A stretch of DNA of 64,000 nucleotides, taken from Pontibacter diazotrophicus (GTDB lineage: Bacteria > Bacteroidota > Bacteroidia > Cytophagales > Hymenobacteraceae). The DNA lies in NCBI RefSeq assembly GCF_003367245.1, contig NZ_QRGR01000008.1, forward strand, positions 124,001-188,000, written 5' to 3'. The notes beneath the pieces are model-generated. The model had not been told where the DNA came from. It saw nothing but the letters and a program-made list of their open reading frames with translations, and did not search any database. The position numbers and the translations under genes are program-made. Shown here piece by piece: positions 1 through 64,000 of this stretch (positions are counted from its first letter, which is position 1; each line of letters starts with the position of its first letter).

Positions 1-1397
1 CTGATGCTGTCTTCTTCAACTTTATTAATGGTTGGGTTATCCGGTACAATGCCAACCTGAACCTGCTATGGATTGCGCTTGCTACATTGCTGCTGGTGGT
101 TACGCTCATGATTGGCGTGCAGAAGCGGGCCATTACAGCAGGGCAAGTAGTTGTAGACTTTTTCCTGTCCCTGCTGCTGATAGCTGCGGTGGTGTTGCTG
201 TTCATCCCGATCAACAAGCTGGTGTTGCAGCTGATGCCGCTCTCGCATCCCTTTAACGGCCTCTATGGCGCTGATATGTTTTTTATCGCTTACCTGCTGC
301 TGGCGCTGGGCCTGTTCATGCTGCTGAGCTGGTTGCTTTTGCTCAGGCTGCGGCTTTTTTCGCTGGTGATGGGAATGCTGGTGTTTCAGTTTGTACTAGC
401 GGTAGTGCTTTATCTGCTGATGCCAAATGTGATGTATCTGATTCTCTTTCCGGTGCTGTTCAGCCTGGCTGGGGTGCTGGCCATTTTCCTGACAGGCCTG
501 TATGAGGGGGAGAAAGTCAATTTCAGGTTTGCGCTGATCCTGCTGTTAGCTGCTGTGCCAGCCGTTTTTATCATGATGCCGATTGTGCAGGTGGTGTTCG
601 CTGCGTTCTCTTTGCAACTGCCAATAGGCATGGTGGCGCTTTTCGTTTTGTTGCTGGGGCTGCTCTTGCCGCTGCTCCGTGTAATTGAGCGCAGCTTCAG
701 CTGGCGGGGAACTCCACTTTTGCCACTGCTCCTGTTACTGGCAGGCGGCATAGAGGTGGCACGTGCCATCGATTACGAGAAGCCTGCTCCAGGACGGCCT
801 TTACATAGTCACGTAAGCTATTTTCTGGATGCAGATGCTGAAAGGGCTTATTGGGCTTCGGCTTTCCAGGTGACAGACGAATGGAACCAACAATTTTTCC
901 AGGATACCACCACTACCGGGCCCTTAAGAGAAATATACCCACATGCCGCAATCGAATACCTGAAGAGCAAAGCAGAGCCCTTGACGGTGCCTGCCCCCGT
1001 GGCAGAGATACTACAGGATTCGGTTACAGGAGATGAACGCCTGCTGCGCCTGCGCCTGTCCTCGCCACGCGGCGCAGCCCATCTTGAACTGGTACTGCAG
1101 CCACAAACACCTAATGCTTTGCTCAGTGCCTTACTGGCAGGAGAAGACCTCCAGCTGCAGCTTATAGATGCGGCACAGGGCCCGGTATACTTTACGCGCC
1201 TGCATGGTTTGCCCACCAGCAAAGAAGTGGAGCTGGAGTTGCGCCTAAAATCAGGTATCCCGCTCACGCTGTACCTCTACGACCAGAGCATCGGCCTGCC
1301 CCAGGAATTAGTGGCGCAGCCGAAGCCTGCTCACGTTGTGGCAGAGCAAGGCAGGGAGAGTAATCTAACAGTAGTCCGGAAGACTTACACTTTCTAG
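1..1397 (+). CDS. M28-type membrane peptidase, C-terminal part (5' end outside window)
   Basis: The reading frame is open from the first base of the window (DAVFFNFINGWVIRYN precedes the first Met at 87), so the gene starts upstream. What is visible is a membrane portion with about eight Leu/Val-rich helices (roughly window positions 50-770) and then a soluble C-terminal domain of about 210 residues ending at a TAG codon (1395-1397). This layout, a polytopic region plus an extracytoplasmic tail, resembles Fxna/ERMP1-like M28 peptidases, whose zinc-binding domain would lie N-terminal and cannot be seen here. The family call rests on the overall pattern only; a different multi-pass protein is possible. 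Confidence 0.55.
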   Translation, partial: DAVFFNFINGWVIRYNANLNLLWIALATLLLVVTLMIGVQKRAITAGQVVVDFFLSLLLIAAVVLLFIPINKLVLQLMPLSHPFNGLYGADMFFIAYLLLALGLFMLLSWLLLLRLRLFSLVMGMLVFQFVLAVVLYLLMPNVMYLILFPVLFSLAGVLAIFLTGLYEGEKVNFRFALILLLAAVPAVFIMMPIVQVVFAAFSLQLPIGMVALFVLLLGLLLPLLRVIERSFSWRGTPLLPLLLLLAGGIEVARAIDYEKPAPGRPLHSHVSYFLDADAERAYWASAFQVTDEWNQQFFQDTTTTGPLREIYPHAAIEYLKSKAEPLTVPAPVAEILQDSVTGDERLLRLRLSSPRGAAHLELVLQPQTPNALLSALLAGEDLQLQLIDAAQGPVYFTRLHGLPTSKEVELELRLKSGIPLTLYLYDQSIGLPQELVAQPKPAHVVAEQGRESNLTVVRKTYTF

Positions 1398-1522
1398 AAA
1401 GGAGCGGAGGTATAGCAGTATGGAGGGGTTTTTTGTATTTTTTAAGGAAGTTTATGCAGCCCTGAACTAAAGATATATGCTGCGTAGTATAGGTAACAGA
1501 CCCTTATAGAAGATTTTAAAAT

Positions 1523-2080
1523 ATGCTTAAAACTAAGCTCTCCACCATCCTTTTTGGTGCTTTGTTTCCACTGATGATGGCCTGCGACAGGCCTTCCTCT
1601 AACCCGGAAGCAGACACGATCACCGTTAACCGCAGCATTATGTACGATCCTGCTTTTTGGGATTATGCAGCCAGTAGCAATATGCTACAGGTAGAAATAA
1701 GCCGACTGGCCGTAGAGAAAGGCACCACCGAAAAAACAAGGGCTTTAGGCCAGCGCGCAGTCGATTTTCACGGCAATGCTCTTGAACGGATGAAAAAACT
1801 AATGGCCGACAAAGAGAAAATTCAATTGCCTGATAGCCTTGGCGGTGCCGACAGGGGGCTGGTGCAGGAGTTTCAGCTGCTGGAGGGAGAGGAGTTTGAT
1901 ACCCGCTACCGCGACTTCATTGCCAGTTCACACCGTACACAAATAGACCGGTACGAAGAGGCGCTTCTCAGAGCCGAAAACCAGAAAATACGCGACTTGC
2001 TGATGGATATGCGGGCGCATATGCGGGATGAACTGGACAGGCTGGCAGTTCCTGACTCAGTAGTGCTGTCTGAGGAATAA
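1523..2080 (+). CDS. DUF4142-family lipoprotein
   Basis: 185 aa. A short signal peptide ends in a lipobox (LMMAC, Cys about 21), so the protein is predicted to be a lipid-anchored periplasmic or outer-membrane protein. The mature part is all-helical and matches the DUF4142 pattern: an AASSNMLQVEISRLAVEKG helix, a central DFH segment (residues about 74-76), and a C-terminal helix with many acidic and basic residues. DUF4142 is a ferritin-like helical-bundle domain of unknown function common in Bacteroidota. The gene stands alone and is followed at once by a strong terminator at 2101-2138. Confidence 0.75.
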   Translation: MLKTKLSTILFGALFPLMMACDRPSSNPEADTITVNRSIMYDPAFWDYAASSNMLQVEISRLAVEKGTTEKTRALGQRAVDFHGNALERMKKLMADKEKIQLPDSLGGADRGLVQEFQLLEGEEFDTRYRDFIASSHRTQIDRYEEALLRAENQKIRDLLMDMRAHMRDELDRLAVPDSVVLSEE

Positions 2081-2100
2081 ATATTATATGATATAAAATA

Positions 2101-2138
2101 AAACAGCGAGGGAAGCCATTAGGCTTCCCTCGCTGTTT
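2101..2138 (+). terminator. Intrinsic terminator after the DUF4142 gene
   Basis: There is a perfect 17-bp inverted repeat (arms 2101-2117 and 2122-2138, loop ATTA). The arms begin with AAA and end with TTT, so it can act in both directions. It probably also stops the convergent S9 peptidase transcript, whose stop codon is at 2220. Confidence 0.85.
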
Positions 2139-2219
2139 GTAATGAATTTAAGTTATTTTACTTCCGCTTGTGCGAGCTTGCAGCCTTATACTGCAGAGCG
2201 CCTAATAGTAAGAAACAAA

Positions 2220-4256
2220 CTACTTCGCGGAAGCCTGTGCTTTCTCCTCTGCCTTCTTCTTCACGTCTTCTTTCCGCTCCGGTGCCTGCCAGTCTATACC
2301 TAGGGTGTATTTCTGTATCCACTTTATTTCCTCAATGTCACGGATGCGCTGGTGGCGCGGCTCCCTGAAACCGTGCGGCTCACGCGGAAACTGAATATAG
2401 CGCACAGTCTTGTCCATGTCCTTCAGTGCCGTAAACAGCATCATGCTTTGTGCCTCGGTGTCTGTCACATCGCTGAGGCCGTGCAGGATAAGTGTCGGGG
2501 TCTGGATGTTTTTGGCGTGTGTCAGTACAGATTTTTCACGGTAGCCTTCGGGGTTCTCCCATGGAGTGCCTTGTATATACCACAGGCGCACATCGTGGTT
2601 AAACCCAATGCCGTATTCCGAGGCCCAGTCGGATACCATAGCGCCGAGCGAAGCCGCTTTAAAACGGTTTGTTTTCGTGATGGTCATACCTCCCAGTATG
2701 CCGCCGTAGCTCCAGCCACGCACAGCCATTTTTTCTTTATCCACCATGCCATCGGCTACAAGTTTATCTACGCCGCTCATCAGGTCTTCGTAGTCGCCGC
2801 CGCCAATGTCGCCCATATTGCCACGCAGTAACGCATCAGTATAGCCGCTGCTGCCGCGCACGTTTGGCGCCAGTTGTACATAGCCTAAGTTTGCCCATAC
2901 ATGGTGAGCAGGGCTGAAGGTGTTGGTAAACACGCCTGCCGGGCCGCCGTGTATATGCAGCAGGAAAGGGTATTGCTTGCCTTTCTGGTAATCTGTTGGC
3001 AGGTACAATAAGCCCTCCACCTCTAAGCCATCCTTGCTCTTCCACTTCACTACTTCGGCCGTAGCCAACTGCAGCGAATCGGTTATGCGAGGATTCAGGT
3101 CAGTTAGTTTAGTAGGGTTGAACTTGTCTACTGCTGATACATACACATCGAGGGGCGTTTTATAGTCGCTAAAGCTGAGTACTGCTTTTTTGCGGTCTGG
3201 CGTAGTACTTAAAATGTGCCAGGTGCCGGTGCGGTTGCTCAGGTTCTTCACGTCGCCTTTGGCCACATTGAGGCGGTACAGGTTTGTGTTGGTGCGCTGC
3301 AGGCCTGTGAAAAGAATAGATTTGGCGTCCGGCGCCCAGAAATAGTTGCGGATATTGCCTTCGAATTTAGCAGACACCATACGGTGCTGCTTTGTGTTCG
3401 GGTCCATTACCCAGATTTTGTCGTTGCGCAGCTCCCACTCTTTGTCATCGGCGGCCGTATAAGCAAAGCTTTTGCCATCAGGTGCCCAGTTCAGGTCTCC
3501 TTCCGGGGCTTTGTTGTCTGTGAGTTGCACGGTGGCCGTATCGCCGGAAAGCTGCAGCAGGTAGATCTCAGAGAGGTTGCGTTGGTTGCGGCGGTTTTCG
3601 GTGCGGCCTGTGTATACGATGCGCTTCCCGTCAGGGGCCACATCAAAGTCCCCGATCAGCAGTTCGTTCTTTGTCAGCTTCTTTGCCTCCTTTAAGTTGA
3701 GATCAAATGCCCACAGGTGCTCCCAGGCACCCTCGGTCTGACCGTTCGGGCCTTCGTCTACAAACAGCGCGTCGTTTCCGTCTTTGTAGAGTTTCTGCTC
3801 CTCTTTACTGCGTGGTACAGAAGACACAAAAAAGAGCTTCTTACTATCACTGCTCCATACAAACTTGCCTACGCTGCTCTCGTGCTTTGTCAGTTGCACG
3901 GCCTCACCGCCGGCAGTAGGCATCAGGAACAGTTGCTGGTGGTCATCCACCTTGCGCTTCAGGGCAATAAATTTGCCGTTAGGGGAGTAGGTCAGATCCG
4001 AGCCGCCGTCTTCTCCCAGATACTGGTAGCTCTCACCTCCCTTGGATGAAACATGGTGGTGTGTTCTTTCGCGTTTGTTCTTTTCCCAGTTGAGCTCAGA
4101 TTTGCTATAAATAACAGAATTCCCGTCTGGCGAGATAATGGCACCACCCAAGGCAGTGATGTTCAGACCATCGTCAGTGGTCATGGGTTGTTTCTGCGCC
4201 ATTGTTGTGCCGCTAAGCAAGGCAGCCCACAGCACGAAAAGCAATCGCTTGTTCAT
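2220..4256 (-). CDS. S9 family serine peptidase (prolyl oligopeptidase / acylaminoacyl peptidase type)
   Basis: 678 aa from the chosen start at 4256 (MNKRLLFVLWAALLSG), which gives a clean signal peptide; an upstream in-frame Met at 4310 would overlap the promoter. The N-terminal two-thirds is a WD40-like beta-propeller (repeated SPDGN/APDGK/SSDSKK blades). The C-terminal alpha/beta-hydrolase domain has the nucleophile elbow GWSYGG, an Asp in HGLSDVTD and a His in REPHGF, the Ser-Asp-His triad of family S9. It is expected to cleave short peptides, often N-terminal dipeptides, in the periplasm. It is monocistronic, with its own promoter at 4282-4311. Confidence 0.9.
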   Translation of the reverse strand: MNKRLLFVLWAALLSGTTMAQKQPMTTDDGLNITALGGAIISPDGNSVIYSKSELNWEKNKRERTHHHVSSKGGESYQYLGEDGGSDLTYSPNGKFIALKRKVDDHQQLFLMPTAGGEAVQLTKHESSVGKFVWSSDSKKLFFVSSVPRSKEEQKLYKDGNDALFVDEGPNGQTEGAWEHLWAFDLNLKEAKKLTKNELLIGDFDVAPDGKRIVYTGRTENRRNQRNLSEIYLLQLSGDTATVQLTDNKAPEGDLNWAPDGKSFAYTAADDKEWELRNDKIWVMDPNTKQHRMVSAKFEGNIRNYFWAPDAKSILFTGLQRTNTNLYRLNVAKGDVKNLSNRTGTWHILSTTPDRKKAVLSFSDYKTPLDVYVSAVDKFNPTKLTDLNPRITDSLQLATAEVVKWKSKDGLEVEGLLYLPTDYQKGKQYPFLLHIHGGPAGVFTNTFSPAHHVWANLGYVQLAPNVRGSSGYTDALLRGNMGDIGGGDYEDLMSGVDKLVADGMVDKEKMAVRGWSYGGILGGMTITKTNRFKAASLGAMVSDWASEYGIGFNHDVRLWYIQGTPWENPEGYREKSVLTHAKNIQTPTLILHGLSDVTDTEAQSMMLFTALKDMDKTVRYIQFPREPHGFREPRHQRIRDIEEIKWIQKYTLGIDWQAPERKEDVKKKAEEKAQASAK

Positions 4257-4281
4257 AAAATGATGATTATAATTGATTCTG

Positions 4282-4311
4282 AAAAGATAAAGATAAGAAA
4301 GGTATGGCAAA
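4282..4311 (-). promoter_or_regulatory. Bacteroidota-type promoter of the S9 peptidase gene
   Basis: On the minus strand TTTG (4311-4308) is followed after about 18 bp by TATCTTTT (4289-4282), close to the TTTG/TAnnTTTG consensus of the Bacteroidota primary sigma factor. The box ends 26 bp before the chosen ATG, which supports the start at 4256 over the upstream Met. Confidence 0.5.
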
Positions 4312-4590
4312 GTTCATTTTGTCTTCAGTTCCTTTCGCTCTCAGCATGATTAAAAAGGAAGCGTACTTCACCTGCCGCACCGCAGAATTGTGGCATGAAG
4401 GGAGTGTGACACATGTAGGGAATGTGTCAAATGTATATGTGATAAAGAAGGGGGAATTGAGTCACGCCTTTGAAAACCTGTTCCATCAAAATGCTCTGGG
4501 CTGGAAGCTTAAAGCAAGAAATCTTTTGCGCATACTTTAAAAGCGCTTCTAAGAGCGGGAAGAGGGGGTGCTACTATGTCGGGAAAAAAT

Positions 4591-5250
4591 TTACTTCCAG
4601 AGGTCGGCGGCTTTGCGGGCCATCCTGAAGAAAAGCTCTTTGTCCAGTCCTGCTACCTGGCGTGCCTCACTTTCGGAGTATCCGTTCTCGGCGGCATTCA
4701 GGTAGTCATAGTATAGCTGGGCCAGTTCCAGGGAATCGTCCTCAAAGCAATCCACCAGTTCTTCCGAAACAATTTTCTCAGGCTCAAACACTTTAGAAGG
4801 GTACAGCTTGTCGAGTTGGTAGATAAGGTACTTCTGCTGTGTCTTGTTTGGTTTGCCGCCAAACAGATGCTCTATGGGCAGGTCTTCATCCTCCTCATTA
4901 AAGTCCTCAAAATCATCCTCTACCGCTAAAGGCTCATATACTACAATGTCGTGGCCTGTGAGTTCGAGGTATTCATCAAACTGTTCTTTTATCGGAATGA
5001 GGGTCGGCGCATCGTACGGCTGGTTGAGCACGTTGGCCATGTGCAGGGCAATCTCTTTCCCTTTTTCGCCGGCTGCAATCAGGATCTGGTTAAACTGACA
5101 GAAATCGCAACCCAGATACGCAAATTTGTATTCATCATCGAGCACAGTGAAACACCAGAGTGTGATAAACTCTGTTTCGTCTATCACCACTGTATCGATG
5201 TACAGTTCATTTATCTGTACGTAGTGCGGCGAGTATTCCTGAGCATCCAT
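4591..5250 (-). CDS. Conserved acidic protein of unknown function
   Basis: 219 aa, no signal peptide and no membrane segment, so probably cytoplasmic. A beta-rich N-terminal half contains a short Cys pair (LGCDFCQFN). An Asp/Glu-rich linker near residues 110-127 (EDDFEDFNEEDEDLP) follows, then a helical C-terminal half (KTQQKYLIYQLDKLYPSK; LDKELFFRMARKAADLW). Codon use and composition match the neighbours, and the protein-like periodicity argues for a real gene. I do not recognise the family. It is flanked by non-coding stretches on both sides: 4312-4590 holds the S9 upstream region and no supported gene; 5251-5666 shows only a small ACAGTA/TACTGT dyad near 5298. Confidence 0.75.
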   Translation of the reverse strand: MDAQEYSPHYVQINELYIDTVVIDETEFITLWCFTVLDDEYKFAYLGCDFCQFNQILIAAGEKGKEIALHMANVLNQPYDAPTLIPIKEQFDEYLELTGHDIVVYEPLAVEDDFEDFNEEDEDLPIEHLFGGKPNKTQQKYLIYQLDKLYPSKVFEPEKIVSEELVDCFEDDSLELAQLYYDYLNAAENGYSESEARQVAGLDKELFFRMARKAADLWK

Positions 5251-5666
5251 GGGCCTTCCGTGTTTAGGGTTGAAATTGTAGGTGCCTTTAGGTTAGGTAC
5301 AGTATAGGTACTGTTTAAGTTTATACGGTGTTTTATCTCGTATGGTAAACGTTCTATATATTATTTTCTATCAGGAGCTTAAGAAGCAGCCTGTTATAAG
5401 ATTTAGTGCGCCTGGACAATGCAATAGCACCACATAAATTATTTGGATGCTGCTTAAGTTTGAGTGCTGTGAATTAATGAGTTATAGCAATATCGGTTTT
5501 TTATAATCTTGTTGAAATAACGTGATACATGTATAATTCTTGTGTACGCAGGAATTTTGTGAAACGCTCTTTTTTAAGGGTGAAAATGACATAAGCTTAC
5601 CGGAGAGCTCTTCCTGGTTGTTCTTTATGAGGCTGCAGAAATGGTCCGGGAGGTAAGTCAGGAGCA

Positions 5667-6674
5667 CTAAGACCAGATACGCTCTATAAATTGCTGCGCA
5701 TTCCGGAAGGCCAATTTTTTGAGTTGCTCCTGCGGCACATCTTCTTTCAGGCGGTTGAGGATGTAGTTGTAGCTGGTGCCTGCCTGCTCGTGCTCTTTGT
5801 AGTAGAACGGAATGCGATTCAGGTCAGGATTGTCGGCTGTGTAAAAATAGTCGGCCCCGAAGCAAATGGCATCCTGGGCTCCTTTGCTGAGGCCGTACCG
5901 GATGTGGTGCAGGAGTGCCTCTGGTTCTTCTGTGTTCAGGAAAGCCCGCAGAAAGTTTATGCCTATGAGCCCCTTCCGATGTATGATTTCCTGGGTCACT
6001 TCGTCAGGCAGGTTGCGGTTGTGTTCCCAGACAGGTCTAAAGTTAGAATGGCTGGCTATGACAGGAATATCGAGCCGCTCCCTGTCGATATGGGTGAGGA
6101 TGTCGTGGGCGAGGGCATCGCTGGTGTGGGAGAAATCCACGGCGATGCGGCGACCGTGCAGGTAGTCCAAAAGCATTTTGCCATCGCGCGTGATGCCGCT
6201 TTGTGTCATGTTGCCGCCGCCGAAGCGGTTTGCCGTGTGGTGCGTTAAACTGATATACAGTATACGGCCGCAGTCGGTGATGATCTTCTCCAGCTTTTTG
6301 AATCCGTCCTCCAGGGGCTCCACTTCCTCGCAGAAGCCGGCTGCGTTTTCGATGGCCGCTACCATGCCCACACTGCTTTCGCTCTGTATTGCCTCCTGCA
6401 GGCTCTCTACATCCGTTACAGCTTTCAGGCAGTTATTTTCCTCCTCAGCCAGTTGTTTAAACATGTCGCGTTGCAGCCCGGCATAGTGGGTGCTGCCGGG
6501 CTCTGCGGCCGAGTATATCGCCATTACCTGCAGTTTTAAGTTGCCTTCAGTTAAGGCAGGCAGCGCGCATCCTATCTCTTCCACCTTATCTGGTGCCGAG
6601 CCTGGCACATCTGTCAGGTACACCAGCAGGTCGCAGTGCAAATCTATAATGGGGAGGCGGGAGGGTATATTCAT
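5667..6674 (-). CDS. Membrane dipeptidase (peptidase family M19)
   Basis: 335 aa from Met at 6674 (MNIPSRLPIIDLHCDLL); the longer frame to 6737 adds 21 unconvincing residues. The HxD zinc motif lies in IDLHCDLL, a bridging Glu in AAIENAAGF, and further metal or substrate residues in THHTANRFGGG, DFSHTSD and ASHSNFRPV, all in the order seen in renal-dipeptidase-like M19 enzymes. These hydrolyse dipeptides, including D-containing ones, with two zinc ions. No signal peptide is evident, so the enzyme may be cytosolic. No operon partner is seen. Confidence 0.85.
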   Translation of the reverse strand: MNIPSRLPIIDLHCDLLVYLTDVPGSAPDKVEEIGCALPALTEGNLKLQVMAIYSAAEPGSTHYAGLQRDMFKQLAEEENNCLKAVTDVESLQEAIQSESSVGMVAAIENAAGFCEEVEPLEDGFKKLEKIITDCGRILYISLTHHTANRFGGGNMTQSGITRDGKMLLDYLHGRRIAVDFSHTSDALAHDILTHIDRERLDIPVIASHSNFRPVWEHNRNLPDEVTQEIIHRKGLIGINFLRAFLNTEEPEALLHHIRYGLSKGAQDAICFGADYFYTADNPDLNRIPFYYKEHEQAGTSYNYILNRLKEDVPQEQLKKLAFRNAQQFIERIWS

Positions 6675-6881
6675 ATATGTTTTCTTCTCTATTGCCTGAT
6701 TACGAAAATGGACAGGGGGAGGTGCGTTTGCTTGCAAAGCAGTAGCTATCCTCGCTCTTGACTTTTGCTCAAGATAATGCCTTTTGAGAAAAACAGCCCG
6801 GGTATTTTGCCGATAGGAGCCTGGAAACCCTTAAGGCACCAATAACAACAATAGCTAAGGCGTTAGAGGAGGAAAGCATAA

Positions 6882-6920
6882 AAAAAGCCAGCCCTGCACA
6901 TCAGGCAGGACTGGCTTTTT
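6882..6920 (-). terminator. Terminator of the outer-membrane beta-barrel gene
   Basis: The hairpin arms AAAAAGCCAG-CCTGC and GCAGG-CTGGCTTTTT, with one internal mismatch, lie 23 bp beyond the stop codon at 6943. On the minus strand the stem is followed by a run of six T. Confidence 0.8.
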
Positions 6921-6942
6921 AGTTTTTGATTGTGGTAGCTTA

Positions 6943-7602
6943 CTAGCGTGTAGGGAAAGTGAATCCTAACGTCAGCATAAACACTGAATTACGTGCATTT
7001 ACTAAGTCACCCTGGAAATAATCGCTCGGCGCATCACTGGCAAAATCGGTGAAGCTGCCAACATAACGCACTCCAACGCTAATCCCGCTTTGCATACCAA
7101 AGCCAACACCGGCAGCATAGCCTAATTCAAACCTGGTGAGGCCTTCGGTACTGCTGCGGTTTACGGCAAGTGGTTCTGGCGATCCTGCAACGAACGTGTC
7201 AGTGTTGTTGTTCACGCTAAGCAGGTAAGCCGCCATCGGGCCGCCCTCGAAGTATAAAGGTCCCGCATCGATTCTGGCCAGAATGGGCAGCTCCAGGTAG
7301 TTGTAGTTTACACTACCTTCTCTGCGGTATGTCAGGTTATCAAAGTCAAATTCCTCCTCTTCGTTTCTGAAACCTTTGTTTGTATAGTACAACTCCGGCT
7401 GGATAGAGAAGAAACCTTCTACTATAGGCAAGTTCGCTGTTAGACCGGCGTGCCATCCGAATTTGTTGTTAAAGCGGCTGTCGTCTGTCACATCGCCTGA
7501 TAAATTAGATAAGTTACCACCGGCTCTCAGGCCAAAAGAGGCCTGGGCCTCTGCCGTATACACCGTAGCCAACGCAAAAAATAATAAAAGTAGCTTCTTC
7601 AT
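6943..7602 (-). CDS. Outer-membrane beta-barrel protein (PorT/OMP_b-brl_2 type)
   Basis: 219 aa with a signal peptide (MKKLLLLFFALATVYTAEAQA) and a mature part starting SFGLRAGGNLSNLSGD, typical of the small porin-like barrels abundant in Bacteroidota. Alternating hydrophobic strands and a terminal aromatic strand (FMLTLGFTFP) support an eight-strand barrel in the outer membrane. The function is unknown; such proteins are often structural or have no known substrate. The gene is monocistronic between a terminator and a 229-bp spacer (7603-7831) in which no feature was recognised. Confidence 0.8.
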   Translation of the reverse strand: MKKLLLLFFALATVYTAEAQASFGLRAGGNLSNLSGDVTDDSRFNNKFGWHAGLTANLPIVEGFFSIQPELYYTNKGFRNEEEEFDFDNLTYRREGSVNYNYLELPILARIDAGPLYFEGGPMAAYLLSVNNNTDTFVAGSPEPLAVNRSSTEGLTRFELGYAAGVGFGMQSGISVGVRYVGSFTDFASDAPSDYFQGDLVNARNSVFMLTLGFTFPTR

Positions 7603-7831
7603 AGTTAAAAAATTTTCAGTTACACATGCTTCTTGCTGAAGGTATACGCATGTAGGACTGTTTTTTCGAAAAAAAAGAGGATAAATTTTATTTAAATTTT
7701 ATAATCACTTGTTTGCCAATTATATATATTGATATGAAGAATCGGATATTTGTACCTGATTTAGCATGTCTTGATTGGTATTGCAACCGATGCAGGCTGG
7801 TAGCATAGTGCCTGAAAAAGGAGATTATGAT

Positions 7832-10285
7832 TTAAAAGTCATCATCCATTCCGCCTCCGTTGCCTTCCTGTTCATTGCGCTGGCGTTCTTCATTATTGTC
7901 GCTGTTGATGCGGTAGGTGAAACCGATAAAGGCAATACGGGTCTGGCGTTTGTTCTGGCTTTCCAATTCAAACCCGGGGCCAAAGCTGGTAAAGTTAAAC
8001 TGGCGTGTGTTAAAGATGTCTGAAATACGCAGCGATACAGTTCCTCTATTGTTTAATACCTCTTTCTTCAGGCCCAGGTCAGCACCAAACACCTGATCCA
8101 TGCGCCCCTGTATGTTCACCATCGGCGACCGGTAGTTAGCAGACAGCTGGACAGCCAGGTCCTCCCATACCGTCATAGTAGAATTGAGTTTTGCATTCCA
8201 GCTGAGTTGGTTGGTGCTAAGTTCCGTGTCGCCCTGCGTGTCATTCAGTTCTATTCTGAAACCCGACACACTCGCGTTCATGCGCCACCATTTAAAAGGG
8301 TTGTGTGTTCCCACGAGCTCCACGCCATAAGAGGAGTTATCCGACAGGTTGATGAAGGTAGTATAGGTAACGCCTTGATCAAAGGTTCGGAAGCGCTGTA
8401 CCTGGTCGGTGGTGTGGCGATAGAAAACCGAGGTGTTAAAAGAAGAGTTGTCCCAGTACTTCAGGTAGCCCAGTTCCAGCGAATTAATATATTCCGGAAG
8501 CAGCTCCGGGTTACCGGAGCGGATGTTGAGCGGGTCGGTATAGTCAATAAACGGGTTCAGGTTCCAGGCTCTTGGCCTGTTGATGCGGCGGCTGTAGCTG
8601 AACTGTACTTTGTTGTCGTTATTAAAGTCCTGTGTCAGGAACACACTCGGGAACAGGCTGAAATACTCGTTGTTGAACACCCTGTTCTGCGTGCGCTGGT
8701 CTGAGGTGGTATAGGTTTGCTCGGCGCGCAGCCCCAACTGGAAGCTGAAGTTGTTGAGTTTGCTGCTGAAGTTGCTGTATGCAGCGTGTATCTGCTCATC
8801 ATACACAAAATGGTTGGAGGCATTGGTGTTGAGCAGCAGCTGCCCTGTTTCCTGGTCCACATCATAGAACATGTTGTTGTTGTTCATCCGCTGAAAACTG
8901 CTTCGGAAGCCTGCCTCTATGCGGCTGTTTTCATCGATGGGGTGTACGTAATCCGATTGCGCCAGCAGGCGGCTTCTTACGTTGTCGGCAGTAGTATACT
9001 GCAGGGTGGGGGCAGTGTTCGCCACGCTGCCATCCGGGTTGTAATTCTGCTGGGTAAAGTCGCTGTAATCGTCTCCGGAGCGTGTGAAGTAGGTTAAGTC
9101 GGCGGTGAGTTCCTGGCCTTCCCTGTCGAAGGTGCGGCGGTAGCCCAAGTTCAGGTTTACGATATGGTCTTTCTCAATCTCTTCGGTGGTGCGGCGGAAC
9201 TGGTTTTCCAGTGTTTGGTTTATGTCCAGGTTTCGGTAGGTGATCTCGTTAAAGTTGTCTTCGTCGCTGGTGCGGTAAAAAACGGAGGCGGAGAGGGTGT
9301 TGTAGTCATTCACCGCATAATCGGCCCCCAGGCGTAAGTTATGGGAAATATCCACACCGCGCCTGTACGACGACTGATCCAAGAAAGAGGTGCTGTCGGT
9401 GCCAGGGTAATTGGTTCTGAAGGAGTTGCTCCAGCGCGGGCGGTAACTTCTCCTGAAATCATAGCCTGTGTTAAAGTCCCACTTATTGTAATGGTAGTTC
9501 AGGTTGATGGAGCTGTTGTAGTTATCGTAGGTTCCTGCGTTTACAGAGGCCACGCCACTAAAACCGGGTGCTCTGTCTTTTTTCAGGATGATGTTAATAA
9601 TACCAGCCGTGCCTTCCGGGTCATATTTGGCAGATGGGTTGGTGATGAGTTCTACACTCTCGATCATGCTGGCCGGAATCTGGTCCAAGCCTACATCGGC
9701 CAATGCCGTGCGTTTGCCATCTACCAGAATGGTAACATTGGCACTTCCGCGCATGCTCACGTTTCCGTCCGTGTCTATTGTTACTGAGGGCACATTCTGC
9801 ATCACATCGGCTACTGTTCCGCTTTGGGCTGCAATGTCCTGCTCTACGTTCACCACCTTCTTGTCCAGTTCATACTCTACCAGCTGGCGCTCTGCGGTTA
9901 TCTCCACCTCGCTCAGCCTGGTGCTGGATTCCTCCATGGGCACATTATTCAACGCTACAGCAGGGTTGTCTGCGTCAACGGTTACATCCTGCACAAATTT
10001 AGTAGGGTACCCCACCAGCGATATCCGGAGCACATAGCGGCCATAGGGCACCCGGTCCAGCACAAATTCACCGTTGCTATCTGTTGTGGCGCCGGTCACA
10101 AGGCTGGAGTCGCGGGGAGTCAGCAGCACCACATTGGCAAAACCCACAGGGGTTTTCTGCGGTCCTTCCACCACGGTGCCGGTTACGGTGCCTTGTGCTG
10201 CTTCAGGCTGGTTCTGGGCCTGCAGCGCCAGAGGAAATAATAGAAGGAGGAATGATAGATAGAAATTAACGTGTTCGGTTTTCAT
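7832..10285 (-). CDS. TonB-dependent-receptor-like outer-membrane protein (OMP_b-brl_3 type)
   Basis: 817 aa. Signal peptide, then a carboxypeptidase-regulatory-like beta-sandwich (residues about 30-115, GTVTGTVVEGPQKTPVGFANV). A plug domain follows (VVNVEQDIAAQSGTVADVMQ; VRGS-like SMRGSANVTILVDG; YDPEGTAGIINIILKK). The large C-terminal barrel contains NRPRAWNLNPF and GNPELLPEY, strongly characteristic of this subgroup. The protein ends in Asp-Asp-Asp-Phe with a terminal Phe. These proteins resemble siderophore or peptide receptors, but their ligands are generally unknown. No SusD-like partner is adjacent, and the gene is monocistronic. Confidence 0.88.
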   Translation of the reverse strand: MKTEHVNFYLSFLLLLFPLALQAQNQPEAAQGTVTGTVVEGPQKTPVGFANVVLLTPRDSSLVTGATTDSNGEFVLDRVPYGRYVLRISLVGYPTKFVQDVTVDADNPAVALNNVPMEESSTRLSEVEITAERQLVEYELDKKVVNVEQDIAAQSGTVADVMQNVPSVTIDTDGNVSMRGSANVTILVDGKRTALADVGLDQIPASMIESVELITNPSAKYDPEGTAGIINIILKKDRAPGFSGVASVNAGTYDNYNSSINLNYHYNKWDFNTGYDFRRSYRPRWSNSFRTNYPGTDSTSFLDQSSYRRGVDISHNLRLGADYAVNDYNTLSASVFYRTSDEDNFNEITYRNLDINQTLENQFRRTTEEIEKDHIVNLNLGYRRTFDREGQELTADLTYFTRSGDDYSDFTQQNYNPDGSVANTAPTLQYTTADNVRSRLLAQSDYVHPIDENSRIEAGFRSSFQRMNNNNMFYDVDQETGQLLLNTNASNHFVYDEQIHAAYSNFSSKLNNFSFQLGLRAEQTYTTSDQRTQNRVFNNEYFSLFPSVFLTQDFNNDNKVQFSYSRRINRPRAWNLNPFIDYTDPLNIRSGNPELLPEYINSLELGYLKYWDNSSFNTSVFYRHTTDQVQRFRTFDQGVTYTTFINLSDNSSYGVELVGTHNPFKWWRMNASVSGFRIELNDTQGDTELSTNQLSWNAKLNSTMTVWEDLAVQLSANYRSPMVNIQGRMDQVFGADLGLKKEVLNNRGTVSLRISDIFNTRQFNFTSFGPGFELESQNKRQTRIAFIGFTYRINSDNNEERQRNEQEGNGGGMDDDF

Positions 10286-10562
10286 AGTTTATTTGGGTCG
10301 TATGTCGTGAGACGGTAATCGTTAGCGGATAAATTTAAGCCAGGGTGCAGCATAAGCGCTGCACGTGGTGCTGAGGCTTGTGTTGTCGTACCGCTTTCTT
10401 TACCAGATAGATAAAGAAAGCGCCTCCTGTACTAAGTGTGACAATTCGGAAGGGTGAAAGTTTAAAGAGGAGGCTGCTTTTTTTACGGAGAGAATTCCGC
10501 AAAGGTAGTGCACATCATCTTTGCAGGCTGATTGAGCTGCTGTTAGAGCACCTGAAAAAGCA

Positions 10563-10588
10563 AAAGCACGGACCTGCACCCGTGCTTT
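10563..10588 (-). terminator. Terminator of the TrmH-type methyltransferase gene
   Basis: Stem AAAGCACGG (10563-10571) / CCGTGCTTT (10580-10588) lies 28 bp beyond the stop at 10616. On the minus strand it continues into T-rich sequence. Confidence 0.7.
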
Positions 10589-10615
10589 CGCATGTACTAT
10601 CTTATAAGTCTCTGG

Positions 10616-11155
10616 CTAAGCTTCCTGCCCCAGTGTTTTGCTCAGGAAATCCCACACCACCACGCCTGTGGCTACAGATATGTTAAGCGAGTGCTTGGTG
10701 CCAAACTGTGGTATTTCCAGCACCACATCAGAAAGGCTAACTACGTCCTGCTCTACCCCAAACACCTCGTTGCCCAGCACAAAAGCATACTTCTGCCCCG
10801 GATCCGGCTGAAAGTCATTCAGCATGGTGCTGTTCTCGGCCTGCTCCACAGCACAAATCTTATAGCCATCGGCCTGTAGCTTTTTCACCAGCTCCAGTGT
10901 ATCGGGCACGTGCTCCCATTCCACAGATTCAGTGGCACCCAGCGCTGTCTTTTCTATGTCGCGGTGGGGAGGAGTGCCGGTGATGCCGCAGAGGTATACT
11001 TTCTGCGCCATAAAGGCATCGGCGGTGCGAAAAACGGAACCTACATTATTCAGGCTGCGCACATTGTCGAGCACCAAGACTAACGGTATTTTTTTCTTAT
11101 TTTTGAAGTCCTCAACCGATTCGCGGTTGAGTTCGTCCATGGAGAGCTTTCGCAT
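10616..11155 (-). CDS. TrmH/SpoU-family RNA methyltransferase
   Basis: 179 aa, SPOUT fold. The three family motifs are present: LVLDNVRSLNNVGSVFRTAD (motif 1), FVLGNEVFGV (motif 2) and SLNISVATGVVVWDF (motif 3, knot and S-adenosylmethionine binding). The protein is short and lacks an N-terminal substrate domain, like TrmL- or TrmH-type enzymes that 2'-O-methylate tRNA. The exact target nucleotide cannot be read from sequence. It is divergent from mutS across a 461-bp repeat-rich spacer. Confidence 0.85.
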   Translation of the reverse strand: MRKLSMDELNRESVEDFKNKKKIPLVLVLDNVRSLNNVGSVFRTADAFMAQKVYLCGITGTPPHRDIEKTALGATESVEWEHVPDTLELVKKLQADGYKICAVEQAENSTMLNDFQPDPGQKYAFVLGNEVFGVEQDVVSLSDVVLEIPQFGTKHSLNISVATGVVVWDFLSKTLGQEA

Positions 11156-11344
11156 TTTTCAGGATGTAAGACGCAGGGTGTTTTAGATTTACTGTTATTG
11201 AAAATGTCTGTGTCAGTACAAAGGTCCGGCAGATAAGGCAGAAATCAAACTGATTGCTGTTTGTTGATTGTTTGGTGAGACAGCCAAATAGTCGCATGGC
11301 AGGTGGCTGTTTGCATTACGCTTAGCTCTTTCTAACTTTTAGCT

Positions 11345-11470
11345 GTTCTGGATTTCTTAATCCAGAACTAAACCTGAAGCGGATTTCCTAATCCGCATTG
11401 TGGGGAGCATGAACACGGGGATTAGGAAATTCCCATCAGCCAGCTTTCGGACTAAGAAGTCCGAAAGAAC
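11345..11470. repeat. Cluster of four related short palindromes (REP-like)
   Basis: Four imperfectly related hairpins occur in 125 bp: arms GTTCTGGATT/AATCCAGAAC (11345-11368), GCGGATT/AATCCGC (11379-11396), a GGGATTAGGAAATTCCC copy near 11417-11434, and CTTTCGGACT/AGTCCGAAAG near 11443-11466. Each has a four-base TTCY or AAGA loop, and the arms covary, so the structure is conserved while the sequence changes. They lie in the spacer between the TrmH gene and mutS. Confidence 0.6.
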
Positions 11471-11529
11471 GAAATTGATTAGCTGCAAGAACGCAAAGCG
11501 ACTCAGGCAGCTACTATACTTAGAAAAGT

Positions 11530-11557
11530 CCCCTCCTCGGAGGGGTAGGGGTGGGTT
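11530..11557 (+). repeat. G/C-skewed 28-bp interspersed repeat, copy 1
   Basis: The segment CCCCTCCTCGGAGGGG followed by TAGGGGTGGGTT recurs as an exact reverse complement at 25497-25524. It contains a CCCCTCCGAGGAGGGG-type palindrome plus a TAGGGGTGGGTT tail. It is followed by low-complexity AATTCATAATTCA-type sequence up to the mutS start. Confidence 0.7.
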
Positions 11558-11616
11558 CGTTTACATGACCCCATTCCTAATTCATAATTCAGCATTCATA
11601 ATTAGCTAAGTAAGGT

Positions 11617-14244
11617 ATGAAAGGAGAAGGCAAAGGCACGGTAACCCCGCTCATGAAGCAGTACAATGCTATCAAGGTGAAGCACCCGGGGGCGCTGCTG
11701 CTGTTTAGGGTAGGGGACTTTTATGAAACCTTTGGCGAAGACGCCATCAAGGCCAGTAAGATTCTGGACATCGTGCTGACAAAGCGCGGCAACGGCTCAG
11801 CCTCCGAGACCGCGCTGGCCGGTTTCCCACACCATTCCCTGGACACGTACCTGCCAAAGCTGGTGCGGGCAGGGGAGCGCGTAGCCATCTGCGACCAGCT
11901 GGAAGACCCGAAATCGGTGAAAGGCATTGTGAAGCGGGGTGTGACGGAGCTGGTAACGCCGGGCGTTTCCTTCAACGACCAGGTGCTGGAAAGGCGCAGC
12001 AACAACTACCTGGCTGCCATCCATTTCGGAAAAACAGAAACAGGCGCCTCTTTCCTGGATGTATCCACCGGCGAATTTATCACCGCACAGGGCGACAAGA
12101 ACTATATTGGCAAGCTGTTGCAAAGCCTGGCCCCGGCGGAAGTGCTGTTTTGCAAGCGCGAGAAAGACACCTTTATTGACCGCTATGGCCCCGACTTCCG
12201 GTACTATGCACTAGAGCCTTGGGTGTTTAACTATGATACGGCTTATGAGTCGCTGACCCGCCATTTCAAAACCGCTACCCTCAAAGGATTTGGTATTGAA
12301 GGGATGGCGGAGGGCATTATCTCAGCGGGAGTCATTCTGCATTATCTTTCAGAGACACAGCACAACGAAATCAGCCACATTGCCACCATCTCGCGCCTGG
12401 AAGAGGACAAGTATGTATGGCTGGACCGGTTTACGGTGCGCAACCTGGAGCTGCTGTTTACGCAGCACCAGGAAGGTGTGCCCCTGATACAGGTGCTGGA
12501 CCAGACCGTAACTCCGATGGGTGCGCGCCTGCTGAAAAAGTGGGTGGTGTTGCCGCTGAAAGATGTGGCCCAGATTCGCCGCCGCCTGGATACGGTGGAG
12601 GCCCTGACAAAGCACCGCGAGCTGCTGAATGAGCTCACACAGCACCTGAAGCAAATAAATGACCTCGAGCGCCTGATTTCGAAGGTGGCCGTGCGGCGCG
12701 TAAACCCGCGCGAACTGGTGCAGCTGGCGAAGGCACTGGAAGCCATTCTGCCTATTCAGAAAGCTTTAGCCTTGAGTGATATTCCTGCCTTGCAGCGGCT
12801 GGCAGCGCAGTTGGTTCCTTGCGACGGGCTGCGGGAAGAGATCCGGAATGTGCTGAAGCCGGAGCCGCCGATGCTTACCAACCAGGGCAACATGATCAAC
12901 GATGGCGTGAATGCAGAGCTGGATGAGCTGCGGCAAATTGCATTTTCGGGCAAAGACTACCTGGCGCAGTTGCAGCAGCGTGAAATTAAAAACACAGGCA
13001 TCAGCTCACTCAAGATAGCCTACAATAAGGTATTCGGTTATTATTTAGAAGTAACGCACGCACATAAAGACAAAGTACCCGCCTCCTGGATACGCAAGCA
13101 GACACTGGTAAATGCTGAGCGCTATATCACGGAAGAGCTGAAGACGTACGAGGAGAAGATTCTAAACGCAGAAGACCGCATTTACACCATCGAGTTTGGG
13201 CTGTTTAATGACCTGGTGCTGCATGCTTTGGATTTTGTGGCGCAGGTACAGCAAAACGCGAAAGTCATCGGCATTATCGACTGCCTCAGCTCCTTTGCCA
13301 GCATTGCCCTGAACAGCAATTACGTGAAGCCGGACGTAAGCGACAGCCATGTGCTGGACATAAAGAAAGGCCGTCATCCGGTTATTGAGAAACAACTGCC
13401 TTTAGGAGAGGCTTACGTACCCAACGACATCTTCCTGGATAATGAGGAGCAGCAGATCATCATCATCACAGGACCAAACATGGCCGGTAAAAGTGCTTTG
13501 CTGCGCCAGACGGCCCTCATCGTGCTGATGGCGCAAATCGGATCTTTTGTGCCGGCAGAAGCAGCTACGCTAGGCATAATCGATAAGATTTTTACCCGTG
13601 TGGGCGCCTCGGATAATTTGTCCAAGGGTGAGTCTACGTTTATGGTGGAGATGACGGAGACGGCCAGTATTCTGAACAACCTCTCGGACCGCAGCCTGGT
13701 GCTGATGGATGAGATTGGCCGCGGTACCAGCACCTACGATGGTATTTCCATAGCCTGGGCCATTGTGGAGCACCTGCACAACCACCCGAAGTTTAAAGCC
13801 AAAACCCTTTTCGCTACGCACTATCACGAGCTGAACCAGCTGGCCGAGGACCTGCCGCGTGTAAAGAACTATAATGTGTCGGTAAAAGAGGCAGGAGGCA
13901 AAATCCTGTTTATGCGCAAGCTGGTAGAGGGCGGCAGCGAGCACAGCTTTGGAATACATGTGGCCCAGATGGCGGGTATGCCGAACAATGTCGTGTTGCG
14001 TGCCGATGAGATCATGCACCACCTCGAAAAGGAGAAAGTGTCGGAGCATTCTCCACAGCAGAAAATGAAGACGGCTCCTAAAAACAACTTCCAGCTCAGT
14101 ATGTTCGAGCTCAACGACCCGCAGCTGGCCCGGGCAAGGGAGCTGATGGATGCCTTAGATATTAACACTATCACACCGGTAGAGGCACTCTTGAAGCTAA
14201 ACGAACTGAAAGGGCTCCTGCAGGACAAAGCAGTGAAACAGTAG
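11617..14244 (+). CDS. mutS: DNA mismatch repair ATPase MutS
   Basis: 875 aa, full length. The mismatch-wedge motif F-Y-E is at residues 35-37 (GDFYETFG). The connector, lever and clamp domains follow, then the ATPase with Walker A GPNMAGKS near residue 619, Walker B LVLMDEIGRGTSTYDG and the helix-turn-helix/dimer region ATHYHELNQL. It binds mismatches and recruits MutL. The start (MKGEGKGTVTPLMKQYN) gives the usual N-terminus. Compared with E. coli MutS it has the usual C-terminal tail (NDPQLARARELMDALDINTITPVEALLKL). No mutL is nearby. Confidence 0.97.
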   Translation: MKGEGKGTVTPLMKQYNAIKVKHPGALLLFRVGDFYETFGEDAIKASKILDIVLTKRGNGSASETALAGFPHHSLDTYLPKLVRAGERVAICDQLEDPKSVKGIVKRGVTELVTPGVSFNDQVLERRSNNYLAAIHFGKTETGASFLDVSTGEFITAQGDKNYIGKLLQSLAPAEVLFCKREKDTFIDRYGPDFRYYALEPWVFNYDTAYESLTRHFKTATLKGFGIEGMAEGIISAGVILHYLSETQHNEISHIATISRLEEDKYVWLDRFTVRNLELLFTQHQEGVPLIQVLDQTVTPMGARLLKKWVVLPLKDVAQIRRRLDTVEALTKHRELLNELTQHLKQINDLERLISKVAVRRVNPRELVQLAKALEAILPIQKALALSDIPALQRLAAQLVPCDGLREEIRNVLKPEPPMLTNQGNMINDGVNAELDELRQIAFSGKDYLAQLQQREIKNTGISSLKIAYNKVFGYYLEVTHAHKDKVPASWIRKQTLVNAERYITEELKTYEEKILNAEDRIYTIEFGLFNDLVLHALDFVAQVQQNAKVIGIIDCLSSFASIALNSNYVKPDVSDSHVLDIKKGRHPVIEKQLPLGEAYVPNDIFLDNEEQQIIIITGPNMAGKSALLRQTALIVLMAQIGSFVPAEAATLGIIDKIFTRVGASDNLSKGESTFMVEMTETASILNNLSDRSLVLMDEIGRGTSTYDGISIAWAIVEHLHNHPKFKAKTLFATHYHELNQLAEDLPRVKNYNVSVKEAGGKILFMRKLVEGGSEHSFGIHVAQMAGMPNNVVLRADEIMHHLEKEKVSEHSPQQKMKTAPKNNFQLSMFELNDPQLARARELMDALDINTITPVEALLKLNELKGLLQDKAVKQ

Positions 14245-14443
14245 CAGGATGTTTCGTCCTGCTGCTGGACTTGAGGATTGGTTAAAAAGGTTAAGCTATG
14301 AAAGGAGTATATATGGCTTAAGATGCCTTGCAGGTTCTGTGTATCTTGTTTAAGGTAGGTACAGGAGTTGAAATAAACTGAAATTTTTCTCCCTGAAAAT
14401 CAGCTGAAAGGGCAAAAAGAGCAGAAAATTTTTGCGGGAGCTA

Positions 14444-14473
14444 TTGACAAGTCAGATTTTGTCTATATCTTTG
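14444..14473 (+). promoter_or_regulatory. Promoter of the tRNA-Gly/tRNA-Leu unit
   Basis: TTG at 14444-14446, an exact 19-bp spacer, and TATCTTTG at 14466-14473 match the Bacteroidota TTG-N19-TAnnTTTG consensus perfectly. The predicted start is near 14480, about 32 nt before the first tRNA. The rest of 14245-14443 shows only a small GCAGGA/TCCTGC dyad after mutS. Confidence 0.75.
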
Positions 14474-14511
14474 CATCACTAAATCACTACGGCGGTTTAG
14501 AAATAACAAAA

Positions 14512-14584
14512 GCGGGAGTAGCTCAGTTGGTAGAGCGCGACCTTGCCAAGGTCGAGGCCGCGGGTTCGAATCCCGTCTCCCGCT
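14512..14584 (+). tRNA. tRNA-Gly (GCC)
   Basis: 73-nt cloverleaf: acceptor GCGGGAG/CTCCCGC, D arm GCTC/GAGC, anticodon stem CGACC/GGTCG with loop TTGCCAA (anticodon GCC at 14545-14547), T loop GTTCGAAT. The discriminator is T and CCA is not encoded. Confidence 0.97.
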
Positions 14585-14594
14585 CAGGCAAAAT

Positions 14595-14636
14595 AAAAAG
14601 CAAAGACGTTGTAATCGAACAACGTCTTTGCTTTTT
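14595..14636 (+). terminator. Terminator between the two tRNA genes
   Basis: 18-bp perfect arms (14595-14612 and 14619-14636; core GCAAAGACGTTGT/ACAACGTCTTTGC) with a 6-nt loop, A-run before and T-run after. Since tRNA-Leu has no clear promoter in the 34 bp that follow, read-through or processing at this hairpin may supply it. Confidence 0.8.
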
Positions 14637-14670
14637 AAAGTCTACACTTCAGGAACCGCTCCTGAAGGTT

Positions 14671-14754
14671 GCCGGGATGGTGGAATTGGTAGACACGCAA
14701 GACTTAAAATCTTGTGGCCGCAAGGCCGTGCGGGTTCGATTCCCGCTCCTGGTA
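14671..14754 (+). tRNA. tRNA-Leu (UAA)
   Basis: 84 nt, class II with a long variable arm (TGGCCGCAAGGCCGT). Acceptor GCCGGGA pairs with TCCTGGT including two G-U pairs. Anticodon stem CAAGA/TCTTG with loop CTTAAAA gives anticodon TAA (14705-14707). Its last 22 bases plus one flanking base (14733-14755) are repeated exactly at 15914-15936, marking it as an integration site. Confidence 0.97.
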
Positions 14755-14756
14755 CG

Positions 14757-14795
14757 ATGGCTAATTATCTGGTTATCAGATGGTTAGCCATTTTT
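14757..14795 (+). terminator. Islet-borne terminator directly after tRNA-Leu
   Basis: A 15-bp stem (arms 14757-14771 and 14777-14791, ATGGCTAA.../...TTAGCCAT, two G-U pairs inside) with loop GTTAT is followed by five T. It begins two bases after the att repeat, so the inserted DNA supplies a new terminator for the tRNA. Confidence 0.75.
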
Positions 14796-15141
14796 GTTAG
14801 TGTCGCGAGTATTTCCTTTCTATATTTCAATAATCACGCCTCTTTTCCCTCTGTTTTAACCTTTATACCACAAAAAGGCTAGCCATTGAGTACAAAAGCA
14901 CAGTTTTCATCAAAAAATCGTGTGTTCTTTTTTGGTTAGCGGCTGACTGAAAATCACTATATTAGTAGTGAATGTTTGTTTGTGAGGATATTAGGGTACA
15001 ATGAAACGCAGTGGAAGAATTTCTTTACAATTGGTAGTAAAAGCAATTAACCCAAAGTGAAGTTAAATCACCTATGCACATAATGCAGATAGCAGGAGTA
15101 GATACATCCTGTTAGCTAATAGTTGGCGTCAATAGATAATT

Positions 15142-15693
15142 ATGAATAAGGCCTTACATATAGTTTTGCTTCTTCTTGTGTTTTCCTGTAATCAAACAGA
15201 AGAAAGAGCACATGTAATGGAGAAAGAGCATCTAATAAAGTCCTTTGACATTTTTACCTTCTCTATAGAGCCAGGTTTGAGCAGAGAAGCTAGCAGGGAT
15301 GTAGAAATTAGTAAAGATGGCACCGTTTATCTTCGCTTGAGAGACAATAGAGAAATCAAAGAGAACTATAAAGTGGAGCTGGACTCTCAGAGCTTAAGGA
15401 AAGTATTTCTACTTGTTGACTCTATGAATATTGAAGCTTTAGATACTGTCTACCAAGACTATTTTGATGGAGCAACTTATTCATTGCTCTTGAGAAATGA
15501 AAATGATGAAATAAGGACGAAGGGAATGGATTTCCCTAGGGAAGTACAAAGAATGCTTTTTGACTTGGTTGAAATCGTGGAAAGGCAAAAAATGATTAAG
15601 ACTTCAAACAGACACTTCTCAACAACTAAAGATGTCTTGCAGCCACTCCCTCCTGGTTATGTGGAGTCAAAAGCAGTCTTAGATAGCTTATAG
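15142..15693 (+). CDS. Islet-encoded lipoprotein of unknown function
   Basis: 183 aa with a short signal peptide and lipobox (LLLVFSC, Cys 16), so a predicted lipid-anchored envelope protein. The middle (DVEISKDGTVYLRLRDN; DGATYSLLLRNENDEIRTK) looks like a small beta-rich domain resembling DUF6438-like lipoproteins, but I cannot assign a family with confidence. Base composition and codon use are markedly more AT-rich than neighbouring genes, in line with transfer. It is the only gene of the tRNA-Leu islet. The 300 bp before it hold no recognised promoter. Confidence 0.7.
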   Translation: MNKALHIVLLLLVFSCNQTEERAHVMEKEHLIKSFDIFTFSIEPGLSREASRDVEISKDGTVYLRLRDNREIKENYKVELDSQSLRKVFLLVDSMNIEALDTVYQDYFDGATYSLLLRNENDEIRTKGMDFPREVQRMLFDLVEIVERQKMIKTSNRHFSTTKDVLQPLPPGYVESKAVLDSL

Positions 15694-15713
15694 TATAGAA
15701 GGGGTAAAACTAA

Positions 15714-15779
15714 TAACGCCAACAAGGTATACAAGTCATACTTCGGCTTCGCCTCGTTCGCCTTTTATACGAAACGTTA
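15714..15779 (+). repeat. attC-like imperfect palindrome downstream of the islet gene
   Basis: 66-bp element: outer arms TAACG (15714) and CGTTA (to 15779), inner arms GTATACAAG and CTTTTATAC with one mismatch, and a central CTTCGGCTTCGCC-type segment. It lies 20 bp after the stop codon. Arm order, length and the TAACGCC...CGTTA ends resemble integron attC sites or related Bacteroidota elements. The strict GTTRRRY core is not met, so this is tentative. Confidence 0.4.
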
Positions 15780-15913
15780 ATATCTAAATTCTTGAAGAAT
15801 TCTGCGACAGAATCCGCGACACTAGCAACAGCAAAAGCTCGCGACACTTCGCGACACTAACAAAATATTGTCTAATTGGGCGCATTCAGCGTATTTTGGG
15901 GTATGCAGCCGAT

Positions 15914-15936
15914 GGTTCGATTCCCGCTCCTGGTAC
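15914..15936. repeat. Distal att direct repeat (copy of the tRNA-Leu 3' end)
   Basis: Exact 23-bp copy of 14733-14755, covering the T-loop and 3' acceptor strand of tRNA-Leu and one base beyond. Sequence before it (GCCGAT) does not continue the tRNA, so it is a footprint of integration and not a second tRNA. Confidence 0.85.
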
Positions 15937-15965
15937 AGCACTTCCTATATAGAGGAAACACAATC

Positions 15966-16011
15966 AAAAGCAAAACCCGCTCTAAACACCGTTTAAGCGG
16001 GTTTTGCTTTT
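15966..16011 (+). terminator. Displaced original terminator of the tRNA-Leu locus
   Basis: 16-bp perfect arms (AAAAGCAAAACCCGCT at 15966-15981 and its complement at 15996-16011) with a second inner stem TAAAC/GTTTA. It starts 30 bp after the distal att repeat, the usual place for a tRNA terminator. This suggests it followed tRNA-Leu directly before the islet was inserted. Confidence 0.75.
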
Positions 16012-16101
16012 ATAGCTCTTTGTTGTTTTCTCTTGTCCAGCTTATATTTTCTTTCTTTGTTCAAAACAGAAATTGCCTTTTTGCGCATTTTGAACGCACG
16101 C

Positions 16102-16154
16102 GTAATTGACTCAAGCACATATTAGTCTGGCTAATATGTGCTTGAGTCAATTAC
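16102..16154. repeat. Perfect 24-bp inverted repeat with 5-bp loop
   Basis: Arms 16102-16125 and 16131-16154 (GTAATTGACTCAAGCAC.../...GTGCTTGAGTCAATTAC), loop TCTGG. There is no T-run on either side, so a simple intrinsic terminator is not obvious. It sits between the tRNA terminator and the small frame at 16168. Confidence 0.8.
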
Positions 16155-16167
16155 CTTTAGCTAGAAA

Positions 16168-16251
16168 TCAGCTTGACTCTGTTGTTAACAAATACGTGAA
16201 ATACAGCAGCGAGCCTGCCAGCATGATAGAGAGCATTGTTTTTGGTGTCAT
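16168..16251 (-). CDS. Possible 27-residue single-span membrane peptide
   Basis: A short frame on the minus strand starts at ATG 16251 and ends at TGA 16168. It encodes a 27-residue peptide with one hydrophobic span (MLSIMLAGSLLYFTYLL) and a polar end (TTESS). The topology is that of small stress-type membrane peptides, but no ribosome-binding site or homolog can be verified. The flanking 16252-16735 contains no other supported gene. Confidence 0.3.
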   Translation of the reverse strand: MTPKTMLSIMLAGSLLYFTYLLTTESS

Positions 16252-16735
16252 AGCTTTAATGAGTTTAAGTTAGATGCAAAATATTATATAGGATATAGCA
16301 GGGAGGGCCAAATACACCTTCCGTTTCAATAACATCGTGCACGGGATAATGTTTTCAAGTGCATTGTGCGTCATCAGAAACATAACAGGTGGGGCTGCTT
16401 TTTAGTTGAACCTGCTGCAAAAACAATAAAGGATTTGCTGATATGATTGGTACTGTAGACATACCCTTATAAACAATTTGAAATGTGTAGGGTGTGGAGG
16501 AGGGACCAAGTCCGGGGTAAGATACCTTAAACTGGTTTAACACAGCAGTAGCTTTTAAGCACTGCCAAATTAGAGGCTGGAAGCGCTAAAGCAAATTTGA
16601 GCATGCAGCAGGCTGATATGGAGCAGGGCTGAAGTAGATGCTAAAAAAGGAGAATTGATATTTTAGGAAGAGGACACGCAAGCAATGTTATACCTCACGA
16701 TGGGCAAGGCACAGCATTGTTAAAAGAGCGATAAG

Positions 16736-16960
16736 CTACTTTATCAACTCGTCTTTGTGTCGATAGGCATAACTGAAAATGAACACCACTACAGCCAGGC
16801 CCCAGGCCGAGCACACAAAGTATATCTGCTTTAAGTAGAGCTGTTCCTCACGTATACCCAAAACAAGTGAACCTATCATCAGGATAGTCATGAAGAGAAC
16901 GCTGAGTAAGTGCTCCTTGTACTGGAGAAGGGTTTTAGAGAAGAGAAGAAAGTCTTTCAT
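16736..16960 (-). CDS. Small two-span membrane protein of unknown function
   Basis: 74 aa. A polar start (MKDFLLFSKTLLQYKEH) is followed by two hydrophobic helices (LLSVLFMTILMIGSLVLGI and QIYFVCSAWGLAVVVFIFSYAY) joined by a charged loop, and a basic/acidic tail (RHKDELIK). Positive charges on the tail suggest both ends are cytoplasmic. The frame reads like a genuine protein, but I do not recognise the family. 16961-17332 upstream shows nothing further. Confidence 0.55.
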   Translation of the reverse strand: MKDFLLFSKTLLQYKEHLLSVLFMTILMIGSLVLGIREEQLYLKQIYFVCSAWGLAVVVFIFSYAYRHKDELIK

Positions 16961-17332
16961 AATCCGTTCTTATTAAATGAAGGGTAATAAACTCAGTAAA
17001 ATCCGCAAGTACCGCTTTTTCTACTTATGTAAGTATAAGAAAAACACAATAGAAACGCAAGCTATGAGCGGTAAAATACTAAACTTTTTATAAAGTTACT
17101 CGTATGGCTTTATTCAAGCTAATGCTGTGCCAATTTCAGAGGGAAAGACGACATATGTTATATGTTACTTGAATATTTTTCTGTTTTTGGCAGAAGTTAA
17201 GCTTCATTCACGCTTCAATAGAATAAGGTCTCTTCCTCAGTATGTTTTATAACAGATATCTCTGATAGGAGCTATTATCCAACCTTTATCATAATAAAGT
17301 ACCTGTTAGATATATGCAGGAGACATAGTGCT

Positions 17333-18664
17333 CTAACGCGCCAAGTCCTGGCTGCGGTTAGCATCAATGGCGATGAGGATGAACAGCAGAATGGTGAAAG
17401 ACCATAAAGAGGAGCCTCCATAGCTGAAGAAGGGCAGCGGGATGCCTACCACGGGCGCCAGTCCTATTGTCATGCCCACATTCACCAGGAAGTGAAAGAA
17501 GATGATAGAGGCCACGCAGTACCCGTAGGTGCGCCCGAACACGGACTTCTGCCGTTCGGCAATCATGACGATGCGGGTAAGCAGGAACATGAACAGGCCA
17601 ATCAACACGGTGCTCCCCACCCAGCCCTGTTCTTCTCCAATCGTACAGAAGATAAAGTCGGTGCTTTGCTCCGGTACAAAGTCGAACTTAGTCTGGGTGC
17701 CTTCCAGAAAGCCCTTACCCCAGAAACCGCCGGAACCAATAGCAATTTTAGACTGAGTCACATTCCATCCGTAGCCAAGCGGGTCTGCCTCCGGGTTAAT
17801 CAGGGCCTTTATGCGGTTTTGCTGGTGGGGCTGTAGGACATTGTTCACGAAGAAATCCACACTAAAAATCATGCTTACGACAACAGCCCACAAGGCGATA
17901 ATAGTCTTGTAGCGTTTCAGCAGGCGGTAGTCCAGCCAGGTAGCCAGTGCTAGCAGCACGGTTACACCCATAATCAGGTATATCTTCGGGATAAGTAGCG
18001 TGAGAATGAAAATAGTGGCTGCGGAGCCCCCGATGATCAGTATCAGCGGTGAAATGCCTTCACGGAAATAAGCGAGTATAAAAGCGGCAAACACCAGTGC
18101 CGAACCCGTCTCGTTCTGCATGATAATAATAGCAGGAGGAACCAAGGTGATGGCTGCCAGTTTCATCTGGTCTTTGAAGTTTTGCTGGCGCAGGTTAATC
18201 GTACTCAGGAACTTGGATGCAGCCAGTGCTGTGGCAAATTTTGCCAACTCAGCAGGCTGCAGGCGTATGCCACCTCCTAAATCGAGCCAGGACCTGGAGC
18301 CTGCAATAGGCTTGGCTACCACCAGCGTAACCAGCAGGAGCAGAATTATACCGCCGTAGATGGGGTAAGCGAGGTGTTCATATACTTTATAATCTACCAC
18401 CAGCAGCACGATAATGAGCAGTAAAGAAGCCCCAATCCACACCAGCTGCTTCCCGGAGTTGATATCAAAGCTCATAATGTTCACCACATTATCGGGGCTG
18501 TAGACAGCTGCATAGATGTTCATCCAGCCCAGACCTACTAGCAGGAAGTATATCAGGACAGTCAGCCAGTCCAAGTTCTGGAGCATACGATTCCCGGAGG
18601 TACGTCTGCCAGGGGCAGGCGACATCACCCTGCTACTTCCGAGTACTTTCTGATCTACACCCAT
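17333..18664 (-). CDS. rodA: Rod-shape determining peptidoglycan polymerase RodA
   Basis: 443 aa SEDS-family glycosyltransferase with about ten membrane helices. Typical segments are GSRSWLDLGGGIRLQPAELAKFA, NETGSALVFAAF, QHQQNRIKALINPEADPLGYGWNVTQSKIAIGSG (read as separate short motifs), EEQGWVGS and PLPFFSYGGSS. An N-terminal extension of about 26 residues precedes MLQNLDWLTVL, so translation may begin at that inner Met. It polymerises lipid II in the elongasome with PBP2. It is the last gene of the mre operon, 4 nt after mrdA. Confidence 0.95.
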   Translation of the reverse strand: MGVDQKVLGSSRVMSPAPGRRTSGNRMLQNLDWLTVLIYFLLVGLGWMNIYAAVYSPDNVVNIMSFDINSGKQLVWIGASLLLIIVLLVVDYKVYEHLAYPIYGGIILLLLVTLVVAKPIAGSRSWLDLGGGIRLQPAELAKFATALAASKFLSTINLRQQNFKDQMKLAAITLVPPAIIIMQNETGSALVFAAFILAYFREGISPLILIIGGSAATIFILTLLIPKIYLIMGVTVLLALATWLDYRLLKRYKTIIALWAVVVSMIFSVDFFVNNVLQPHQQNRIKALINPEADPLGYGWNVTQSKIAIGSGGFWGKGFLEGTQTKFDFVPEQSTDFIFCTIGEEQGWVGSTVLIGLFMFLLTRIVMIAERQKSVFGRTYGYCVASIIFFHFLVNVGMTIGLAPVVGIPLPFFSYGGSSLWSFTILLFILIAIDANRSQDLAR

Positions 18665-18668
18665 TGCT

Positions 18669-20495
18669 TTACTTCACATTTAAGTACTCCCTGCTCAGCA
18701 CCCATTTTTCCATGCTTTTCCTGGTAACAGAGTCTGTTAAATACTGTTCTATCATCAGGCCGGCAATAGGAGCTGCTGATTGTGCACCAAAGCCTGCGTT
18801 CTCTACATAAACCGCGATGGCTATTTTCGGATTGTCTTTAGGGGCAAACGCCACAAATACTGCGTGGTCTTTGCCCTGTGGGTTCTCCGCTGTACCTGTT
18901 TTGCCACAAACGGCAATGCCCAGCTTCGACAGGTTTGCGTTTCTTCCTGTGCCAGATTCCACCACCGCCGCCATGCCATCCACAACAGGCGTGAAATGCT
19001 TCGCGTCTACTGCAGTATAATTCTTTTTCTGGTACTCTGGTAGCGGTTTGCCTTTTTCTCCGACAGAGCGGATAATATGCGGGTTAATGTAATAGCCTCT
19101 GTTGGCAATGGTCGCCATGAAGTTGGCCATCTGCAGCGGCGTAACCCCCAATTCTCCTTGTCCGATGCTCAGCGAGTAGATGGTGGAGAATTTCCAGCGA
19201 TTCTCACCATACACCCCGTCATACATATCCGTAGACGCTATGATGCCTTTTTTCTCGTTTGGCAAATCAATGCCAAGTTCGGTTCCGAAACCAAAGGTCA
19301 GGATTTGCTCCCGCCAGTCAGCCAAGCCAATGGCGGTGTCTTTATAGGTGTTTTTTGATTTTCCCTGGTTGATAAGCGCTCTGAAAACCTGGTAAAAATA
19401 CGGGTTGCAGGATGTTTGAATGGCAATACTCAGGTTGCTGGGAGCCGCATGCGCGTGGGAGCACTTCACTAAACTCTGGTTACAGGGGTAGCCTGTATTG
19501 GGTGTGATGACTCCTTCCTGTAAAGCCACCAGTGCCTGCGCCAGCTTAAAGATAGAGCCAGGAGGGTTGCTGCTTGCCATTATCGGGCGATTGAACATGG
19601 TCTTGTTCGAATCGGTTAGCAAAGTCATGTAGTTCTTGCCGTAGTCCTTTCCTGTAAACAGGTTGGGGTCATAGAAAGGGGCTGACACATATGCCAGTAT
19701 TTCCCCCGTACTCGGCTCAATGGCTACAATACTGCCTTTTGCACCGTTCATCAGGAACTCGCCGTAAGCTTGTAGGTCCAGGTCAATGGTGCTGATGAGG
19801 TTCTCTCCGGCTACAGAGAGGGTGTCGTAGGCGCCGTCCTTGAATGAGCCTTTCTCCACACCCCGCACGTTCACCATCTTATACTTCACGCCACGCTTGC
19901 CCATCAGGTACTGCTCGTACTCCAACTCAATGCCACTCTTGCCAATGTAGTCGCCGGGGCGGTAGCCTCTGTAGGTGGAATCATCCAGCTGTTTCGGGCT
20001 GATTTCAGCAATATAGCCCAGGGCGTGTGCCAGGCTTTGGTGTGGATAACCACGCGCTGTCCGGGCATTGATGTAAAAGCCAGGGAAGTCGATGAGGTTA
20101 TCCTGTATGCGGGCAAATTCTTCTGTGCTTAGCTTCTGGTAAAAAGCAGAGGGCTGCACATAGGAGAAGGAGCGGGCCTTTTTCAGGCGCTCCCGTACAT
20201 CCTCCAGGGGGAGATTTACCAATTCCACGAGGCGCAGCGTGTCCAGCGCTTTTACCTCTTTCGGTATCACCATCAGGTCATACACCGGCGTGTTCTGCAC
20301 CAGCAGTTCGCCGTTGCGGTCATATATCAGGCCCCGGAAAGGATACTGGATAACAGATTTGATGGCGTTGGTTTCGGCAGCCTGCTTATAGCTGCTGTCC
20401 ACCACCTGTATATAAAATAACCGGAGGGCAAAAAGGGCGCCTACCAACAGGAAGATGCCTTGAATAATATACTTGCGGGTCTCTAAGTAGTTCAT
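18669..20495 (-). CDS. mrdA: Penicillin-binding protein 2 (elongasome transpeptidase)
   Basis: 608 aa class B PBP: one N-terminal membrane anchor (residues about 10-30), a dimerisation domain, and the transpeptidase with SxxK (PGSIFK, Ser 314), SxN (TSCN) and KTG (CGKTGTAE) motifs. It cross-links peptidoglycan during lateral wall growth together with RodA. The start overlaps the mreD stop by 4 bp (ATGA), so the two are translationally coupled. Confidence 0.95.
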   Translation of the reverse strand: MNYLETRKYIIQGIFLLVGALFALRLFYIQVVDSSYKQAAETNAIKSVIQYPFRGLIYDRNGELLVQNTPVYDLMVIPKEVKALDTLRLVELVNLPLEDVRERLKKARSFSYVQPSAFYQKLSTEEFARIQDNLIDFPGFYINARTARGYPHQSLAHALGYIAEISPKQLDDSTYRGYRPGDYIGKSGIELEYEQYLMGKRGVKYKMVNVRGVEKGSFKDGAYDTLSVAGENLISTIDLDLQAYGEFLMNGAKGSIVAIEPSTGEILAYVSAPFYDPNLFTGKDYGKNYMTLLTDSNKTMFNRPIMASSNPPGSIFKLAQALVALQEGVITPNTGYPCNQSLVKCSHAHAAPSNLSIAIQTSCNPYFYQVFRALINQGKSKNTYKDTAIGLADWREQILTFGFGTELGIDLPNEKKGIIASTDMYDGVYGENRWKFSTIYSLSIGQGELGVTPLQMANFMATIANRGYYINPHIIRSVGEKGKPLPEYQKKNYTAVDAKHFTPVVDGMAAVVESGTGRNANLSKLGIAVCGKTGTAENPQGKDHAVFVAFAPKDNPKIAIAVYVENAGFGAQSAAPIAGLMIEQYLTDSVTRKSMEKWVLSREYLNVK

Positions 20496-21025
20496 CTATA
20501 ATCTATCCGCTCTCGTTTAGGCGAAAAAAACAGGAGTTGGAGGATTATCATCACAATTGTAGTGAAAAGAGTGCTGGCCAGTATCTTGCCTAATGTGTAC
20601 AAAGCCGTCTGAAAGTTAATTGTTTCCAGAAAGAACACTGCGGCATGATGGAACAATGTTAATGTGAAACAATAAGCCAGAAACCAGCGCCAACCCATTA
20701 CGTGGATGTTAACTGAATCACTCGCATCATAACCATCGCGCGGCGTCAGAAGGTTCAATACATGCGGCCTTAAAAATGCCAGTAGCACGCTGGCTGCTGC
20801 GTGTATCCCCATGGTATCATAAAACATATCCACCGTAAAGCCTGTCAGGAAACCGAGGAAGAGCAGCCATACCCTGTTCATGTCGATGGGCAGGAACAGC
20901 AGAAAAGCAATATAGATGAAGCAGAAGCCGGTACTGAAGAGCACCAGGTTATCCATCAGCAGAATCTGTAATGCCACAAACAGTATAAACTGCAGGATAT
21001 GTCTTATGCCAAAGCTACTGTTCAT
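20492..21025 (-). CDS. mreD: Rod-shape determining membrane protein MreD
   Basis: 177 aa with about five to six hydrophobic helices and no soluble domain, the usual MreD layout. The call relies on topology and on its fixed place between mreC and mrdA, since MreD is poorly conserved. It overlaps mreC by 11 bp and mrdA by 4 bp. It is expected to work with MreC at the inner membrane to link the cytoskeleton to wall synthases. Confidence 0.88.
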   Translation of the reverse strand: MNSSFGIRHILQFILFVALQILLMDNLVLFSTGFCFIYIAFLLFLPIDMNRVWLLFLGFLTGFTVDMFYDTMGIHAAASVLLAFLRPHVLNLLTPRDGYDASDSVNIHVMGWRWFLAYCFTLTLFHHAAVFFLETINFQTALYTLGKILASTLFTTIVMIILQLLFFSPKRERIDYR

Positions 21026-21881
21026 CGATGATAATGCCTGCCTCCAGTTCTAAGTTTTCGCGTTCTTCTTTTCTTGTATTCTCCACCACGTACACATATG
21101 AGAGCTGCGCAAAATCAACCGCCAACTGTACCTCTATCGTGTAAAAGCTCTTGTCCTGCTCTTTCTCCACAGAAGTGATGGTGCCAACCAGGACGCCCTC
21201 CGGAAAAACAGTGTTGAAGCCACTTGTCACCACTGTGTCGCCTTCAGCAGGATTCACATGCAGCGGAATGTAGTCAAGCATTGCGGTGCGGTAGTCGCCG
21301 CCTGTCCACTTAATGGTGCCAAAGGTGTCGCTGCTCTTTATTTTGGCGGAGATCAGCATCTGCGAGTGCAGCACAGAAGTAACCGTTGCATAGTCTCTTG
21401 ATACTGTCTTGACGCGGCCTACCACCCCATCCGGAGATATAACGCCCATGCCTGGCCGTACGCCATCCGCAGCGCCAACAGAAAGCGTGAGATAATTGTT
21501 CATGCGGCGCACAGAATTGTTGATGACCCTGCCGGCGTGCAGGATGTAAGGTGCGGTTCGGCTTGTGTCAGTGGCGGCGTAGAAAGTGGAGTCCAGCAGG
21601 TTAGTGCTGTCAGAAACCTGTTGCGTGCGATAGCGCATCAACTCCTTCCGCAGTTCCGCATTCTCGTGCGCCAGCGAGTTGTTGACGGATGTTAACCGGA
21701 AATAGTCAGTTACTCCGCTCTGGTACTCCAGCACCTGCCCCACGTAATTGTTTGCGGAGTTGAAGAAGGCGGCACCCTGGTACGTATTATAACGCACAAT
21801 CAGGTACACGCACAGTATCTCCAGCAACACAAAGATGAGGAAAGCACGGAACCGGTAAATAAAAGCAAAAAGATTCCGCAT
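21015..21881 (-). CDS. mreC: Rod-shape determining protein MreC
   Basis: 288 aa: an N-terminal anchor (residues about 7-28), a coiled-coil segment (SLAHENAELRKELMRYR, residues about 68-85) and the periplasmic beta-domain pair with the typical GVISPDGVVGRV, SGFNTVFPEGVLVGTI and VQLAVDFAQLSYVYV strands. It scaffolds the elongasome between MreB and PBP2. It begins 10 nt after mreB. Confidence 0.95.
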   Translation of the reverse strand: MRNLFAFIYRFRAFLIFVLLEILCVYLIVRYNTYQGAAFFNSANNYVGQVLEYQSGVTDYFRLTSVNNSLAHENAELRKELMRYRTQQVSDSTNLLDSTFYAATDTSRTAPYILHAGRVINNSVRRMNNYLTLSVGAADGVRPGMGVISPDGVVGRVKTVSRDYATVTSVLHSQMLISAKIKSSDTFGTIKWTGGDYRTAMLDYIPLHVNPAEGDTVVTSGFNTVFPEGVLVGTITSVEKEQDKSFYTIEVQLAVDFAQLSYVYVVENTRKEERENLELEAGIIIDEQ

Positions 21882-21891
21882 GGGAGCCCTG

Positions 21892-22917
21892 TTAGGTTAG
21901 CAGGACGTTCTTAAATCCTTCTATGTTCTTAATAGCAGCGCCTGTGCCACGTACCACAGCCCTTAGCGGGTCCTCGGCAATGTGAATAGGCAGCTTTGTT
22001 TTGGCAGCAAGACGCTTGTCCAGGCCACGCAGCAAGGCACCGCCACCTGTCAGGTGAATGCCGTTGTCGTAGATATCGGCTGACAGCTCTGGCGGCGCAA
22101 TCTCCAGCGCCTTCAGCACAGCCTCCTCTATTTTAGAAACAGACTTGTCCAGGGCGATGGCAATTTCCTGGTACGTTACCTTGATTACCTTCGGGATACC
22201 CGTCATCAGGTCACGGCCACGGATTTCGTAGTCGGCAGGCGGATTCTCTATCTCTGTAAGAGCGGCACCTACCTCAATTTTGATTTTCTCAGCAGAACGC
22301 TCGCCAATCAGCAGGTTGTGCTGGCGGCGCATATAATCCAGGATATCCTTTGTAAACACGTCCCCGGCAATGCGGATAGACTGGTCACACACAATACCGG
22401 AAAGGGCCACTACGGCAATCTCAGTAGTACCACCCCCGATATCCACAATCATAGAACCAATCGGTTGCTCCACATCAATACCGATACCAATAGCAGCGGC
22501 CATCGGTTCCTGTATCATCCATACTTCTTTGGCGCCGGCATGCTGTGCAGAGTCACGAACAGCGCGTTTCTCTACTTCCGTAATACCGGACGGAATACAG
22601 ATAACCATGCGGTGCGACGGCTGGAACAGACGGCGGCCCGTGTCAATCATCTTGATCATGCCGCGTATCATTTCCTCGGCCGCGTGAAAGTCAGCAATCA
22701 CACCGTCTTTCAGGGGGCGGATGGTTTTAATGTTCTCGTGGGTCTTCTCGTGCATCTGCATCGCCTGGCGTCCGATGGCCAGTACTTTGCCGGTGGTGCG
22801 GTCTACGGCGATGATGGAAGGCTCGTCTACTACAATTTTATCGTTATGGATGATCAGCGTATTGGCAGTACCAAGGTCAATTGCTATATCACTGGTCAAA
22901 AAGTTGAATAGTCCCAT
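21892..22917 (-). CDS. mreB: Actin-like cell-shape protein MreB
   Basis: 341 aa, full length. The phosphate 1 motif is AIDLGTANTLI, the second phosphate loop VDIGGGTTEIAVV, the adenosine motif LTGGGALLRGLD. It forms membrane-bound filaments that position the elongasome. It is the first gene of the five-gene shape operon; the organism is therefore expected to be rod-shaped. Confidence 0.97.
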   Translation of the reverse strand: MGLFNFLTSDIAIDLGTANTLIIHNDKIVVDEPSIIAVDRTTGKVLAIGRQAMQMHEKTHENIKTIRPLKDGVIADFHAAEEMIRGMIKMIDTGRRLFQPSHRMVICIPSGITEVEKRAVRDSAQHAGAKEVWMIQEPMAAAIGIGIDVEQPIGSMIVDIGGGTTEIAVVALSGIVCDQSIRIAGDVFTKDILDYMRRQHNLLIGERSAEKIKIEVGAALTEIENPPADYEIRGRDLMTGIPKVIKVTYQEIAIALDKSVSKIEEAVLKALEIAPPELSADIYDNGIHLTGGGALLRGLDKRLAAKTKLPIHIAEDPLRAVVRGTGAAIKNIEGFKNVLLT

Positions 22918-22986
22918 TATTAAGAGTCAGGCCTGCTTGCCTAATTATATTTTGAATATAGAATATTTCTAATCAGAAACATGCCG

Positions 22987-22994
22987 CAAAATTA
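22987..22994 (-). promoter_or_regulatory. Candidate -7 box of the mreB operon
   Basis: TAATTTTG on the minus strand matches TAnnTTTG, about 70 bp before the mreB ATG. No TTG element is found at the expected spacing, so only half of the promoter is supported. Confidence 0.4.
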
Positions 22995-23177
22995 GTGAAT
23001 TTCGCCGGAATTAATAATGCAGCAGCCAAAGCCGGAAGAAATATAAAAGTATTTTTATAAGATACGCCTTGTACTTTGCTACAGGAGAACTTCTATAACG
23101 ACGGCAACTGCAAATAATTGAACGCTCTTTTGTTGTATAGCGTGTGCAGGGGAGGTAAGCCAGTTGGCAAAGCATAA

Positions 23178-23214
23178 AAAAATCCCTGCCCTTTAAGCAA
23201 AGGCAGGGATTTTT
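23178..23214 (-). terminator. Terminator of the purN-purH operon
   Basis: Perfect 13-bp arms AAAAATCCCTGCC (23178-23190) / GGCAGGGATTTTT (23202-23214), 20 bp beyond the purH stop, with T-run in the minus direction. Confidence 0.85.
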
Positions 23215-23234
23215 ACCAGGGGTAAGTACTAATC

Positions 23235-24758
23235 TTAATGTTTGAAATGGCGCACGCCTGTCATAACCATCGCCATATCATGTGCATCGCAGTAGTCAAT
23301 GGAATCCTGGTCTTTTATAGAACCACCTGGCTGCACAACCGCTTTGATGCCAGCCTGGTTTGCCACTTCCACGCTATCTGCGAATGGGAAGAAAGCGTCG
23401 GAGGCCATCACCGCTTTGCTTACGTCGAAGTTGAAGCTGCGGGCTTTCTCAATTGCCTGGCGCATGGCATCGATGCGGGAGGTCTGGCCAACTCCGCTGG
23501 CGTACATCATTTTGTCTGTTGCCAGCACAATGGTATTCGATTTGGTGTGCTTGCAAACTTTGGCGGCAAACACAAATGCCTTCTTCTCTTCCGCTGTCGG
23601 CTCACGTTTGGTAACGGTTTTGAAGTCAGCCTCTGTTTCGGTTGCTAAGTCTTTGTCCTGCTCAATTACGCCATTCAATAAAGTTTTGAACAGTTTTATT
23701 GGCAGCTCTACCGGCTTCTGCTTTAGCAGGATGCGGTTTTTCTTGGAACGAAGCAGTTCCAGTGCGTCGGCATCGTATTCCGGGGCAATCAGCACTTCAA
23801 AGAACAGCTTGTTCAGTTCTTCCGCAGTTCCCAGGTCTATGGTTCTGTTGGCAATGATGACGCCACCAAAGGCAGACACCGGATCAGAAGAAAGCGCAAG
23901 CAGGTATGCTTCTTTTATGGTATCGGCAGTAGCGCAGCCGCAGGCGTTCGTGTGCTTCAGGATGGCCACAGTAGGCTCCTCAAATTCAGCGCCCAGTGCC
24001 ACGGCAGCATCCACATCCACCAGGTTGTTATAGGAAAGTTGTTTGCCGTTCAGCTGCTCGAAAAGGTCTTCCAATTTACCATAGAAAGTGCCTTTCTGGT
24101 GCGGGTTTTCGCCATAACGAAGTGGTGTGCTTTCACGCTGACTTTGCTTGAATACCTGCTCTTCGCCATTGGCGTTCAGGTAGTTGAAGATGTGTGTGTC
24201 GTAGTGCGAGGAAACATCGAAGGCCTTGCCAGCGAAGCGCTTGCGGTCTTCCAGGTCTGTGGCACCGTCTTTGGCTTGCAGCAGTTCTACCACGTCACCA
24301 TACTGGTCTCTGGACGATACAATCAGCACATCTTTGAAGTTTTTAGCTGCTGCGCGAATCAGGGAAATGCCACCGATGTCAATCTTCTCAATCACGTCTG
24401 CCTCCGAAGCACCAGAAGCCACAGTTTCTTCAAATGGGTACAGGTCTACCACCACCAGGTCAATCGGCGGTATCTCGAATTTTTCTCTTTCAGAAAGATC
24501 GCTTTCGTTGTCGCGGCGGTGTAGGATGCCACCGAACACTTTCGGGTGAAGCGTCTTTACACGGCCCCCGAAGATAGAAGGGTAAGCGGTCAGGTCTTCT
24601 ACGGCTACTACTTTAGCGCCTTGCTCCTCTAAGAACGTTTGTGTGCCGCCAGTGGAGTAAATGGTCACGTTGTGCTGCTTCAGAAGCTCTACAAGTGGCT
24701 CCAGGCGGTCTTTATAGTAAACAGAGATGAGTGCGGATTTGATTTTAACGGATTGCAT
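23235..24758 (-). CDS. purH: Bifunctional AICAR transformylase / IMP cyclohydrolase
   Basis: 507 aa. The N-terminal MGS-like cyclohydrolase domain (SALISVYYKDRLEPLVELL; GGRVKTLHPKVFGGILHRR) is followed by the transformylase domain with LRYGENPHQKG, KHTNACGCA, DPVSAFGG and the C-terminal PGGSIKDQDSIDYCDAHDMAMVMTG block (given here as short motifs). It catalyses the last two steps of IMP synthesis using 10-formyl-THF. It lies 20 bp after purN, which performs the earlier formyl transfer. Confidence 0.97.
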   Translation of the reverse strand: MQSVKIKSALISVYYKDRLEPLVELLKQHNVTIYSTGGTQTFLEEQGAKVVAVEDLTAYPSIFGGRVKTLHPKVFGGILHRRDNESDLSEREKFEIPPIDLVVVDLYPFEETVASGASEADVIEKIDIGGISLIRAAAKNFKDVLIVSSRDQYGDVVELLQAKDGATDLEDRKRFAGKAFDVSSHYDTHIFNYLNANGEEQVFKQSQRESTPLRYGENPHQKGTFYGKLEDLFEQLNGKQLSYNNLVDVDAAVALGAEFEEPTVAILKHTNACGCATADTIKEAYLLALSSDPVSAFGGVIIANRTIDLGTAEELNKLFFEVLIAPEYDADALELLRSKKNRILLKQKPVELPIKLFKTLLNGVIEQDKDLATETEADFKTVTKREPTAEEKKAFVFAAKVCKHTKSNTIVLATDKMMYASGVGQTSRIDAMRQAIEKARSFNFDVSKAVMASDAFFPFADSVEVANQAGIKAVVQPGGSIKDQDSIDYCDAHDMAMVMTGVRHFKH

Positions 24759-24778
24759 GGGAATGATTGTTTGTAAGG

Positions 24779-25384
24779 TTAGTCTTCTTTATCAGGTTGA
24801 TCTTGTTCTTTTATCAGCTGTTCTACCACCAGGGGCAGGTACTGGTGCTCCAACTGCAGTACGCGGGCAGCCAGGTCCTCGGGTGTATCGGTGGGCAGCA
24901 CCGGGCAGCGCTCCTGCCGTATAAAGGCGCCTTTGTCGTACTCTTCGTTAATGTAGTGGATGGTGATGCCGGACTCCTTTTCACCGGCCTCCACAACAGC
25001 GGTGTGCACGTGCATGCCATGCATGCCTTTGCCGCCATATTGCGGTAGCAGGGCCGGATGTATGTTGATGATGCGGTTCGGGAATGCCTGGAGCAGGTTC
25101 TTTGGAACGAGCCACAGGAAGCCAGCCAGTACAATCAGGTCCGGGTTAAACTGCTGTATTTGCTGCAGTACCTTGTCGGTGTGGAGGAACTCCTCGCGTG
25201 AAAACAAAAGAGCCGGGACATGATATGTCTCGGCTCTTTTTAGGGCATACGCTTTCGGGTTGTTGGAGAACAGGGCGGCCACACGAATCTCTGGGTGGTG
25301 CTCGAAGTACTCCAGCAGGCGCTGGGCATTGCTCCCCGAACCCGAAGCAAAAATGACTATATTCTTTTTATCTGGTCGTTTCAA
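24779..25384 (-). CDS. purN: Phosphoribosylglycinamide formyltransferase PurN (probable TTG start)
   Basis: 201 aa from TTG at 25384 (MKRPDKKNIVIFASGSGSN). Formyltransferase motifs: ASGSGSNAQ, LAGFLWLVP, the catalytic region NIHPALLPQYGGKGMHG with Asn and His, and the Asp in GITIHYINEEYDKG. It converts GAR to FGAR with 10-formyl-THF. The first ATG (25441) lies upstream of a good TATATTTG promoter box (25408-25415), so a transcript from that promoter cannot contain it, which favours TTG. The coding region carries a strong terminator-like hairpin at 25206-25240. Confidence 0.9.
   Translation of the reverse strand: MKRPDKKNIVIFASGSGSNAQRLLEYFEHHPEIRVAALFSNNPKAYALKRAETYHVPALLFSREEFLHTDKVLQQIQQFNPDLIVLAGFLWLVPKNLLQAFPNRIINIHPALLPQYGGKGMHGMHVHTAVVEAGEKESGITIHYINEEYDKGAFIRQERCPVLPTDTPEDLAARVLQLEHQYLPLVVEQLIKEQDQPDKED
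25206..25240 (-). promoter_or_regulatory. Terminator-like hairpin inside the purN coding sequence
   Basis: Arms AAAAGAGCCGGGACAT (25206-25221) and ATGTCTCGGCTCTTTT (25225-25240) with loop GAT; one internal mismatch in the mRNA-sense strand. In the direction of purN transcription it is followed by TTTTGTTTTC. The form is that of an intrinsic terminator about 150-180 nt into the gene. Confidence 0.55.
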
Positions 25385-25407
25385 AAGTACAGCTTGTAAT
25401 GAAGCCG

Positions 25408-25415
25408 CAAATATA
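25408..25415 (-). promoter_or_regulatory. Promoter -7 box of purN-purH
   Basis: TATATTTG on the minus strand is an exact TAnnTTTG match. Transcription would start near 25401, giving a leader of about 17 nt to the TTG start codon. No clear TTG upstream element is present. Confidence 0.5.
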
Positions 25416-25496
25416 GCGGGTTTGCCTGTAGAAGCCAGCACGTACAGCTAATATTATGTAGGGGAGTAGCGCAAGAAGGTTTTTCCTGGATGTAAG

Positions 25497-25574
25497 AACC
25501 CACCCCTACCCCTCCGAGGAGGGGAATATTTTGCTCTTGCAGAAATTCCCCTCTAGGGAAGCGCAGGGGTGGGT
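25497..25574. repeat. G/C-skewed repeat, copy 2, in an inverted pair
   Basis: 25497-25524 is the exact reverse complement of 11530-11557. It is followed after about 20 bp by a diverged copy in the opposite orientation (TTCCCCTCTAGGGAAG then CAGGGGTGGGT, ending 25574). The two face each other and could form a long stem with ACCCACCCCT/AGGGGTGGGT ends. It occupies the purN-menB spacer. Confidence 0.7.
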
Positions 25575-25644
25575 AAAAAGTGCTTTAAACAAAGAACTCT
25601 TTGCTATCACGCCTCTTCATCGAAACCTCTATAAGATGGTTGCT

Positions 25645-26487
25645 CTACGGAATCCACTTAATATCCTTGAAATTCGGCTTCCGCTTCTCTAAGAACGCAT
25701 TGCGGCCTTCTTTGGCTTCCTCGGTCATATATGTCAGGCGGGTAGCTTCACCGGCGAATATCTGCTGGCCTACCATGCCGTCGTCGGTGGCGTTGAAGGC
25801 GAACTTGAGCATTTTGATGGAGGTAGGGGATTTCTCCAGTATTTCCTGCGCCCAGTCGTATGCAGTATCTTCCAGTTCTTCATGCGGAATCACGGCGTTC
25901 ACCATGCCCATGTCGTAGGCATCCTGTGCGGAGTAGTTTCTGCCCAGGAAGAAGATTTCGCGGGCGCGCTTCTGGCCAACCATCTTCGCCAGGTAAGCAG
26001 AACCGTAGCCGCCATCAAAGCTGGTTACGTCGGCATCTGTTTGCTTGAAAATGGCATGCTCTTTACTTGCTAGCGTCAGGTCGCATACCACATGCAAACT
26101 GTGGCCGCCGCCCACAGCCCAGCCAGGTACTACGGCAATCACCACCTTGGGCATAAAGCGAATCAGGCGCTGCACTTCCAGAATGTTCAGGCGTGGCATT
26201 CCTTCTTCATCTACATAACCCTGGTGGCCGCGGGCATTCTGGTCGCCCCCACTACAGAAGGAGTAAACCCCATCTTTGGTGGAAGGGCCTTCGGCCGAAA
26301 GCAACACAACGCCAATAGAGGTGTCTTCGCGGGCATCCAGGAATGCCTCAAAAAGCTCTGCCACGGTTTTGGGACGAAAGGCATTGCGCACGTTTGGCCG
26401 GTTAAAGGCAATGCGGGCAACGCCGTCTGACTTCTGATAGGTGATATCCTGATATTCTTTTACGGTTTTCCAATTTGCTTTACTCAT
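25645..26487 (-). CDS. menB: 1,4-dihydroxy-2-naphthoyl-CoA synthase
   Basis: 280 aa crotonase-fold enzyme. MenB hallmarks: FNRPNVRNAFRPKTV, SGGDQNARG, AVVPGWAVGGGHSLHVVCDLTLAS (read as shorter motifs), QTDADVTSFDGGYGSAYLA and the C-terminal FLEKRKPNFKDIKWIP. It closes the second ring in menaquinone synthesis (o-succinylbenzoyl-CoA to DHNA-CoA). No other men gene is adjacent; the UbiA at 28598 is of a different subgroup. Confidence 0.96.
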   Translation of the reverse strand: MSKANWKTVKEYQDITYQKSDGVARIAFNRPNVRNAFRPKTVAELFEAFLDAREDTSIGVVLLSAEGPSTKDGVYSFCSGGDQNARGHQGYVDEEGMPRLNILEVQRLIRFMPKVVIAVVPGWAVGGGHSLHVVCDLTLASKEHAIFKQTDADVTSFDGGYGSAYLAKMVGQKRAREIFFLGRNYSAQDAYDMGMVNAVIPHEELEDTAYDWAQEILEKSPTSIKMLKFAFNATDDGMVGQQIFAGEATRLTYMTEEAKEGRNAFLEKRKPNFKDIKWIP

Positions 26488-26590
26488 ATTTCTTCTTTTG
26501 AGGTAAAATCACGTGAGGTAAAATTACGGCTTTTGCCCTTCACCGCATAAGGCAGCAAAGGCTCTTTTCCTTTAGAAATCGCTTTAATAC

Positions 26591-27172
26591 TTAGCTTGTG
26601 AGCGGAAAGGTGTCTACTTCCTTTACTGCTCCTGTCGGTAAACCGTTGAGCAGAATGGCGCCAATACGCACCCTGACCAGGCGCAGGGTCGGAAAGCCAA
26701 CGGCTGCAGTCATCTTTCTTACCTGCCTGTACTTGCCCTCTGTCAGTGTGATGGATACCCAACTGGTTGGGCCGTGCCTGTCGTCTCTTACTCTCCGGCT
26801 TCGCTCCGGAAAGCCTGGGTCCTGTTTCAGTATACTTGCCACACAAGGTTTGGTGACATAGTGCACTCCCTCTATACTGACTTCCACACCTTGCTGTAGC
26901 TTTGCAATGGCTTCGTCGATTATTACCCCGTCAACCTGCGCATAATACTCCTTCTCTATTTTGCTGCTGCGGACATACTCGCTCACTTTTCCGTCGGTGG
27001 TGAGCAGGAGCAGCCCTTCGCTGTCTTCATCTAAACGGCCAATCGCCATGGTGCCATCCGGGAAATCATATAACTCCGTCAGCACTCTTTTCTTTTTCTG
27101 CTTTTTAGGGTCGCTCACAAACTGGCTGAGGTAGCCATAGGGTTTATGTATGATGAAGTGCCGGTGTGTCAT
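26591..27172 (-). CDS. 23S rRNA pseudouridine synthase, RsuA/RluE type
   Basis: 193 aa. Catalytic Asp in GRLDEDSEGLLLLTTDG, substrate-loop motif KEYYAQV, and the C-terminal EGKYRQVRKM and LVRVRIG motifs of the RsuA/RluB/E/F family. It starts directly at the catalytic domain (MTHRHFIIHKPYGYLSQF), with no S4 domain, which is the RluE layout; RluE modifies 23S rRNA in E. coli. The exact site is an inference. Confidence 0.88.
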   Translation of the reverse strand: MTHRHFIIHKPYGYLSQFVSDPKKQKKKRVLTELYDFPDGTMAIGRLDEDSEGLLLLTTDGKVSEYVRSSKIEKEYYAQVDGVIIDEAIAKLQQGVEVSIEGVHYVTKPCVASILKQDPGFPERSRRVRDDRHGPTSWVSITLTEGKYRQVRKMTAAVGFPTLRLVRVRIGAILLNGLPTGAVKEVDTFPLTS

Positions 27173-27217
27173 GAAGGGCGCGGTGCAGGGTATAAACTCG
27201 AAGGACTTTGGAGCTTT

Positions 27218-27715
27218 TTACTTTCGCTTTGCCTTCAGTGACCAGGTATAGCGGAATTCGGCTACCTGGTCTCCGTTTTCGTCTGTGCCTGTGCTGGTGG
27301 CTATCACTGTTACACCCTCTCCGGTGGCTTTGGTTTGCTCAATGGCTGCGTATATCTGTTCCCCATCCTGGCAGGTAAAGAAAATTTTACCCACGGATTT
27401 CTTTGTGAAATCAGCCTCCATGTGCACCACCAACATCGAAACAGCCGGGGTAGACTTATGTACATGCATCATGCACAGCACTCCTGTGGAAAGTTCGGCA
27501 GCCATGCTGAGGCAGGCGAAGTAAATAGAGTTAAAAGGGTTCTTGTTTAGGTATTTGTACGGTATGCTAACGGTGGCTGCCTCGTGGGTGAGGGAGGTAA
27601 CGCGCAGGTCAGCCATATAGGCCATGGGTAGCCGGGCCAGCATAAACAAACGAAATTTAACCGGCGAAGAAACCAGTTCTCTGAAAGCGGCAGCATTGTC
27701 TGTCTGGCGGGCCAT
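27218..27715 (-). CDS. Hot-dog-fold protein, DUF4442/YiiD-C thioesterase-like
   Basis: 165 aa. The central helix with NPFNSIYFACLSMAAELSTG and the strand pairs SMLVVHMEADFTKKS and GVTVIATSTGTDENGDQVAEF fit a hot-dog acyl-CoA thioesterase-like domain (DUF4442). A catalytic role is not certain because the family is mostly uncharacterised. It lies 45 bp upstream of the pseudouridine synthase in the same direction. Confidence 0.75.
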   Translation of the reverse strand: MARQTDNAAAFRELVSSPVKFRLFMLARLPMAYMADLRVTSLTHEAATVSIPYKYLNKNPFNSIYFACLSMAAELSTGVLCMMHVHKSTPAVSMLVVHMEADFTKKSVGKIFFTCQDGEQIYAAIEQTKATGEGVTVIATSTGTDENGDQVAEFRYTWSLKAKRK

Positions 27716-27769
27716 GGCAAAGTATCTTTTTCGTTAACGTATAATCAAATTACGTGTACAGGCGCTGAG

Positions 27770-28219
27770 TTAGCTACTGACCTCCTCACAGGTGCTGCAG
27801 ATTCCCTGAGCCGAAAAGTGCAGGCTGTCCACCCGGTAACCTGAAGGTAAAGATAAGGACGGAATATTGACTTCGTTCAGGCAGAACGTCTGGCCGCAGG
27901 CAGTGCAGTTAAAATGCATATGGTTATCATGGTGCTGCTGCTGGTTACAGGCCTCCTGGCAGAGGGCGTATTTCACAGCCCCGCTTACATCATTTATACT
28001 ATGCACCAGCCCTTTCTCCTCAAAAGAGTGAAGGGTTCGGTAGAGGGTAACGCGGTCATACTTATCCCCCAGTTGTTTCTCTATGTCTGAGTGCGCCAAT
28101 GCGCTCTTGTTATGCAGCAGCAGGGCCAGTACCTCTAGCCGGCAACCGGTTTTGCGGAGCGCGTACTGCTGCAGCAATTCCTTTGTCTTCTCTGTTGTTT
28201 CGGTGTGGGGCTTTACCAT
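27770..28219 (-). CDS. Fur-family metalloregulator
   Basis: 149 aa. A winged-helix domain (residues about 15-85; KYDRVTLYRTLHSFEEKGLV is the recognition helix region) precedes a dimerisation domain with a His-rich metal site (QQQHHDNHMHFNCTACG) and two CxxC pairs (CTAC, CSTC) for structural zinc. Fur, Zur and PerR cannot be told apart safely; the two CxxC pairs fit Fur/Zur/PerR alike. A TATATTTG box ends 7 nt before the ATG, implying a leaderless or nearly leaderless mRNA. Confidence 0.9.
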   Translation of the reverse strand: MVKPHTETTEKTKELLQQYALRKTGCRLEVLALLLHNKSALAHSDIEKQLGDKYDRVTLYRTLHSFEEKGLVHSINDVSGAVKYALCQEACNQQQHHDNHMHFNCTACGQTFCLNEVNIPSLSLPSGYRVDSLHFSAQGICSTCEEVSS

Positions 28220-28226
28220 AGACTTG

Positions 28227-28234
28227 CAAATATA
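28227..28234 (-). promoter_or_regulatory. -7 box directly before the Fur-family gene
   Basis: TATATTTG on the minus strand, exact TAnnTTTG. Only 7 nt separate it from the ATG at 28219, which is about the usual distance from box to transcription start. Confidence 0.5.
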
Positions 28235-28480
28235 CGTTATAACACGGAATCTGTAGAGTTTGGATTCAAAACGGTGACTGCTAAGAACCTCTGCTACTGC
28301 AGTACGTATATATAGCCATAGTGATATTCTTTTTGCAGCATTCTTATGGTTGCACTGTTCGCATACACCATACGGCAGTAGCAGGAGTGGAGATGCCTTT
28401 GGGTAGAAACCGGAGAAATTGAAAAGTTAAAGCAGCAATAGAAACAGCCAGAGATGGCTGCCGCAGATGTCTTTGTTATC

Positions 28481-28599
28481 GTTCAGGCTTAGCCTTGATG
28501 TAGCGAATAGAACCACCTGATGATGAGATGCCGCCCTTACCCTAATCTTATACCCTATTAGTCATGCTAAGCCTGAAGCCTTCGGTTTCAGGCTTTTTT
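28481..28599 (+). ncRNA. Candidate structured RNA with its own terminator
   Basis: On the plus strand, with no gene in that direction, a TGTCTTTG box (28468-28475, one mismatch to TAnnTTTG) is followed by TTCAGGCTTAGC (28482-28493). This pairs perfectly with GCTAAGCCTGAA (28566-28577), closing a domain of about 96 nt. The 3' arm is shared with a terminator hairpin (AAGCCTGAA 28569-28577 / TTCAGGCTT 28587-28595) followed by T-run. A closed stem overlapping the terminator is typical of small RNAs such as 6S-like RNAs; the family is not recognised. The T-run overlaps the stop codon of the convergent UbiA gene. Confidence 0.5.
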
Positions 28600-29440
28600 A
28601 TACCCACAGCATCGATAGGATGCCCATCAGCATGATAAGTTTGTTGAGGTTGCTCAGGTAGCTGAAGTCAGCTTTACGATCTGCCCGGACGAGCTTTACC
28701 ACCATCCAGATGCTGGGAGCCAGCACCAGCAGCAGCATATAAATGTCAAAAATGAGCGGCGTGGAGGGGTGCAGGATAGCAGCTATCAAAACAGCCTGAA
28801 AGATGGCGATCAGAGGGTATAATACATACTTCGCTCCCCGCATGCCCGCCACGATGGGCAGGGTGCGGCAATCGAAAGTAGCGTCTCCTTTCATATCCTC
28901 TATGTCTTTGATTATCTCCCGGATGAGCGAAATCAGGAAGGCGAACAACGCGTAACCCAGCGTGGTTTTGTTCAGCATGTCGTTGTACACGGCGACCACT
29001 AAAAGCATAGAGGCTGATAGCAGCGCAATGGCAATGTTGCCGATGAGGAGCAGCTTCTTTAGCCTGGCAGAATACCCCCACAGCAGCAATACCGCCCCGA
29101 GATTTATCAACCCGACCCGCACCATTAATAGCGTTCCGACAGCTACACCCACAAAAGACAGTATCAGGTGTGCAAACATAGCCCGTCGCCTTCGGATAAT
29201 GCGGCCTACCAGCAGCCGCTCCGGCTTATTAATGGCATCTATTTTTACATCATAGTAATCGTTGATGATATAACCGGCCGCTGCAATGCATACGGTAGAG
29301 AAGGTGAGGGCGAGGAAGCCCGGCTCCAGCACTTTGGCCCAGTTTACCCCCGCTGCCAAAAGACAGGCCTGCACCAACGCCTGGCTCAGCACAACCAGCA
29401 CCAGGTTCCGGGCGCGTATCAGGGTTAAAAAAGGCTTCAT
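28598..29440 (-). CDS. UbiA-family prenyltransferase, GGGP-geranylgeranyltransferase-like
   Basis: 280 aa with about eight membrane helices. Two Asp-rich motifs bind prenyl diphosphate: NDYYDVKIDAINKPER (first) and DIEDMKGD (second). The sequence pattern and the setting beside kdsC and a DUF2520 gene match the Bacteroidota proteins named geranylgeranylglycerol-phosphate geranylgeranyltransferase; the true lipid substrate in bacteria is uncertain. The leader right before the ATG is CCTCACCCATAC, complementary to the RNA segment at 48264. Confidence 0.85.
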   Translation of the reverse strand: MKPFLTLIRARNLVLVVLSQALVQACLLAAGVNWAKVLEPGFLALTFSTVCIAAAGYIINDYYDVKIDAINKPERLLVGRIIRRRRAMFAHLILSFVGVAVGTLLMVRVGLINLGAVLLLWGYSARLKKLLLIGNIAIALLSASMLLVVAVYNDMLNKTTLGYALFAFLISLIREIIKDIEDMKGDATFDCRTLPIVAGMRGAKYVLYPLIAIFQAVLIAAILHPSTPLIFDIYMLLLVLAPSIWMVVKLVRADRKADFSYLSNLNKLIMLMGILSMLWV

Positions 29441-29496
29441 GTATGGGTGAGGAATAGCTGGGGTAAAGGTACGGCGGCAAGTGCAAAAGGCAATAA

Positions 29497-29522
29497 AAAA
29501 GCCCCTTGTGCAAGGGGCTTTT
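29497..29522 (-). terminator. Terminator of the cold shock gene
   Basis: Arms AAAAGCCCCTTG (29497-29508) / CAAGGGGCTTTT (29511-29522), 26 bp past the stop, with T-run in the minus direction. Confidence 0.85.
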
Positions 29523-29547
29523 CCTGTTACGGCTGAAGTAAACAGTG

Positions 29548-29742
29548 TTAGATTCTTTTCACGTTTACAGCGTTAATTCCTTTTTTACCTTCCTGAGTGT
29601 CGAACTCTACAAGGTCATGCTGCTGAATGTCAACGCCATTCAGGCCGCTTGCATGCACGAAGAAATCTTCATTTGTCTCGTCTTCAGTTATAAACCCATA
29701 ACCTTTTGACTCAATAAAAAACTTTACTTTACCTGTCTTCAT
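29548..29742 (-). CDS. Cold shock domain protein (CspA family)
   Basis: 64 aa, a single OB-fold. RNP1 is KGYGFIT and RNP2 is DFFVHAS; it begins MKTGKVKFFIESKGYG and ends GINAVNVKRI. It is an RNA chaperone, by family. It is monocistronic with a terminator. The 147-bp leader (29743-29889) is very AT-rich, as is common for cold-shock mRNAs whose leader structure tunes translation; no specific box was identified there. Confidence 0.95.
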   Translation of the reverse strand: MKTGKVKFFIESKGYGFITEDETNEDFFVHASGLNGVDIQQHDLVEFDTQEGKKGINAVNVKRI

Positions 29743-29889
29743 AAAAATTAATAATTATTTGGGTAATTAAACTGCACGTAAACTAAAAAATAATTTCAAT
29801 ATATACAATAGACTATTAAAAGAAATCTGCTATTTAATTGAAAAAAAAGTATATATACGTACTTCTTACTACCCGATCAGCGGTATTAC

Positions 29890-30387
29890 TTACCAGGTAT
29901 CCTGCGCTTTCATGATCTTCTCGATCAGTTCCCGCACAGCACCACGGCCTCCTTTTCTAGTAGAAATAAACGTGCTGATCTCTTTGATATCGTCAGCGGC
30001 ATCGGCCGGGCAGGCGCGCAGGCCACAGCGTTGCATCACCTCAAAGTCCGGCATGTCGTCGCCCATATAGGCTACGGTGGCCGGATGGATGCCCTGCATG
30101 TAAACGTAGTTCTCGTAGGTTTCTACCTTTTCCTCTACGCCCATAAAAATATCCTCAATGCTTAACTGTTCAAGTCGCTTGCGTACGCCCGGTTCGTTTT
30201 TACCTGTTATGATAGCCACGCGATATCCCTGCTGTATCGCGTGTTTAATGGCAAAGCCATCTTTAATGTTGAAGGCGCGCACCTGCTCCCCGTCTGCAAA
30301 GCAGTACAGCAGGCCGTCTGTCAGGACACCATCCACATCAAAAATAAAGGTGTTGATGCGGGTAAGATCTGTTTGAGTAATGGACAT
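29890..30387 (-). CDS. kdsC: 3-deoxy-D-manno-octulosonate 8-phosphate phosphatase
   Basis: 165 aa, HAD subfamily IIIA. Nucleophile motif DVDGVLTDG, motif II IITGK, motif IV YMGDDMPDFEVM, and the GRGAVRELIE C-terminus of KdsC-type enzymes. It dephosphorylates KDO 8-phosphate for lipopolysaccharide core synthesis. The DUF2520/kdsC/UbiA neighbourhood is typical for Bacteroidota, here with csp, iscX and a ferredoxin interposed. Confidence 0.93.
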   Translation of the reverse strand: MSITQTDLTRINTFIFDVDGVLTDGLLYCFADGEQVRAFNIKDGFAIKHAIQQGYRVAIITGKNEPGVRKRLEQLSIEDIFMGVEEKVETYENYVYMQGIHPATVAYMGDDMPDFEVMQRCGLRACPADAADDIKEISTFISTRKGGRGAVRELIEKIMKAQDTW

Positions 30388-30482
30388 GGTTAGATAAAAG
30401 ACAAAGGTTTAATAGATATTAGCATTAGCCACGGCACTACCAAAACTGTTAAAGTGGATCGTGGATGCTTTTAAAAAAGAAA

Positions 30483-30510
30483 AAAGGTCCTTCTATTCAG
30501 AAGAACCTTT
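30483..30510 (-). terminator. Terminator of the ferredoxin-iscX unit
   Basis: AAAGGT-CTTCT paired with AGAAG-ACCTTT, one internal mismatch; T-rich in the minus direction after the stem. It lies 50 bp past the iscX stop. Confidence 0.65.
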
Positions 30511-30559
30511 AAAAGTATCAAAATATAATGTGTTTAGCCTATCTGGCTGTTGAAAAAGC

Positions 30560-30802
30560 TTAGTCCTGGTTGTCGCGCCACTCGTATACCCAGGCGGCCT
30601 GTATCTGCTCCAGGTGGCCTTCGTTAGCCTGCTCGCGCGTGCCTTCAAAGTTTGGCAAAGACAGTACCCAGTCCAGTAACTCTGTGAAGCGGATGCGGTA
30701 GATTTTTGATTCTGTGAAATCATCACCGAATTTCTCGTACAACGCCATGGCAATGTCTTCGTAATCGTTCCAGTGTATTGGTGGCTCGTAGCTCTTATTC
30801 AT
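30560..30802 (-). CDS. iscX: Fe-S cluster assembly adaptor IscX
   Basis: 80 aa, slightly longer than the E. coli protein. The signature is clear: IHWNDYEDIAMALYEKF, RIRFTELLDWVLSLPNF and the C-terminal EGHLEQIQAAWVYEW. IscX is an acidic helical regulator that binds IscS and iron in the ISC pathway. It follows the ferredoxin gene, as at the end of proteobacterial isc operons, but the rest of isc is not in this window. The spacer 30803-30886 has a TTATCAATTA-type low-complexity repeat. Confidence 0.93.
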   Translation of the reverse strand: MNKSYEPPIHWNDYEDIAMALYEKFGDDFTESKIYRIRFTELLDWVLSLPNFEGTREQANEGHLEQIQAAWVYEWRDNQD

Positions 30803-30886
30803 ATCTTTTCATTTATCAATTATCAATTAACATTTATCAGCTTACTATATATGAAGAGACCTGATAAATGACCAATGTTAAACGTT

Positions 30887-31216
30887 TTAGTGTCCCAGGA
30901 AATCCTGTTCCGGAATGGTGATTACAACGTCTTCGTTGCCTTGTACCACGCATTGGCAGCCCAAACGGGAATTAATGCGCGGGTCCACAGCACGATCAAT
31001 ATAGTCTTCCTCCTTATCAGAAATCTCCGGCAGATCATCCATGCCAGCCTCTACGTACACATGGCAGGTACTGCAGCCGCACACACCGCCGCAGTTGTGT
31101 TGTAGTTTTATATCATTGTTCAAGGCTACATCCAGTACCGATTCTCCCTCCACAGCAGGATGGGTTGCATCTGGCGAACCGTCAGCAAACTTAAAGGTTA
31201 TATTTACAACTTTCAT
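30887..31216 (-). CDS. fdx: 2Fe-2S ferredoxin (ISC/adrenodoxin type)
   Basis: 109 aa from Met at 31216 (MKVVNITFKFADG); a longer frame to 31270 is unlikely. Cluster ligands are in HNCGGVCGCSTCHVY (C-x5-C-x2-C) with the fourth Cys in RLGCQC. The acidic stretch DDLPEISDKEEDYID is typical for adrenodoxin-like ferredoxins. It would supply electrons for Fe-S cluster assembly. It is followed by iscX with 84 bp between. Confidence 0.9.
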   Translation of the reverse strand: MKVVNITFKFADGSPDATHPAVEGESVLDVALNNDIKLQHNCGGVCGCSTCHVYVEAGMDDLPEISDKEEDYIDRAVDPRINSRLGCQCVVQGNEDVVITIPEQDFLGH

Positions 31217-31323
31217 TTCTTCTATCTCTGTTTTGAAGGTGCAATTTACAAAGGCCATCAGCCGAATCAAAACAGGCGGCTGATGTTGACCATGTTACTT
31301 AAACCAGAGAAAGCCCATTTTGG

Positions 31324-32142
31324 TTAGCCCTGATTTGCCTTGGCGTCTCCGTTAGGTGCCTGCGTCTGTATACTTCGTGAAAGCTGTTGGTACAGCAATG
31401 CATATCCTGGGTGCTGCTGCAGCAGTTGCAGGTGTGCCTGCAATACGTTTTCGTCGCCTCGTATGGCAGGGCCTGTCTGCACCGCGAAAGGGTTCTGCTG
31501 AGCAGCTTTTGCCACAGTTTCCTCTATGAGGGGCTGAAGCAACTGCTCTGGCAGGTTTGCCTCTTGCAGTATTTGTTGGCTGATGCCCAGCAGGTGATTG
31601 GTGAAGTTGCAGGCGAAGACTGCCGCCAGATGCAGCTGCTTTCTGGCCTCAGATGATACCGTATGCACCTGGCTGCTGATACTTCTTGCCAAAGCCTCTA
31701 TTTGCTGCAGTGTGTCCTCATCCCAGGCCTCTACCAGCAGCGGCACCTGTGCCAAGTCAAGGGATTTGCTTTTAGAGAATGTCTGCAAGGGGTAAAACAC
31801 ACCTGTACGCGCTCCTTCTATGGACTGCAACAGCGTGAGCGGCTGTGAGCCGGAGGTATGCACTACCAGGGTGCCGGGAGCTACTTTTAAAGCGGCGGCT
31901 ACCTCAGCAAGGGCAGCATCCGGAACAGAGATAAAGACTACATCCAGTGTGAGGTCCTTAAAATCAGGCGTGGCGATGGGCTGCGCCTGTGGCAGTTTGC
32001 TGGCTAAGGCCTCGCGGGAAGTGCGGCTGCGGCTGTAAACTGCCTTTATTTCGTGCCCGGCGGCGGCGAGTGCCTGTGCCAGGTGCCAGGCCACGTTGCC
32101 TGCGCCCACAAAAGCGATGCGCTTCTTTTGAATTAATTTCAT
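31324..32142 (-). CDS. Rossmann-fold plus DUF2520 domain protein
   Basis: 272 aa. An N-terminal NAD(P)-binding motif (AFVGAGNVAWHLAQAL, GxGxxA-like) is followed by a beta-hydroxyacid-dehydrogenase-like body (VVHTSGSQPL; GVFYPLQTFSK) and the helical DUF2520 domain (HLAAVFACNFTNHLL). The reaction is not established. In Bacteroidota it is regularly near kdsC, as here, which suggests but does not prove an envelope-related role. Confidence 0.88.
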   Translation of the reverse strand: MKLIQKKRIAFVGAGNVAWHLAQALAAAGHEIKAVYSRSRTSREALASKLPQAQPIATPDFKDLTLDVVFISVPDAALAEVAAALKVAPGTLVVHTSGSQPLTLLQSIEGARTGVFYPLQTFSKSKSLDLAQVPLLVEAWDEDTLQQIEALARSISSQVHTVSSEARKQLHLAAVFACNFTNHLLGISQQILQEANLPEQLLQPLIEETVAKAAQQNPFAVQTGPAIRGDENVLQAHLQLLQQHPGYALLYQQLSRSIQTQAPNGDAKANQG

Positions 32143-32190
32143 ACACCGACAAAATTAGAAGGTATTCTGCATACAACCCACGCTAAAATC

Positions 32191-32221
32191 AAAAAGCCTT
32201 TGCTATGGGCAAAGGCTTTTT
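32191..32221 (-). terminator. Terminator of the ccm operon
   Basis: Perfect 13-bp arms AAAAAGCCTTTGC (32191-32203) / GCAAAGGCTTTTT (32209-32221), 20 bp past the ccmF stop. Confidence 0.85.
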
Positions 32222-32241
32222 GAATGATGACAGAGGCAGGA

Positions 32242-34851
32242 TTAAGCTGCCTGTACTTTTCTTTTTGGTTTTGGCGTGCTGGCTGGCTTTTTGTTGCTGC
32301 CGCCTCCTTCTTTGTTGCGTCGCACAATGGCCATCACAAATCCTATACTCATGATCAGCGTACCTATCCAGAGGATGTTTACGAACGGCTTCTCCATTGC
32401 TTTCAGGATGATATAGTCTTTTTGCGTGGCGTTCACACCAATCTTGAAACGGTTGTTTTCCGTGTCAATGTTCATAAAGGTGATGCGAAGGCCAAGGTCA
32501 GCAATTTCTTCCGGCACGCGGCCCATCATCTGGTCTTTAATCATCAGGACAGGGTGCGCATGGTAATCCTTGCGCTCGCCCATAATTTTCATGTCTGCCT
32601 GCACGGCCACATCGCCTTGAGCCAATTCCACACCAGGCACCTTTTCAATACGCTCGATACCGTTAAATACTGCTACATAGTCGTTCAGGATGATGGTATC
32701 GCCGGCGGCTACGTCAAACTCCTGCAGTTCGCCCCAGTCCTTTTCTTCGTTCGGGTCCGGAACAGAGGAGACGTGTGAGTACAGGTCTTTGTCTGCGAAA
32801 TGTTTGATATCCGGAGAAGCCAGTAAGCCCATATTCGGGTTCACCTGCGCACGCGGGTACAGGGTAAACTCCTTGTCGCCTTCACGCTCTTTGTACTGCA
32901 CCTGATAGTAGGTGTTTTCCGGTGATTCCAACTCTAAAGTATCCCCTGTCTGGAAGTATACCTTGTCGCCTACTTTGATGACACCGCGGGCAATGGCTTT
33001 GTACTCATCTGATGTCGGGAAAAGCAATTCGCGGTCTACATATTCGGGTACGCCTTTTACCTCCTGATACTGGCCGTGGTAGCTCACCGTATACTTGTCC
33101 ATCTCAACAGGAGCATTGCGCCACAATAGCACGTTATCGCGGTTAATGTCGTCCGGGAACTCACGAGAGTAAACCATACCGGATGTATTCTGCGAGATGA
33201 TGTTAGAGTAGCCGGATGAGAACAGGATACCAATCAGCATCAGGGCAATACCTATGTGCGATACGGCACCACCTGAAAGTGTTACTTTGCGGTGGAGCAG
33301 GTTCAGGATAATGCTCAGGTTAGCGAACACAGCAAAAAGCGCCGCCACCAGAAGTGTAATATAAACCGGGTTATCGATTGTCTCAGACAGCATGCCCATC
33401 TTCGACAGTACGATGATAAGGCTGGCGAAAAGGAGCGTCAGCATACCTGGTAGTGTGATGGCATCCAAGAACGTTTTCTTCGTGTTTTCGCCTTTGTTCC
33501 ACCACAGCAACTGGCCAATACCAGACAGAATAGCAATGCCCACACCAGCCCAGAGCTGGAATTTGGTGTAGTGCTCAATCTGGTCAGCAGGCAGGGCTGC
33601 ATTCGATTCGATACCGATAAAGCCTAAGAAGGAATTGTACACCGGGATAGAAGTGGTTACCAATACCTGGAAACCAGCAAGGCAAAGCACGGCAGCTCCG
33701 ATAAATACCCAGAATTCACCATTATAGGTCGATAGTTCTTTCTCTGTTGTCGGGATGCTCTTCCATCTATACACCAGCAGGGCAAGAGCCATTACAGCAA
33801 AGGCCGCCAGGTAAGCGAACAGCTGGCCAGACAAGCCAAGGTCTGTGAAGGAGTGCACAGAGGCATTTCCCAGGATACCGCTTCTTGTCAGGAAAGTAGC
33901 ATACAGAATCAGGATAAAGGAAGCGATAACGAGGATGTACGATGCTTTAAGGCCTTGCTTGCCACGGCGGTAAGCCACCATGGTATGGATAGCGCCTATC
34001 AGCACCAGCCACGGGATATACACGGCATTTTCTACAGGGTCCCAGTTCCAGTAGCCACCAAAGTTCAGGGTTTCGTAAGCCCAGTAAGCACCCATCATGG
34101 TACCTATACCTAAGATAACGCCGGCAAAAAGTGCCCATGGCAGCGCAGGCTTCACCCACTCCGTAAATTTACCTTTCCAAAGACCGGCCATCGCAAACGC
34201 AAATGGCACCAGTGTCGCGGCAAAACCGAGGAACAGCGTCGGCGGGTGAATCACCATCCAGTAGTTCTGGAGCAGCGGGTTTAGGCCAGTACCATCCTGC
34301 GGCACAAAGTTAGGGTCCATGGCGAACACCGGGGCATCCGTCATAAAGTCACGCATCAGGATAAAAGGAGAGGAGCCTATCTTCAGGTCACCAATCACAA
34401 TACCTAATATCATGGAAGTCAGGAAGAGCTGCACAAACGAGAACATCGCCATCACAGGAGCTTCCCATACTTTGTTTTTCTTGCCCGCGTTAATCAGCAC
34501 CACGCCCAGCGCTACGTGCCAGAAGATCCAGAGCAGGAATGAGCCCTCCTGGCCTTCCCAGAAGCAGGAAATCATGTAATGCACCGGCAGGTGATTGGAA
34601 GAGTGGCTCCAGGCGTAATAGTACTCGTAGCGGTGCTCGTAAATAATGTTGAACAAGCTGAAGACAACTAACAGCACAGCTGCACCATGTACATAAAATG
34701 CACCACGGGCCAGGTTGCGCCAGCTGTTGTCTCCGGTAGCCTCTGCTTTGGAGCGCGAAGCCATAAAATATGCGTAAGAGGACACAATGGCCGCCACAAA
34801 AGCCACAATCACACTTGCATGGCCAATATCCCCAATCAGCGTATTTATCAT
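32242..34851 (-). CDS. ccmF: Cytochrome c haem lyase CcmF
   Basis: 869 aa, longer than the roughly 650 aa of proteobacterial CcmF. About fifteen membrane helices; the WWD haem-binding segment is WDPVENAVYIPWL preceded by NFGGYWN, with conserved His residues in HSSNHLPVHY and VIHPPTLFLG. A large periplasmic domain lies near the C-terminus (residues about 600-810), before the final helix. It attaches haem to apocytochrome c in System I. A 27-bp inverted repeat lies between ccmE and ccmF. Confidence 0.93.
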   Translation of the reverse strand: MINTLIGDIGHASVIVAFVAAIVSSYAYFMASRSKAEATGDNSWRNLARGAFYVHGAAVLLVVFSLFNIIYEHRYEYYYAWSHSSNHLPVHYMISCFWEGQEGSFLLWIFWHVALGVVLINAGKKNKVWEAPVMAMFSFVQLFLTSMILGIVIGDLKIGSSPFILMRDFMTDAPVFAMDPNFVPQDGTGLNPLLQNYWMVIHPPTLFLGFAATLVPFAFAMAGLWKGKFTEWVKPALPWALFAGVILGIGTMMGAYWAYETLNFGGYWNWDPVENAVYIPWLVLIGAIHTMVAYRRGKQGLKASYILVIASFILILYATFLTRSGILGNASVHSFTDLGLSGQLFAYLAAFAVMALALLVYRWKSIPTTEKELSTYNGEFWVFIGAAVLCLAGFQVLVTTSIPVYNSFLGFIGIESNAALPADQIEHYTKFQLWAGVGIAILSGIGQLLWWNKGENTKKTFLDAITLPGMLTLLFASLIIVLSKMGMLSETIDNPVYITLLVAALFAVFANLSIILNLLHRKVTLSGGAVSHIGIALMLIGILFSSGYSNIISQNTSGMVYSREFPDDINRDNVLLWRNAPVEMDKYTVSYHGQYQEVKGVPEYVDRELLFPTSDEYKAIARGVIKVGDKVYFQTGDTLELESPENTYYQVQYKEREGDKEFTLYPRAQVNPNMGLLASPDIKHFADKDLYSHVSSVPDPNEEKDWGELQEFDVAAGDTIILNDYVAVFNGIERIEKVPGVELAQGDVAVQADMKIMGERKDYHAHPVLMIKDQMMGRVPEEIADLGLRITFMNIDTENNRFKIGVNATQKDYIILKAMEKPFVNILWIGTLIMSIGFVMAIVRRNKEGGGSNKKPASTPKPKRKVQAA

Positions 34852-34858
34852 CTTGAAA

Positions 34859-34940
34859 AGTTAGAAAGTTAGAGAGTTAAAAAGTTAGAGAGTTGTCAAG
34901 TAGGAGAGCCTTCACTTTTTAACTCTCTAACTTTCTAACT
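34859..34940. repeat. 27-bp inverted repeat of GTTAGAAA/GTTAGAGA units in the ccmE-ccmF spacer
   Basis: Arms 34859-34885 and 34914-34940 are exact reverse complements (units AGTTAGAAAG, TTAGAGAGTT), spacer 28 bp. The left arm continues with another GTTAGAGAGTT. The same unit is found at 60753-60772 before tdk. Confidence 0.8.
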
Positions 34941-34952
34941 CTTTAACTTCGT

Positions 34953-35378
34953 TTACAAGCTTGCTGTATTTTGCTGTATTTCTTTTTCCACGTACTTAGA
35001 CGGGCACTTGAGCAGGATCTTGTCTGCCACAAACACGTTATTTTGCATGTTTCCCGTAATCACCACCTGCTCTGAACGCTCAAAATCCTGTGGCTTTGGG
35101 TTATAGTACACCACTTGCTGCTCTACGCGGTTGGTGTCTACCAGCGTAAAGGAGAAGTAGTTGGGGTCTAGCAATGGGTCGTAATTCATGCCCACGATGT
35201 GGCCCTTTGCATCTTTTTTCAGGCGGCCCACAACGTGTACCTTTGTAGCGTTGCCTTCCTCGGCACGCTCAATAGCCTCTCCGAATGATACATAAGTACT
35301 GGCATCGCCTGCAGAAGACATGATAATGCCAATGGCAAGAGCGATGACTACAATCCCGATGATGTGTGACTTCTTCAT
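34953..35378 (-). CDS. ccmE: Haem chaperone CcmE, Cys-variant (CxxxY)
   Basis: 141 aa: one N-terminal anchor (residues about 5-22) and the OB-fold (VHVVGRLKKDAKGHIVG; VTGNMQNNVFVADKILLKC). The haem-binding motif, HxxxY in E. coli, reads CPSKY here, i.e. Cys replaces His; this variant is known from some anaerobes and archaea (System I*). The protein carries haem from CcmC to CcmF. It is encoded between ccmD and ccmF. Confidence 0.9.
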   Translation of the reverse strand: MKKSHIIGIVVIALAIGIIMSSAGDASTYVSFGEAIERAEEGNATKVHVVGRLKKDAKGHIVGMNYDPLLDPNYFSFTLVDTNRVEQQVVYYNPKPQDFERSEQVVITGNMQNNVFVADKILLKCPSKYVEKEIQQNTASL

Positions 35379-35515
35379 CTGTATATGAAATAATATTTGT
35401 TCTTATTCCGATTCCTAACACGCCTCAGGTAAATATAAATCCATAGCGGCAGGCTAATTTTTACATGATTGATATCAGCTTTTCTCTGGCCTCAAGCTGT
35501 ATAGCCAGTTTGCTG

Positions 35516-35788
35516 TTAACGGTTAACCAAGTCATCTTTCAGCTGCGCTTCCAGCTTTCCTACCTTTCGGTCTAAGGAGATAAGGTACAGTATCATGCCC
35601 ACTAACACCGTGAGCAGTACGGCCACCACTACGTAAATTTTTCCGTCCTGGCGAAGAACGTCGGCCATTTCCACTTCCGGCTCAGCTACCACCGTTGTCG
35701 TGGCTTCTGCCTGGGCCTGCACTTGCTGGATGCCTGCTGTGGTGCATAGCATAAAGCACCATACTGCCAGTATTCTAAACAGTTTCAT
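35516..35788 (-). CDS. CcmD-like small membrane protein
   Basis: 90 aa. A signal-peptide-like N-terminus (MKLFRILAVWCFMLCTTAG), a short acidic segment, one strong membrane helix (IYVVVAVLLTVLVGMILYLI) and a charged tail (RKVGKLEAQLK). Position directly after ccmC, with a 14-bp overlap, and single-helix form suggest the CcmD role (release of holo-CcmE). It is longer than typical CcmD because of the N-terminal signal. 35379-35515 shows no further gene. Confidence 0.7.
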   Translation of the reverse strand: MKLFRILAVWCFMLCTTAGIQQVQAQAEATTTVVAEPEVEMADVLRQDGKIYVVVAVLLTVLVGMILYLISLDRKVGKLEAQLKDDLVNR

Positions 35789-36440
35789 ATAGTCGTTGTC
35801 TGAGTAATTCTAATCTTGATTTCACATTCACAATCCAGACGCCCAGCAGTGTCCAGCCCAGAACGGCAGGGTAAAACACCATGCGCAGGCTGCTGTCCAT
35901 GTCGTATGTGTTAAAGCCCGGGTTGCCGCCGTTGCCGGGGTGCAGCGAGTCTGTCATGCGCGGCAGGATAAACAGCAGGGGGATAAGGGCCGCAAAGGCA
36001 AAGATGTTGTACACGGCACTGATGCGGGCTCTTTGCTGCTGCTCATTAAAAGAACTGCGCAGCACGAGGTATGCGAAATAAATAAGCAGGCCAATAGCCG
36101 AGGCATTCTGCTTCGGATCGCTGCTCCAGTATTCGCCCCACGTAAACCTGGCCCACTCCATACCGGTGATAATGCCCAGCACACCGAACAGGATACCTAC
36201 TTTGGCTGCTTCAGCGGCAATGATATCATTTTTTATGGTGGGCTTTTTCAGATATTTGATAGAGTAGGCAAAGGAGATGAGCAGGATCAGGATCATCCCA
36301 AACCACATCGGCACGTGAAAGTACAGGTTCCGGATGGTCTCGTTCAGGATAGCCAGGCGAGGCACCTCCGATAGCATACCAGCCACTACGGTAAACACCA
36401 ATAGTAACACGGCCAGTATTTTCCACCAATTCTTCTTCAT
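35775..36440 (-). CDS. ccmC: Haem exporter/handling protein CcmC
   Basis: 221 aa from Met at 36440 (MKKNWWKILAVLLL). Six helices with the WWD-like segment FTWGEYWSSDPKQNA and His in LYFHVPMWFG, which flank haem in CcmC. It loads haem onto CcmE. It lies downstream of ccmB (116-bp spacer containing an AGAGCG/CGCTCT hairpin near 36457). Confidence 0.92.
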   Translation of the reverse strand: MKKNWWKILAVLLLVFTVVAGMLSEVPRLAILNETIRNLYFHVPMWFGMILILLISFAYSIKYLKKPTIKNDIIAAEAAKVGILFGVLGIITGMEWARFTWGEYWSSDPKQNASAIGLLIYFAYLVLRSSFNEQQQRARISAVYNIFAFAALIPLLFILPRMTDSLHPGNGGNPGFNTYDMDSSLRMVFYPAVLGWTLLGVWIVNVKSRLELLRQRLYETV

Positions 36441-36556
36441 TCTTCTATTTTTAACAGAGCGCACGCCGCTCTTTTTACTTGTAACATTTTTCAGCCGTTT
36501 TCGTCACCAAATGCGCCTAAAAAAATGCTTTTTTTGCTCTGGCATAAGCTAAAACC

Positions 36557-37225
36557 CTACGAACGCCAAAGGTACGGGAACAAAATGTAAGAAACAGTGA
36601 CGACGATCATGTTTATGGCGAGCAGGGTAAGCAGTTCGTCGAGGCTGAGGCTACGGTCAAGACCGTCCAAGGCGTTTTTTGACATTTTGATGAGCATCAG
36701 CAGCATCGGCACGATAACGGGAAAGCTGAGCACAGCCATGAGCGTACTGCTGTTGGCGGCCTTGGAGGCAATACCCGAAATCATGGTAAGGGAGGTGGAG
36801 AAACCAATAGCTCCTAACAGAAGCGAGAGCAGGAACATCGGCACATCCTGCACCGGGTTGCCCAGCACCAAGGCATAAAACAGGAAACACATCAGGGCCA
36901 GCACCAGCATCAGCAGGGTGTTATATACTATTTTGGCCAGTATAACGCCCTGCGGGCTCACAATGGAGTAGAAGTAGAGCAGTCGCCCCCGGTTCTCCTG
37001 CATAAAGCTCTTGGCAATGGCGTTTACTGACGTAAACAGCAGGATAATCCACAACACTGCATTCCAGACAGGCACCACCAGCACGTTAGAGCGCAACCCG
37101 AAGCTGAGGTAGCAGACAAACACTACGCTGCCGACATACAGCAGCATGCCATTGAAAGCGTACTTTTGCCGCCACTCCAGCACTAAATCCTTCTGAATTA
37201 AGTATAAAATCTCTTTAAACAGCAC
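36557..37225 (-). CDS. ccmB: Haem exporter membrane subunit CcmB
   Basis: 222 aa, six membrane helices, starting MLFKEILYLIQKDLVLEWRQKYAF, the typical CcmB N-terminus; RGRLLYFYSIVSPQGVILAK and GFSTSLTMISGIASKA segments agree. It is the permease of the CcmAB ABC unit. The ATPase gene ccmA, normally just upstream, is not in this window. Confidence 0.92.
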   Translation of the reverse strand: MLFKEILYLIQKDLVLEWRQKYAFNGMLLYVGSVVFVCYLSFGLRSNVLVVPVWNAVLWIILLFTSVNAIAKSFMQENRGRLLYFYSIVSPQGVILAKIVYNTLLMLVLALMCFLFYALVLGNPVQDVPMFLLSLLLGAIGFSTSLTMISGIASKAANSSTLMAVLSFPVIVPMLLMLIKMSKNALDGLDRSLSLDELLTLLAINMIVVTVSYILFPYLWRS

Positions 37226-37350
37226 TGCTTCTCAGTTTTACCGCAAAGGTAAGGCACAATTTACTCCGAAGGTAGCTTTGGGGTGGTTATTGTGTGGTAG
37301 ATGGTTAAATGGCTGTAAAATGAACAAGCTGTTCAGGTCTCCATTCAAAG

Positions 37351-37379
37351 AAAAAGCACGAGCCATAACGGCCCGTGCT
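37351..37379 (-). terminator. Terminator of the pst-phoU operon
   Basis: Stem AGCACG-GCC / GGC-CGTGCT with one mismatch (37355-37379), followed in the minus direction by CTTTTTCTTTG. It lies about 60 bp past the phoU stop, after a CAACAATC-type low-complexity stretch. Confidence 0.7.
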
Positions 37380-37440
37380 CTGCATGTTTTTTAGTACTGC
37401 TGATCCCAACAATCAACAATCTAACCATTCAACAATTAAG

Positions 37441-38118
37441 TTAATCCTTCTTCTTTTTCTTGTCCTGCTTGTGCTTTACCACTTTGGCTTCGCGGTAGAA
37501 GATAATTTCTTCTGCGATGTTGGTGACCTGGTCGCCTACGCGCTCTACCTTTTTGATGATAGACAGGACTGCCAGCGCCTCAGAAATCTTTTCCGGGTTA
37601 TCCGCCATAAATTTTGTCACGATAGTGTCTGATTTGCGGTAGATCTTGTCTAAGGCTCTGTCCCGCTTGATCAGCGTTTTTGCCAGCACAGGATCATTTG
37701 TTTTGAAAGCGACACGGCAATCTGCAAACATGGCGATTGCCTCCTCATACATGGGCACCACCTTGGTCATCTCCAGCAGCGGTTCACTTACAGGCGCATC
37801 CAGTTTTTTTACGAAGCGTGCGATACCCTCTGCTGTGTCGCCAATACGCTCGAGGTTGGCGTTTATTTTAAGCACCGCCAGTACCATGCGCAGGTCAACG
37901 GCTACGGGTGTAAACAGAGCAAAGAAGTTCTCGCACATGCGGTCAATCTTCACATCGAATTGGTTTACTTTTCTGTCGCGCTTAATAATTTGCTTTGCCA
38001 GTTCCTGGTCGGCCTGCAGCATGGCATCGTGCCCGCTTTGCAGCTGGTACTCCACCAGGTCCCACATTTCCAGCAGCTTCGTTTTAAGTTTTTCTAATTC
38101 TACATCTATATGAGGCAT
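37441..38118 (-). CDS. phoU: Phosphate-transport regulator PhoU
   Basis: 225 aa, two tandem three-helix PhoU repeats, each with an acidic metal-binding motif (KINANLERIGDTAEGIA and IIKKVERVGDQVTNIAEE). It represses the Pho response by linking PstB with the sensor kinase. Lys-rich C-terminal tail (KVVKHKQDKKKKKD). The leader 15-26 nt before ATG is TCTCACCCATAC, complementary over 13 nt to the candidate RNA at 48264. Confidence 0.95.
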   Translation of the reverse strand: MPHIDVELEKLKTKLLEMWDLVEYQLQSGHDAMLQADQELAKQIIKRDRKVNQFDVKIDRMCENFFALFTPVAVDLRMVLAVLKINANLERIGDTAEGIARFVKKLDAPVSEPLLEMTKVVPMYEEAIAMFADCRVAFKTNDPVLAKTLIKRDRALDKIYRKSDTIVTKFMADNPEKISEALAVLSIIKKVERVGDQVTNIAEEIIFYREAKVVKHKQDKKKKKD

Positions 38119-38178
38119 CGTAATCTAAATTAGTATGGGTGAGAATATATAAGGAAACGTTATAAGGAGGCAAATAGC

Positions 38179-38943
38179 TTATCCGAAACGCCCGGTTATA
38201 TAATTTTGTGTGCGGTTGTCCTGCGGACTCGTGAACATTGTCTTGGTTTTAGAAAACTCCACCAGTTCCCCCATATAAAAGAAAGCAGTATGATCGCTCA
38301 CACGGCCCGCCTGCTGCATGTTGTGCGTTACAATAACGATAGTATACTCGCTCTTCAACTCATAGATCAACTCCTCTATTTTAGCAGTAGAAAGCGGGTC
38401 GAGGGCAGAGGCAGGTTCATCCATCAGCAGCACGGAAGGCGAAATGGCCAGTGCGCGGGCAATGCACAGCCTTTGCTGCTGCCCACCTGATAATGCCAGT
38501 GCTGATTGGTTGAGCTTGTCTTTCACCTCTTCCCAGAGTGCAGACCGTCGCAGCGACTTCTCTGCCGCTTCCTCTAAAACACTCTTGTTTTTGATGCCCT
38601 GTATTTTGAGGCCATACACCACATTCTCAAAAATGCTCTTCGGGAAAGGGTTTGGCTTCTGGAACACCATACCTACTTCTTTCCGCAACTCATCCACACG
38701 CACGTCCTTTGCATAGATGTCTCTGCCGTCCAGCAGAATATCTCCTTCTGTCCGGAAGCCGTCGATGTAGTCGTTCATGCGGTTAAAGGTGCGCAAGAAC
38801 GTAGACTTGCCACAGCCGGATGGGCCAATGAAGGCAGTCACATTTTTTTCTTCCATGGCAATATTGATGCTCTTAAGGGCATGGAAGTCGCCGTAGTAGG
38901 CATTCAGCTCTTTTGCTTCAAGCTTCGTTGTTTTTTTATTCAT
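38179..38943 (-). CDS. pstB: Phosphate ABC transporter ATPase PstB
   Basis: 254 aa from Met at 38943. Walker [11 protein letters not shown]-loop [12 protein letters not shown], signature LSGGQQQRL, Walker [14 protein letters not shown], switch His in VTHNMQQA. It powers high-affinity phosphate import. There is a 167-bp spacer to pstA (38944-39110) in which nothing certain was found. Confidence 0.97.
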
Positions 38944-39110
38944 AAATGAAGAGAATCGATAAAAGACATAAGGCACAGGCGTGCTGTTACTGTTGATCTA
39001 AAACACTGTACATTCTTTACCTCCACTGGCGTTATCTGCTATTAGTATAACGTGCTGAAGGTAGAAAAATTAGTCTTGTGTCCTGATTCTTATCCTGCTG
39101 ATCCTTATTG

Positions 39111-39968
39111 TTACCACTTGATTTTCTTTTGCTGTCTGTTGCGTAAGTATACGGCAATTCCGTTCAGCAAAAAGGTAATTGCTAACAAAACTATAATGGC
39201 TCCTGCTGCATTCGTCAAAAATGCCTCCTGTGGTCTGGAGGTCCAGTTAAAGATCTGGATCGGGAGCACAGTAAACTCATCAAGCGGTGTGGCTGGCGTA
39301 AAAGGCACATAAGCCAGGGCACCAATAACGATAAGCGGAGCAGCCTCGCCCACAGCCCTTGAAAGTGATAGGATGATGCCTGTCAGGATGCCGCCAAAAG
39401 ATGCCGGCAGCACCTGGTTCCAGACAGTTTGCCACTTGGAGGCGCCCAGGGCAAAAGAACCATCGCGCACGCTGCGGGGCACCGCTTTGATTGCCTCACG
39501 AGTGGTTACAATGATAATGGGGAGGATCAGGAGCGACAAGGTAAGCGCACCTGCCAGGAGGCTGCCGCCCAGGCGCATCTGGCGCACGAATACCTCCAGG
39601 CCCAGCAAACCATAGATAATGGAAGGCACCCCTGCTAAGTTTGCAATATTAATTTCCAGAAAGTTCGTCCACCTGTTCTTCCTGCTGTACTCTTCCAGGT
39701 AAATGCCGGCACCCACACCTAAGGGGAAGGCGATAATGGCAGTCAGCACCAGTATCCAGAGAGTGCCAGCCCAGGCCGTTAATATACCGGCGCGGCTCGC
39801 CCTGCGCGAGGGCAGGCTGGTCAGGAAGTCCCAGTCGATGCGGGAAAAGCCTTCTATGGCGATATCAAAGAGGAAAACTGCGAGTATAACCAGCCCGATG
39901 AACGTACAGAAGACACCGAAAACCTGAAATGCTTTGTCTTTGAGCCTGTTCTTTTCTGAATTAGTCAT
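39111..39968 (-). CDS. pstA: Phosphate ABC transporter permease PstA
   Basis: 285 aa, six helices; EAA-loop region EAIKAVPRSVRDGSFALGA and the GIILSLSRAVGEAAPLIVIGA segment (short motifs) are typical of PstA. It overlaps pstC by 8 bp. Confidence 0.95.
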   Translation of the reverse strand: MTNSEKNRLKDKAFQVFGVFCTFIGLVILAVFLFDIAIEGFSRIDWDFLTSLPSRRASRAGILTAWAGTLWILVLTAIIAFPLGVGAGIYLEEYSRKNRWTNFLEINIANLAGVPSIIYGLLGLEVFVRQMRLGGSLLAGALTLSLLILPIIIVTTREAIKAVPRSVRDGSFALGASKWQTVWNQVLPASFGGILTGIILSLSRAVGEAAPLIVIGALAYVPFTPATPLDEFTVLPIQIFNWTSRPQEAFLTNAAGAIIVLLAITFLLNGIAVYLRNRQQKKIKW

Positions 39969-40836
39969 ACTTTTCCTGATATTTCTTTTTTATCCAGAAG
40001 CTGATATTGTTCAGCGCAAACGTGAAAATGAAAAGGGTGATACCGGCGGCAAAGATGGTGCGGTACTCCAGGGAGCCATGGGGCACGTCGCCTAAACTCA
40101 CCTGCACAATATAAGTCGTGATGGTCTCAATAGGCACCAGCGGGTTTAGCGTAAGGCGCGGCTGCTGGCCTGCGGCGATGGCCACAATCATGGTTTCGCC
40201 TACTGCCCGGGAGATGCCCAGTATAACAGATACCACAATGCCCGAAGAGGCCGCAGGCACCATCACGCCAAATGCAGTCTGCAGGCGGGTGGAGCCCATG
40301 CCATAGGCAGCTTCCCGCAGGGAGCGCGGTACGGCACTAATGGCATCTTCACTGAGCGAGGAAATCATTGGGATGATCATAATGCCCATCACAATACCTG
40401 CCGACAAGGCATTGAAACCAGCCAGACCAGGTATAAAGCCCTGTAAAAAAGGTGTGACTACTGTGAGGGCAAAGAAGCCATACACTACTGTTGGGATGGT
40501 AGCCAGCACCTCCAGCATCGGCTTTATCACCTGTTTAAACCCGGCATGTGCATACTCATTTAAGTAAACAGCGATGGTCAGGCCAAGGGGTAAGGCTACG
40601 GCAATGGCAATAAATGTGGTGAGCAGAGTGCCTGCCACCAAAGGCATGATGCCAAACTTTTTATCGGCAAACAGGGGTGTCCACTCCTTCTCGGTCAGGA
40701 ACCGGACAATGGATACTTCACTGAAGAAGGCAATAGACTCCGAGAGCAATACCCAGATAATGCCTATCGTGATAAGGATTGTGATTACCGCTGATAACCA
40801 CAACAAGCCCTCGATTATTTTTTCAGATACTCTCAA
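39961..40836 (-). CDS. pstC: Phosphate ABC transporter permease PstC
   Basis: 291 aa, six helices; EAA loop DAISAVPRSLREAAYGMG and the GISRAVGETMIVAIAAG segment are typical of PstC. It follows pstS after a 73-bp spacer holding a strong hairpin. Confidence 0.95.
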   Translation of the reverse strand: MRVSEKIIEGLLWLSAVITILITIGIIWVLLSESIAFFSEVSIVRFLTEKEWTPLFADKKFGIMPLVAGTLLTTFIAIAVALPLGLTIAVYLNEYAHAGFKQVIKPMLEVLATIPTVVYGFFALTVVTPFLQGFIPGLAGFNALSAGIVMGIMIIPMISSLSEDAISAVPRSLREAAYGMGSTRLQTAFGVMVPAASSGIVVSVILGISRAVGETMIVAIAAGQQPRLTLNPLVPIETITTYIVQVSLGDVPHGSLEYRTIFAAGITLFIFTFALNNISFWIKKKYQEKYD

Positions 40837-40858
40837 GGCGCTGCCTGTTTATTTGTAA

Positions 40859-40895
40859 GCATGCGTACAGCAAAAAGGCTTTGCCGTACGCATGC
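40859..40895 (-). promoter_or_regulatory. Intercistronic hairpin between pstS and pstC
   Basis: Arms GCATGCGTAC (40859-40868) / GTACGCATGC (40886-40895) plus inner GCAAA/TTTGC. No T-run follows in the minus direction. Such hairpins stabilise or partly terminate upstream mRNA, and would allow more PstS than permease. Confidence 0.6.
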
Positions 40896-40909
40896 TATCC
40901 TATTGTCTG

Positions 40910-41911
40910 TTACTGTTGCTGGGTAGTAGCATTTGCGCCTGAGCTGAATTGCTCGAACTTCTGCTTCTGCTCCTCATATATTTCGGCTGGCATCGGGATA
41001 TAACCTACCTCCTCGCCAAGCTCTGCCGCGTTGTCGAGGTAAAAGTTAACGAACTCTACTACTTCTGGTCTGCTAGCTGCTCTGGAATTAACATAGATAT
41101 AGAGCGGGCGGGAAAGGGGTGCATAAGAGCCGTCTTTTACTGTTTCAAGAGAGGGCAGGATGGCACCCTGTCCGTTGCTGTCGTTCTCGTCGTTTACCGG
41201 CACGGCTTTCAGCTTGTCTTGGTTCTCATCATAGTAAGCGTACCCGAAAAAGCCAAGGGCATATGGGTCAGTAGAAACGCCCTGCACCAGTACGTTGTCG
41301 TCTTCGCTGGCCGTATAATCACCGCGGCTGGCGTGGCTTTCGCCTACAATGGCTTCTGTAAAGTAGTCGTAAGTACCAGACTCTACACCGGCACCGTACA
41401 GGTGAATCTCCTGGTCAGGCCACTCCGGACGAATCTGGTTCCATCTGGTGATAGTGCCTTGAGCGGCAGGTTCCCATATTTTCTTCAGTTCTGCTACGGT
41501 GATGTCGTTTACCCAATCGTTCTCCGGGTGCACCACTACTGTTAAGCCGTCGTAGGCTACAGGCAGCTCTACAAAAGTAATGTTGTTCTCTGCCGCAAGC
41601 TGCTTCTCAGAATCGTTCATGGTGCGCGAAGCATCCACAATGTCAATTTCGCCGCGGGAGAACTTCTTCATGCCGCCGCCTGTGCCTGATACACCCACAG
41701 TCACTCTCACGTTAGGTGCCTCTTCACGGAAATCCTCCGCTACAGCCTCTGTGATGGGGTATACGGTAGAGGAGCCGTCTATCTGGATATTACCTGAAAG
41801 GTCGCTGTTGGCACCTTCGGTTGTGCTGCCGCCACAGGCGCTGAAGAGCAGAGTGCCTCCTAAAAGAAGGGCTGCGTTTATTTTGAAATAGTTAAGCCTA
41901 AGATTCAACAT
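40910..41911 (-). CDS. pstS: Phosphate-binding lipoprotein PstS
   Basis: 333 aa from Met at 41911 ([19 protein letters not shown]), giving a lipoprotein signal with lipobox LFSAC (Cys 26). Binding-site segments: [39 protein letters not shown], and VESGTYDYF with the phosphate-binding Ser/Gly/Thr. It captures periplasmic phosphate for PstCAB and is first in the operon. Its 217-bp upstream region holds two possible Pho half-sites (42102-42118). Confidence 0.95.
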
Positions 41912-42101
41912 ACAATAAGATGTTATGGGTTGGTTGGTTTTAGATGGTCTTGAATATATCAATATTACTTTACTGCGGCTATACTATAATGTATATGAAG
42001 TAGTTGTGTGCCGTGGCAGTAGAGCCGTTCAGTCTTTGTTATCAGGCGATTTTGAGTATGCAAAGTTGTGCTACAAGCAGGCAATCTGCACCTTGTCGTG
42101 T

Positions 42102-42118
42102 ATTAAGTAATTGTTAAG
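42102..42118 (-). promoter_or_regulatory. Possible Pho half-site pair upstream of pstS
   Basis: CTTAAC (42118-42113) and CTTAAT (42107-42102) on the minus strand, spaced 11 bp. The phase is the same as in the arrays at 43.5-43.8 kb, but only two repeats are visible and no TAnnTTTG box lies 10 bp downstream, so it is weak. Confidence 0.3.
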
Positions 42119-42128
42119 TTTTATGAAC

Positions 42129-43340
42129 TTACAGCGAGATTTCCATCTGCATCCTGAACATGTAGGCATCCTCGCGGCGCTCCTGCTGCAGCAGTGTTAC
42201 ATCGCTCTGTACCTTTAGGCTGTGCCCCACAATATACTTCGATATACCTACTGTGTATTGATCCTGTGCTCTTCGGCCTAGTATAGGTGTAGGGTTATAG
42301 TTGCTGTAGCGGCCTGCAATTTCCCAGTTGGTTTTAAAGAGGTATCCTGCCTGCAGGTTCAGGCCGTTGCCTGTGGTAAAAGCTTCTTCTATGTTTCCCT
42401 CTGCGTCTCTTCGTACCACAGGGCCTGGTGTTTCCTGGTTTGTTGAGCTGCTAAAAGCTTCTTTATTGGCATATTCGCCCATAAAAGAAAAGCCTCTGTA
42501 CTTAAACATAGCGTCCACAAACACAGTGCTCAGGTCCCGCTGCTCGCTTAAGAAGTCACCCAACTGGCCGCCTTCACGGGAGGCATTGTCGTTATAATCA
42601 TAGGTGGCGGCTACAGACAGCTTCGGTGTTTGCTCTCTGAGCAGGTCACTGTTAAAATAGTCCCCGTTGCCTTTAAACTCACCGAAGGGCAATACCTCTA
42701 CACGTGCGGTATAATCGTAGCCACCAATATTGGTTACCGTGATGTTACGGCCTTCCCCCATTGATATAGCGCCGATTTCGCGCAGCACCACCTGGCCTAC
42801 CCGGTGCACATGGTGCAGCTGTAAACCTGCGTCCCGGTCAAGGGTGAAGCGTGCGTTCAGCAGGCTTCGGTCTACAAACTGCAGGTTTTGGGAGGAGATA
42901 ACACGCTCCCGGTTGCCCGGCAGCTTTGTCTGGCCTGCCCACAGGTACAGGTTAGGTGCGAAATTCCATTTGGCCACGGCGTCCAGCACAATGTTATCGG
43001 CATTGTTAGACTGCAACCGCGTGTCGTGCCCAATATCCCGGTTACTGAGGGCAAGCTCTATTTTGTATACAAACGTTGGAGAGAAAGCGAAACCATCAAA
43101 TTTGAGGCGGAATCTACGGGTCGTGAAGTTATCGTCCCACTCATTTGTAGAGGGGTTGGTAACACCCTGGTACAGCGTCTGAAATCTTGTGCTGAACTTC
43201 AAGCTGAAGGAAGAATCTACGGCAATCACATTGAGGCCTTTACCCCAGCTGCTTTTTATCGGGCTTTGGCTGTAGGCGTTGCTGCTCCATAGCAGGAGCA
43301 TAAGGAGCACTAAAGCAGCTCCTTTGATTTTGTAATGCAT
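42129..43340 (-). CDS. Phosphate-selective porin (OprO/OprP family)
   Basis: 403 aa with a signal peptide (MHYKIKGAALVLLMLLLWSSNAYS). The mature barrel has FSTRFQTLYQGV, DDNFTTRRFRLKFDGFAFSP, WAGQTKLPGNRERVISSQNLQ and the final strand TLLQQERREDAYMFRMQMEISL (short motifs), typical of OprP/O-type porins. It would let phosphate or polyphosphate cross the outer membrane, upstream of PstS in function. It is transcribed from a divergent Pho-type promoter at 43492-43548. It may read through into pstS. Confidence 0.88.
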   Translation of the reverse strand: MHYKIKGAALVLLMLLLWSSNAYSQSPIKSSWGKGLNVIAVDSSFSLKFSTRFQTLYQGVTNPSTNEWDDNFTTRRFRLKFDGFAFSPTFVYKIELALSNRDIGHDTRLQSNNADNIVLDAVAKWNFAPNLYLWAGQTKLPGNRERVISSQNLQFVDRSLLNARFTLDRDAGLQLHHVHRVGQVVLREIGAISMGEGRNITVTNIGGYDYTARVEVLPFGEFKGNGDYFNSDLLREQTPKLSVAATYDYNDNASREGGQLGDFLSEQRDLSTVFVDAMFKYRGFSFMGEYANKEAFSSSTNQETPGPVVRRDAEGNIEEAFTTGNGLNLQAGYLFKTNWEIAGRYSNYNPTPILGRRAQDQYTVGISKYIVGHSLKVQSDVTLLQQERREDAYMFRMQMEISL

Positions 43341-43491
43341 TTCTATTTTGGTCTGGGTGAGAAAACTAAACCTTTATCATAAAGCCGAACTGCCGCACTT
43401 ATATATAATGCTGGCAAGCTCAAAGTGGTCTAAAAGTTTAAAGCACTACAGTTAGTCAGACTGTAGCTGTGCCTTCTCCTAAATCACGCTG

Positions 43492-43548
43492 CAAAATAAC
43501 AGCTTTACTGTTACTCGCATATTATCCCAATGTTATGCTAATGTTAAG
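43492..43548 (-). promoter_or_regulatory. Pho-box array and -7 box for the porin (pst) direction
   Basis: Four half-sites on the minus strand at exact 11-bp period: CTTAAC (43548-43543), CATAAC (43537-43532), GATAAT (43526-43521), AGTAAC (43515-43510). After a 10-bp gap comes TTATTTTG (43499-43492), one mismatch to TAnnTTTG. This matches the geometry of PhoB sites that replace the -33 element. The mRNA leader would be about 150 nt. Confidence 0.65.
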
Positions 43549-43732
43549 AATATCAGAAGCTGTTCTTATGTGTTAGTTAATTCAATTTACTAAATATCAG
43601 TGAGTTACCTGTTGATTTGTAACATAATATTGGAAGTGTTACAGAAGAACCAAGCAATTTAATATTTAGGTAATGCACGGGTAAAGCAGTGTTAATATTA
43701 AAGTAAAGCTCTCTTAACATACCTCCGCCATA

Positions 43733-43789
43733 CTTAACGGTATCGTAACCCCGCCTTAAAATTGCCTTAAAGTAGCCGTTCTACCTTTG
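43733..43789 (+). promoter_or_regulatory. Pho-box array and -7 box for the surface lipoprotein/TonB unit
   Basis: Four half-sites at exact 11-bp period on the plus strand: CTTAAC (43733), CGTAAC (43744), CTTAAA (43755), CTTAAA (43766-43771). A 10-bp gap leads to TACCTTTG (43782-43789), an exact TAnnTTTG. No TTG lies at the usual -33 distance, as expected for an activator-dependent promoter. The rest of 43341-43906 is AT-rich without other features. Confidence 0.7.
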
Positions 43790-43906
43790 TGACAGAAATC
43801 AGAAGGAGGAAGCCTGAGCTTAATCCTGCATCAGTGCTTAGCCTTGATTAAGGCCCTGAGTGGTTTCGGTATAAATGAAGTCACTAACAACTAAACTCAA
43901 AATAAT

Positions 43907-45298
43907 ATGAAAGTAACAAGTAAATTTTTGCTTGCGCTGTTGCTAACTGGTTCTGTGTGCACCTTTACATCATGTGATGACGATGATAATGGTGGGCCAG
44001 TAATAGTAGATCCGGTAGGAGAGGAGATTGTTATAACAGAAAGCGCTGCCGGTACAGGTACTGTCACCTGGACGGCGAACAACACTTACATCCTGGATGG
44101 CTTTGTGTTTGTAAACGATGGTCAGACACTTACTATTGAGCCAGGTACAGTTATCAAAGCCAAACCAGGTGAAGGTGAGAACGCAAGCGCGCTGATTGTA
44201 GCACGTGGCGGTAAAATTATGGCACAGGGCACTGCTGAGAAGCCAATTATCTTTACGGCACTGGAGGATGATGTAACAAGAATTGATGACATGCCGCTTG
44301 ATGCTACTGGTAGATGGGGTGGCGTTATCATACTCGGAAAGGCTACTATAAACAGACCAGGTGGCGAAGGAGCTATCGAAGGTATCCCTACTGAAGAGAC
44401 AAGAGGTACCTATGGCGGTACAAACGATACAGATAACTCAGGCATATTCAAATATGTGTCTATCCGGCATGCTGGTACAGTTATCGGTTCCAATAACGAA
44501 ATCAACGGCCTGACAATGGGTGGTGTTGGTTCTGGTACTACTATAGAGTATGTAGAAGTTTATTCGAACCAGGATGACGGATTTGAGTGGTTCGGTGGTA
44601 CTGTAAACACCAAATACCTTGTGTCTGCTTTCAACGATGACGACCAGTTTGACTATGACCAAGGCTGGAGAGGCAACAATCAGTTCTGGTTTGGTATCTA
44701 CCGCGAAGGTGCTGGTGGAACAGGTGGTGAGTTTGACGGTGGTTCTAACCCGGATGATGCGGAGCCTTTCTCTATCCCTGTAATCTCTAATGCTACCATT
44801 ATTGGTGGTAACTCCCTGGATGGCCAGAACGCTGTGATGCTGGTAGATAATGCCGGAGGTAAAATCTACAACAGTGTTTTCGCTGACTTTAGAGGAGGTA
44901 TTGTGGTAGAAGACCTGAGTGACGAAAACGTAGGAGACAGCCGCCAGAGATTAGAGGAAGGCGACCTTATGTTCAGAAACAACATCTTTACGAACGTTGC
45001 TGATAACACATTCGAAGGAATAGCCGCAGTTACTCCTAACCAGGGCTTTCTGGTGGATTACCTCAACGCCAGCGAGAACAGCAACAGGGTAACAGCGGAT
45101 CCTGTGTTGGCAAACATCAGCAGACAGAACAATGGAACACTGAACCCACTCGCAGCGTCTGGTAGCGCGGCTCTTTCCGGAGCCTCCATGCCTGAAGGCA
45201 GCTTCTTTACAAACGTGGACTACGTTGGCGCATTCGACAACGCCAATAACTGGATGAAAGGCTGGACATACATCGACCAGCTCGGTTACCTGCAATAA
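43907..45298 (+). CDS. Surface lipoprotein, right-handed beta-helix type, TonB-receptor partner
   Basis: 463 aa. Signal peptide with lipobox (CTFTSC, Cys 23) followed by DDDDN, an acidic run after the Cys like the export signals of surface lipoproteins in Bacteroidota. The body has repeated beta-helix rungs (LTIEPGTVIKAKPGEG; ALIVARGGKIMAQGTAEKP; WGGVIILGKATIN; YVSIRHAG; IEYVEVYSNQDDGFEWFGG). The role is unknown; as first gene of a Pho-controlled unit with a TonB receptor it probably binds a phosphorus source at the cell surface. No type IX sorting tail is seen. Confidence 0.82.
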   Translation: MKVTSKFLLALLLTGSVCTFTSCDDDDNGGPVIVDPVGEEIVITESAAGTGTVTWTANNTYILDGFVFVNDGQTLTIEPGTVIKAKPGEGENASALIVARGGKIMAQGTAEKPIIFTALEDDVTRIDDMPLDATGRWGGVIILGKATINRPGGEGAIEGIPTEETRGTYGGTNDTDNSGIFKYVSIRHAGTVIGSNNEINGLTMGGVGSGTTIEYVEVYSNQDDGFEWFGGTVNTKYLVSAFNDDDQFDYDQGWRGNNQFWFGIYREGAGGTGGEFDGGSNPDDAEPFSIPVISNATIIGGNSLDGQNAVMLVDNAGGKIYNSVFADFRGGIVVEDLSDENVGDSRQRLEEGDLMFRNNIFTNVADNTFEGIAAVTPNQGFLVDYLNASENSNRVTADPVLANISRQNNGTLNPLAASGSAALSGASMPEGSFFTNVDYVGAFDNANNWMKGWTYIDQLGYLQ

Positions 45299-45302
45299 CA
45301 TA

Positions 45303-45349
45303 AAATCCGGTTCTGGCTACCCCGACTATAGGTAGTCAGAACCGGATTT
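45303..45349 (+). terminator. Hairpin between the lipoprotein and TonB receptor genes
   Basis: 19-bp arms with one G-T pair (45303-45321 and 45331-45349; AAATCCGGTTCTG.../...CAGAACCGGATTT), loop of 9. It ends in TTTATTTCCC, so it is a partial terminator at most. It may lower receptor expression relative to the lipoprotein. Confidence 0.6.
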
Positions 45350-45387
45350 ATTTCCCTGGATTTTCTCACCAATCTTAATTTATTTAC

Positions 45388-48243
45388 ATGTTACGTAAAA
45401 TTACGAGCCTAATAGGCTTATTAAGTCTTACCGTATCCTTTGCATTTGCGCAAAGCGGCGTTATCAGAGGTCAACTCACAAGTAGCGAGACTGGCGAAGA
45501 GTTGATAGGGGCTACCATCGTGATAAAAAGTACCTCCAACGGTACAGCTACTGACCTGGATGGTAAATTTAATCTGACAAACATTCAGCCTGGCACCTAT
45601 GAGCTGCAGGCATCCTACATCTCCTATGAGCCTAAAACGGTAACAGGTGTTGTAGTAAAAGAAAATGAAGTAACAGTTCTCAACATTCAGCTGGGATCTG
45701 CTACCACCAAACTAAAAGAAGTTGTGATTGAGGGTAGAGCCATCAGAAGCTCTGAAAATACCCTGCGCAACACGCAGCGGAAAGCCGCCGTGGTAATGGA
45801 CGGTGTGTCGGCGGAGCAGTTCTCCAGAAGCGGAGACAGCGATGCAGCTTCAGCCCTTACACGTGTAACGGGCATTTCCCTGGAAGGCAGCAAGTACGTG
45901 TATGTGCGTGGCCTGGGCGACCGCTATGTTAAAACCGCCCTTAACGGCGCTGAAATTCCTGGCCTTGACCCAAACAGGAACACCGTGCAGATGGACCTCT
46001 TCCCGTCTAACCTGCTGGACAACCTGATGGTGTCCAAAACATTCACGCCTGATATGCCGGGCAGCTTCTCCGGTGGTTTTGTAAACATCACCACAAAAGA
46101 TTTCCCGGACAGATACACACTGCAGTTTTCAACATCTGTTGGCTATAACGATCAGGCTACTTTCAACAGCAGGTTCCTGAACTCCAACAAAGGTGAAACA
46201 GACTGGCTTGGTTTTGACGATGGTACCAGAGCTGTGCCGGATGTGATAGATTATCCAATCCCGTACGAGAGTTATTCTAACAGGCAGCATGCTGAGCAAA
46301 TAGACGAAGCAACGAATGCTTTTAACACAGAGATGAGTCCCAAAAGAATGACAGCTCCTGTCAACCATGCCCACTCTTTCTCTTTAGGCAACCAGACAGA
46401 GGTGTTCGGCCGCCAGTTTGGCTATGTGATGGGGCTTTCTTACCAAAGAAACTACTCATACTACGATAACGGCACCTTCGGCCTGTGGGAACTGAACAGC
46501 ATTGGTGCTAATAGCTTAAACAACAACAGCCTGTACAAAGATGAGAGGGGTGTTGAAGAGGTATCGCTTGGTTTCTTATCTAACTTCGCTTACAAACTCA
46601 ACAGCAACAATAAATTATCCCTGAACCTGATTAGAAACCAGAGCGGTAGCAACTCCAGCAGATACCTGTTTGGTACATACCCAGGCACCTCGGGAGTGAG
46701 CGACGACAGAGCTATTTTTGAGTCCAGAGCACTACAATATACACAACGTGCCTTATCCAGCGCCCAGCTAAAAGGAGATCATGTGCTGCCTGGTCTGAAA
46801 AACAGCAAAGTTGACTGGTTAACCTCTTTCACGCTATCGCAGCAGGATGAGCCGGATCTACGCTTCTTTGCCAACGACTACTTTGTGAACGGCACAGACA
46901 CTACTTACAGAATACAGCCTGCTGCCTATACGTTGCCGTCACGTTTCTTCAGAGATCTGGATGAGACAAACCTGGATGTGAAAGTGAACATTGAAACTCC
47001 GTTCACCATCTGGAATGGCCTGGAGGCAAAAACAAAATTTGGAGCTGCAGCGCTTCGTAAAGACAGAAAGTTCAGGGAGAACATCTACCGTTACAGATTT
47101 AACGAAGGTTATGGCTACAACGGTAACATCAACGACTTCTTCGCTCCTGGAAACCTTGGTATTGTGGCCCGCCCGCAAGACCCTGAAAGCGGTGGCTTGT
47201 ATCGCTATGGTGTTTATCTGCAGGATGGCTCACAACGCACGAACAACTACGACGGCCAGGAATCAATTTACGCAGGATATGGAATGATTGATCTTCCGCT
47301 TACAGAGAAGCTAAGGTTAGTAACTGGTGCACGTGTGGAGGCAACGGATATATATGTTGAAAGCTTTAACAAATCGCTTGAACCAGGTGTACTGAAGCAG
47401 GTAGATGTGCTGCCGTCTGTTAATGCTACTTATAGCCTGACAGAAAAGATGAACCTGAGAGGAGGCTACTCCAGAACACTGGCAAGACCAAACTTCAGAG
47501 AGATTGCACCTTATACTTCATTTGACTTTGTAGGAGAGCCTGCCTTTACGGGTAACGCGAACCTGGAGAGAACCACCATCGACAACTTCGACACGAGATG
47601 GGAGTGGTATCCTAATCTTGGTGAGTATGTAAGTGTGAGTGCATTCTACAAGAACTTCCAGAACCCGATAGAGCGCACCATCAACACACTGGCGCAGAAC
47701 AATGAGATCTTTATCCAGAATGTGGACAATGCGAAAGTATACGGGTTAGAATTTGAGGCAAACAAGCGCCTGTCGTTTATCTCTTCCAGTCTCAATAATT
47801 TTATCGTGAGCTCCAACCTGTCCCTGATAAAGTCAGAGGTAAGCATCAAACCACAGGAACTCGCATTTATTCGTGCTGTGAGGCCGGATGCAGGTGACAC
47901 AAGACCCCTGTTTGGCCAATCGCCTTTTGTAGCCAACGCCAGCCTGACGTACCATAACGATTCGCTGGGACTAATCGCGACAGCAAACTATAACGTATTT
48001 GGCGACAGAATTTCCGCTATCTCACTTGGTGGTACGCCAAATATCTACGAGCGCTCAAGACCAGTGGCGAGCATCGTGATTTCTAAAAGCCTGGGTGACT
48101 CATTTACAGCAAAAGTATCCGCTGATAATATCTTCAACCCTGATTTTGTGAACAGCCACGAGTATAACGGTGACGAGTATATCTACTCATCATACAAGCA
48201 AGGCAGAACCTTCTCTGTTGGAGTGACCTACCGGATAGATTAA
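45388..48243 (+). CDS. TonB-dependent receptor of the phosphate-responsive unit
   Basis: 951 aa. Signal peptide (to about residue 21), a carboxypeptidase-regulatory-like domain (residues 25-110; GVIRGQLTSSETGEELIGAT), plug domain (RKAAVVMDGVSAEQFSRSGD; YVRGLGDRYVKTALNGAEIPG; SFSGGFVNITTKDFP as short motifs), and barrel with GGYSRTLARPNFREIAPY and a terminal strand (TFSVGVTYRID). It imports a ligand across the outer membrane with TonB energy. Location after a Pho-type promoter suggests an organophosphate or phosphate-rich ligand, which is inference. The leader has TCTCACCAAT. Confidence 0.9.
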   Translation: MLRKITSLIGLLSLTVSFAFAQSGVIRGQLTSSETGEELIGATIVIKSTSNGTATDLDGKFNLTNIQPGTYELQASYISYEPKTVTGVVVKENEVTVLNIQLGSATTKLKEVVIEGRAIRSSENTLRNTQRKAAVVMDGVSAEQFSRSGDSDAASALTRVTGISLEGSKYVYVRGLGDRYVKTALNGAEIPGLDPNRNTVQMDLFPSNLLDNLMVSKTFTPDMPGSFSGGFVNITTKDFPDRYTLQFSTSVGYNDQATFNSRFLNSNKGETDWLGFDDGTRAVPDVIDYPIPYESYSNRQHAEQIDEATNAFNTEMSPKRMTAPVNHAHSFSLGNQTEVFGRQFGYVMGLSYQRNYSYYDNGTFGLWELNSIGANSLNNNSLYKDERGVEEVSLGFLSNFAYKLNSNNKLSLNLIRNQSGSNSSRYLFGTYPGTSGVSDDRAIFESRALQYTQRALSSAQLKGDHVLPGLKNSKVDWLTSFTLSQQDEPDLRFFANDYFVNGTDTTYRIQPAAYTLPSRFFRDLDETNLDVKVNIETPFTIWNGLEAKTKFGAAALRKDRKFRENIYRYRFNEGYGYNGNINDFFAPGNLGIVARPQDPESGGLYRYGVYLQDGSQRTNNYDGQESIYAGYGMIDLPLTEKLRLVTGARVEATDIYVESFNKSLEPGVLKQVDVLPSVNATYSLTEKMNLRGGYSRTLARPNFREIAPYTSFDFVGEPAFTGNANLERTTIDNFDTRWEWYPNLGEYVSVSAFYKNFQNPIERTINTLAQNNEIFIQNVDNAKVYGLEFEANKRLSFISSSLNNFIVSSNLSLIKSEVSIKPQELAFIRAVRPDAGDTRPLFGQSPFVANASLTYHNDSLGLIATANYNVFGDRISAISLGGTPNIYERSRPVASIVISKSLGDSFTAKVSADNIFNPDFVNSHEYNGDEYIYSSYKQGRTFSVGVTYRID

Positions 48244-48263
48244 TCAAAAAATTGGTTGTACAT

Positions 48264-48352
48264 GTATGGGTGAGAAACATCGTTACAATCATGAGTAGAG
48301 CGGCTTAGTCTCCCGCTCTGCGAAAAGCCCGCCAGTACGGCGGGCTTTTTTA
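48264..48352 (+). ncRNA. Structured 3'UTR segment of the TonB gene; candidate 3'UTR-derived regulatory RNA
   Basis: It starts GTATGGGTGAGAAAC, then a hairpin AGAGCGG/CCGCTCT, then a strong terminator (AAAAGCCCGCC 48323-48333 / GGCGGGCTTTT 48339-48349, T-run). The 5' part (CATGTATGGGTGAG, 48261-48274) is complementary over 14 nt to the ubiA start region, over 13 nt to the phoU leader and over most of 14 nt to the porin leader. No separate promoter is evident, so it would be processed from the TonB mRNA. A diverged copy is at 56029-56112. 48353-48664 shows no supported gene. Confidence 0.45.
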
Positions 48353-48664
48353 GTTTACACTCAGCAAGTGATGGCATATTATAGCGCCCGGGGCAAATGC
48401 GTGGCAGCTCCAGTGCAGAAGTTAAATAGCAACAGGATTGTGTATGAACCACTGTTCTTTTGACCATCATCTGACAGGATGCTTACTGGAAACCTCTGCT
48501 TCACTGTTTCACTCAGGGCTCAGTTTACCGCCTTTCTGTCCACCAGTTCCAGGGTGGTGGCAGACAAAGCCGGGACTCCTCTGGCCTGATATAGGTGAAG
48601 TTCGATGCTCCATTTCTGTACCGGCATCTCTGCATAGAAGTCCCTTTCAGGGTAAATTTTCCCT

Positions 48665-49597
48665 TTAAAAAATAACGCTGGCCAAAGGCAGGGCCTTTCT
48701 TATTCTTTCCTGCTCTGCTTCCGGAATGTTGTTCCCGACTAGTAACAAAGTACGCAGGCGCTTCATCTTTCCGAGCGCTGCCGGCAGGTGGGTAAGCTGG
48801 TTATAACTCAGGTCGAGCAGCTCCAGGTTATCCAGTTGCGTCAGTTCCTCCGGCACAGCCTTCAGTTGATTGTGCCCCAGCAAAAGACTTTGCAGGGATG
48901 TTGCCTTGCCTATCTGCTTGGGCAGTGATGTGAGCTGGTTGAAATCTAAGGCCAGACTTTTGAGCGCCTTCAGTTGAAAGAGCGCCTGAGGCACCTCCCG
49001 CAGTTGGTTCTGCGACAGTGACAGATCGCTTAACTTCCTGGTTTTTCCTATTTCAGATGGTAGCATCTCTAAATGGTTATAACTTAAGTTGAGTGTGTGG
49101 AGCGCACGCATGCGTCGAATCTGGGGTGAAATGGTCCTTATCTTATTCCCGTTGAGGTGCAGGACCTGTAGCTGCTGTAAGTTTCCGAAGCCGGCATGCA
49201 GTTCGGTAAAATGATTGTGGCTGAAATCTGCCTCCTGTAGTGCCTCCAGGGTATAAAAGGAAGCCGGCAACTCCCGGAGTTCGTTCTCGCTGAAAATGAC
49301 TTCCTGTAGATGCTGCAGTCTGCTGATTTCAGGAGAAATGTCAGTAATCTTGTTTTTCATGGCATTGATGAACTGCAGGTTTACCAGTTCACACAGTTCT
49401 GAGGGAAAGCTATAGTAGGTTTGCTGCCGGATGTTCAGGCGGTATACATCCTCTTTTTGCTGCAATGCCTCGGGTACATTATCATATACTTTGGCAGATG
49501 CCAGTTCCTGCTGCGCTAACGGCCTTGCCTGGGCACTGACTTTAAGGGGTTGCCAGATGGCCATCATCATAAACCCGGTAATGATTATTCTTTTCAT
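48665..49597 (-). CDS. Secreted leucine-rich repeat protein
   Basis: 310 aa with a signal peptide (MKRIIITGFMMMAIWQPLKVSAQ). From about residue 70 there are about ten 23-residue LRRs of the consensus LxxLxLsxNqLxxLPxxigxL (LHTLNLSYNHLEMLPSEIGK; LELLDLSYNQLTHLPAALGK). No catalytic domain is attached. It is presumably a periplasmic or surface binding protein; the partner is unknown. It lies within the phosphate island but shows no Pho-type site. Confidence 0.88.
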   Translation of the reverse strand: MKRIIITGFMMMAIWQPLKVSAQARPLAQQELASAKVYDNVPEALQQKEDVYRLNIRQQTYYSFPSELCELVNLQFINAMKNKITDISPEISRLQHLQEVIFSENELRELPASFYTLEALQEADFSHNHFTELHAGFGNLQQLQVLHLNGNKIRTISPQIRRMRALHTLNLSYNHLEMLPSEIGKTRKLSDLSLSQNQLREVPQALFQLKALKSLALDFNQLTSLPKQIGKATSLQSLLLGHNQLKAVPEELTQLDNLELLDLSYNQLTHLPAALGKMKRLRTLLLVGNNIPEAEQERIRKALPLASVIF

Positions 49598-49720
49598 TTA
49601 ATGATAGTTCTGTTTTGCTACGCTGTATTTTTTAATATATATGGGAGTCCCTGTATTTCTGAATCTTACTCTCGCTTCTAACCGCTTTTGCTAAAGTACC
49701 CGAGAGTTAAACCGGAGTAA

Positions 49721-49756
49721 AAAGGAAAAGGCTATGGGCACAAAACCCATAGCCTT
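49721..49756 (-). terminator. Terminator of phoX
   Basis: Perfect 11-bp arms AAGGCTATGGG (49728-49738) / CCCATAGCCTT (49746-49756), then TTCCTTTTT in the minus direction. It lies 22 bp past the phoX stop. Confidence 0.8.
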
Positions 49757-49778
49757 GGTATAATATCTGTTCAATTGG

Positions 49779-51446
49779 TTACTCATTCACCTGGATAATC
49801 CGTGTGGTTGACTTATGGTTGTTCACCTGCATACGCACCAGGTATATCGTGCTGCCAGATGATGGAGAAGGGCTGAAATCATACGTGTATTCTCCTGCTT
49901 TGAGGTTGCCGTTATACAAGGTTGCCACCTTCTGGCCTTGCATATCCAGTACTTCGACACTTACCAGACCCTGTTCAGGCACCTCTACCCTTACTTTGGT
50001 AACTGCCTGGAACGGGTTAGGGTAAACCTCTACCATGTTCGCTGGCACCAGAGCAGTTGCATTGCGGTTCTCCTTACCTAGAAACTGTTTGCGGGCAAAA
50101 ACAAAGGTAATGTCCCTGTTAAACTGTACCTCAGTACCTGCAGCATCTGTAAAGGTGGCCAGGTTAGACTGCCTCGGGTGCTGAATAGAAACAAAGCCAT
50201 ACTTAAAATCAGGGGAGAAGGTAAGGCCGGTAGACTCTGATCCGAAAGGAGTTGTCAGGAACAGCTCTAACTTCGGGTTCTCAGGCGTATGGTCCGGGCG
50301 GACTACCCAAAGGTTGTTGCGGCCGCCATCCTGCAGCGCCCACAGGTTGCCATCCCCATCAAAGGTAAGGTTGTCAATACCGGTTCCCCAGTTTTCAGTC
50401 TGGGTACCGCCGTTGTACTTCACTTCAAACAGCTGCGGCGTTACCCATGCCTCAATCTCTGATACGGTCATACCATCGTCCTTAAAGCGCCAGATAGTGC
50501 CTGTTCCTTTGGATGTGAAGTACATCTTGCCATCCGGGCCAAACTCAATGTCTTCCGGGTTTCTCCAGTTGGTGCCACCTACAGCAGGAGCCAGGCTTCT
50601 CGTGCTATTACGGTCTGCCTTTGTAGCGTTCGGAACCACCACCCAACTGCCGGTAGCTGCCGCCTCGCTGTCGCGCTTCAATACATATAGTGTTCCTTCA
50701 GACAAGTTACCCGGTGTGTTGGCAACAAACTTAAATACACCGCTCGAGCCGCCGTCTTCAGCCTGGTAAACAGTTACCCTGTCGGCACCTATAGCAATAT
50801 TCTCATGGTTCATGCGGCCCATTGCCCAAAGCTTGTCAGGTTTGCCGTCGCCGTCATAGTCAACAATCTTGCCTGTTTCCGGGTCTATTTCTACCTGCCA
50901 GCCCACGTCCTGGTAACCATCGCCATTGGCATCACCTGTATTGTAGGTTTCTTCTGATGTGATTAACGTGCCCCAGGGTGTAATACCGCCGGAGCAATTG
51001 CGTACAGTCTGTACCAAAGGAGAAAAATCTACTTTTCTTACTCCTTCAACTTCCCAAAGATTGGTTGCTTCATTCAGACGCATATCCAGAATAGAAATTC
51101 CGCCAGGGCTATTTTCATGGTTGATGGTTAAGTACCCTTTCTTGCTGCTGCCTTCAATGGGAATAAAAGCAGTGAAATCGTTATTGCCCGGTATCGTTCC
51201 TGTGCTACCATCGGTATAGCTGGTGAACCCCGTCTTTGCCAGCTGCTGGATGGCATGTGTTTCTGTAGGGAACGTAATGGTCTCAGACTGACCGATAGGC
51301 TGTACAGAGGTAAAGCTGCCTATCTTGTTTTTGTTTGGGGAGCCACTGCCTGCGGAAGTTACCGATTGCGCGGCTGTTTCCTGAAAAGTAACAGCTGCAC
51401 CAGAGATAATAGCTGCCATAAGAAGCCTTTTGTAGAACTTGTCCAT
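49779..51446 (-). CDS. phoX: PhoX-family alkaline phosphatase with type IX sorting tail
   Basis: 555 aa. Signal peptide, then the PhoX/DUF839 domain: YLTINHENSPGG, NCSGGITPWGTLITSEETYN (the conserved CSGG-TPWGT-E metal-site motif), MGRMNHENIAIG, NWRNPEDIEFGPDGKMYF and STGLTFSPDFKYGFVSIQHP (short motifs). PhoX uses Ca and Fe. The last 75 residues form a type IX secretion sorting domain (VEVYPNPFQAVTKVRV ... STTRIIQVNE), so it is secreted or surface-bound by T9SS. Upstream at 51556-51572 are two possible Pho half-sites. Confidence 0.93.
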   Translation of the reverse strand: MDKFYKRLLMAAIISGAAVTFQETAAQSVTSAGSGSPNKNKIGSFTSVQPIGQSETITFPTETHAIQQLAKTGFTSYTDGSTGTIPGNNDFTAFIPIEGSSKKGYLTINHENSPGGISILDMRLNEATNLWEVEGVRKVDFSPLVQTVRNCSGGITPWGTLITSEETYNTGDANGDGYQDVGWQVEIDPETGKIVDYDGDGKPDKLWAMGRMNHENIAIGADRVTVYQAEDGGSSGVFKFVANTPGNLSEGTLYVLKRDSEAAATGSWVVVPNATKADRNSTRSLAPAVGGTNWRNPEDIEFGPDGKMYFTSKGTGTIWRFKDDGMTVSEIEAWVTPQLFEVKYNGGTQTENWGTGIDNLTFDGDGNLWALQDGGRNNLWVVRPDHTPENPKLELFLTTPFGSESTGLTFSPDFKYGFVSIQHPRQSNLATFTDAAGTEVQFNRDITFVFARKQFLGKENRNATALVPANMVEVYPNPFQAVTKVRVEVPEQGLVSVEVLDMQGQKVATLYNGNLKAGEYTYDFSPSPSSGSTIYLVRMQVNNHKSTTRIIQVNE

Positions 51447-51555
51447 AGTTGTTGTAATGGTTTATGAGTTAAATTTCCAATGCCCAAAACAACTGTATTA
51501 AGTTTACTCTATGGTTAGTTAAAGTTTATCGAATCATCATGAAAACAATGTTCCT

Positions 51556-51572
51556 GTTAAGGTGATGTTATG
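51556..51572 (-). promoter_or_regulatory. Possible Pho half-site pair upstream of phoX
   Basis: CATAAC (51572-51567) and CTTAAC (51561-51556) on the minus strand, 11-bp spacing, as in the porin array. No clear -7 box at the expected place. Confidence 0.35.
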
Positions 51573-51590
51573 GAGGTTGATTTATGAGTC

Positions 51591-51621
51591 AAGTATCAAA
51601 TATCTGTCATGTTTGATACTT
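51591..51621. promoter_or_regulatory. Inverted repeat in the phoX/peroxidase divergent spacer
   Basis: 13-bp arms AAGTATCAAATAT (51591-51603) and ATGTTTGATACTT (51609-51621), one G-T pair, 5-bp centre. No T-run; it may be an operator dyad. It lies between divergent phoX and the peroxidase gene, about 100 bp from the latter. Confidence 0.45.
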
Positions 51622-51721
51622 AAGATTCTACTGTTTGTTAACTATAGGATAACCTATACATAAAGCATTGATAATAGTTGGTTGATTACTTTGTAGTAAT
51701 GTTCAAATAGAATTTCTATTC

Positions 51722-53716
51722 ATGATCTGCAAAAACAATATCATCCATAAGAGAAATCTGATGTCAGTGTTGCTACTGATGAGCGTGTGCCTGTTCTCAG
51801 GTGTTGTACTGACTTCATTCAAGGCCGAAACTGCCACTACTAACAGAGTAGCCGGCACCGTCCAGGAAAGCTTGATACAGGATATGGCTGTATTGAAGCA
51901 GCAGTCGCAGTACCTGACAGAAACGCTGGAGTCATCAGATCAGGAGCAGGTTGCTGTTGAGCAGCTGCAGGGCGCTTTCTATGAGGTAAAGCAGGCGTAT
52001 AAGAAAGTGGAATACCTGGTAGAGTACCTGGACCCGGAACTGGCAAAGAAAATCAATGGGGCTCCACTGCCAAAGGTTCTAATTGAGGAGGCAAATTACC
52101 AAACGCTTCAATTTCAGAAACCCAGTGTCAGAACCTTTCTGCCGGAGGGGTTGCAGGTACTGGAGGAACTGCTCTTTTCAGAGGAGGTTAATCAGGACAT
52201 GAGGAAAGACGCTATTGTGCTGTCTTACTCCCTTCAGGAAGCAATATCGCTGGTGGCAAACAGTTTGCACCATCAGCCACTAACAGATAAGCAAATCCTT
52301 GAAAGCCTGCGCGAAGAACTGATACGAGTTACGACCCTGGGCATTACCGGCTTTGATGCACCTGCTGGCGGACGAGAAATAGAGTACGCCACAATAGCAC
52401 TACAGCCAGTGCTAAATGCTTCGCAACAGTACGCAAGAACTACAAGCGGCAAGGCAAAAGCCCATAGCAGCAAAGCCGTACATCAACTGCAGCAGGCTGT
52501 TCTATACCTGCAGCAGCATTCGGATTTTGAGACCTTCGACAGGTTATACTATATAAGAGAGCTGGCAGACCCGGCTTACGCGGCACTTACAGCATTGCAG
52601 CAGGAGTTGCTGCCAACAGTTGCTTCCGTCTCCAAGCCGGTAAACGACCATGCCAACAGCCTTTTTAGTGCTGATTTTCTACAGGCGGCTTATTTTGCCA
52701 AACAAGACCGAAAGGAGCAGAAGCCTGAGCTAATAGAGCTGGGCAAGGTTCTTTTCTTTGATCCGGTGCTGTCGGCTAACAGCGAGCGTTCCTGTGCCAG
52801 TTGCCATGTTCCTTCCAAAGCCTTTACCGATGGCCAGGTCCGCAGCGTAGCTTTCGATTTTAATGGAACTGTACAGCGTAACTCGCCAACCCTGCTGAAC
52901 GCTGTTTTCAGCAATGCTTACTTCTGGGACAGCCGCGCAGTATACCTGCAGGACCAGGTGCCGGATGTACTGGTAAAGTCAGATGAGCTGCACGGCAACT
53001 ACGAAGAAGTTGTGCAAAAACTACAGCAAAGCACTGCCTACAGGAAGCATTTTAAGCGGGCGTTTGCAGATGAGCCGGACAATAGCTTAAATACAAATAC
53101 GATTAATCGGGCCATTGCTGCCTATGTGCAAAGCCTGGTGGCGCTCAACTCTCCTTTCGACCGCTACATGCGCCGCGAAACAGAACAGCTAAATGCTTCT
53201 GCAAAGCGCGGCTTTAATCTATTTATGGGAAAAGCGGCCTGCGGGACCTGCCATTTTGCCCCCACTTTCAACGGTACGGTGCCACCGCGCTACCTGGAAA
53301 GCGAGACGGAAGTGCTGGGGGTGACAGTTTCTGCTGATTTTGCACACGCCAAACTCGACGAGGACCCTGGTCGTGCAGGTGTGGTTCCGGCGGATGCCTG
53401 GCAACATTCGTTTAAAACACCTACTGTACGGAATGCGGGGCTCACAGCACCCTATATGCATAACGGTGCCTTTGCAACACTGGCAGAAGTGGTAGAATTC
53501 TATGATGCAGGTGGGGGAGCCGGTCTGGGGCTTGATGTGCCAAACCAGACCTTGCCCGACAGCCCCCTTAACCTGACAGCACAGGAAAAGGAAGATCTTA
53601 TTTCTTTTATGGAGTCTTTAACGGATACTGCTTCTGTTTTTTTAGCTCCGGAACGGCTTCCGCAGTTTCCAAAAAACACAGGCCTGCATGATCGGCCTAT
53701 CGGTGGGCGGTACTAA
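51722..53716 (+). CDS. Di-haem cytochrome c peroxidase (MauG/CcpA type) with an N-terminal helical domain
   Basis: 664 aa. Signal anchor (residues about 14-32), then about 280 residues of helical, imelysin-like sequence (QVAVEQLQGAFYEVKQAYKK; FLPEGLQVLEELLF). The peroxidase domain has two haem sites, SCASCHVPSKAF and ACGTCHFAP, and the C-terminal TPTVRNAGLTAPYMHNGAF segment with the distal Met. It reduces hydrogen peroxide in the periplasm, or oxidises a protein substrate. Haem attachment would depend on the ccm genes at 32-37 kb. Translation could also begin at Met 14 (51761). Confidence 0.88.
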   Translation: MICKNNIIHKRNLMSVLLLMSVCLFSGVVLTSFKAETATTNRVAGTVQESLIQDMAVLKQQSQYLTETLESSDQEQVAVEQLQGAFYEVKQAYKKVEYLVEYLDPELAKKINGAPLPKVLIEEANYQTLQFQKPSVRTFLPEGLQVLEELLFSEEVNQDMRKDAIVLSYSLQEAISLVANSLHHQPLTDKQILESLREELIRVTTLGITGFDAPAGGREIEYATIALQPVLNASQQYARTTSGKAKAHSSKAVHQLQQAVLYLQQHSDFETFDRLYYIRELADPAYAALTALQQELLPTVASVSKPVNDHANSLFSADFLQAAYFAKQDRKEQKPELIELGKVLFFDPVLSANSERSCASCHVPSKAFTDGQVRSVAFDFNGTVQRNSPTLLNAVFSNAYFWDSRAVYLQDQVPDVLVKSDELHGNYEEVVQKLQQSTAYRKHFKRAFADEPDNSLNTNTINRAIAAYVQSLVALNSPFDRYMRRETEQLNASAKRGFNLFMGKAACGTCHFAPTFNGTVPPRYLESETEVLGVTVSADFAHAKLDEDPGRAGVVPADAWQHSFKTPTVRNAGLTAPYMHNGAFATLAEVVEFYDAGGGAGLGLDVPNQTLPDSPLNLTAQEKEDLISFMESLTDTASVFLAPERLPQFPKNTGLHDRPIGGRY

Positions 53717-53877
53717 TCAGATAATTTACTTACCACGCCTTTGCAATATGATGCCTTGTGCCATAGATAAAGGTTTATGATTCAGGAGCGTAAAGAACCA
53801 TATTCTCTTCTCTATCAAAGCCTGTAATTTAATCTGTGGCAGTTCCACAGCCGCCTTTACTTTCCTTTTTTTTAAGT

Positions 53878-55608
53878 TTATCCCTCAGAAGCAGTATAGT
53901 CAGTAGTAGTAGTGGTGTTTTTCGCGGCAAGTGTTCTTACAAACCGCCAGTCAGCTTGAGCTTCACTGTTTGAGAAAGTGGCCATTACGTATCCTCTGTC
54001 TGATGCATTCAGATAATGGAGGTCATCAATAAGCGTGGTAAAGGCCTGCTCCACACCGTCCAGCACTTCAGCGTTGTTGCCAAAAATAAGCTCAATGCCA
54101 GGAGATGACACAGAAGAGGCCGCAAACTCTGCCCCTACCTTGTTGCCTGATGCAGCTGACAAGTCTGAATACCAGGCATTGTGCGTGTCTCCAGCCAGGG
54201 AAATAAGCTTTTTCCCTGCTGCTACGGCGTATATCATTTCCCGCTCCACAGGGTAACCGTCCCAGGCATCTAAGTTATATGGAAGTACAGTTTCCACTCT
54301 GGCCCTTTCTGCATCGCTAACGGTGGTGTCTCCCTGACGTATTCTGACCTTGATGCTGACTAACTGTGTTATCAGGGCAGTTAGCTGAGCGAATAGCTCC
54401 GGACTTGCATTACCTGCAGCAATCTGCGATACAACGAGGAGCAATTCAGCAGGAAGAAACATCTTGCCCATCAACACCTGGTTCCCTAATACCTGCCATG
54501 TGGCTGAACTGGTTCTTAACGTAGACATGAGCCAGGAGCGTTGTTCTGAGCCAAGAATAGTTCGGTTGGGGGTTTGCCAGTCTGTTAGAAATGCTGCAGC
54601 GTCTAATCCGTTTGGTGTTAAGTAGTCATTGTAATTCAGTTGCCTGTCTCTTCCAACAATTCGGGTGTCCAGCATCATTAAATTTACAATTCCGGCAATT
54701 TCAAAGTTTCTGTAAATCTTCGCATTGTCCTCAACGCGGGCAGGCAAGTACTCATGCCATGCCTGTATAGCGTTTAGTTTCCGGGTCTCAAAGTCGCCTT
54801 CACCTGGTTGATGGTTTTGAGCCCCGTTTTCGTAAGCATTGTTTGCAATTTCATGATCGTCCCAAACACATATAAATGGTTTTAGCTGATGGGCTTTCTG
54901 CAATTGCTCATCTCTTCTGTACTGCCGGTACCTGGCCCGGTAATCGTCGATTGTTATGATTTCATCCTTTGGGTGATGTATTCTATCAAGTGCAACGGTC
55001 AATGTGTTTGTACCATAACCACCCAGGCCGTATTCATAGATATAATCACCCAAATGCACCACCACATCGGCATCCGATTCAGCCACAGCGCCATACACAT
55101 TAAACAAACCCGACTGATAGTTTGCACAGGATACCACCGCCATCTTCACTTCAGTGGCTTCTCCGGCAGCTGGCAGCGTTCTGGTTTCCCCAACAATGGA
55201 GATGGCTCCGTTGCTTTCGTTTCTAAACCGATAGTAATATTTCGTGTTAGAGGTGAGGTTACTCACATCCACATTTACAGTATTATCGCTAATGGTATCA
55301 ACCTCCACAGACTGACTCACCAACACCTCATTGAAAGCCTGATCCGTCGCTACATCAAGCAATATCTCAGGTTTACCACTTTCATGAGGCGCAGGAGTGT
55401 AGCGGGTCCATAAAACGACCCTTTCCTGCGTTGGGTCAAAACTGGCTACTCCCTCAAAGAATCCAAAATCTTTACTGGGAATGTAGTCTTCATCAACATT
55501 ACAACTGGTTAGTACAGATGGTAACAGGGTTACACCAGTAGCTGCAATAACGGAGTTACGAATGAAATTCCTGCGGCTTAGCTTTTTTAGAATCTGCTGC
55601 TTATCCAT
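53878..55608 (-). CDS. phoD: PhoD-type alkaline phosphatase, Tat lipoprotein
   Basis: 576 aa. Twin-arginine signal (SRRNFIRNS, Arg 12-13) and a lipobox (LTSC, Cys 36), so it is folded and exported by Tat, then lipidated. The PhoD N-domain (DFGFFEGVASFDPTQERVVLW) is followed by the phosphodiesterase core: VVSCANYQSG, VVHLGDYIYEYG, FICVWDDHEIANNA, SLAGDTHNAWYSDL. It hydrolyses phosphomono- and diesters with Ca and Fe. No clear 11-bp Pho array was found upstream (55609-55720); three GKTTAT/GGTAAC-like words spaced 10 bp occur at 55657-55682. Confidence 0.93.
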   Translation of the reverse strand: MDKQQILKKLSRRNFIRNSVIAATGVTLLPSVLTSCNVDEDYIPSKDFGFFEGVASFDPTQERVVLWTRYTPAPHESGKPEILLDVATDQAFNEVLVSQSVEVDTISDNTVNVDVSNLTSNTKYYYRFRNESNGAISIVGETRTLPAAGEATEVKMAVVSCANYQSGLFNVYGAVAESDADVVVHLGDYIYEYGLGGYGTNTLTVALDRIHHPKDEIITIDDYRARYRQYRRDEQLQKAHQLKPFICVWDDHEIANNAYENGAQNHQPGEGDFETRKLNAIQAWHEYLPARVEDNAKIYRNFEIAGIVNLMMLDTRIVGRDRQLNYNDYLTPNGLDAAAFLTDWQTPNRTILGSEQRSWLMSTLRTSSATWQVLGNQVLMGKMFLPAELLLVVSQIAAGNASPELFAQLTALITQLVSIKVRIRQGDTTVSDAERARVETVLPYNLDAWDGYPVEREMIYAVAAGKKLISLAGDTHNAWYSDLSAASGNKVGAEFAASSVSSPGIELIFGNNAEVLDGVEQAFTTLIDDLHYLNASDRGYVMATFSNSEAQADWRFVRTLAAKNTTTTTDYTASEG

Positions 55609-56028
55609 AGGTGCTGATTTGGTTGATTTTAGAAATAGTATAAAATATCAGTGAGTGGTAACCTGTGTTTATAACGGTTTATATATTCTTTTAACTTAAG
55701 CTATTTTGGGAAACGTATTTAATTTAGAGCGGAGGGCACAAAAGGAGCAGTAGCTTTATGTTCTTACTCTTTTATATTAACTCTTTTATATTAAATTCTA
55801 TCCTGAAAGACAAAAGGTATTATACCTGTTTCTGATGCAGAATGCAAAAGGTATAGCGGGAGAAAGGAAGTCCGAGAGATTAGGCTGAGATAGTAGACGA
55901 TGCTATAGCAACAAAGGAAAGTGGCAGCAACTTTCGACAAGAAAAATAAATGGAAAAGTAAGAATATCTAATCTACAGACATATCTCTTGGTAAAAAAGG
56001 GGCTGGAGCCTTGACTGATAAAGCATAT

Positions 56029-56112
56029 AGGAGAAACATCTTTATCGCTATGAGTAGAGCGGCTCAGAATTATGCTCTGCGAGAAGCACGCCAGAGAGGC
56101 GGGCTTCTTCTA
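56029..56112 (+). repeat. Diverged second copy of the 48264 RNA-like element
   Basis: GAGAAACATC and ATGAGTAGAGCGGCT are shared exactly with 48272-48305. The second half keeps GCTCTGCGA and a degraded terminator stem (GAAGCACGCC / GGCGGGCTTC). The complementary seed TATGGGTGAG has become TATAGGAG. The remaining 55609-56028 is AT-rich and includes a 14-bp tandem duplication (ACTCTTTTATATTA, 55766-55793). Confidence 0.6.
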
Positions 56113-56172
56113 AAAATAATCATTCAGATAAGCAGAGAGTTTGGAGCTATAGGTTAGAGGACGATTCTCGTT

Positions 56173-56322
56173 TTAAAAAGAGCCAAAAAGGAAGTATGCG
56201 ATTACGAGTATGATAATTAAACCAACGCATCCTATACCGGCACAACCACCCCGGCCTCTTCCGCCGCCGCCGCCACCCATCAGCTTACGAAACAGATACA
56301 ATTTAAACAAACCTCTAAGCAT
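56173..56322 (-). CDS. Small Gly-rich single-span membrane protein
   Basis: 49 aa from Met at 56322 (MLRGLFKLYLFRKLMGG). A basic amphipathic start is followed by GGGGGGRGRGGCAGIGC and one hydrophobic helix (VGLIIILVIAYFLF). A longer frame to 56379 is possible. The composition and hydrophobic tail suggest a real inner-membrane miniprotein, but I do not recognise it. It lies alone upstream of nothing in its direction. Confidence 0.5.
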   Translation of the reverse strand: MLRGLFKLYLFRKLMGGGGGGRGRGGCAGIGCVGLIIILVIAYFLFGSF

Positions 56323-56495
56323 ATCCTTGAATTTAAGTAAAACAACATAAAGCGCTCCCACACCGGGGCAAACAGCCATATGGTACAGGAGAATTAGGTT
56401 TGTTACGCAGGTGTTAGGAAGAGTGTTTGAAAATCAGCGGAAAGAGTACAAATAAGTGCCGTCGTAAAGCAGAGCCCTGAGTTGGTTGCATGCGC

Positions 56496-57488
56496 TTAGC
56501 TGATAGGCACTTTTCGCAGAATGGCTTCTATGAAATCTTTTGTTTTGATGCCGTCAGCCTCGGCTTCGTAATTTAGTATAATGCGGTGATTCATGACATC
56601 ATGCGCCACCTCTTTAATGTCCTCCGGTAGCACATAATCCCGCTCATCAAAATAAGCCACTGCCTTTGCCGCACGATTCAGGGCTATACTGGCCCTCGGC
56701 GACACACCAAACTGGATGTATGGGGCAAAGTCGTTCAGGTCATACTCGGCAGGGCGGCGTGTGGCAAATACCAACTCAATGATATACTTCTCCAGCGTTT
56801 CCGAAATCTGTACCTGGTTTATCTCATTCCGGATGGAAAAGATATCCTCCTTCGATAGCACTTTGGACACAGTGTCTGAATAGCTCATGTTGGCCATACG
56901 GCGCATAATCTCCAGTTCATCTTCTTTCTTCGGGTAGTCGATGTACACTTTCATCATAAAGCGGTCTACCTGTGCCTCGGGCAGGGGATAAGTACCTTCG
57001 TGCTCTACCGGGTTCTGCGTGGCCAGCACCAGAAAGGGCAGGTCCAGCATATACGTAGACTCTCCAATGGTTACCTGTTTCTCCTGCATCGCCTCCAGCA
57101 GTGCTGACTGTACTTTGGCCGGTGAACGGTTTACCTCATCAGCCAGTATCAGGTTGGCAAAAATAGGCCCCTTCTTCACCTCAAAAGCAGATGCATTCTG
57201 GTTGTAGATCATCGTGCCGATCAGGTCAGAAGGCAGCAGGTCGGGCGTGAACTGGATACGCTGGAAATCAAGATGGAGTGCTTTGGATAAGGAGTTAATG
57301 GTTAATGTTTTTGCCAGGCCAGGCACCCCCTCCAACAGAATATGTCCGCCAGTAAACAGGCCGATCAGGAGGCGGTTCACCATGTAGGTCTGGCCTACCA
57401 CCACTTTACTAACTTCGTTGAAAACCTGCTTTATCTTTTGCTGGTGTGCCTTCAATCTGTCCGGGAATATCAATTCTTCTACTGGCAT
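56496..57488 (-). CDS. MoxR-family AAA+ ATPase
   Basis: 330 aa. Walker A GVPGLAKT (Lys-Thr), Walker B LILADEVNRSP, sensor 1 LATQNPVEHEGTYPLPEAQVDRF (short motif ATQNP), and the C-terminal lid with FGVSPRASIAL. MoxR ATPases act as chaperones in metal insertion or stress pathways, often encoded with DUF58 and VWA-domain proteins; none of these partners follows here before the convergent region, which is unusual. A TATATTTA box lies about 30 bp upstream. Confidence 0.92.
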   Translation of the reverse strand: MPVEELIFPDRLKAHQQKIKQVFNEVSKVVVGQTYMVNRLLIGLFTGGHILLEGVPGLAKTLTINSLSKALHLDFQRIQFTPDLLPSDLIGTMIYNQNASAFEVKKGPIFANLILADEVNRSPAKVQSALLEAMQEKQVTIGESTYMLDLPFLVLATQNPVEHEGTYPLPEAQVDRFMMKVYIDYPKKEDELEIMRRMANMSYSDTVSKVLSKEDIFSIRNEINQVQISETLEKYIIELVFATRRPAEYDLNDFAPYIQFGVSPRASIALNRAAKAVAYFDERDYVLPEDIKEVAHDVMNHRIILNYEAEADGIKTKDFIEAILRKVPIS

Positions 57489-57557
57489 GCTGCATTAATC
57501 TGTAAAACGCATAAATATAGTAATAATACGAGATTAATGGTAAGATATTGTGCGAAC

Positions 57558-57617
57558 AAAAAGACCTTAGCACCATGCAGCAGCTGTGGGGTGGCTGCAT
57601 GGTGCTAAGGTCTTTTT
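57558..57617. terminator. Long perfect terminator hairpin (24-bp stem)
   Basis: Arms 57558-57581 and 57594-57617 (AAAAAGACCTTAGCACC.../...GGTGCTAAGGTCTTTTT), 12-bp loop. A-run and T-run at the ends make it bidirectional. It ends the transcript of the 57813 gene before moxR. 57618-57812 holds nothing else. Confidence 0.8.
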
Positions 57618-57812
57618 TAATACTTTGTTATAAAAGCCTGTTTAAAGCTTATGGTATGAACAGCAGGTGTGCACTTCTAAAGATATGAAGGCAGCTGTCC
57701 CGATAGAATCAGTCACGCAATAACGGTATTATGCTGTTATGAGAATCCTTGCCCGAACCTGAAACCACTTATCTTCGCTTTGAAAACAGGATACAGACAT
57801 GTTCTTATAGGC

Positions 57813-58253
57813 TTAGGCCGCAGCCGCAACAGGAGTTTTTTTTCTTAACCGCTCAATGCGGTCCTGCTGCGCCACACGCACTGTGTCAATCAGCACATTT
57901 ACGCCGCTTTCATTCACCACGTTCAGGGGCAGCACCATCACATTGTCGTGCGTTTTGATATGTATTTTGCGGTAGCGCGTCATCAGGTAAAGGATCAGGA
58001 AAAATCCGCTGAACAGCGCAAAAGAATCATTAAAATAGGTAGTAAGTGCCAGCATAATGCTCAGGCCCAGGTACAGGTTATTGCCTGTCTGCTTAATTTC
58101 CCATGTAATAATATCCTCCAGCATAACGGAATCCTTCCTTGGAAGTACCCAGGAGAAACTGATTTTCATGAGGCGATGGGTGGTGAGTACAATTTTCTTG
58201 TCCACTGTCTGGATAAGGCATTGTTCTCCTTCGAATAGCTTGTTAGCAGCCAT
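57813..58253 (-). CDS. Membrane protein with PH-like domain, function unknown
   Basis: 146 aa. An N-terminal PH-like start (LFEGEQCLIQTVDKKIVLTTHRLMKI) and the segment SVMLEDIITWEIKQTGN surround a two-helix membrane hairpin (LYLGLSIMLALTTYF; FALFSGFFLILYLMTRY), with a basic C-terminal region (QQDRIERLRKKTPVAAAA). This is the layout of bacterial PH-domain membrane proteins. No catalytic motif is seen. Confidence 0.7.
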   Translation of the reverse strand: MAANKLFEGEQCLIQTVDKKIVLTTHRLMKISFSWVLPRKDSVMLEDIITWEIKQTGNNLYLGLSIMLALTTYFNDSFALFSGFFLILYLMTRYRKIHIKTHDNVMVLPLNVVNESGVNVLIDTVRVAQQDRIERLRKKTPVAAAA

Positions 58254-58509
58254 AAGTACTGGAATATTAAGTTTGTGTAATCAGTATGTGTTTCAGCGCA
58301 GTGTTCAGTAGCACAGCTTATAAAAATCTTTCTACGTAGTAGATTCCAAAAGCCGACAAAGGGTTGCAAGCATTAGAAAAAATCTAAAATTATTTTTTCA
58401 AGCCTTAAAGTAAGAGTAAAAACAAACTCCAAGCAACAATTCTAGTAGCTAACGTTGCGGTTCATAGAAAATTACACTATAATGCCGGAATTGTATCCGT
58501 AAAAAGCAT

Positions 58510-58543
58510 AAAAGCCCATCCTGCGGCTGCAGGATGGGCTTTT
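58510..58543 (-). terminator. Terminator of the 58562 gene
   Basis: Arms AAAAGCCCATCCTGC / GCAGGATGGGCTTTT with loop GGCT, 18 bp past the stop; T-rich in the minus direction. 58254-58509 shows no gene. Confidence 0.85.
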
Positions 58544-58561
58544 GGCAGATAGATTTAATTG

Positions 58562-58954
58562 TTACTCCGACAGGTACAGGTCTCCTTCAAAACCATGCGC
58601 GCGCTGGTTTTTAAAGCGGGTGATGTCTGACTGCATGTTGTCGTATATTTCCTGCACCTCTTCATACTCCTGCGCCAAAGGCTTGATGTGTTCACTCAGC
58701 AGTTTGGCGGCTAATGGGTAGAACTTAGCGTCATCGGTGTTCTTAACATTCACTTTGAAGGAGCTAACAGCGCTTTCCAGTTTCTTCATGGCTGCAGGGT
58801 ACTTGCCTTTGAACTGCTGAATGGTGTCACGAAGTTTCTCCCGTATCATCAGGTACAAGTCTTCCTCAAAGGTCATTCCAAAGTCATCATCCTCTTCCTC
58901 GTCATCAAAATCGTTGCTGGCGAAGTCATCGTCGTAGTCAAAATCTTCTCTCAT
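58562..58954 (-). CDS. Acidic helical protein of unknown function
   Basis: 130 aa. The N-terminal 27 residues are almost all Asp/Glu/Phe (DFDYDDDFASNDFDDEEED), likely disordered. The rest is helical (DLYLMIREKLRDTIQQFKGK; KLLSEHIKPLAQEYEEVQEIYDNMQ). No signal peptide. It may be a nucleic-acid mimic or an adaptor; this is only a guess from charge. Real-gene support: own terminator, no stop-rich shadow, consistent codon use. Confidence 0.7.
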   Translation of the reverse strand: MREDFDYDDDFASNDFDDEEEDDDFGMTFEEDLYLMIREKLRDTIQQFKGKYPAAMKKLESAVSSFKVNVKNTDDAKFYPLAAKLLSEHIKPLAQEYEEVQEIYDNMQSDITRFKNQRAHGFEGDLYLSE

Positions 58955-59214
58955 GGCTGATAATAAGGTTCTGTTTTATTTAGGTTACGGGTTAAATTTC
59001 TCTTTGTGTCAACTAACGGTGATTTTTCTGAAAAACAGGGAAGGGCGTTTTTTTGATGCCCAGGCACAGGCTAAACCCATCACAGCTGCATAATTAGCGT
59101 TTCGCTTTCTATTTTGCAACAGCCTGCTGCTCTCTTTTAAGCTGACTCCTTATTTTTAAGGAAGCGGCTTGTTTTATTCTATCAATGTATGGAATATGAT
59201 GTTGAAAGTGCCTG

Positions 59215-59258
59215 ATAACAAGAGAGGCCATTGCTGCAGCAATGGCCTCTCTTGTTAT
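59215..59258. terminator. Perfect 44-bp palindrome after the 59273 gene
   Basis: ATAACAAGAGAGGCCATTGC continuing to its exact complement with no unpaired centre (centre between 59236 and 59237). It lies 14 bp past the stop codon at 59273. There is no long T-run, but position suggests a transcript end. 58955-59214 has nothing else recognisable. Confidence 0.6.
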
Positions 59259-59272
59259 ATATTTAACCTGAG

Positions 59273-60388
59273 TTACGCAAACTTACGGTCTATCAGGCGC
59301 AGTAGCTTGTTTACGTGCTCCTGCTTTTTGCTCCAGTCATACTTGCTAGCAAGGTCTTGTGTTACATGGCGCTTTGCTGCCTCCGGGTCATTGTATTCAT
59401 CCAGCGCCTTAATGGTATGGTAGTAGGTCATGTTGTCACCGTTAAAGAGCTCGTTAATAAAACTGAAGCGCTGGTTAATAGAAATAGAGTTCTTCAGCGA
59501 CTCAATTTTCTGGTTACTGTGCGAGTCGGCCAGCGAGGCAGCAGGCGCTTTCCGGAAGTTGTCGTTCAGGGTGGGGCGTGCGTTCTTTGGCGCCTCCTCT
59601 TCCGTATCCTCGTCTTCCTGCGGGCGGTAGGCAGGGCGTGCTGCCGGAGCTATAGGAGCCGACGCCTCACGCTGTGCCGTGTGGATAGGCGACACAATTT
59701 CCCGTTCACGTGTTGGAGCGGGCGGAGTAGGTTTTGGTATCGGAGTAGCCGCCACAACCGGGGCAGGCTGCCCTGTTACTTCCTGCTCTGAAATAGGCAA
59801 CAGGCTGCTGAACTGCTGTACCAGTTCACTCAGGGGCGTGCGCTTACCTTGGTTTGCTTTCACGTACAGCTGAAAACGGCTCAGGATATACTCCCGGTCA
59901 CGGCTGCTGGATGAAAGTGTATCAACAAAGCCTGCAAAAAGTGGCTTGTCAATAGCAATGTATTTCAGGTTCTCCTGCAGCTTGGGCAGTGTAATCTCCT
60001 CCTGTATGCGCAGGAACTTCTCCTCAAAAGTTGTTACCGGGGCCAGCACGACCAGAAACGTATCGTAGATAGCTTTCTGTAGCAGCGGCTCTAAGGCATT
60101 GCGCTTCATCAGGATCTTGCGCGAGAGCACGTTCATAAAGTTCAGCAGCGCCTCTTTTACGTCCTCATGCTCATAGTCGAAGTAGGGGCTGCGCAGGTTG
60201 GCCATCTCCTGGTGCCACTTCAGCAGCAGTTCTTTTATTACAAACAGGTTTACCTGCTTTATCGGCGTAAAACCAAGAAGCTGAGGGCCATTCAGGGTAT
60301 CGTAGGTGGCGAAGTGACGGTCGCAAAGCAGATTTGCCAGCTGTTTGCTGTAACGCTCTATGTGTAATTGATTATATTTGTCTTCCAT
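59273..60388 (-). CDS. Conserved protein of unknown function with a Pro-rich linker
   Basis: 371 aa from Met at 60388 (MEDKYNQLHIERYSKQLANLL); the frame runs open to 60589 but that part overlaps the divergent ferredoxin. An N-terminal helical domain (residues 1-200) is joined by a low-complexity linker (PIPKPTPPAPTREREI; EDEDTEEEAPKN) to a C-terminal helical domain (SLKNSISINQRFSFINELFNGDNMTY; AAKRHVTQDLASKYDW). No membrane segment. I do not recognise the family; the C-terminal block looks like a conserved Bacteroidota module. Confidence 0.75.
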   Translation of the reverse strand: MEDKYNQLHIERYSKQLANLLCDRHFATYDTLNGPQLLGFTPIKQVNLFVIKELLLKWHQEMANLRSPYFDYEHEDVKEALLNFMNVLSRKILMKRNALEPLLQKAIYDTFLVVLAPVTTFEEKFLRIQEEITLPKLQENLKYIAIDKPLFAGFVDTLSSSSRDREYILSRFQLYVKANQGKRTPLSELVQQFSSLLPISEQEVTGQPAPVVAATPIPKPTPPAPTREREIVSPIHTAQREASAPIAPAARPAYRPQEDEDTEEEAPKNARPTLNDNFRKAPAASLADSHSNQKIESLKNSISINQRFSFINELFNGDNMTYYHTIKALDEYNDPEAAKRHVTQDLASKYDWSKKQEHVNKLLRLIDRKFA

Positions 60389-60421
60389 GGGGTATGCTTT
60401 CTTCTGTAAAGTTATAAAATT

Positions 60422-60742
60422 ATGCCGAAGTTGACGGTGCAAAACCTCGCGCAGCTTGAAGTAAAAGTTGCGCCGGGGCAAACGCTGCTCAAGGCCCTGC
60501 AGGCCCAGGGCAACGACTGGATGCACGCCTGCGGAGGCAAAGGCCGCTGTACTACCTGTCGCATCATTGTGCTGCAGGGGCTGGAGCATTTCGGGCCATT
60601 AACTGAAGCCGAGAACCGCTACCGCAGCAGGGGGCGCCTGCAGGATAACGAACGGCTGACCTGCCAGTGTACATTAGTAAGTGGCGATGCCACCGGAAAA
60701 GTGCCCGAACAGACAAAGTTGCCACACCTTAAATACAGTTAG
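60422..60742 (+). CDS. 2Fe-2S ferredoxin-like protein
   Basis: 106 aa. Plant-type ligands HACGGKGRCTTC (C-x5-C-x2-C) and a fourth Cys in RLTCQC. It is divergent from the 59273 gene with only 33 bp between, so the two may share a regulatory region. The partner is unknown; it is distinct from the ISC ferredoxin at 30887. Confidence 0.88.
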   Translation: MPKLTVQNLAQLEVKVAPGQTLLKALQAQGNDWMHACGGKGRCTTCRIIVLQGLEHFGPLTEAENRYRSRGRLQDNERLTCQCTLVSGDATGKVPEQTKLPHLKYS

Positions 60743-60886
60743 AAAGTTTAGGAGTTAGAAAGTTAGAGAGTTGAAAAACAACAATTCAACTATTCAACAA
60801 TAAATTACCGTGTCAGCACGGAAAGCCATCAGCACATTGCCACATTAGAGAATTAGCACATTACATAATTACCACATTACCAGACA
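60743..60886. repeat. Low-complexity intergenic repeats before tdk
   Basis: Short degenerate tandem words: GTTAGAAAG/GTTAGAGAG (60738-60772), CAACAATTCAACTATT (60780-60800) and CACATTA/CACATTG repeats (60834-60882). The first is identical over 20 bp to the repeat at 34859. No gene. Confidence 0.7.
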
Positions 60887-61480
60887 ATGTTTATTGAACC
60901 ACGCGTAGGCAACGGTAACCACGCTACCAGGAGAGGATGGGTTGAAGTGATCTGCGGATCGATGTTCTCAGGAAAGACAGAAGAGCTTATCAGAAGGCTG
61001 AACCGGGCAAAAATTGCGAAGCAGAAGATTGAAATTTTTAAGCCCAGGATAGACAAACGCTACCATGAGGAGGACGTGGTGTCGCATAACGCCAACTCCA
61101 TCCGCTCCACACCTATTGACTTTGCACAGGACATGCTGCTGCTGGGTGGTAGCTGCGACGTGGTAGGCGTAGACGAAGCCCAGTTTTTTGACGAAGGTCT
61201 GGCCGAAGTATGTGTGAAGTTGGCTAACAGCGGTGTACGCGTTATCGCTGCCGGCCTGGACATGGACTACTTGGGAAAGCCATTCGGACCAATGCCTGCG
61301 CTGATGGCGGTGGCGGAGTATGTAACCAAAGTGCATGCGGTATGTGTGCATTGTGGCGATATTGCCACGTACTCCTTCCGAAGTGTGCCCTCCGAGCAGC
61401 AGGTGCTTTTGGGCGAAACAGATTCTTACGAAGCACGTTGCCGCCACTGCTTTGTAAAAGGCATGAAAGGGCGGAGTTGA
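60887..61480 (+). CDS. tdk: Thymidine kinase
   Basis: 197 aa, type II enzyme. P-loop [17 protein letters not shown] motif, the lasso with [13 protein letters not shown], and two Cys pairs for structural zinc (CVHC and CRHC). It phosphorylates thymidine in the salvage pathway. The spacer to porZ is 89 bp. Confidence 0.95.
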
Positions 61481-61569
61481 TTGTTCCTTCATAAAGCCTG
61501 CAGACGGTATTGTATAGCCAGCTGAATGTAATGGAACAATGCCAGACAAAATAAGCCGTTTGTACATTT

Positions 61570-63912
61570 ATGAACCTTAGCCGCAACAAACCCCGACAGA
61601 CGCAGCGCATGCACTGGCTGTGCTTTCTGACAGTGCTGGGGCTATTGCTGCTCGGCCTGGAGGGGTATGGGCAGAGTAGAATGGCGCTGGGTGCCTGGCA
61701 GGTGCATGTTCCCTACCAACAGGGCAAAGCAGTGGCTGACGCCAGGGACAAAGTATATGTAGCTGCCGACAACGGACTTTTCTATTATGATAAGGAGTTT
61801 AACACTACTGAAACCATTACAAAAGTAGATGGCCTTCGGGAGCAGCAAATCAGCACCATTGGCTATGATGTGGAAACCAGTACCCTGGTAATAGCCTATG
61901 CCAACACACAGGTCGATCTGCTGCGCGACAACATCATCTACAACATCAGCGATATTTTCCGGAAGCCTACTGCCGGAGAAAAAGAAATCAACCACATCTT
62001 CATTCACAATAAGCTGGCCTACCTTTCCGGCTCTTTCGGGGTGGTGGCGCTGGATCTGCAAAAGCGGGAGATAAAAGATACTTACAGCAACCTTGGTCCG
62101 GGTGGCGAGGCCGTACAGGTGCAAGCCTCCGCCATACTGCGCGACAGCATATACCTGGTTACTAACCTCGGCTTGCTTGCAGCACAGCATACAGGAACTA
62201 ACCTTCAGGACTTCCATAACTGGTCGGGCCTTAACAATGGCTTACCCACTCCTGAAACTGTTACCAGTCTGGCTGCTTTTAACAACAGGCTTTATGCCGG
62301 CACAGCCGCCAGCGGCGTTTACAGCCTGACTGCTGGAAGCTGGCAACCAGCCGCAGTGGCTCCAAACACAGCCATAAACACCATTACCGCATCCAACAAC
62401 TATCTGACAGTGGCAACAGCAGCAGGTGTGTACCTGCTCGACCAGCAAAACAACATCTCTCACCTAACGCACCAGCTGCTAGAGCAGCCACAGCAGGCTA
62501 TTGCAGGAGCAGATGGTTTGGTATGGGCAGCTGACAGAACAAACGGGTTTGTGCGGCTAACCATAGATGGGAACGCTGCCGCTGCTTTTGCCCCTGATGG
62601 GCCCTACTCCGGCAACAGCTTTCGGGTGTATACGCATGCCGGCAAAGCCTATGTACTAAGCGGTGGCTTTAACGAAGGCTATTCAGAAGCCGGAATACAG
62701 GACGGCTTTTTTGTGCATGAAAACGGCGAGTGGACAAGCTATAACCAGTTTCTGTACCCAAACCCGCAGGAGTACGTTCCGGCCCGGGACCTTGTAGCTG
62801 CCACCTATAACCCTGTAACAGATAAAATGTACTTCGGGAGCTATGGTGATGGCTTAGTAGAGTGGGGTGGACCAGGCAATACATTGCGCTATAATAACAG
62901 CAACAGTACCTTGGTCAGTAACTCCCCTGATGCGGCTGCCAACGCTGTACGGGTTACAGACATGGACGTGGATGCAGCGGGTAACGTGTGGGTGGTAAAC
63001 AGGCACCAACTTTCTGGCGCACCGGGGCTGCATGTGCTGCAACCAGACGGCACCTGGAAATCTTTTTTGCTGCCGGGGGTAGCGGATGGTAGTAACCTGG
63101 ACCTGATTCAGGTGGACGACTACAACCAGAAATGGCTCTCTGTTTCGCGCAGGGGAAACACCAGCAGCGGGCTTGTGGTGTTTGATGAGACACAGAACCG
63201 GGTGCGCCAGCTACGAGCCGGGGAGGGGAATGGCGGCTTGCCGGACGGTGCTGTCTATAGTATGGCCAAAGACCTGAACGGCGACATCTGGGTAGGTACA
63301 GCCAGTGGAGTAGGTGTATATTATAATCCCGGCTTTGTATTTGAAACACAGCCATATGATGCTCACATCCCGGTTATTGACAGGAGGCCGCTGCTGAACG
63401 GTCAGATAGTGCGCTCCATTTCAGTAGATGGTGCCAACCGGAAATGGATGGGAACCGACCACGGCCTCTGGCTCTTCAGCCCTGACGGCGATGCAGTGAT
63501 ACATCATTTTACTACCCAGAACAGCCCGCTGCCCTCAGACAAAGTGCTATCAGTAGCAGTGGAGCATAAAACAGGGGAAGTGTTCATAGCCACAGAGGCA
63601 GGCGTTGCCTCTTACAGGGCAGGTGCCACCATCACAGAAGGTGAGCCTGAGTGCGCCACTGTTTTCCCGAACCCCGTGCGCCGCGACTATACCGGACTGG
63701 TGGGTGTTTCGGGTTTGCCAAACAATGCCGATGTCCGCATCACCGACATTTCCGGAACACTGGTGTACAAGACAAAAGCGCTGGGAGGCACACTGAACTG
63801 GGACGCCCGCGATTACAACGGCAAACGCGTGAAAGCCGGGGTATACCTGGTGATGAGTTCAGGTGCGGAAGGTGGGCAAACCTGTATCAGTAAAATAGCC
63901 GTACTGGAATAG
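61570..63912 (+). CDS. porZ: Type IX secretion system protein PorZ
   Basis: 780 aa. Signal peptide (CFLTVLGLLLLGLEGYGQS), two beta-propeller-like domains starting GAWQVHVPYQQGKAVADARD and with VYVAADNGLFYYDKEFN, VDGLREQQISTIGYD, ISDIFRKPTAGEKEINHI and AYLSGSFGVVALDLQKREIKDTYSN (short motifs) typical of PorZ. A T9SS-like sorting domain closes the protein (TVFPNPVRRDYTGLV ... GVYLVMSSG). PorZ is a surface part of the attachment complex that delivers anionic LPS to cargo. It fits the T9SS tail on PhoX. 63913-64000 contains no further feature. Confidence 0.87.
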   Translation: MNLSRNKPRQTQRMHWLCFLTVLGLLLLGLEGYGQSRMALGAWQVHVPYQQGKAVADARDKVYVAADNGLFYYDKEFNTTETITKVDGLREQQISTIGYDVETSTLVIAYANTQVDLLRDNIIYNISDIFRKPTAGEKEINHIFIHNKLAYLSGSFGVVALDLQKREIKDTYSNLGPGGEAVQVQASAILRDSIYLVTNLGLLAAQHTGTNLQDFHNWSGLNNGLPTPETVTSLAAFNNRLYAGTAASGVYSLTAGSWQPAAVAPNTAINTITASNNYLTVATAAGVYLLDQQNNISHLTHQLLEQPQQAIAGADGLVWAADRTNGFVRLTIDGNAAAAFAPDGPYSGNSFRVYTHAGKAYVLSGGFNEGYSEAGIQDGFFVHENGEWTSYNQFLYPNPQEYVPARDLVAATYNPVTDKMYFGSYGDGLVEWGGPGNTLRYNNSNSTLVSNSPDAAANAVRVTDMDVDAAGNVWVVNRHQLSGAPGLHVLQPDGTWKSFLLPGVADGSNLDLIQVDDYNQKWLSVSRRGNTSSGLVVFDETQNRVRQLRAGEGNGGLPDGAVYSMAKDLNGDIWVGTASGVGVYYNPGFVFETQPYDAHIPVIDRRPLLNGQIVRSISVDGANRKWMGTDHGLWLFSPDGDAVIHHFTTQNSPLPSDKVLSVAVEHKTGEVFIATEAGVASYRAGATITEGEPECATVFPNPVRRDYTGLVGVSGLPNNADVRITDISGTLVYKTKALGGTLNWDARDYNGKRVKAGVYLVMSSGAEGGQTCISKIAVLE

Positions 63913-64000
63913 AAGCTGAATAGCCTCATTGCTTTCTAAGCGTATTTTAATCCATTGCAAATAGTAGACGACACTGCATATGGATTCTTTTTACCTGCCC

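Follow-up and report, generated by a model that had tools for sequence, protein, structure and literature searches.

Candidate PhoB operators with a shared geometry in a porin–TonB receptor spacer of Pontibacter diazotrophicus

Known Pho boxes and the arrays of the spacer

The core binding region of PhoP in Bacillus subtilis consists of four TTAACA-like repeats at about -60 to -22; it resembles the arrays described here in its number of repeats and differs in phylum and in the sigma -10 element. Riemerella anatipestifer belongs to the same phylum as Pontibacter diazotrophicus, the source of our DNA. A DAP-seq motif centred on TTTAACA, the same core word as in our arrays, was reported for its PhoPR system, which is distinct from PhoBR (PMC9603813). 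The E. coli Pho box is built from 11-nt direct repeat units with CTGTCAT letters, two of which form the basic box (PMC4415409), and lies 10 bp upstream of the -10 element (PMC1906773); our arrays share the length of the unit, the 10-bp distance and, in the candidate regulator, a near-identical recognition helix, but differ in their letters, in having four units and in a TAnnTTTG box instead of the sigma-70 -10 element. The repeats bound by cyanobacterial SphR (CTTAACCT, tandem 8+3; PMC1906773) have a near-identical core word, the same 11-bp head-to-tail arrangement and a place before pst and phosphatase genes, whereas cyanobacteria have at least three repeats and our arrays four, followed by the Bacteroidota -7 box TAnnTTTG and directed mostly at TonB receptor, lipoprotein and OprP genes.

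Omics studies have identified phosphate-starvation genes in Bacteroidota, and a binding-site motif was not found: our searches of the open-licence PMC literature, supplements aside, for a Pho-box motif of Bacteroidota, Bacteroidetes, Flavobacterium or Bacteroides returned none, and one may be in print elsewhere. PhoB of Bacteroides fragilis binds a 512-bp pst promoter by EMSA, with no motif given in the text available (PMC3547664), and a marine lipid-remodelling study marks plcP clusters, perhaps including flavobacterial ones, as carrying putative Pho boxes, likewise with no motif in the available text (PMC4796936). Phosphate depletion of Flavobacterium johnsoniae strongly induces genes that we compared with those of our locus by name, not by orthology, namely PhoX (12.5), a MauG-like protein (9.6), a PhoBR-linked TonB receptor (8.0) and PhoBR-linked lipoprotein (9.9), and the OprP gene is not induced (-1.3, adjusted p 0.25; PMC8115612); the main text of that paper makes no mention of a Pho box.

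The window, a stretch of 64,000 nucleotides from a P. diazotrophicus contig, contains a spacer (43492..43789) in which two four-step arrays face outwards, one towards an OprP-type porin gene and one towards a lipoprotein/TonB-receptor unit (Table 1). On the plus strand, the hexamers CTTAAC (43733), CGTAAC (43744), CTTAAA (43755) and CTTAAA (43766) are spaced at exactly 11 bp and lead through a 10-bp gap, GTAGCCGTTC (43772-43781), to the -7 box. On the minus strand, CTTAAC (43548), CATAAC (43537), GATAAT (43526) and AGTAAC (43515) are again followed by a 10-bp gap. Both arrays thus show the direct repeats of 11-bp period that mark a Pho box. The initial annotation had described this geometry, with four hexamers per strand, 11-bp steps, a 10-bp gap and an outward orientation, and was exact to the base except at the porin box, which it had given as TAnnTTTG and which carries T instead of A at its second base, as do 34% of 47 related sites. 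It had not remarked on a third ladder in the spacer, nor on the arrays towards the MauG-type gene and phoX.

Table 1. Arrays, boxes and genes of the window, with positions counted from its first nucleotide
Feature	Position	Strand	Evidence or remark
pstS-pstC-pstA-pstB-phoU, downstream of porin	37441..41962	-	pstS by family; pstC, pstA, pstB and phoU named by reading sequences
OprP-type porin, target gene	42129..43340	-	Porin_O_P 2.2e-9, residues 50-165
-7 box TTATTTTG, porin promoter	43492..43499	-	ends at 43492
Four-step array, porin promoter	43510..43548	-	model E 1.0e-11 (training-set site)
Distal ladder, six TAA steps	43660..43717	+	steps at 43660, 43671, 43682, 43693, 43704, 43715; 11-bp spacing
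Proximal four-step array, lipoprotein/TonB-receptor promoter	43733..43771	+	putative two PhoB dimers; model E 2.2e-9 (training-set site)
-7 box TACCTTTG, lipoprotein/TonB promoter	43782..43789	+	10 bp past array
Lipoprotein-like protein, target gene	43907..45298	+	no Pfam match; homologues follow array-bearing TonB receptors elsewhere
TonB-dependent receptor, target operon	45388..48243	+	CarbopepD_reg_2, Plug, barrel
PhoX-type alkaline phosphatase, target gene	49779..51446	-	PhoX 8.4e-44
Array and -7 box towards phoX	51485..51541	-	one mismatch; E 0.0018 (outside training set)
Four-step array and TTACTTTG box towards MauG-type gene	51637..51693	+	no mismatch; E 1.5e-4 (training site)
Di-haem CCP/MauG-type protein, target gene	51722..53716	+	CCP_MauG 5.4e-45

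Further along the window, phoD also occurs together with phoX and the MauG-type gene. A full array was sought before phoD, phoB and pstS of the P. diazotrophicus genome and none was found, but a Pho box does not strictly demand arrays at pst, phoB and phoD of its genome. Upstream of pstS there are only two intact steps, with TTTG one base off, so the pst genes of the window may be transcribed from the promoter of the porin. In 13 loci of the genus pstS likewise comes after an OprP-type porin, and porin-pst or pst units are headed by arrays in other genomes.

Occurrence of the motif from genome to phylum

In the window, four TAA words at 11-bp spacing start at six positions (both strands), which represent the three ladders of the spacer and one at 51639; among 17 other spacings of 7 to 24 bp, 15 gave none, spacing 7 gave one and spacing 8 gave four. 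Scored with a weight matrix whose training left out the P. diazotrophicus genome and included a close congener, the two spacer arrays reached 61.0 and 52.7, the MauG array 28.7 and the phoX array 23.9, compared with at most 3.4 on a single strand of each of 10 Markov copies of the window. The bare pattern, derived from the two spacer arrays (four TAA at 11 bp, N15, TTTG), matched the 6.4-Mb genome four times with no mismatch, and all four matches lie at pho-type genes: the porin, the lipoprotein/TonB unit, the MauG-type gene and a second phoX-like gene (contig 81). Allowing two mismatches gave 22 matches versus 9 for the reversed pattern. A trained model (E ≤ 0.01) found five matches, all before pho-type genes; four of these are training sites and the phoX one is not. 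Only one of the 65 Plug-domain matches over the cut-off in this genome, the receptor of the window, adjoins any of the five, so the motif is no general TonB-receptor element there. Two matches with one mismatch lie away from pho-type genes: C31:10001 has no pho gene assigned, and C47:178615 belongs to the SulP class described below. A MauG-phoX-LRR set is present twice in the genome (window 48665-53716 and L068:6388-12685, on G000:C81), with an array at each phoX-like gene.

Across 60 genomes of the family, the pattern matched 157 times, in 58 of the genomes, against 4 matches of the reversed pattern. We annotated 92 distinct arrays, drawn from all 54 matches in the genus except one duplicate, one match (the first listed) per genome from 30 genomes outside the genus, and 8 additional stretches; 56 of the 92 lie before pho-type genes, a share that may be inflated by the 8 stretches, which were picked by eye for pho-like letters. 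BLAST to the pho proteins of the window assigned 47 of the 56 (26 TonB receptors, 11 porins, 4 lipoproteins, 3 MauG, 3 phoX), and the remaining targets are 5 OprP porins, 3 proteins with GNAT and acyltransferase domains like those of OlsF ornithine-lipid synthases, and 1 glycerophosphodiesterase (GDPD). As TonB receptors are a large family, a BLAST match of about 30% identity to the receptor of the window is no proof of a phosphate receptor; what ties array-bearing receptors together more strongly is the lipoprotein that recurs beside them. Outside the pho group, 36 arrays stand before SulP transporters (21), outer-membrane efflux proteins (7), an RND-like protein (1, by reading), a lipoprotein-like family (2), a glycosyltransferase (1) and genes without assignment (4). 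The lipoprotein-like family, with no Pfam match and 71% identity between two genera, lies behind Pho-class arrays (L064:1579-3054, L075:1477-2979). Pho-like arrays also precede the OlsF-like GNAT and acyltransferase proteins at L047, L053 and L058, and phosphate control of ornithine lipids is suggested in another genus of the family.

The model (E ≤ 0.01) matched in 75 of 118 genomes of the order, leaving 43 without a match, and in 82 of 198 genomes of the phylum, leaving 116, the search filters losing weak matches at both levels. From the order, 29 new loci were sampled, with Pfam applied to one neighbour each of 20. Twenty stretches from 19 genomes (18 being first sites, two from the family of P. 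diazotrophicus) were read more widely: in 13 the array heads a TonB receptor with a lipoprotein homologue behind it, 3 contain a pst operon and 1 a polyphosphate-kinase-like gene (by reading), with 3 unassigned. In the phylum, the downstream protein matches a pho protein in 25 of 28 cases (18 TonB receptor, 4 OprP, 1 lipoprotein, 1 pstS, 1 MauG). The stretches read widely there, taken from the 28 new loci as 18 receptors and two without assignment, comprised 14 with receptor and lipoprotein, 2 with a pst operon, two receptors alone and one stretch under threshold. Genes of phoBR type lie near array-bearing genes in L198, L286, L298 and L301, in the case of the phylum stretch L298 near the receptor. 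Among pst loci obtained by protein search, 7 of 9 from Bacteroidota and 1 of 71 others contained a site scoring at least 9, a threshold chosen after the scores were known, the PstB search having returned mostly other phyla and so providing mainly a control set. The enrichment before pho genes of related genomes that had been proposed as a check of the motif was thus found in silico, at phoX and, in other genomes, at pst operons, with phoD lacking an array here; the reading of the arrays as PhoB sites gains support from enrichment before pho-type genes in genome, family, order and phylum alike.

PlcP-type genes were rejected as targets, since in L141, L153, L247 and L255 the array is oriented away from them, towards a different gene; in L198 a PlcP-type gene is faced only by a weak array (score 9.6). 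In two genomes of one family (1.6 and 1.1 Mb; L141:1246-2470 and L153:1231-2488), the array is directed at a small secreted-looking protein, with a calcineurin-like phosphoesterase in divergent orientation to it.

As 43 family sites served to train the matrix and the model, both have step number and gap built in; the searches with free gap (N5-35) and with free hinge between two ladders are independent of a fixed value. With the gap left free in the family, it was exactly N15 in 85 of 150 among the matches listed, followed, also among the matches listed, by 10 at N26 (one extra 11-bp step) and 6 at N6; these 150 come from genera other than that of P. diazotrophicus, and some ladders are counted repeatedly, having more than one TTTG. 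A peak at N15 when N5-35 is allowed indicates that the 10-bp gap is real. In the N26 ladders (for example G007:C11:334335 and G001:C19:291306), TTTG lies one 11-bp step further off, and these may be operators of five slots, the last of them degenerate. In 75 family arrays, each of the four slots carries TAA in 73-75 cases and neither flanking slot does so in any; in 65 arrays of the order and phylum, the two flanking slots carry it in 6 and 1, compared with off-phase means of 2.7 and 3.0.

The geometry is shared by arrays of other letters. Pho-class half-sites are CTTAACATTGG-like; a class of 21 family arrays (class B) has TTTTAAT half-sites, the same geometry and a position before SulP anion transporters. 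We read 14 SulP loci: each has its array placed between a kinase gene and the SulP gene, a response regulator was recognised in 13, and in 13 SulP is followed by a beta-carbonic-anhydrase-like gene (named by reading); the SulP-linked regulator looks like a second regulator on the same ruler. This arrangement was seen at L069:4542-8317 (G000:C47), with one mismatch in the P. diazotrophicus genome, and at 13 further loci such as L073, L081 and L103. A third, TCTAATGTG-like class precedes TolC/OEP-type efflux genes, mostly in genus g5 (L042, L048, L049, L052, L054, L056, L057). Geometry by itself was accordingly set aside as a mark of PhoB, with 21 of the 92 family arrays before SulP and 7 before outer-membrane efflux proteins: as other regulator classes share it, the spacing points to the regulator family and the letters to the regulator.

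The second deck of the lipoprotein/TonB promoter

Between the last step of the distal ladder and the first of the proximal array, the start-to-start distance is 20 bp. As no TTTG was found at the required distance from the ladder, the idea that it is a separate promoter was set aside. A search of 204 family genomes for two four-step ladders with N5-35 between them matched 21 of the 50 genus genomes, that of P. diazotrophicus included, and outside the genus once, in another genus and with a different spacing; the reversed pattern matched nowhere. The hinge measures 20 bp (N17 between the ladders) in all 21 matching genus genomes, and as its letters have a mean identity of 44% between genomes, length is kept rather than sequence. 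All 21 sites lie before a homologue of the lipoprotein (6) or the TonB receptor (15) of the window, and 20 are divergent from an OprP-type porin. The distal ladder has 6 steps in 12 genomes, 4 in 7, and 5 and 7 in one each, so that the count is even in 19, a proportion that overstates independence as the genomes are related; mostly even counts fit pairs of half-sites acting as dimers.

When second ladders were sought at offsets of 7 to 59 bp from 140 Pho-class arrays, offset 20 and its 11-bp repeats dominated, with single exceptions in L111 and L138. Comparison of 12 spacers showed the ladder to be absent in L077 and L100, a porin-side ladder in none, and a distance between porin and receptor arrays of 136 to 201 bp in the 10 with the ladder. 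The likeness to Streptomyces, where simple and complex Pho operators contain direct-repeat groups varying in number and organisation (PMC4415409), ends at the constant 20-bp hinge and the mostly even step numbers of the second deck here.

Regulator, alternatives and implications

The best candidate for the regulator, C87:151875, is directly followed by a PhoR-type kinase gene and scores 230 bits, below the TIGR02154 cut-off of 296.2; its recognition helix reads RTVDVHIRKVR, compared with RTVDVHIRRLR in E. coli PhoB. Judged by sequence, the spacer arrays are very likely PhoB operators. Each has four half-sites with a consensus of about CTTAACATTGG, head to tail at 11 bp, and a fixed 10-bp gap to a sigma-A-type -7 box. 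Taking the position of this box as mapped in F. psychrophilum (-12 to -5; PMC9723704), an array would span about -61 to -23. Two tandem PhoB dimers would fill this span, replace the -35 contact and recruit sigma-A at low phosphate. The spacer had been described as a bidirectional phosphate-starvation promoter; that it faces outwards both ways holds, and it is better regarded as two divergent promoters, one with an extra upstream ladder, from which the porin and the lipoprotein/TonB unit would be driven separately. The second deck (six half-sites, three dimers, 20 bp upstream) would reinforce the lipoprotein/TonB unit as an operator, raising its occupancy or output. We give a probability of about 0.88 to this reading as a whole, that is, operators of a phosphorylated PhoB-type regulator on two separate divergent promoters, with a reinforcing second deck at the lipoprotein/TonB one.

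The arrays could instead be operators of another OmpR/PhoB-family regulator controlling the same envelope and phosphate genes. The genome encodes five full-length PhoB-like regulators, our candidate among them, the ruler is also used by another regulator class, and the link to PhoB was drawn from sequence. We nevertheless consider this very unlikely, given that genes headed by arrays elsewhere include pst operons, phoX, GDPD and OlsF-type genes, that phoBR-type genes lie near array-bearing genes in the four loci named above, and that TTAAC is the core of the cyanobacterial Pho box too. A chance product of AT-rich DNA, or a generic upstream promoter element, might be invoked on the ground that TAA is a common word; against the few matches of the reversed pattern in the family, its complete absence in the two-ladder search, the Markov controls, the exact gap peak and the empty outer slots, its probability is negligible.

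More serious, though still unlikely, is an alternative in which the distal ladder would be an operator in its own right, or a relic of one, and no working part of the lipoprotein promoter. In its favour, the ladder lacks a -7 box and does not keep the 11-bp phase of the proximal array, and L077 and L100 have both promoters without the ladder. In 29 of the 50 genus genomes and in the rest of the family (apart from the one match of other spacing), the exact two-deck pattern does not occur. A relic would sit poorly with a hinge constant in 21 of 21 genomes despite the low identity of its letters, with the absence of the reversed pattern from 204 genomes, or with the varying distance between porin and receptor arrays in the 10 ladder-bearing loci.

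The shared ruler, the letter classes and the two-deck operator are new relative to the initial annotation. On balance we favour the view, with some reservation, that OmpR/PhoB-family activators of Bacteroidota use one rigid ruler (four half-sites at 11 bp, 10 bp, TAnnTTTG) with differing letters, so that regulons may be read by letter class, together with a two-deck operator that counts dimers (two proximal plus two or three distal) across a 20-bp hinge selected for length, not sequence. The motif, present across many genomes of the phylum, would make Pho regulons predictable from sequence and links to phosphate scavenging a TonB receptor/lipoprotein pair whose substrate is unassigned. It also gives a means of testing how activators of the OmpR family interact with the sigma-A promoter of Bacteroidota, and the two-deck operator may serve as a clean system for relating promoter output to PhoB dimers, their number and their phase.
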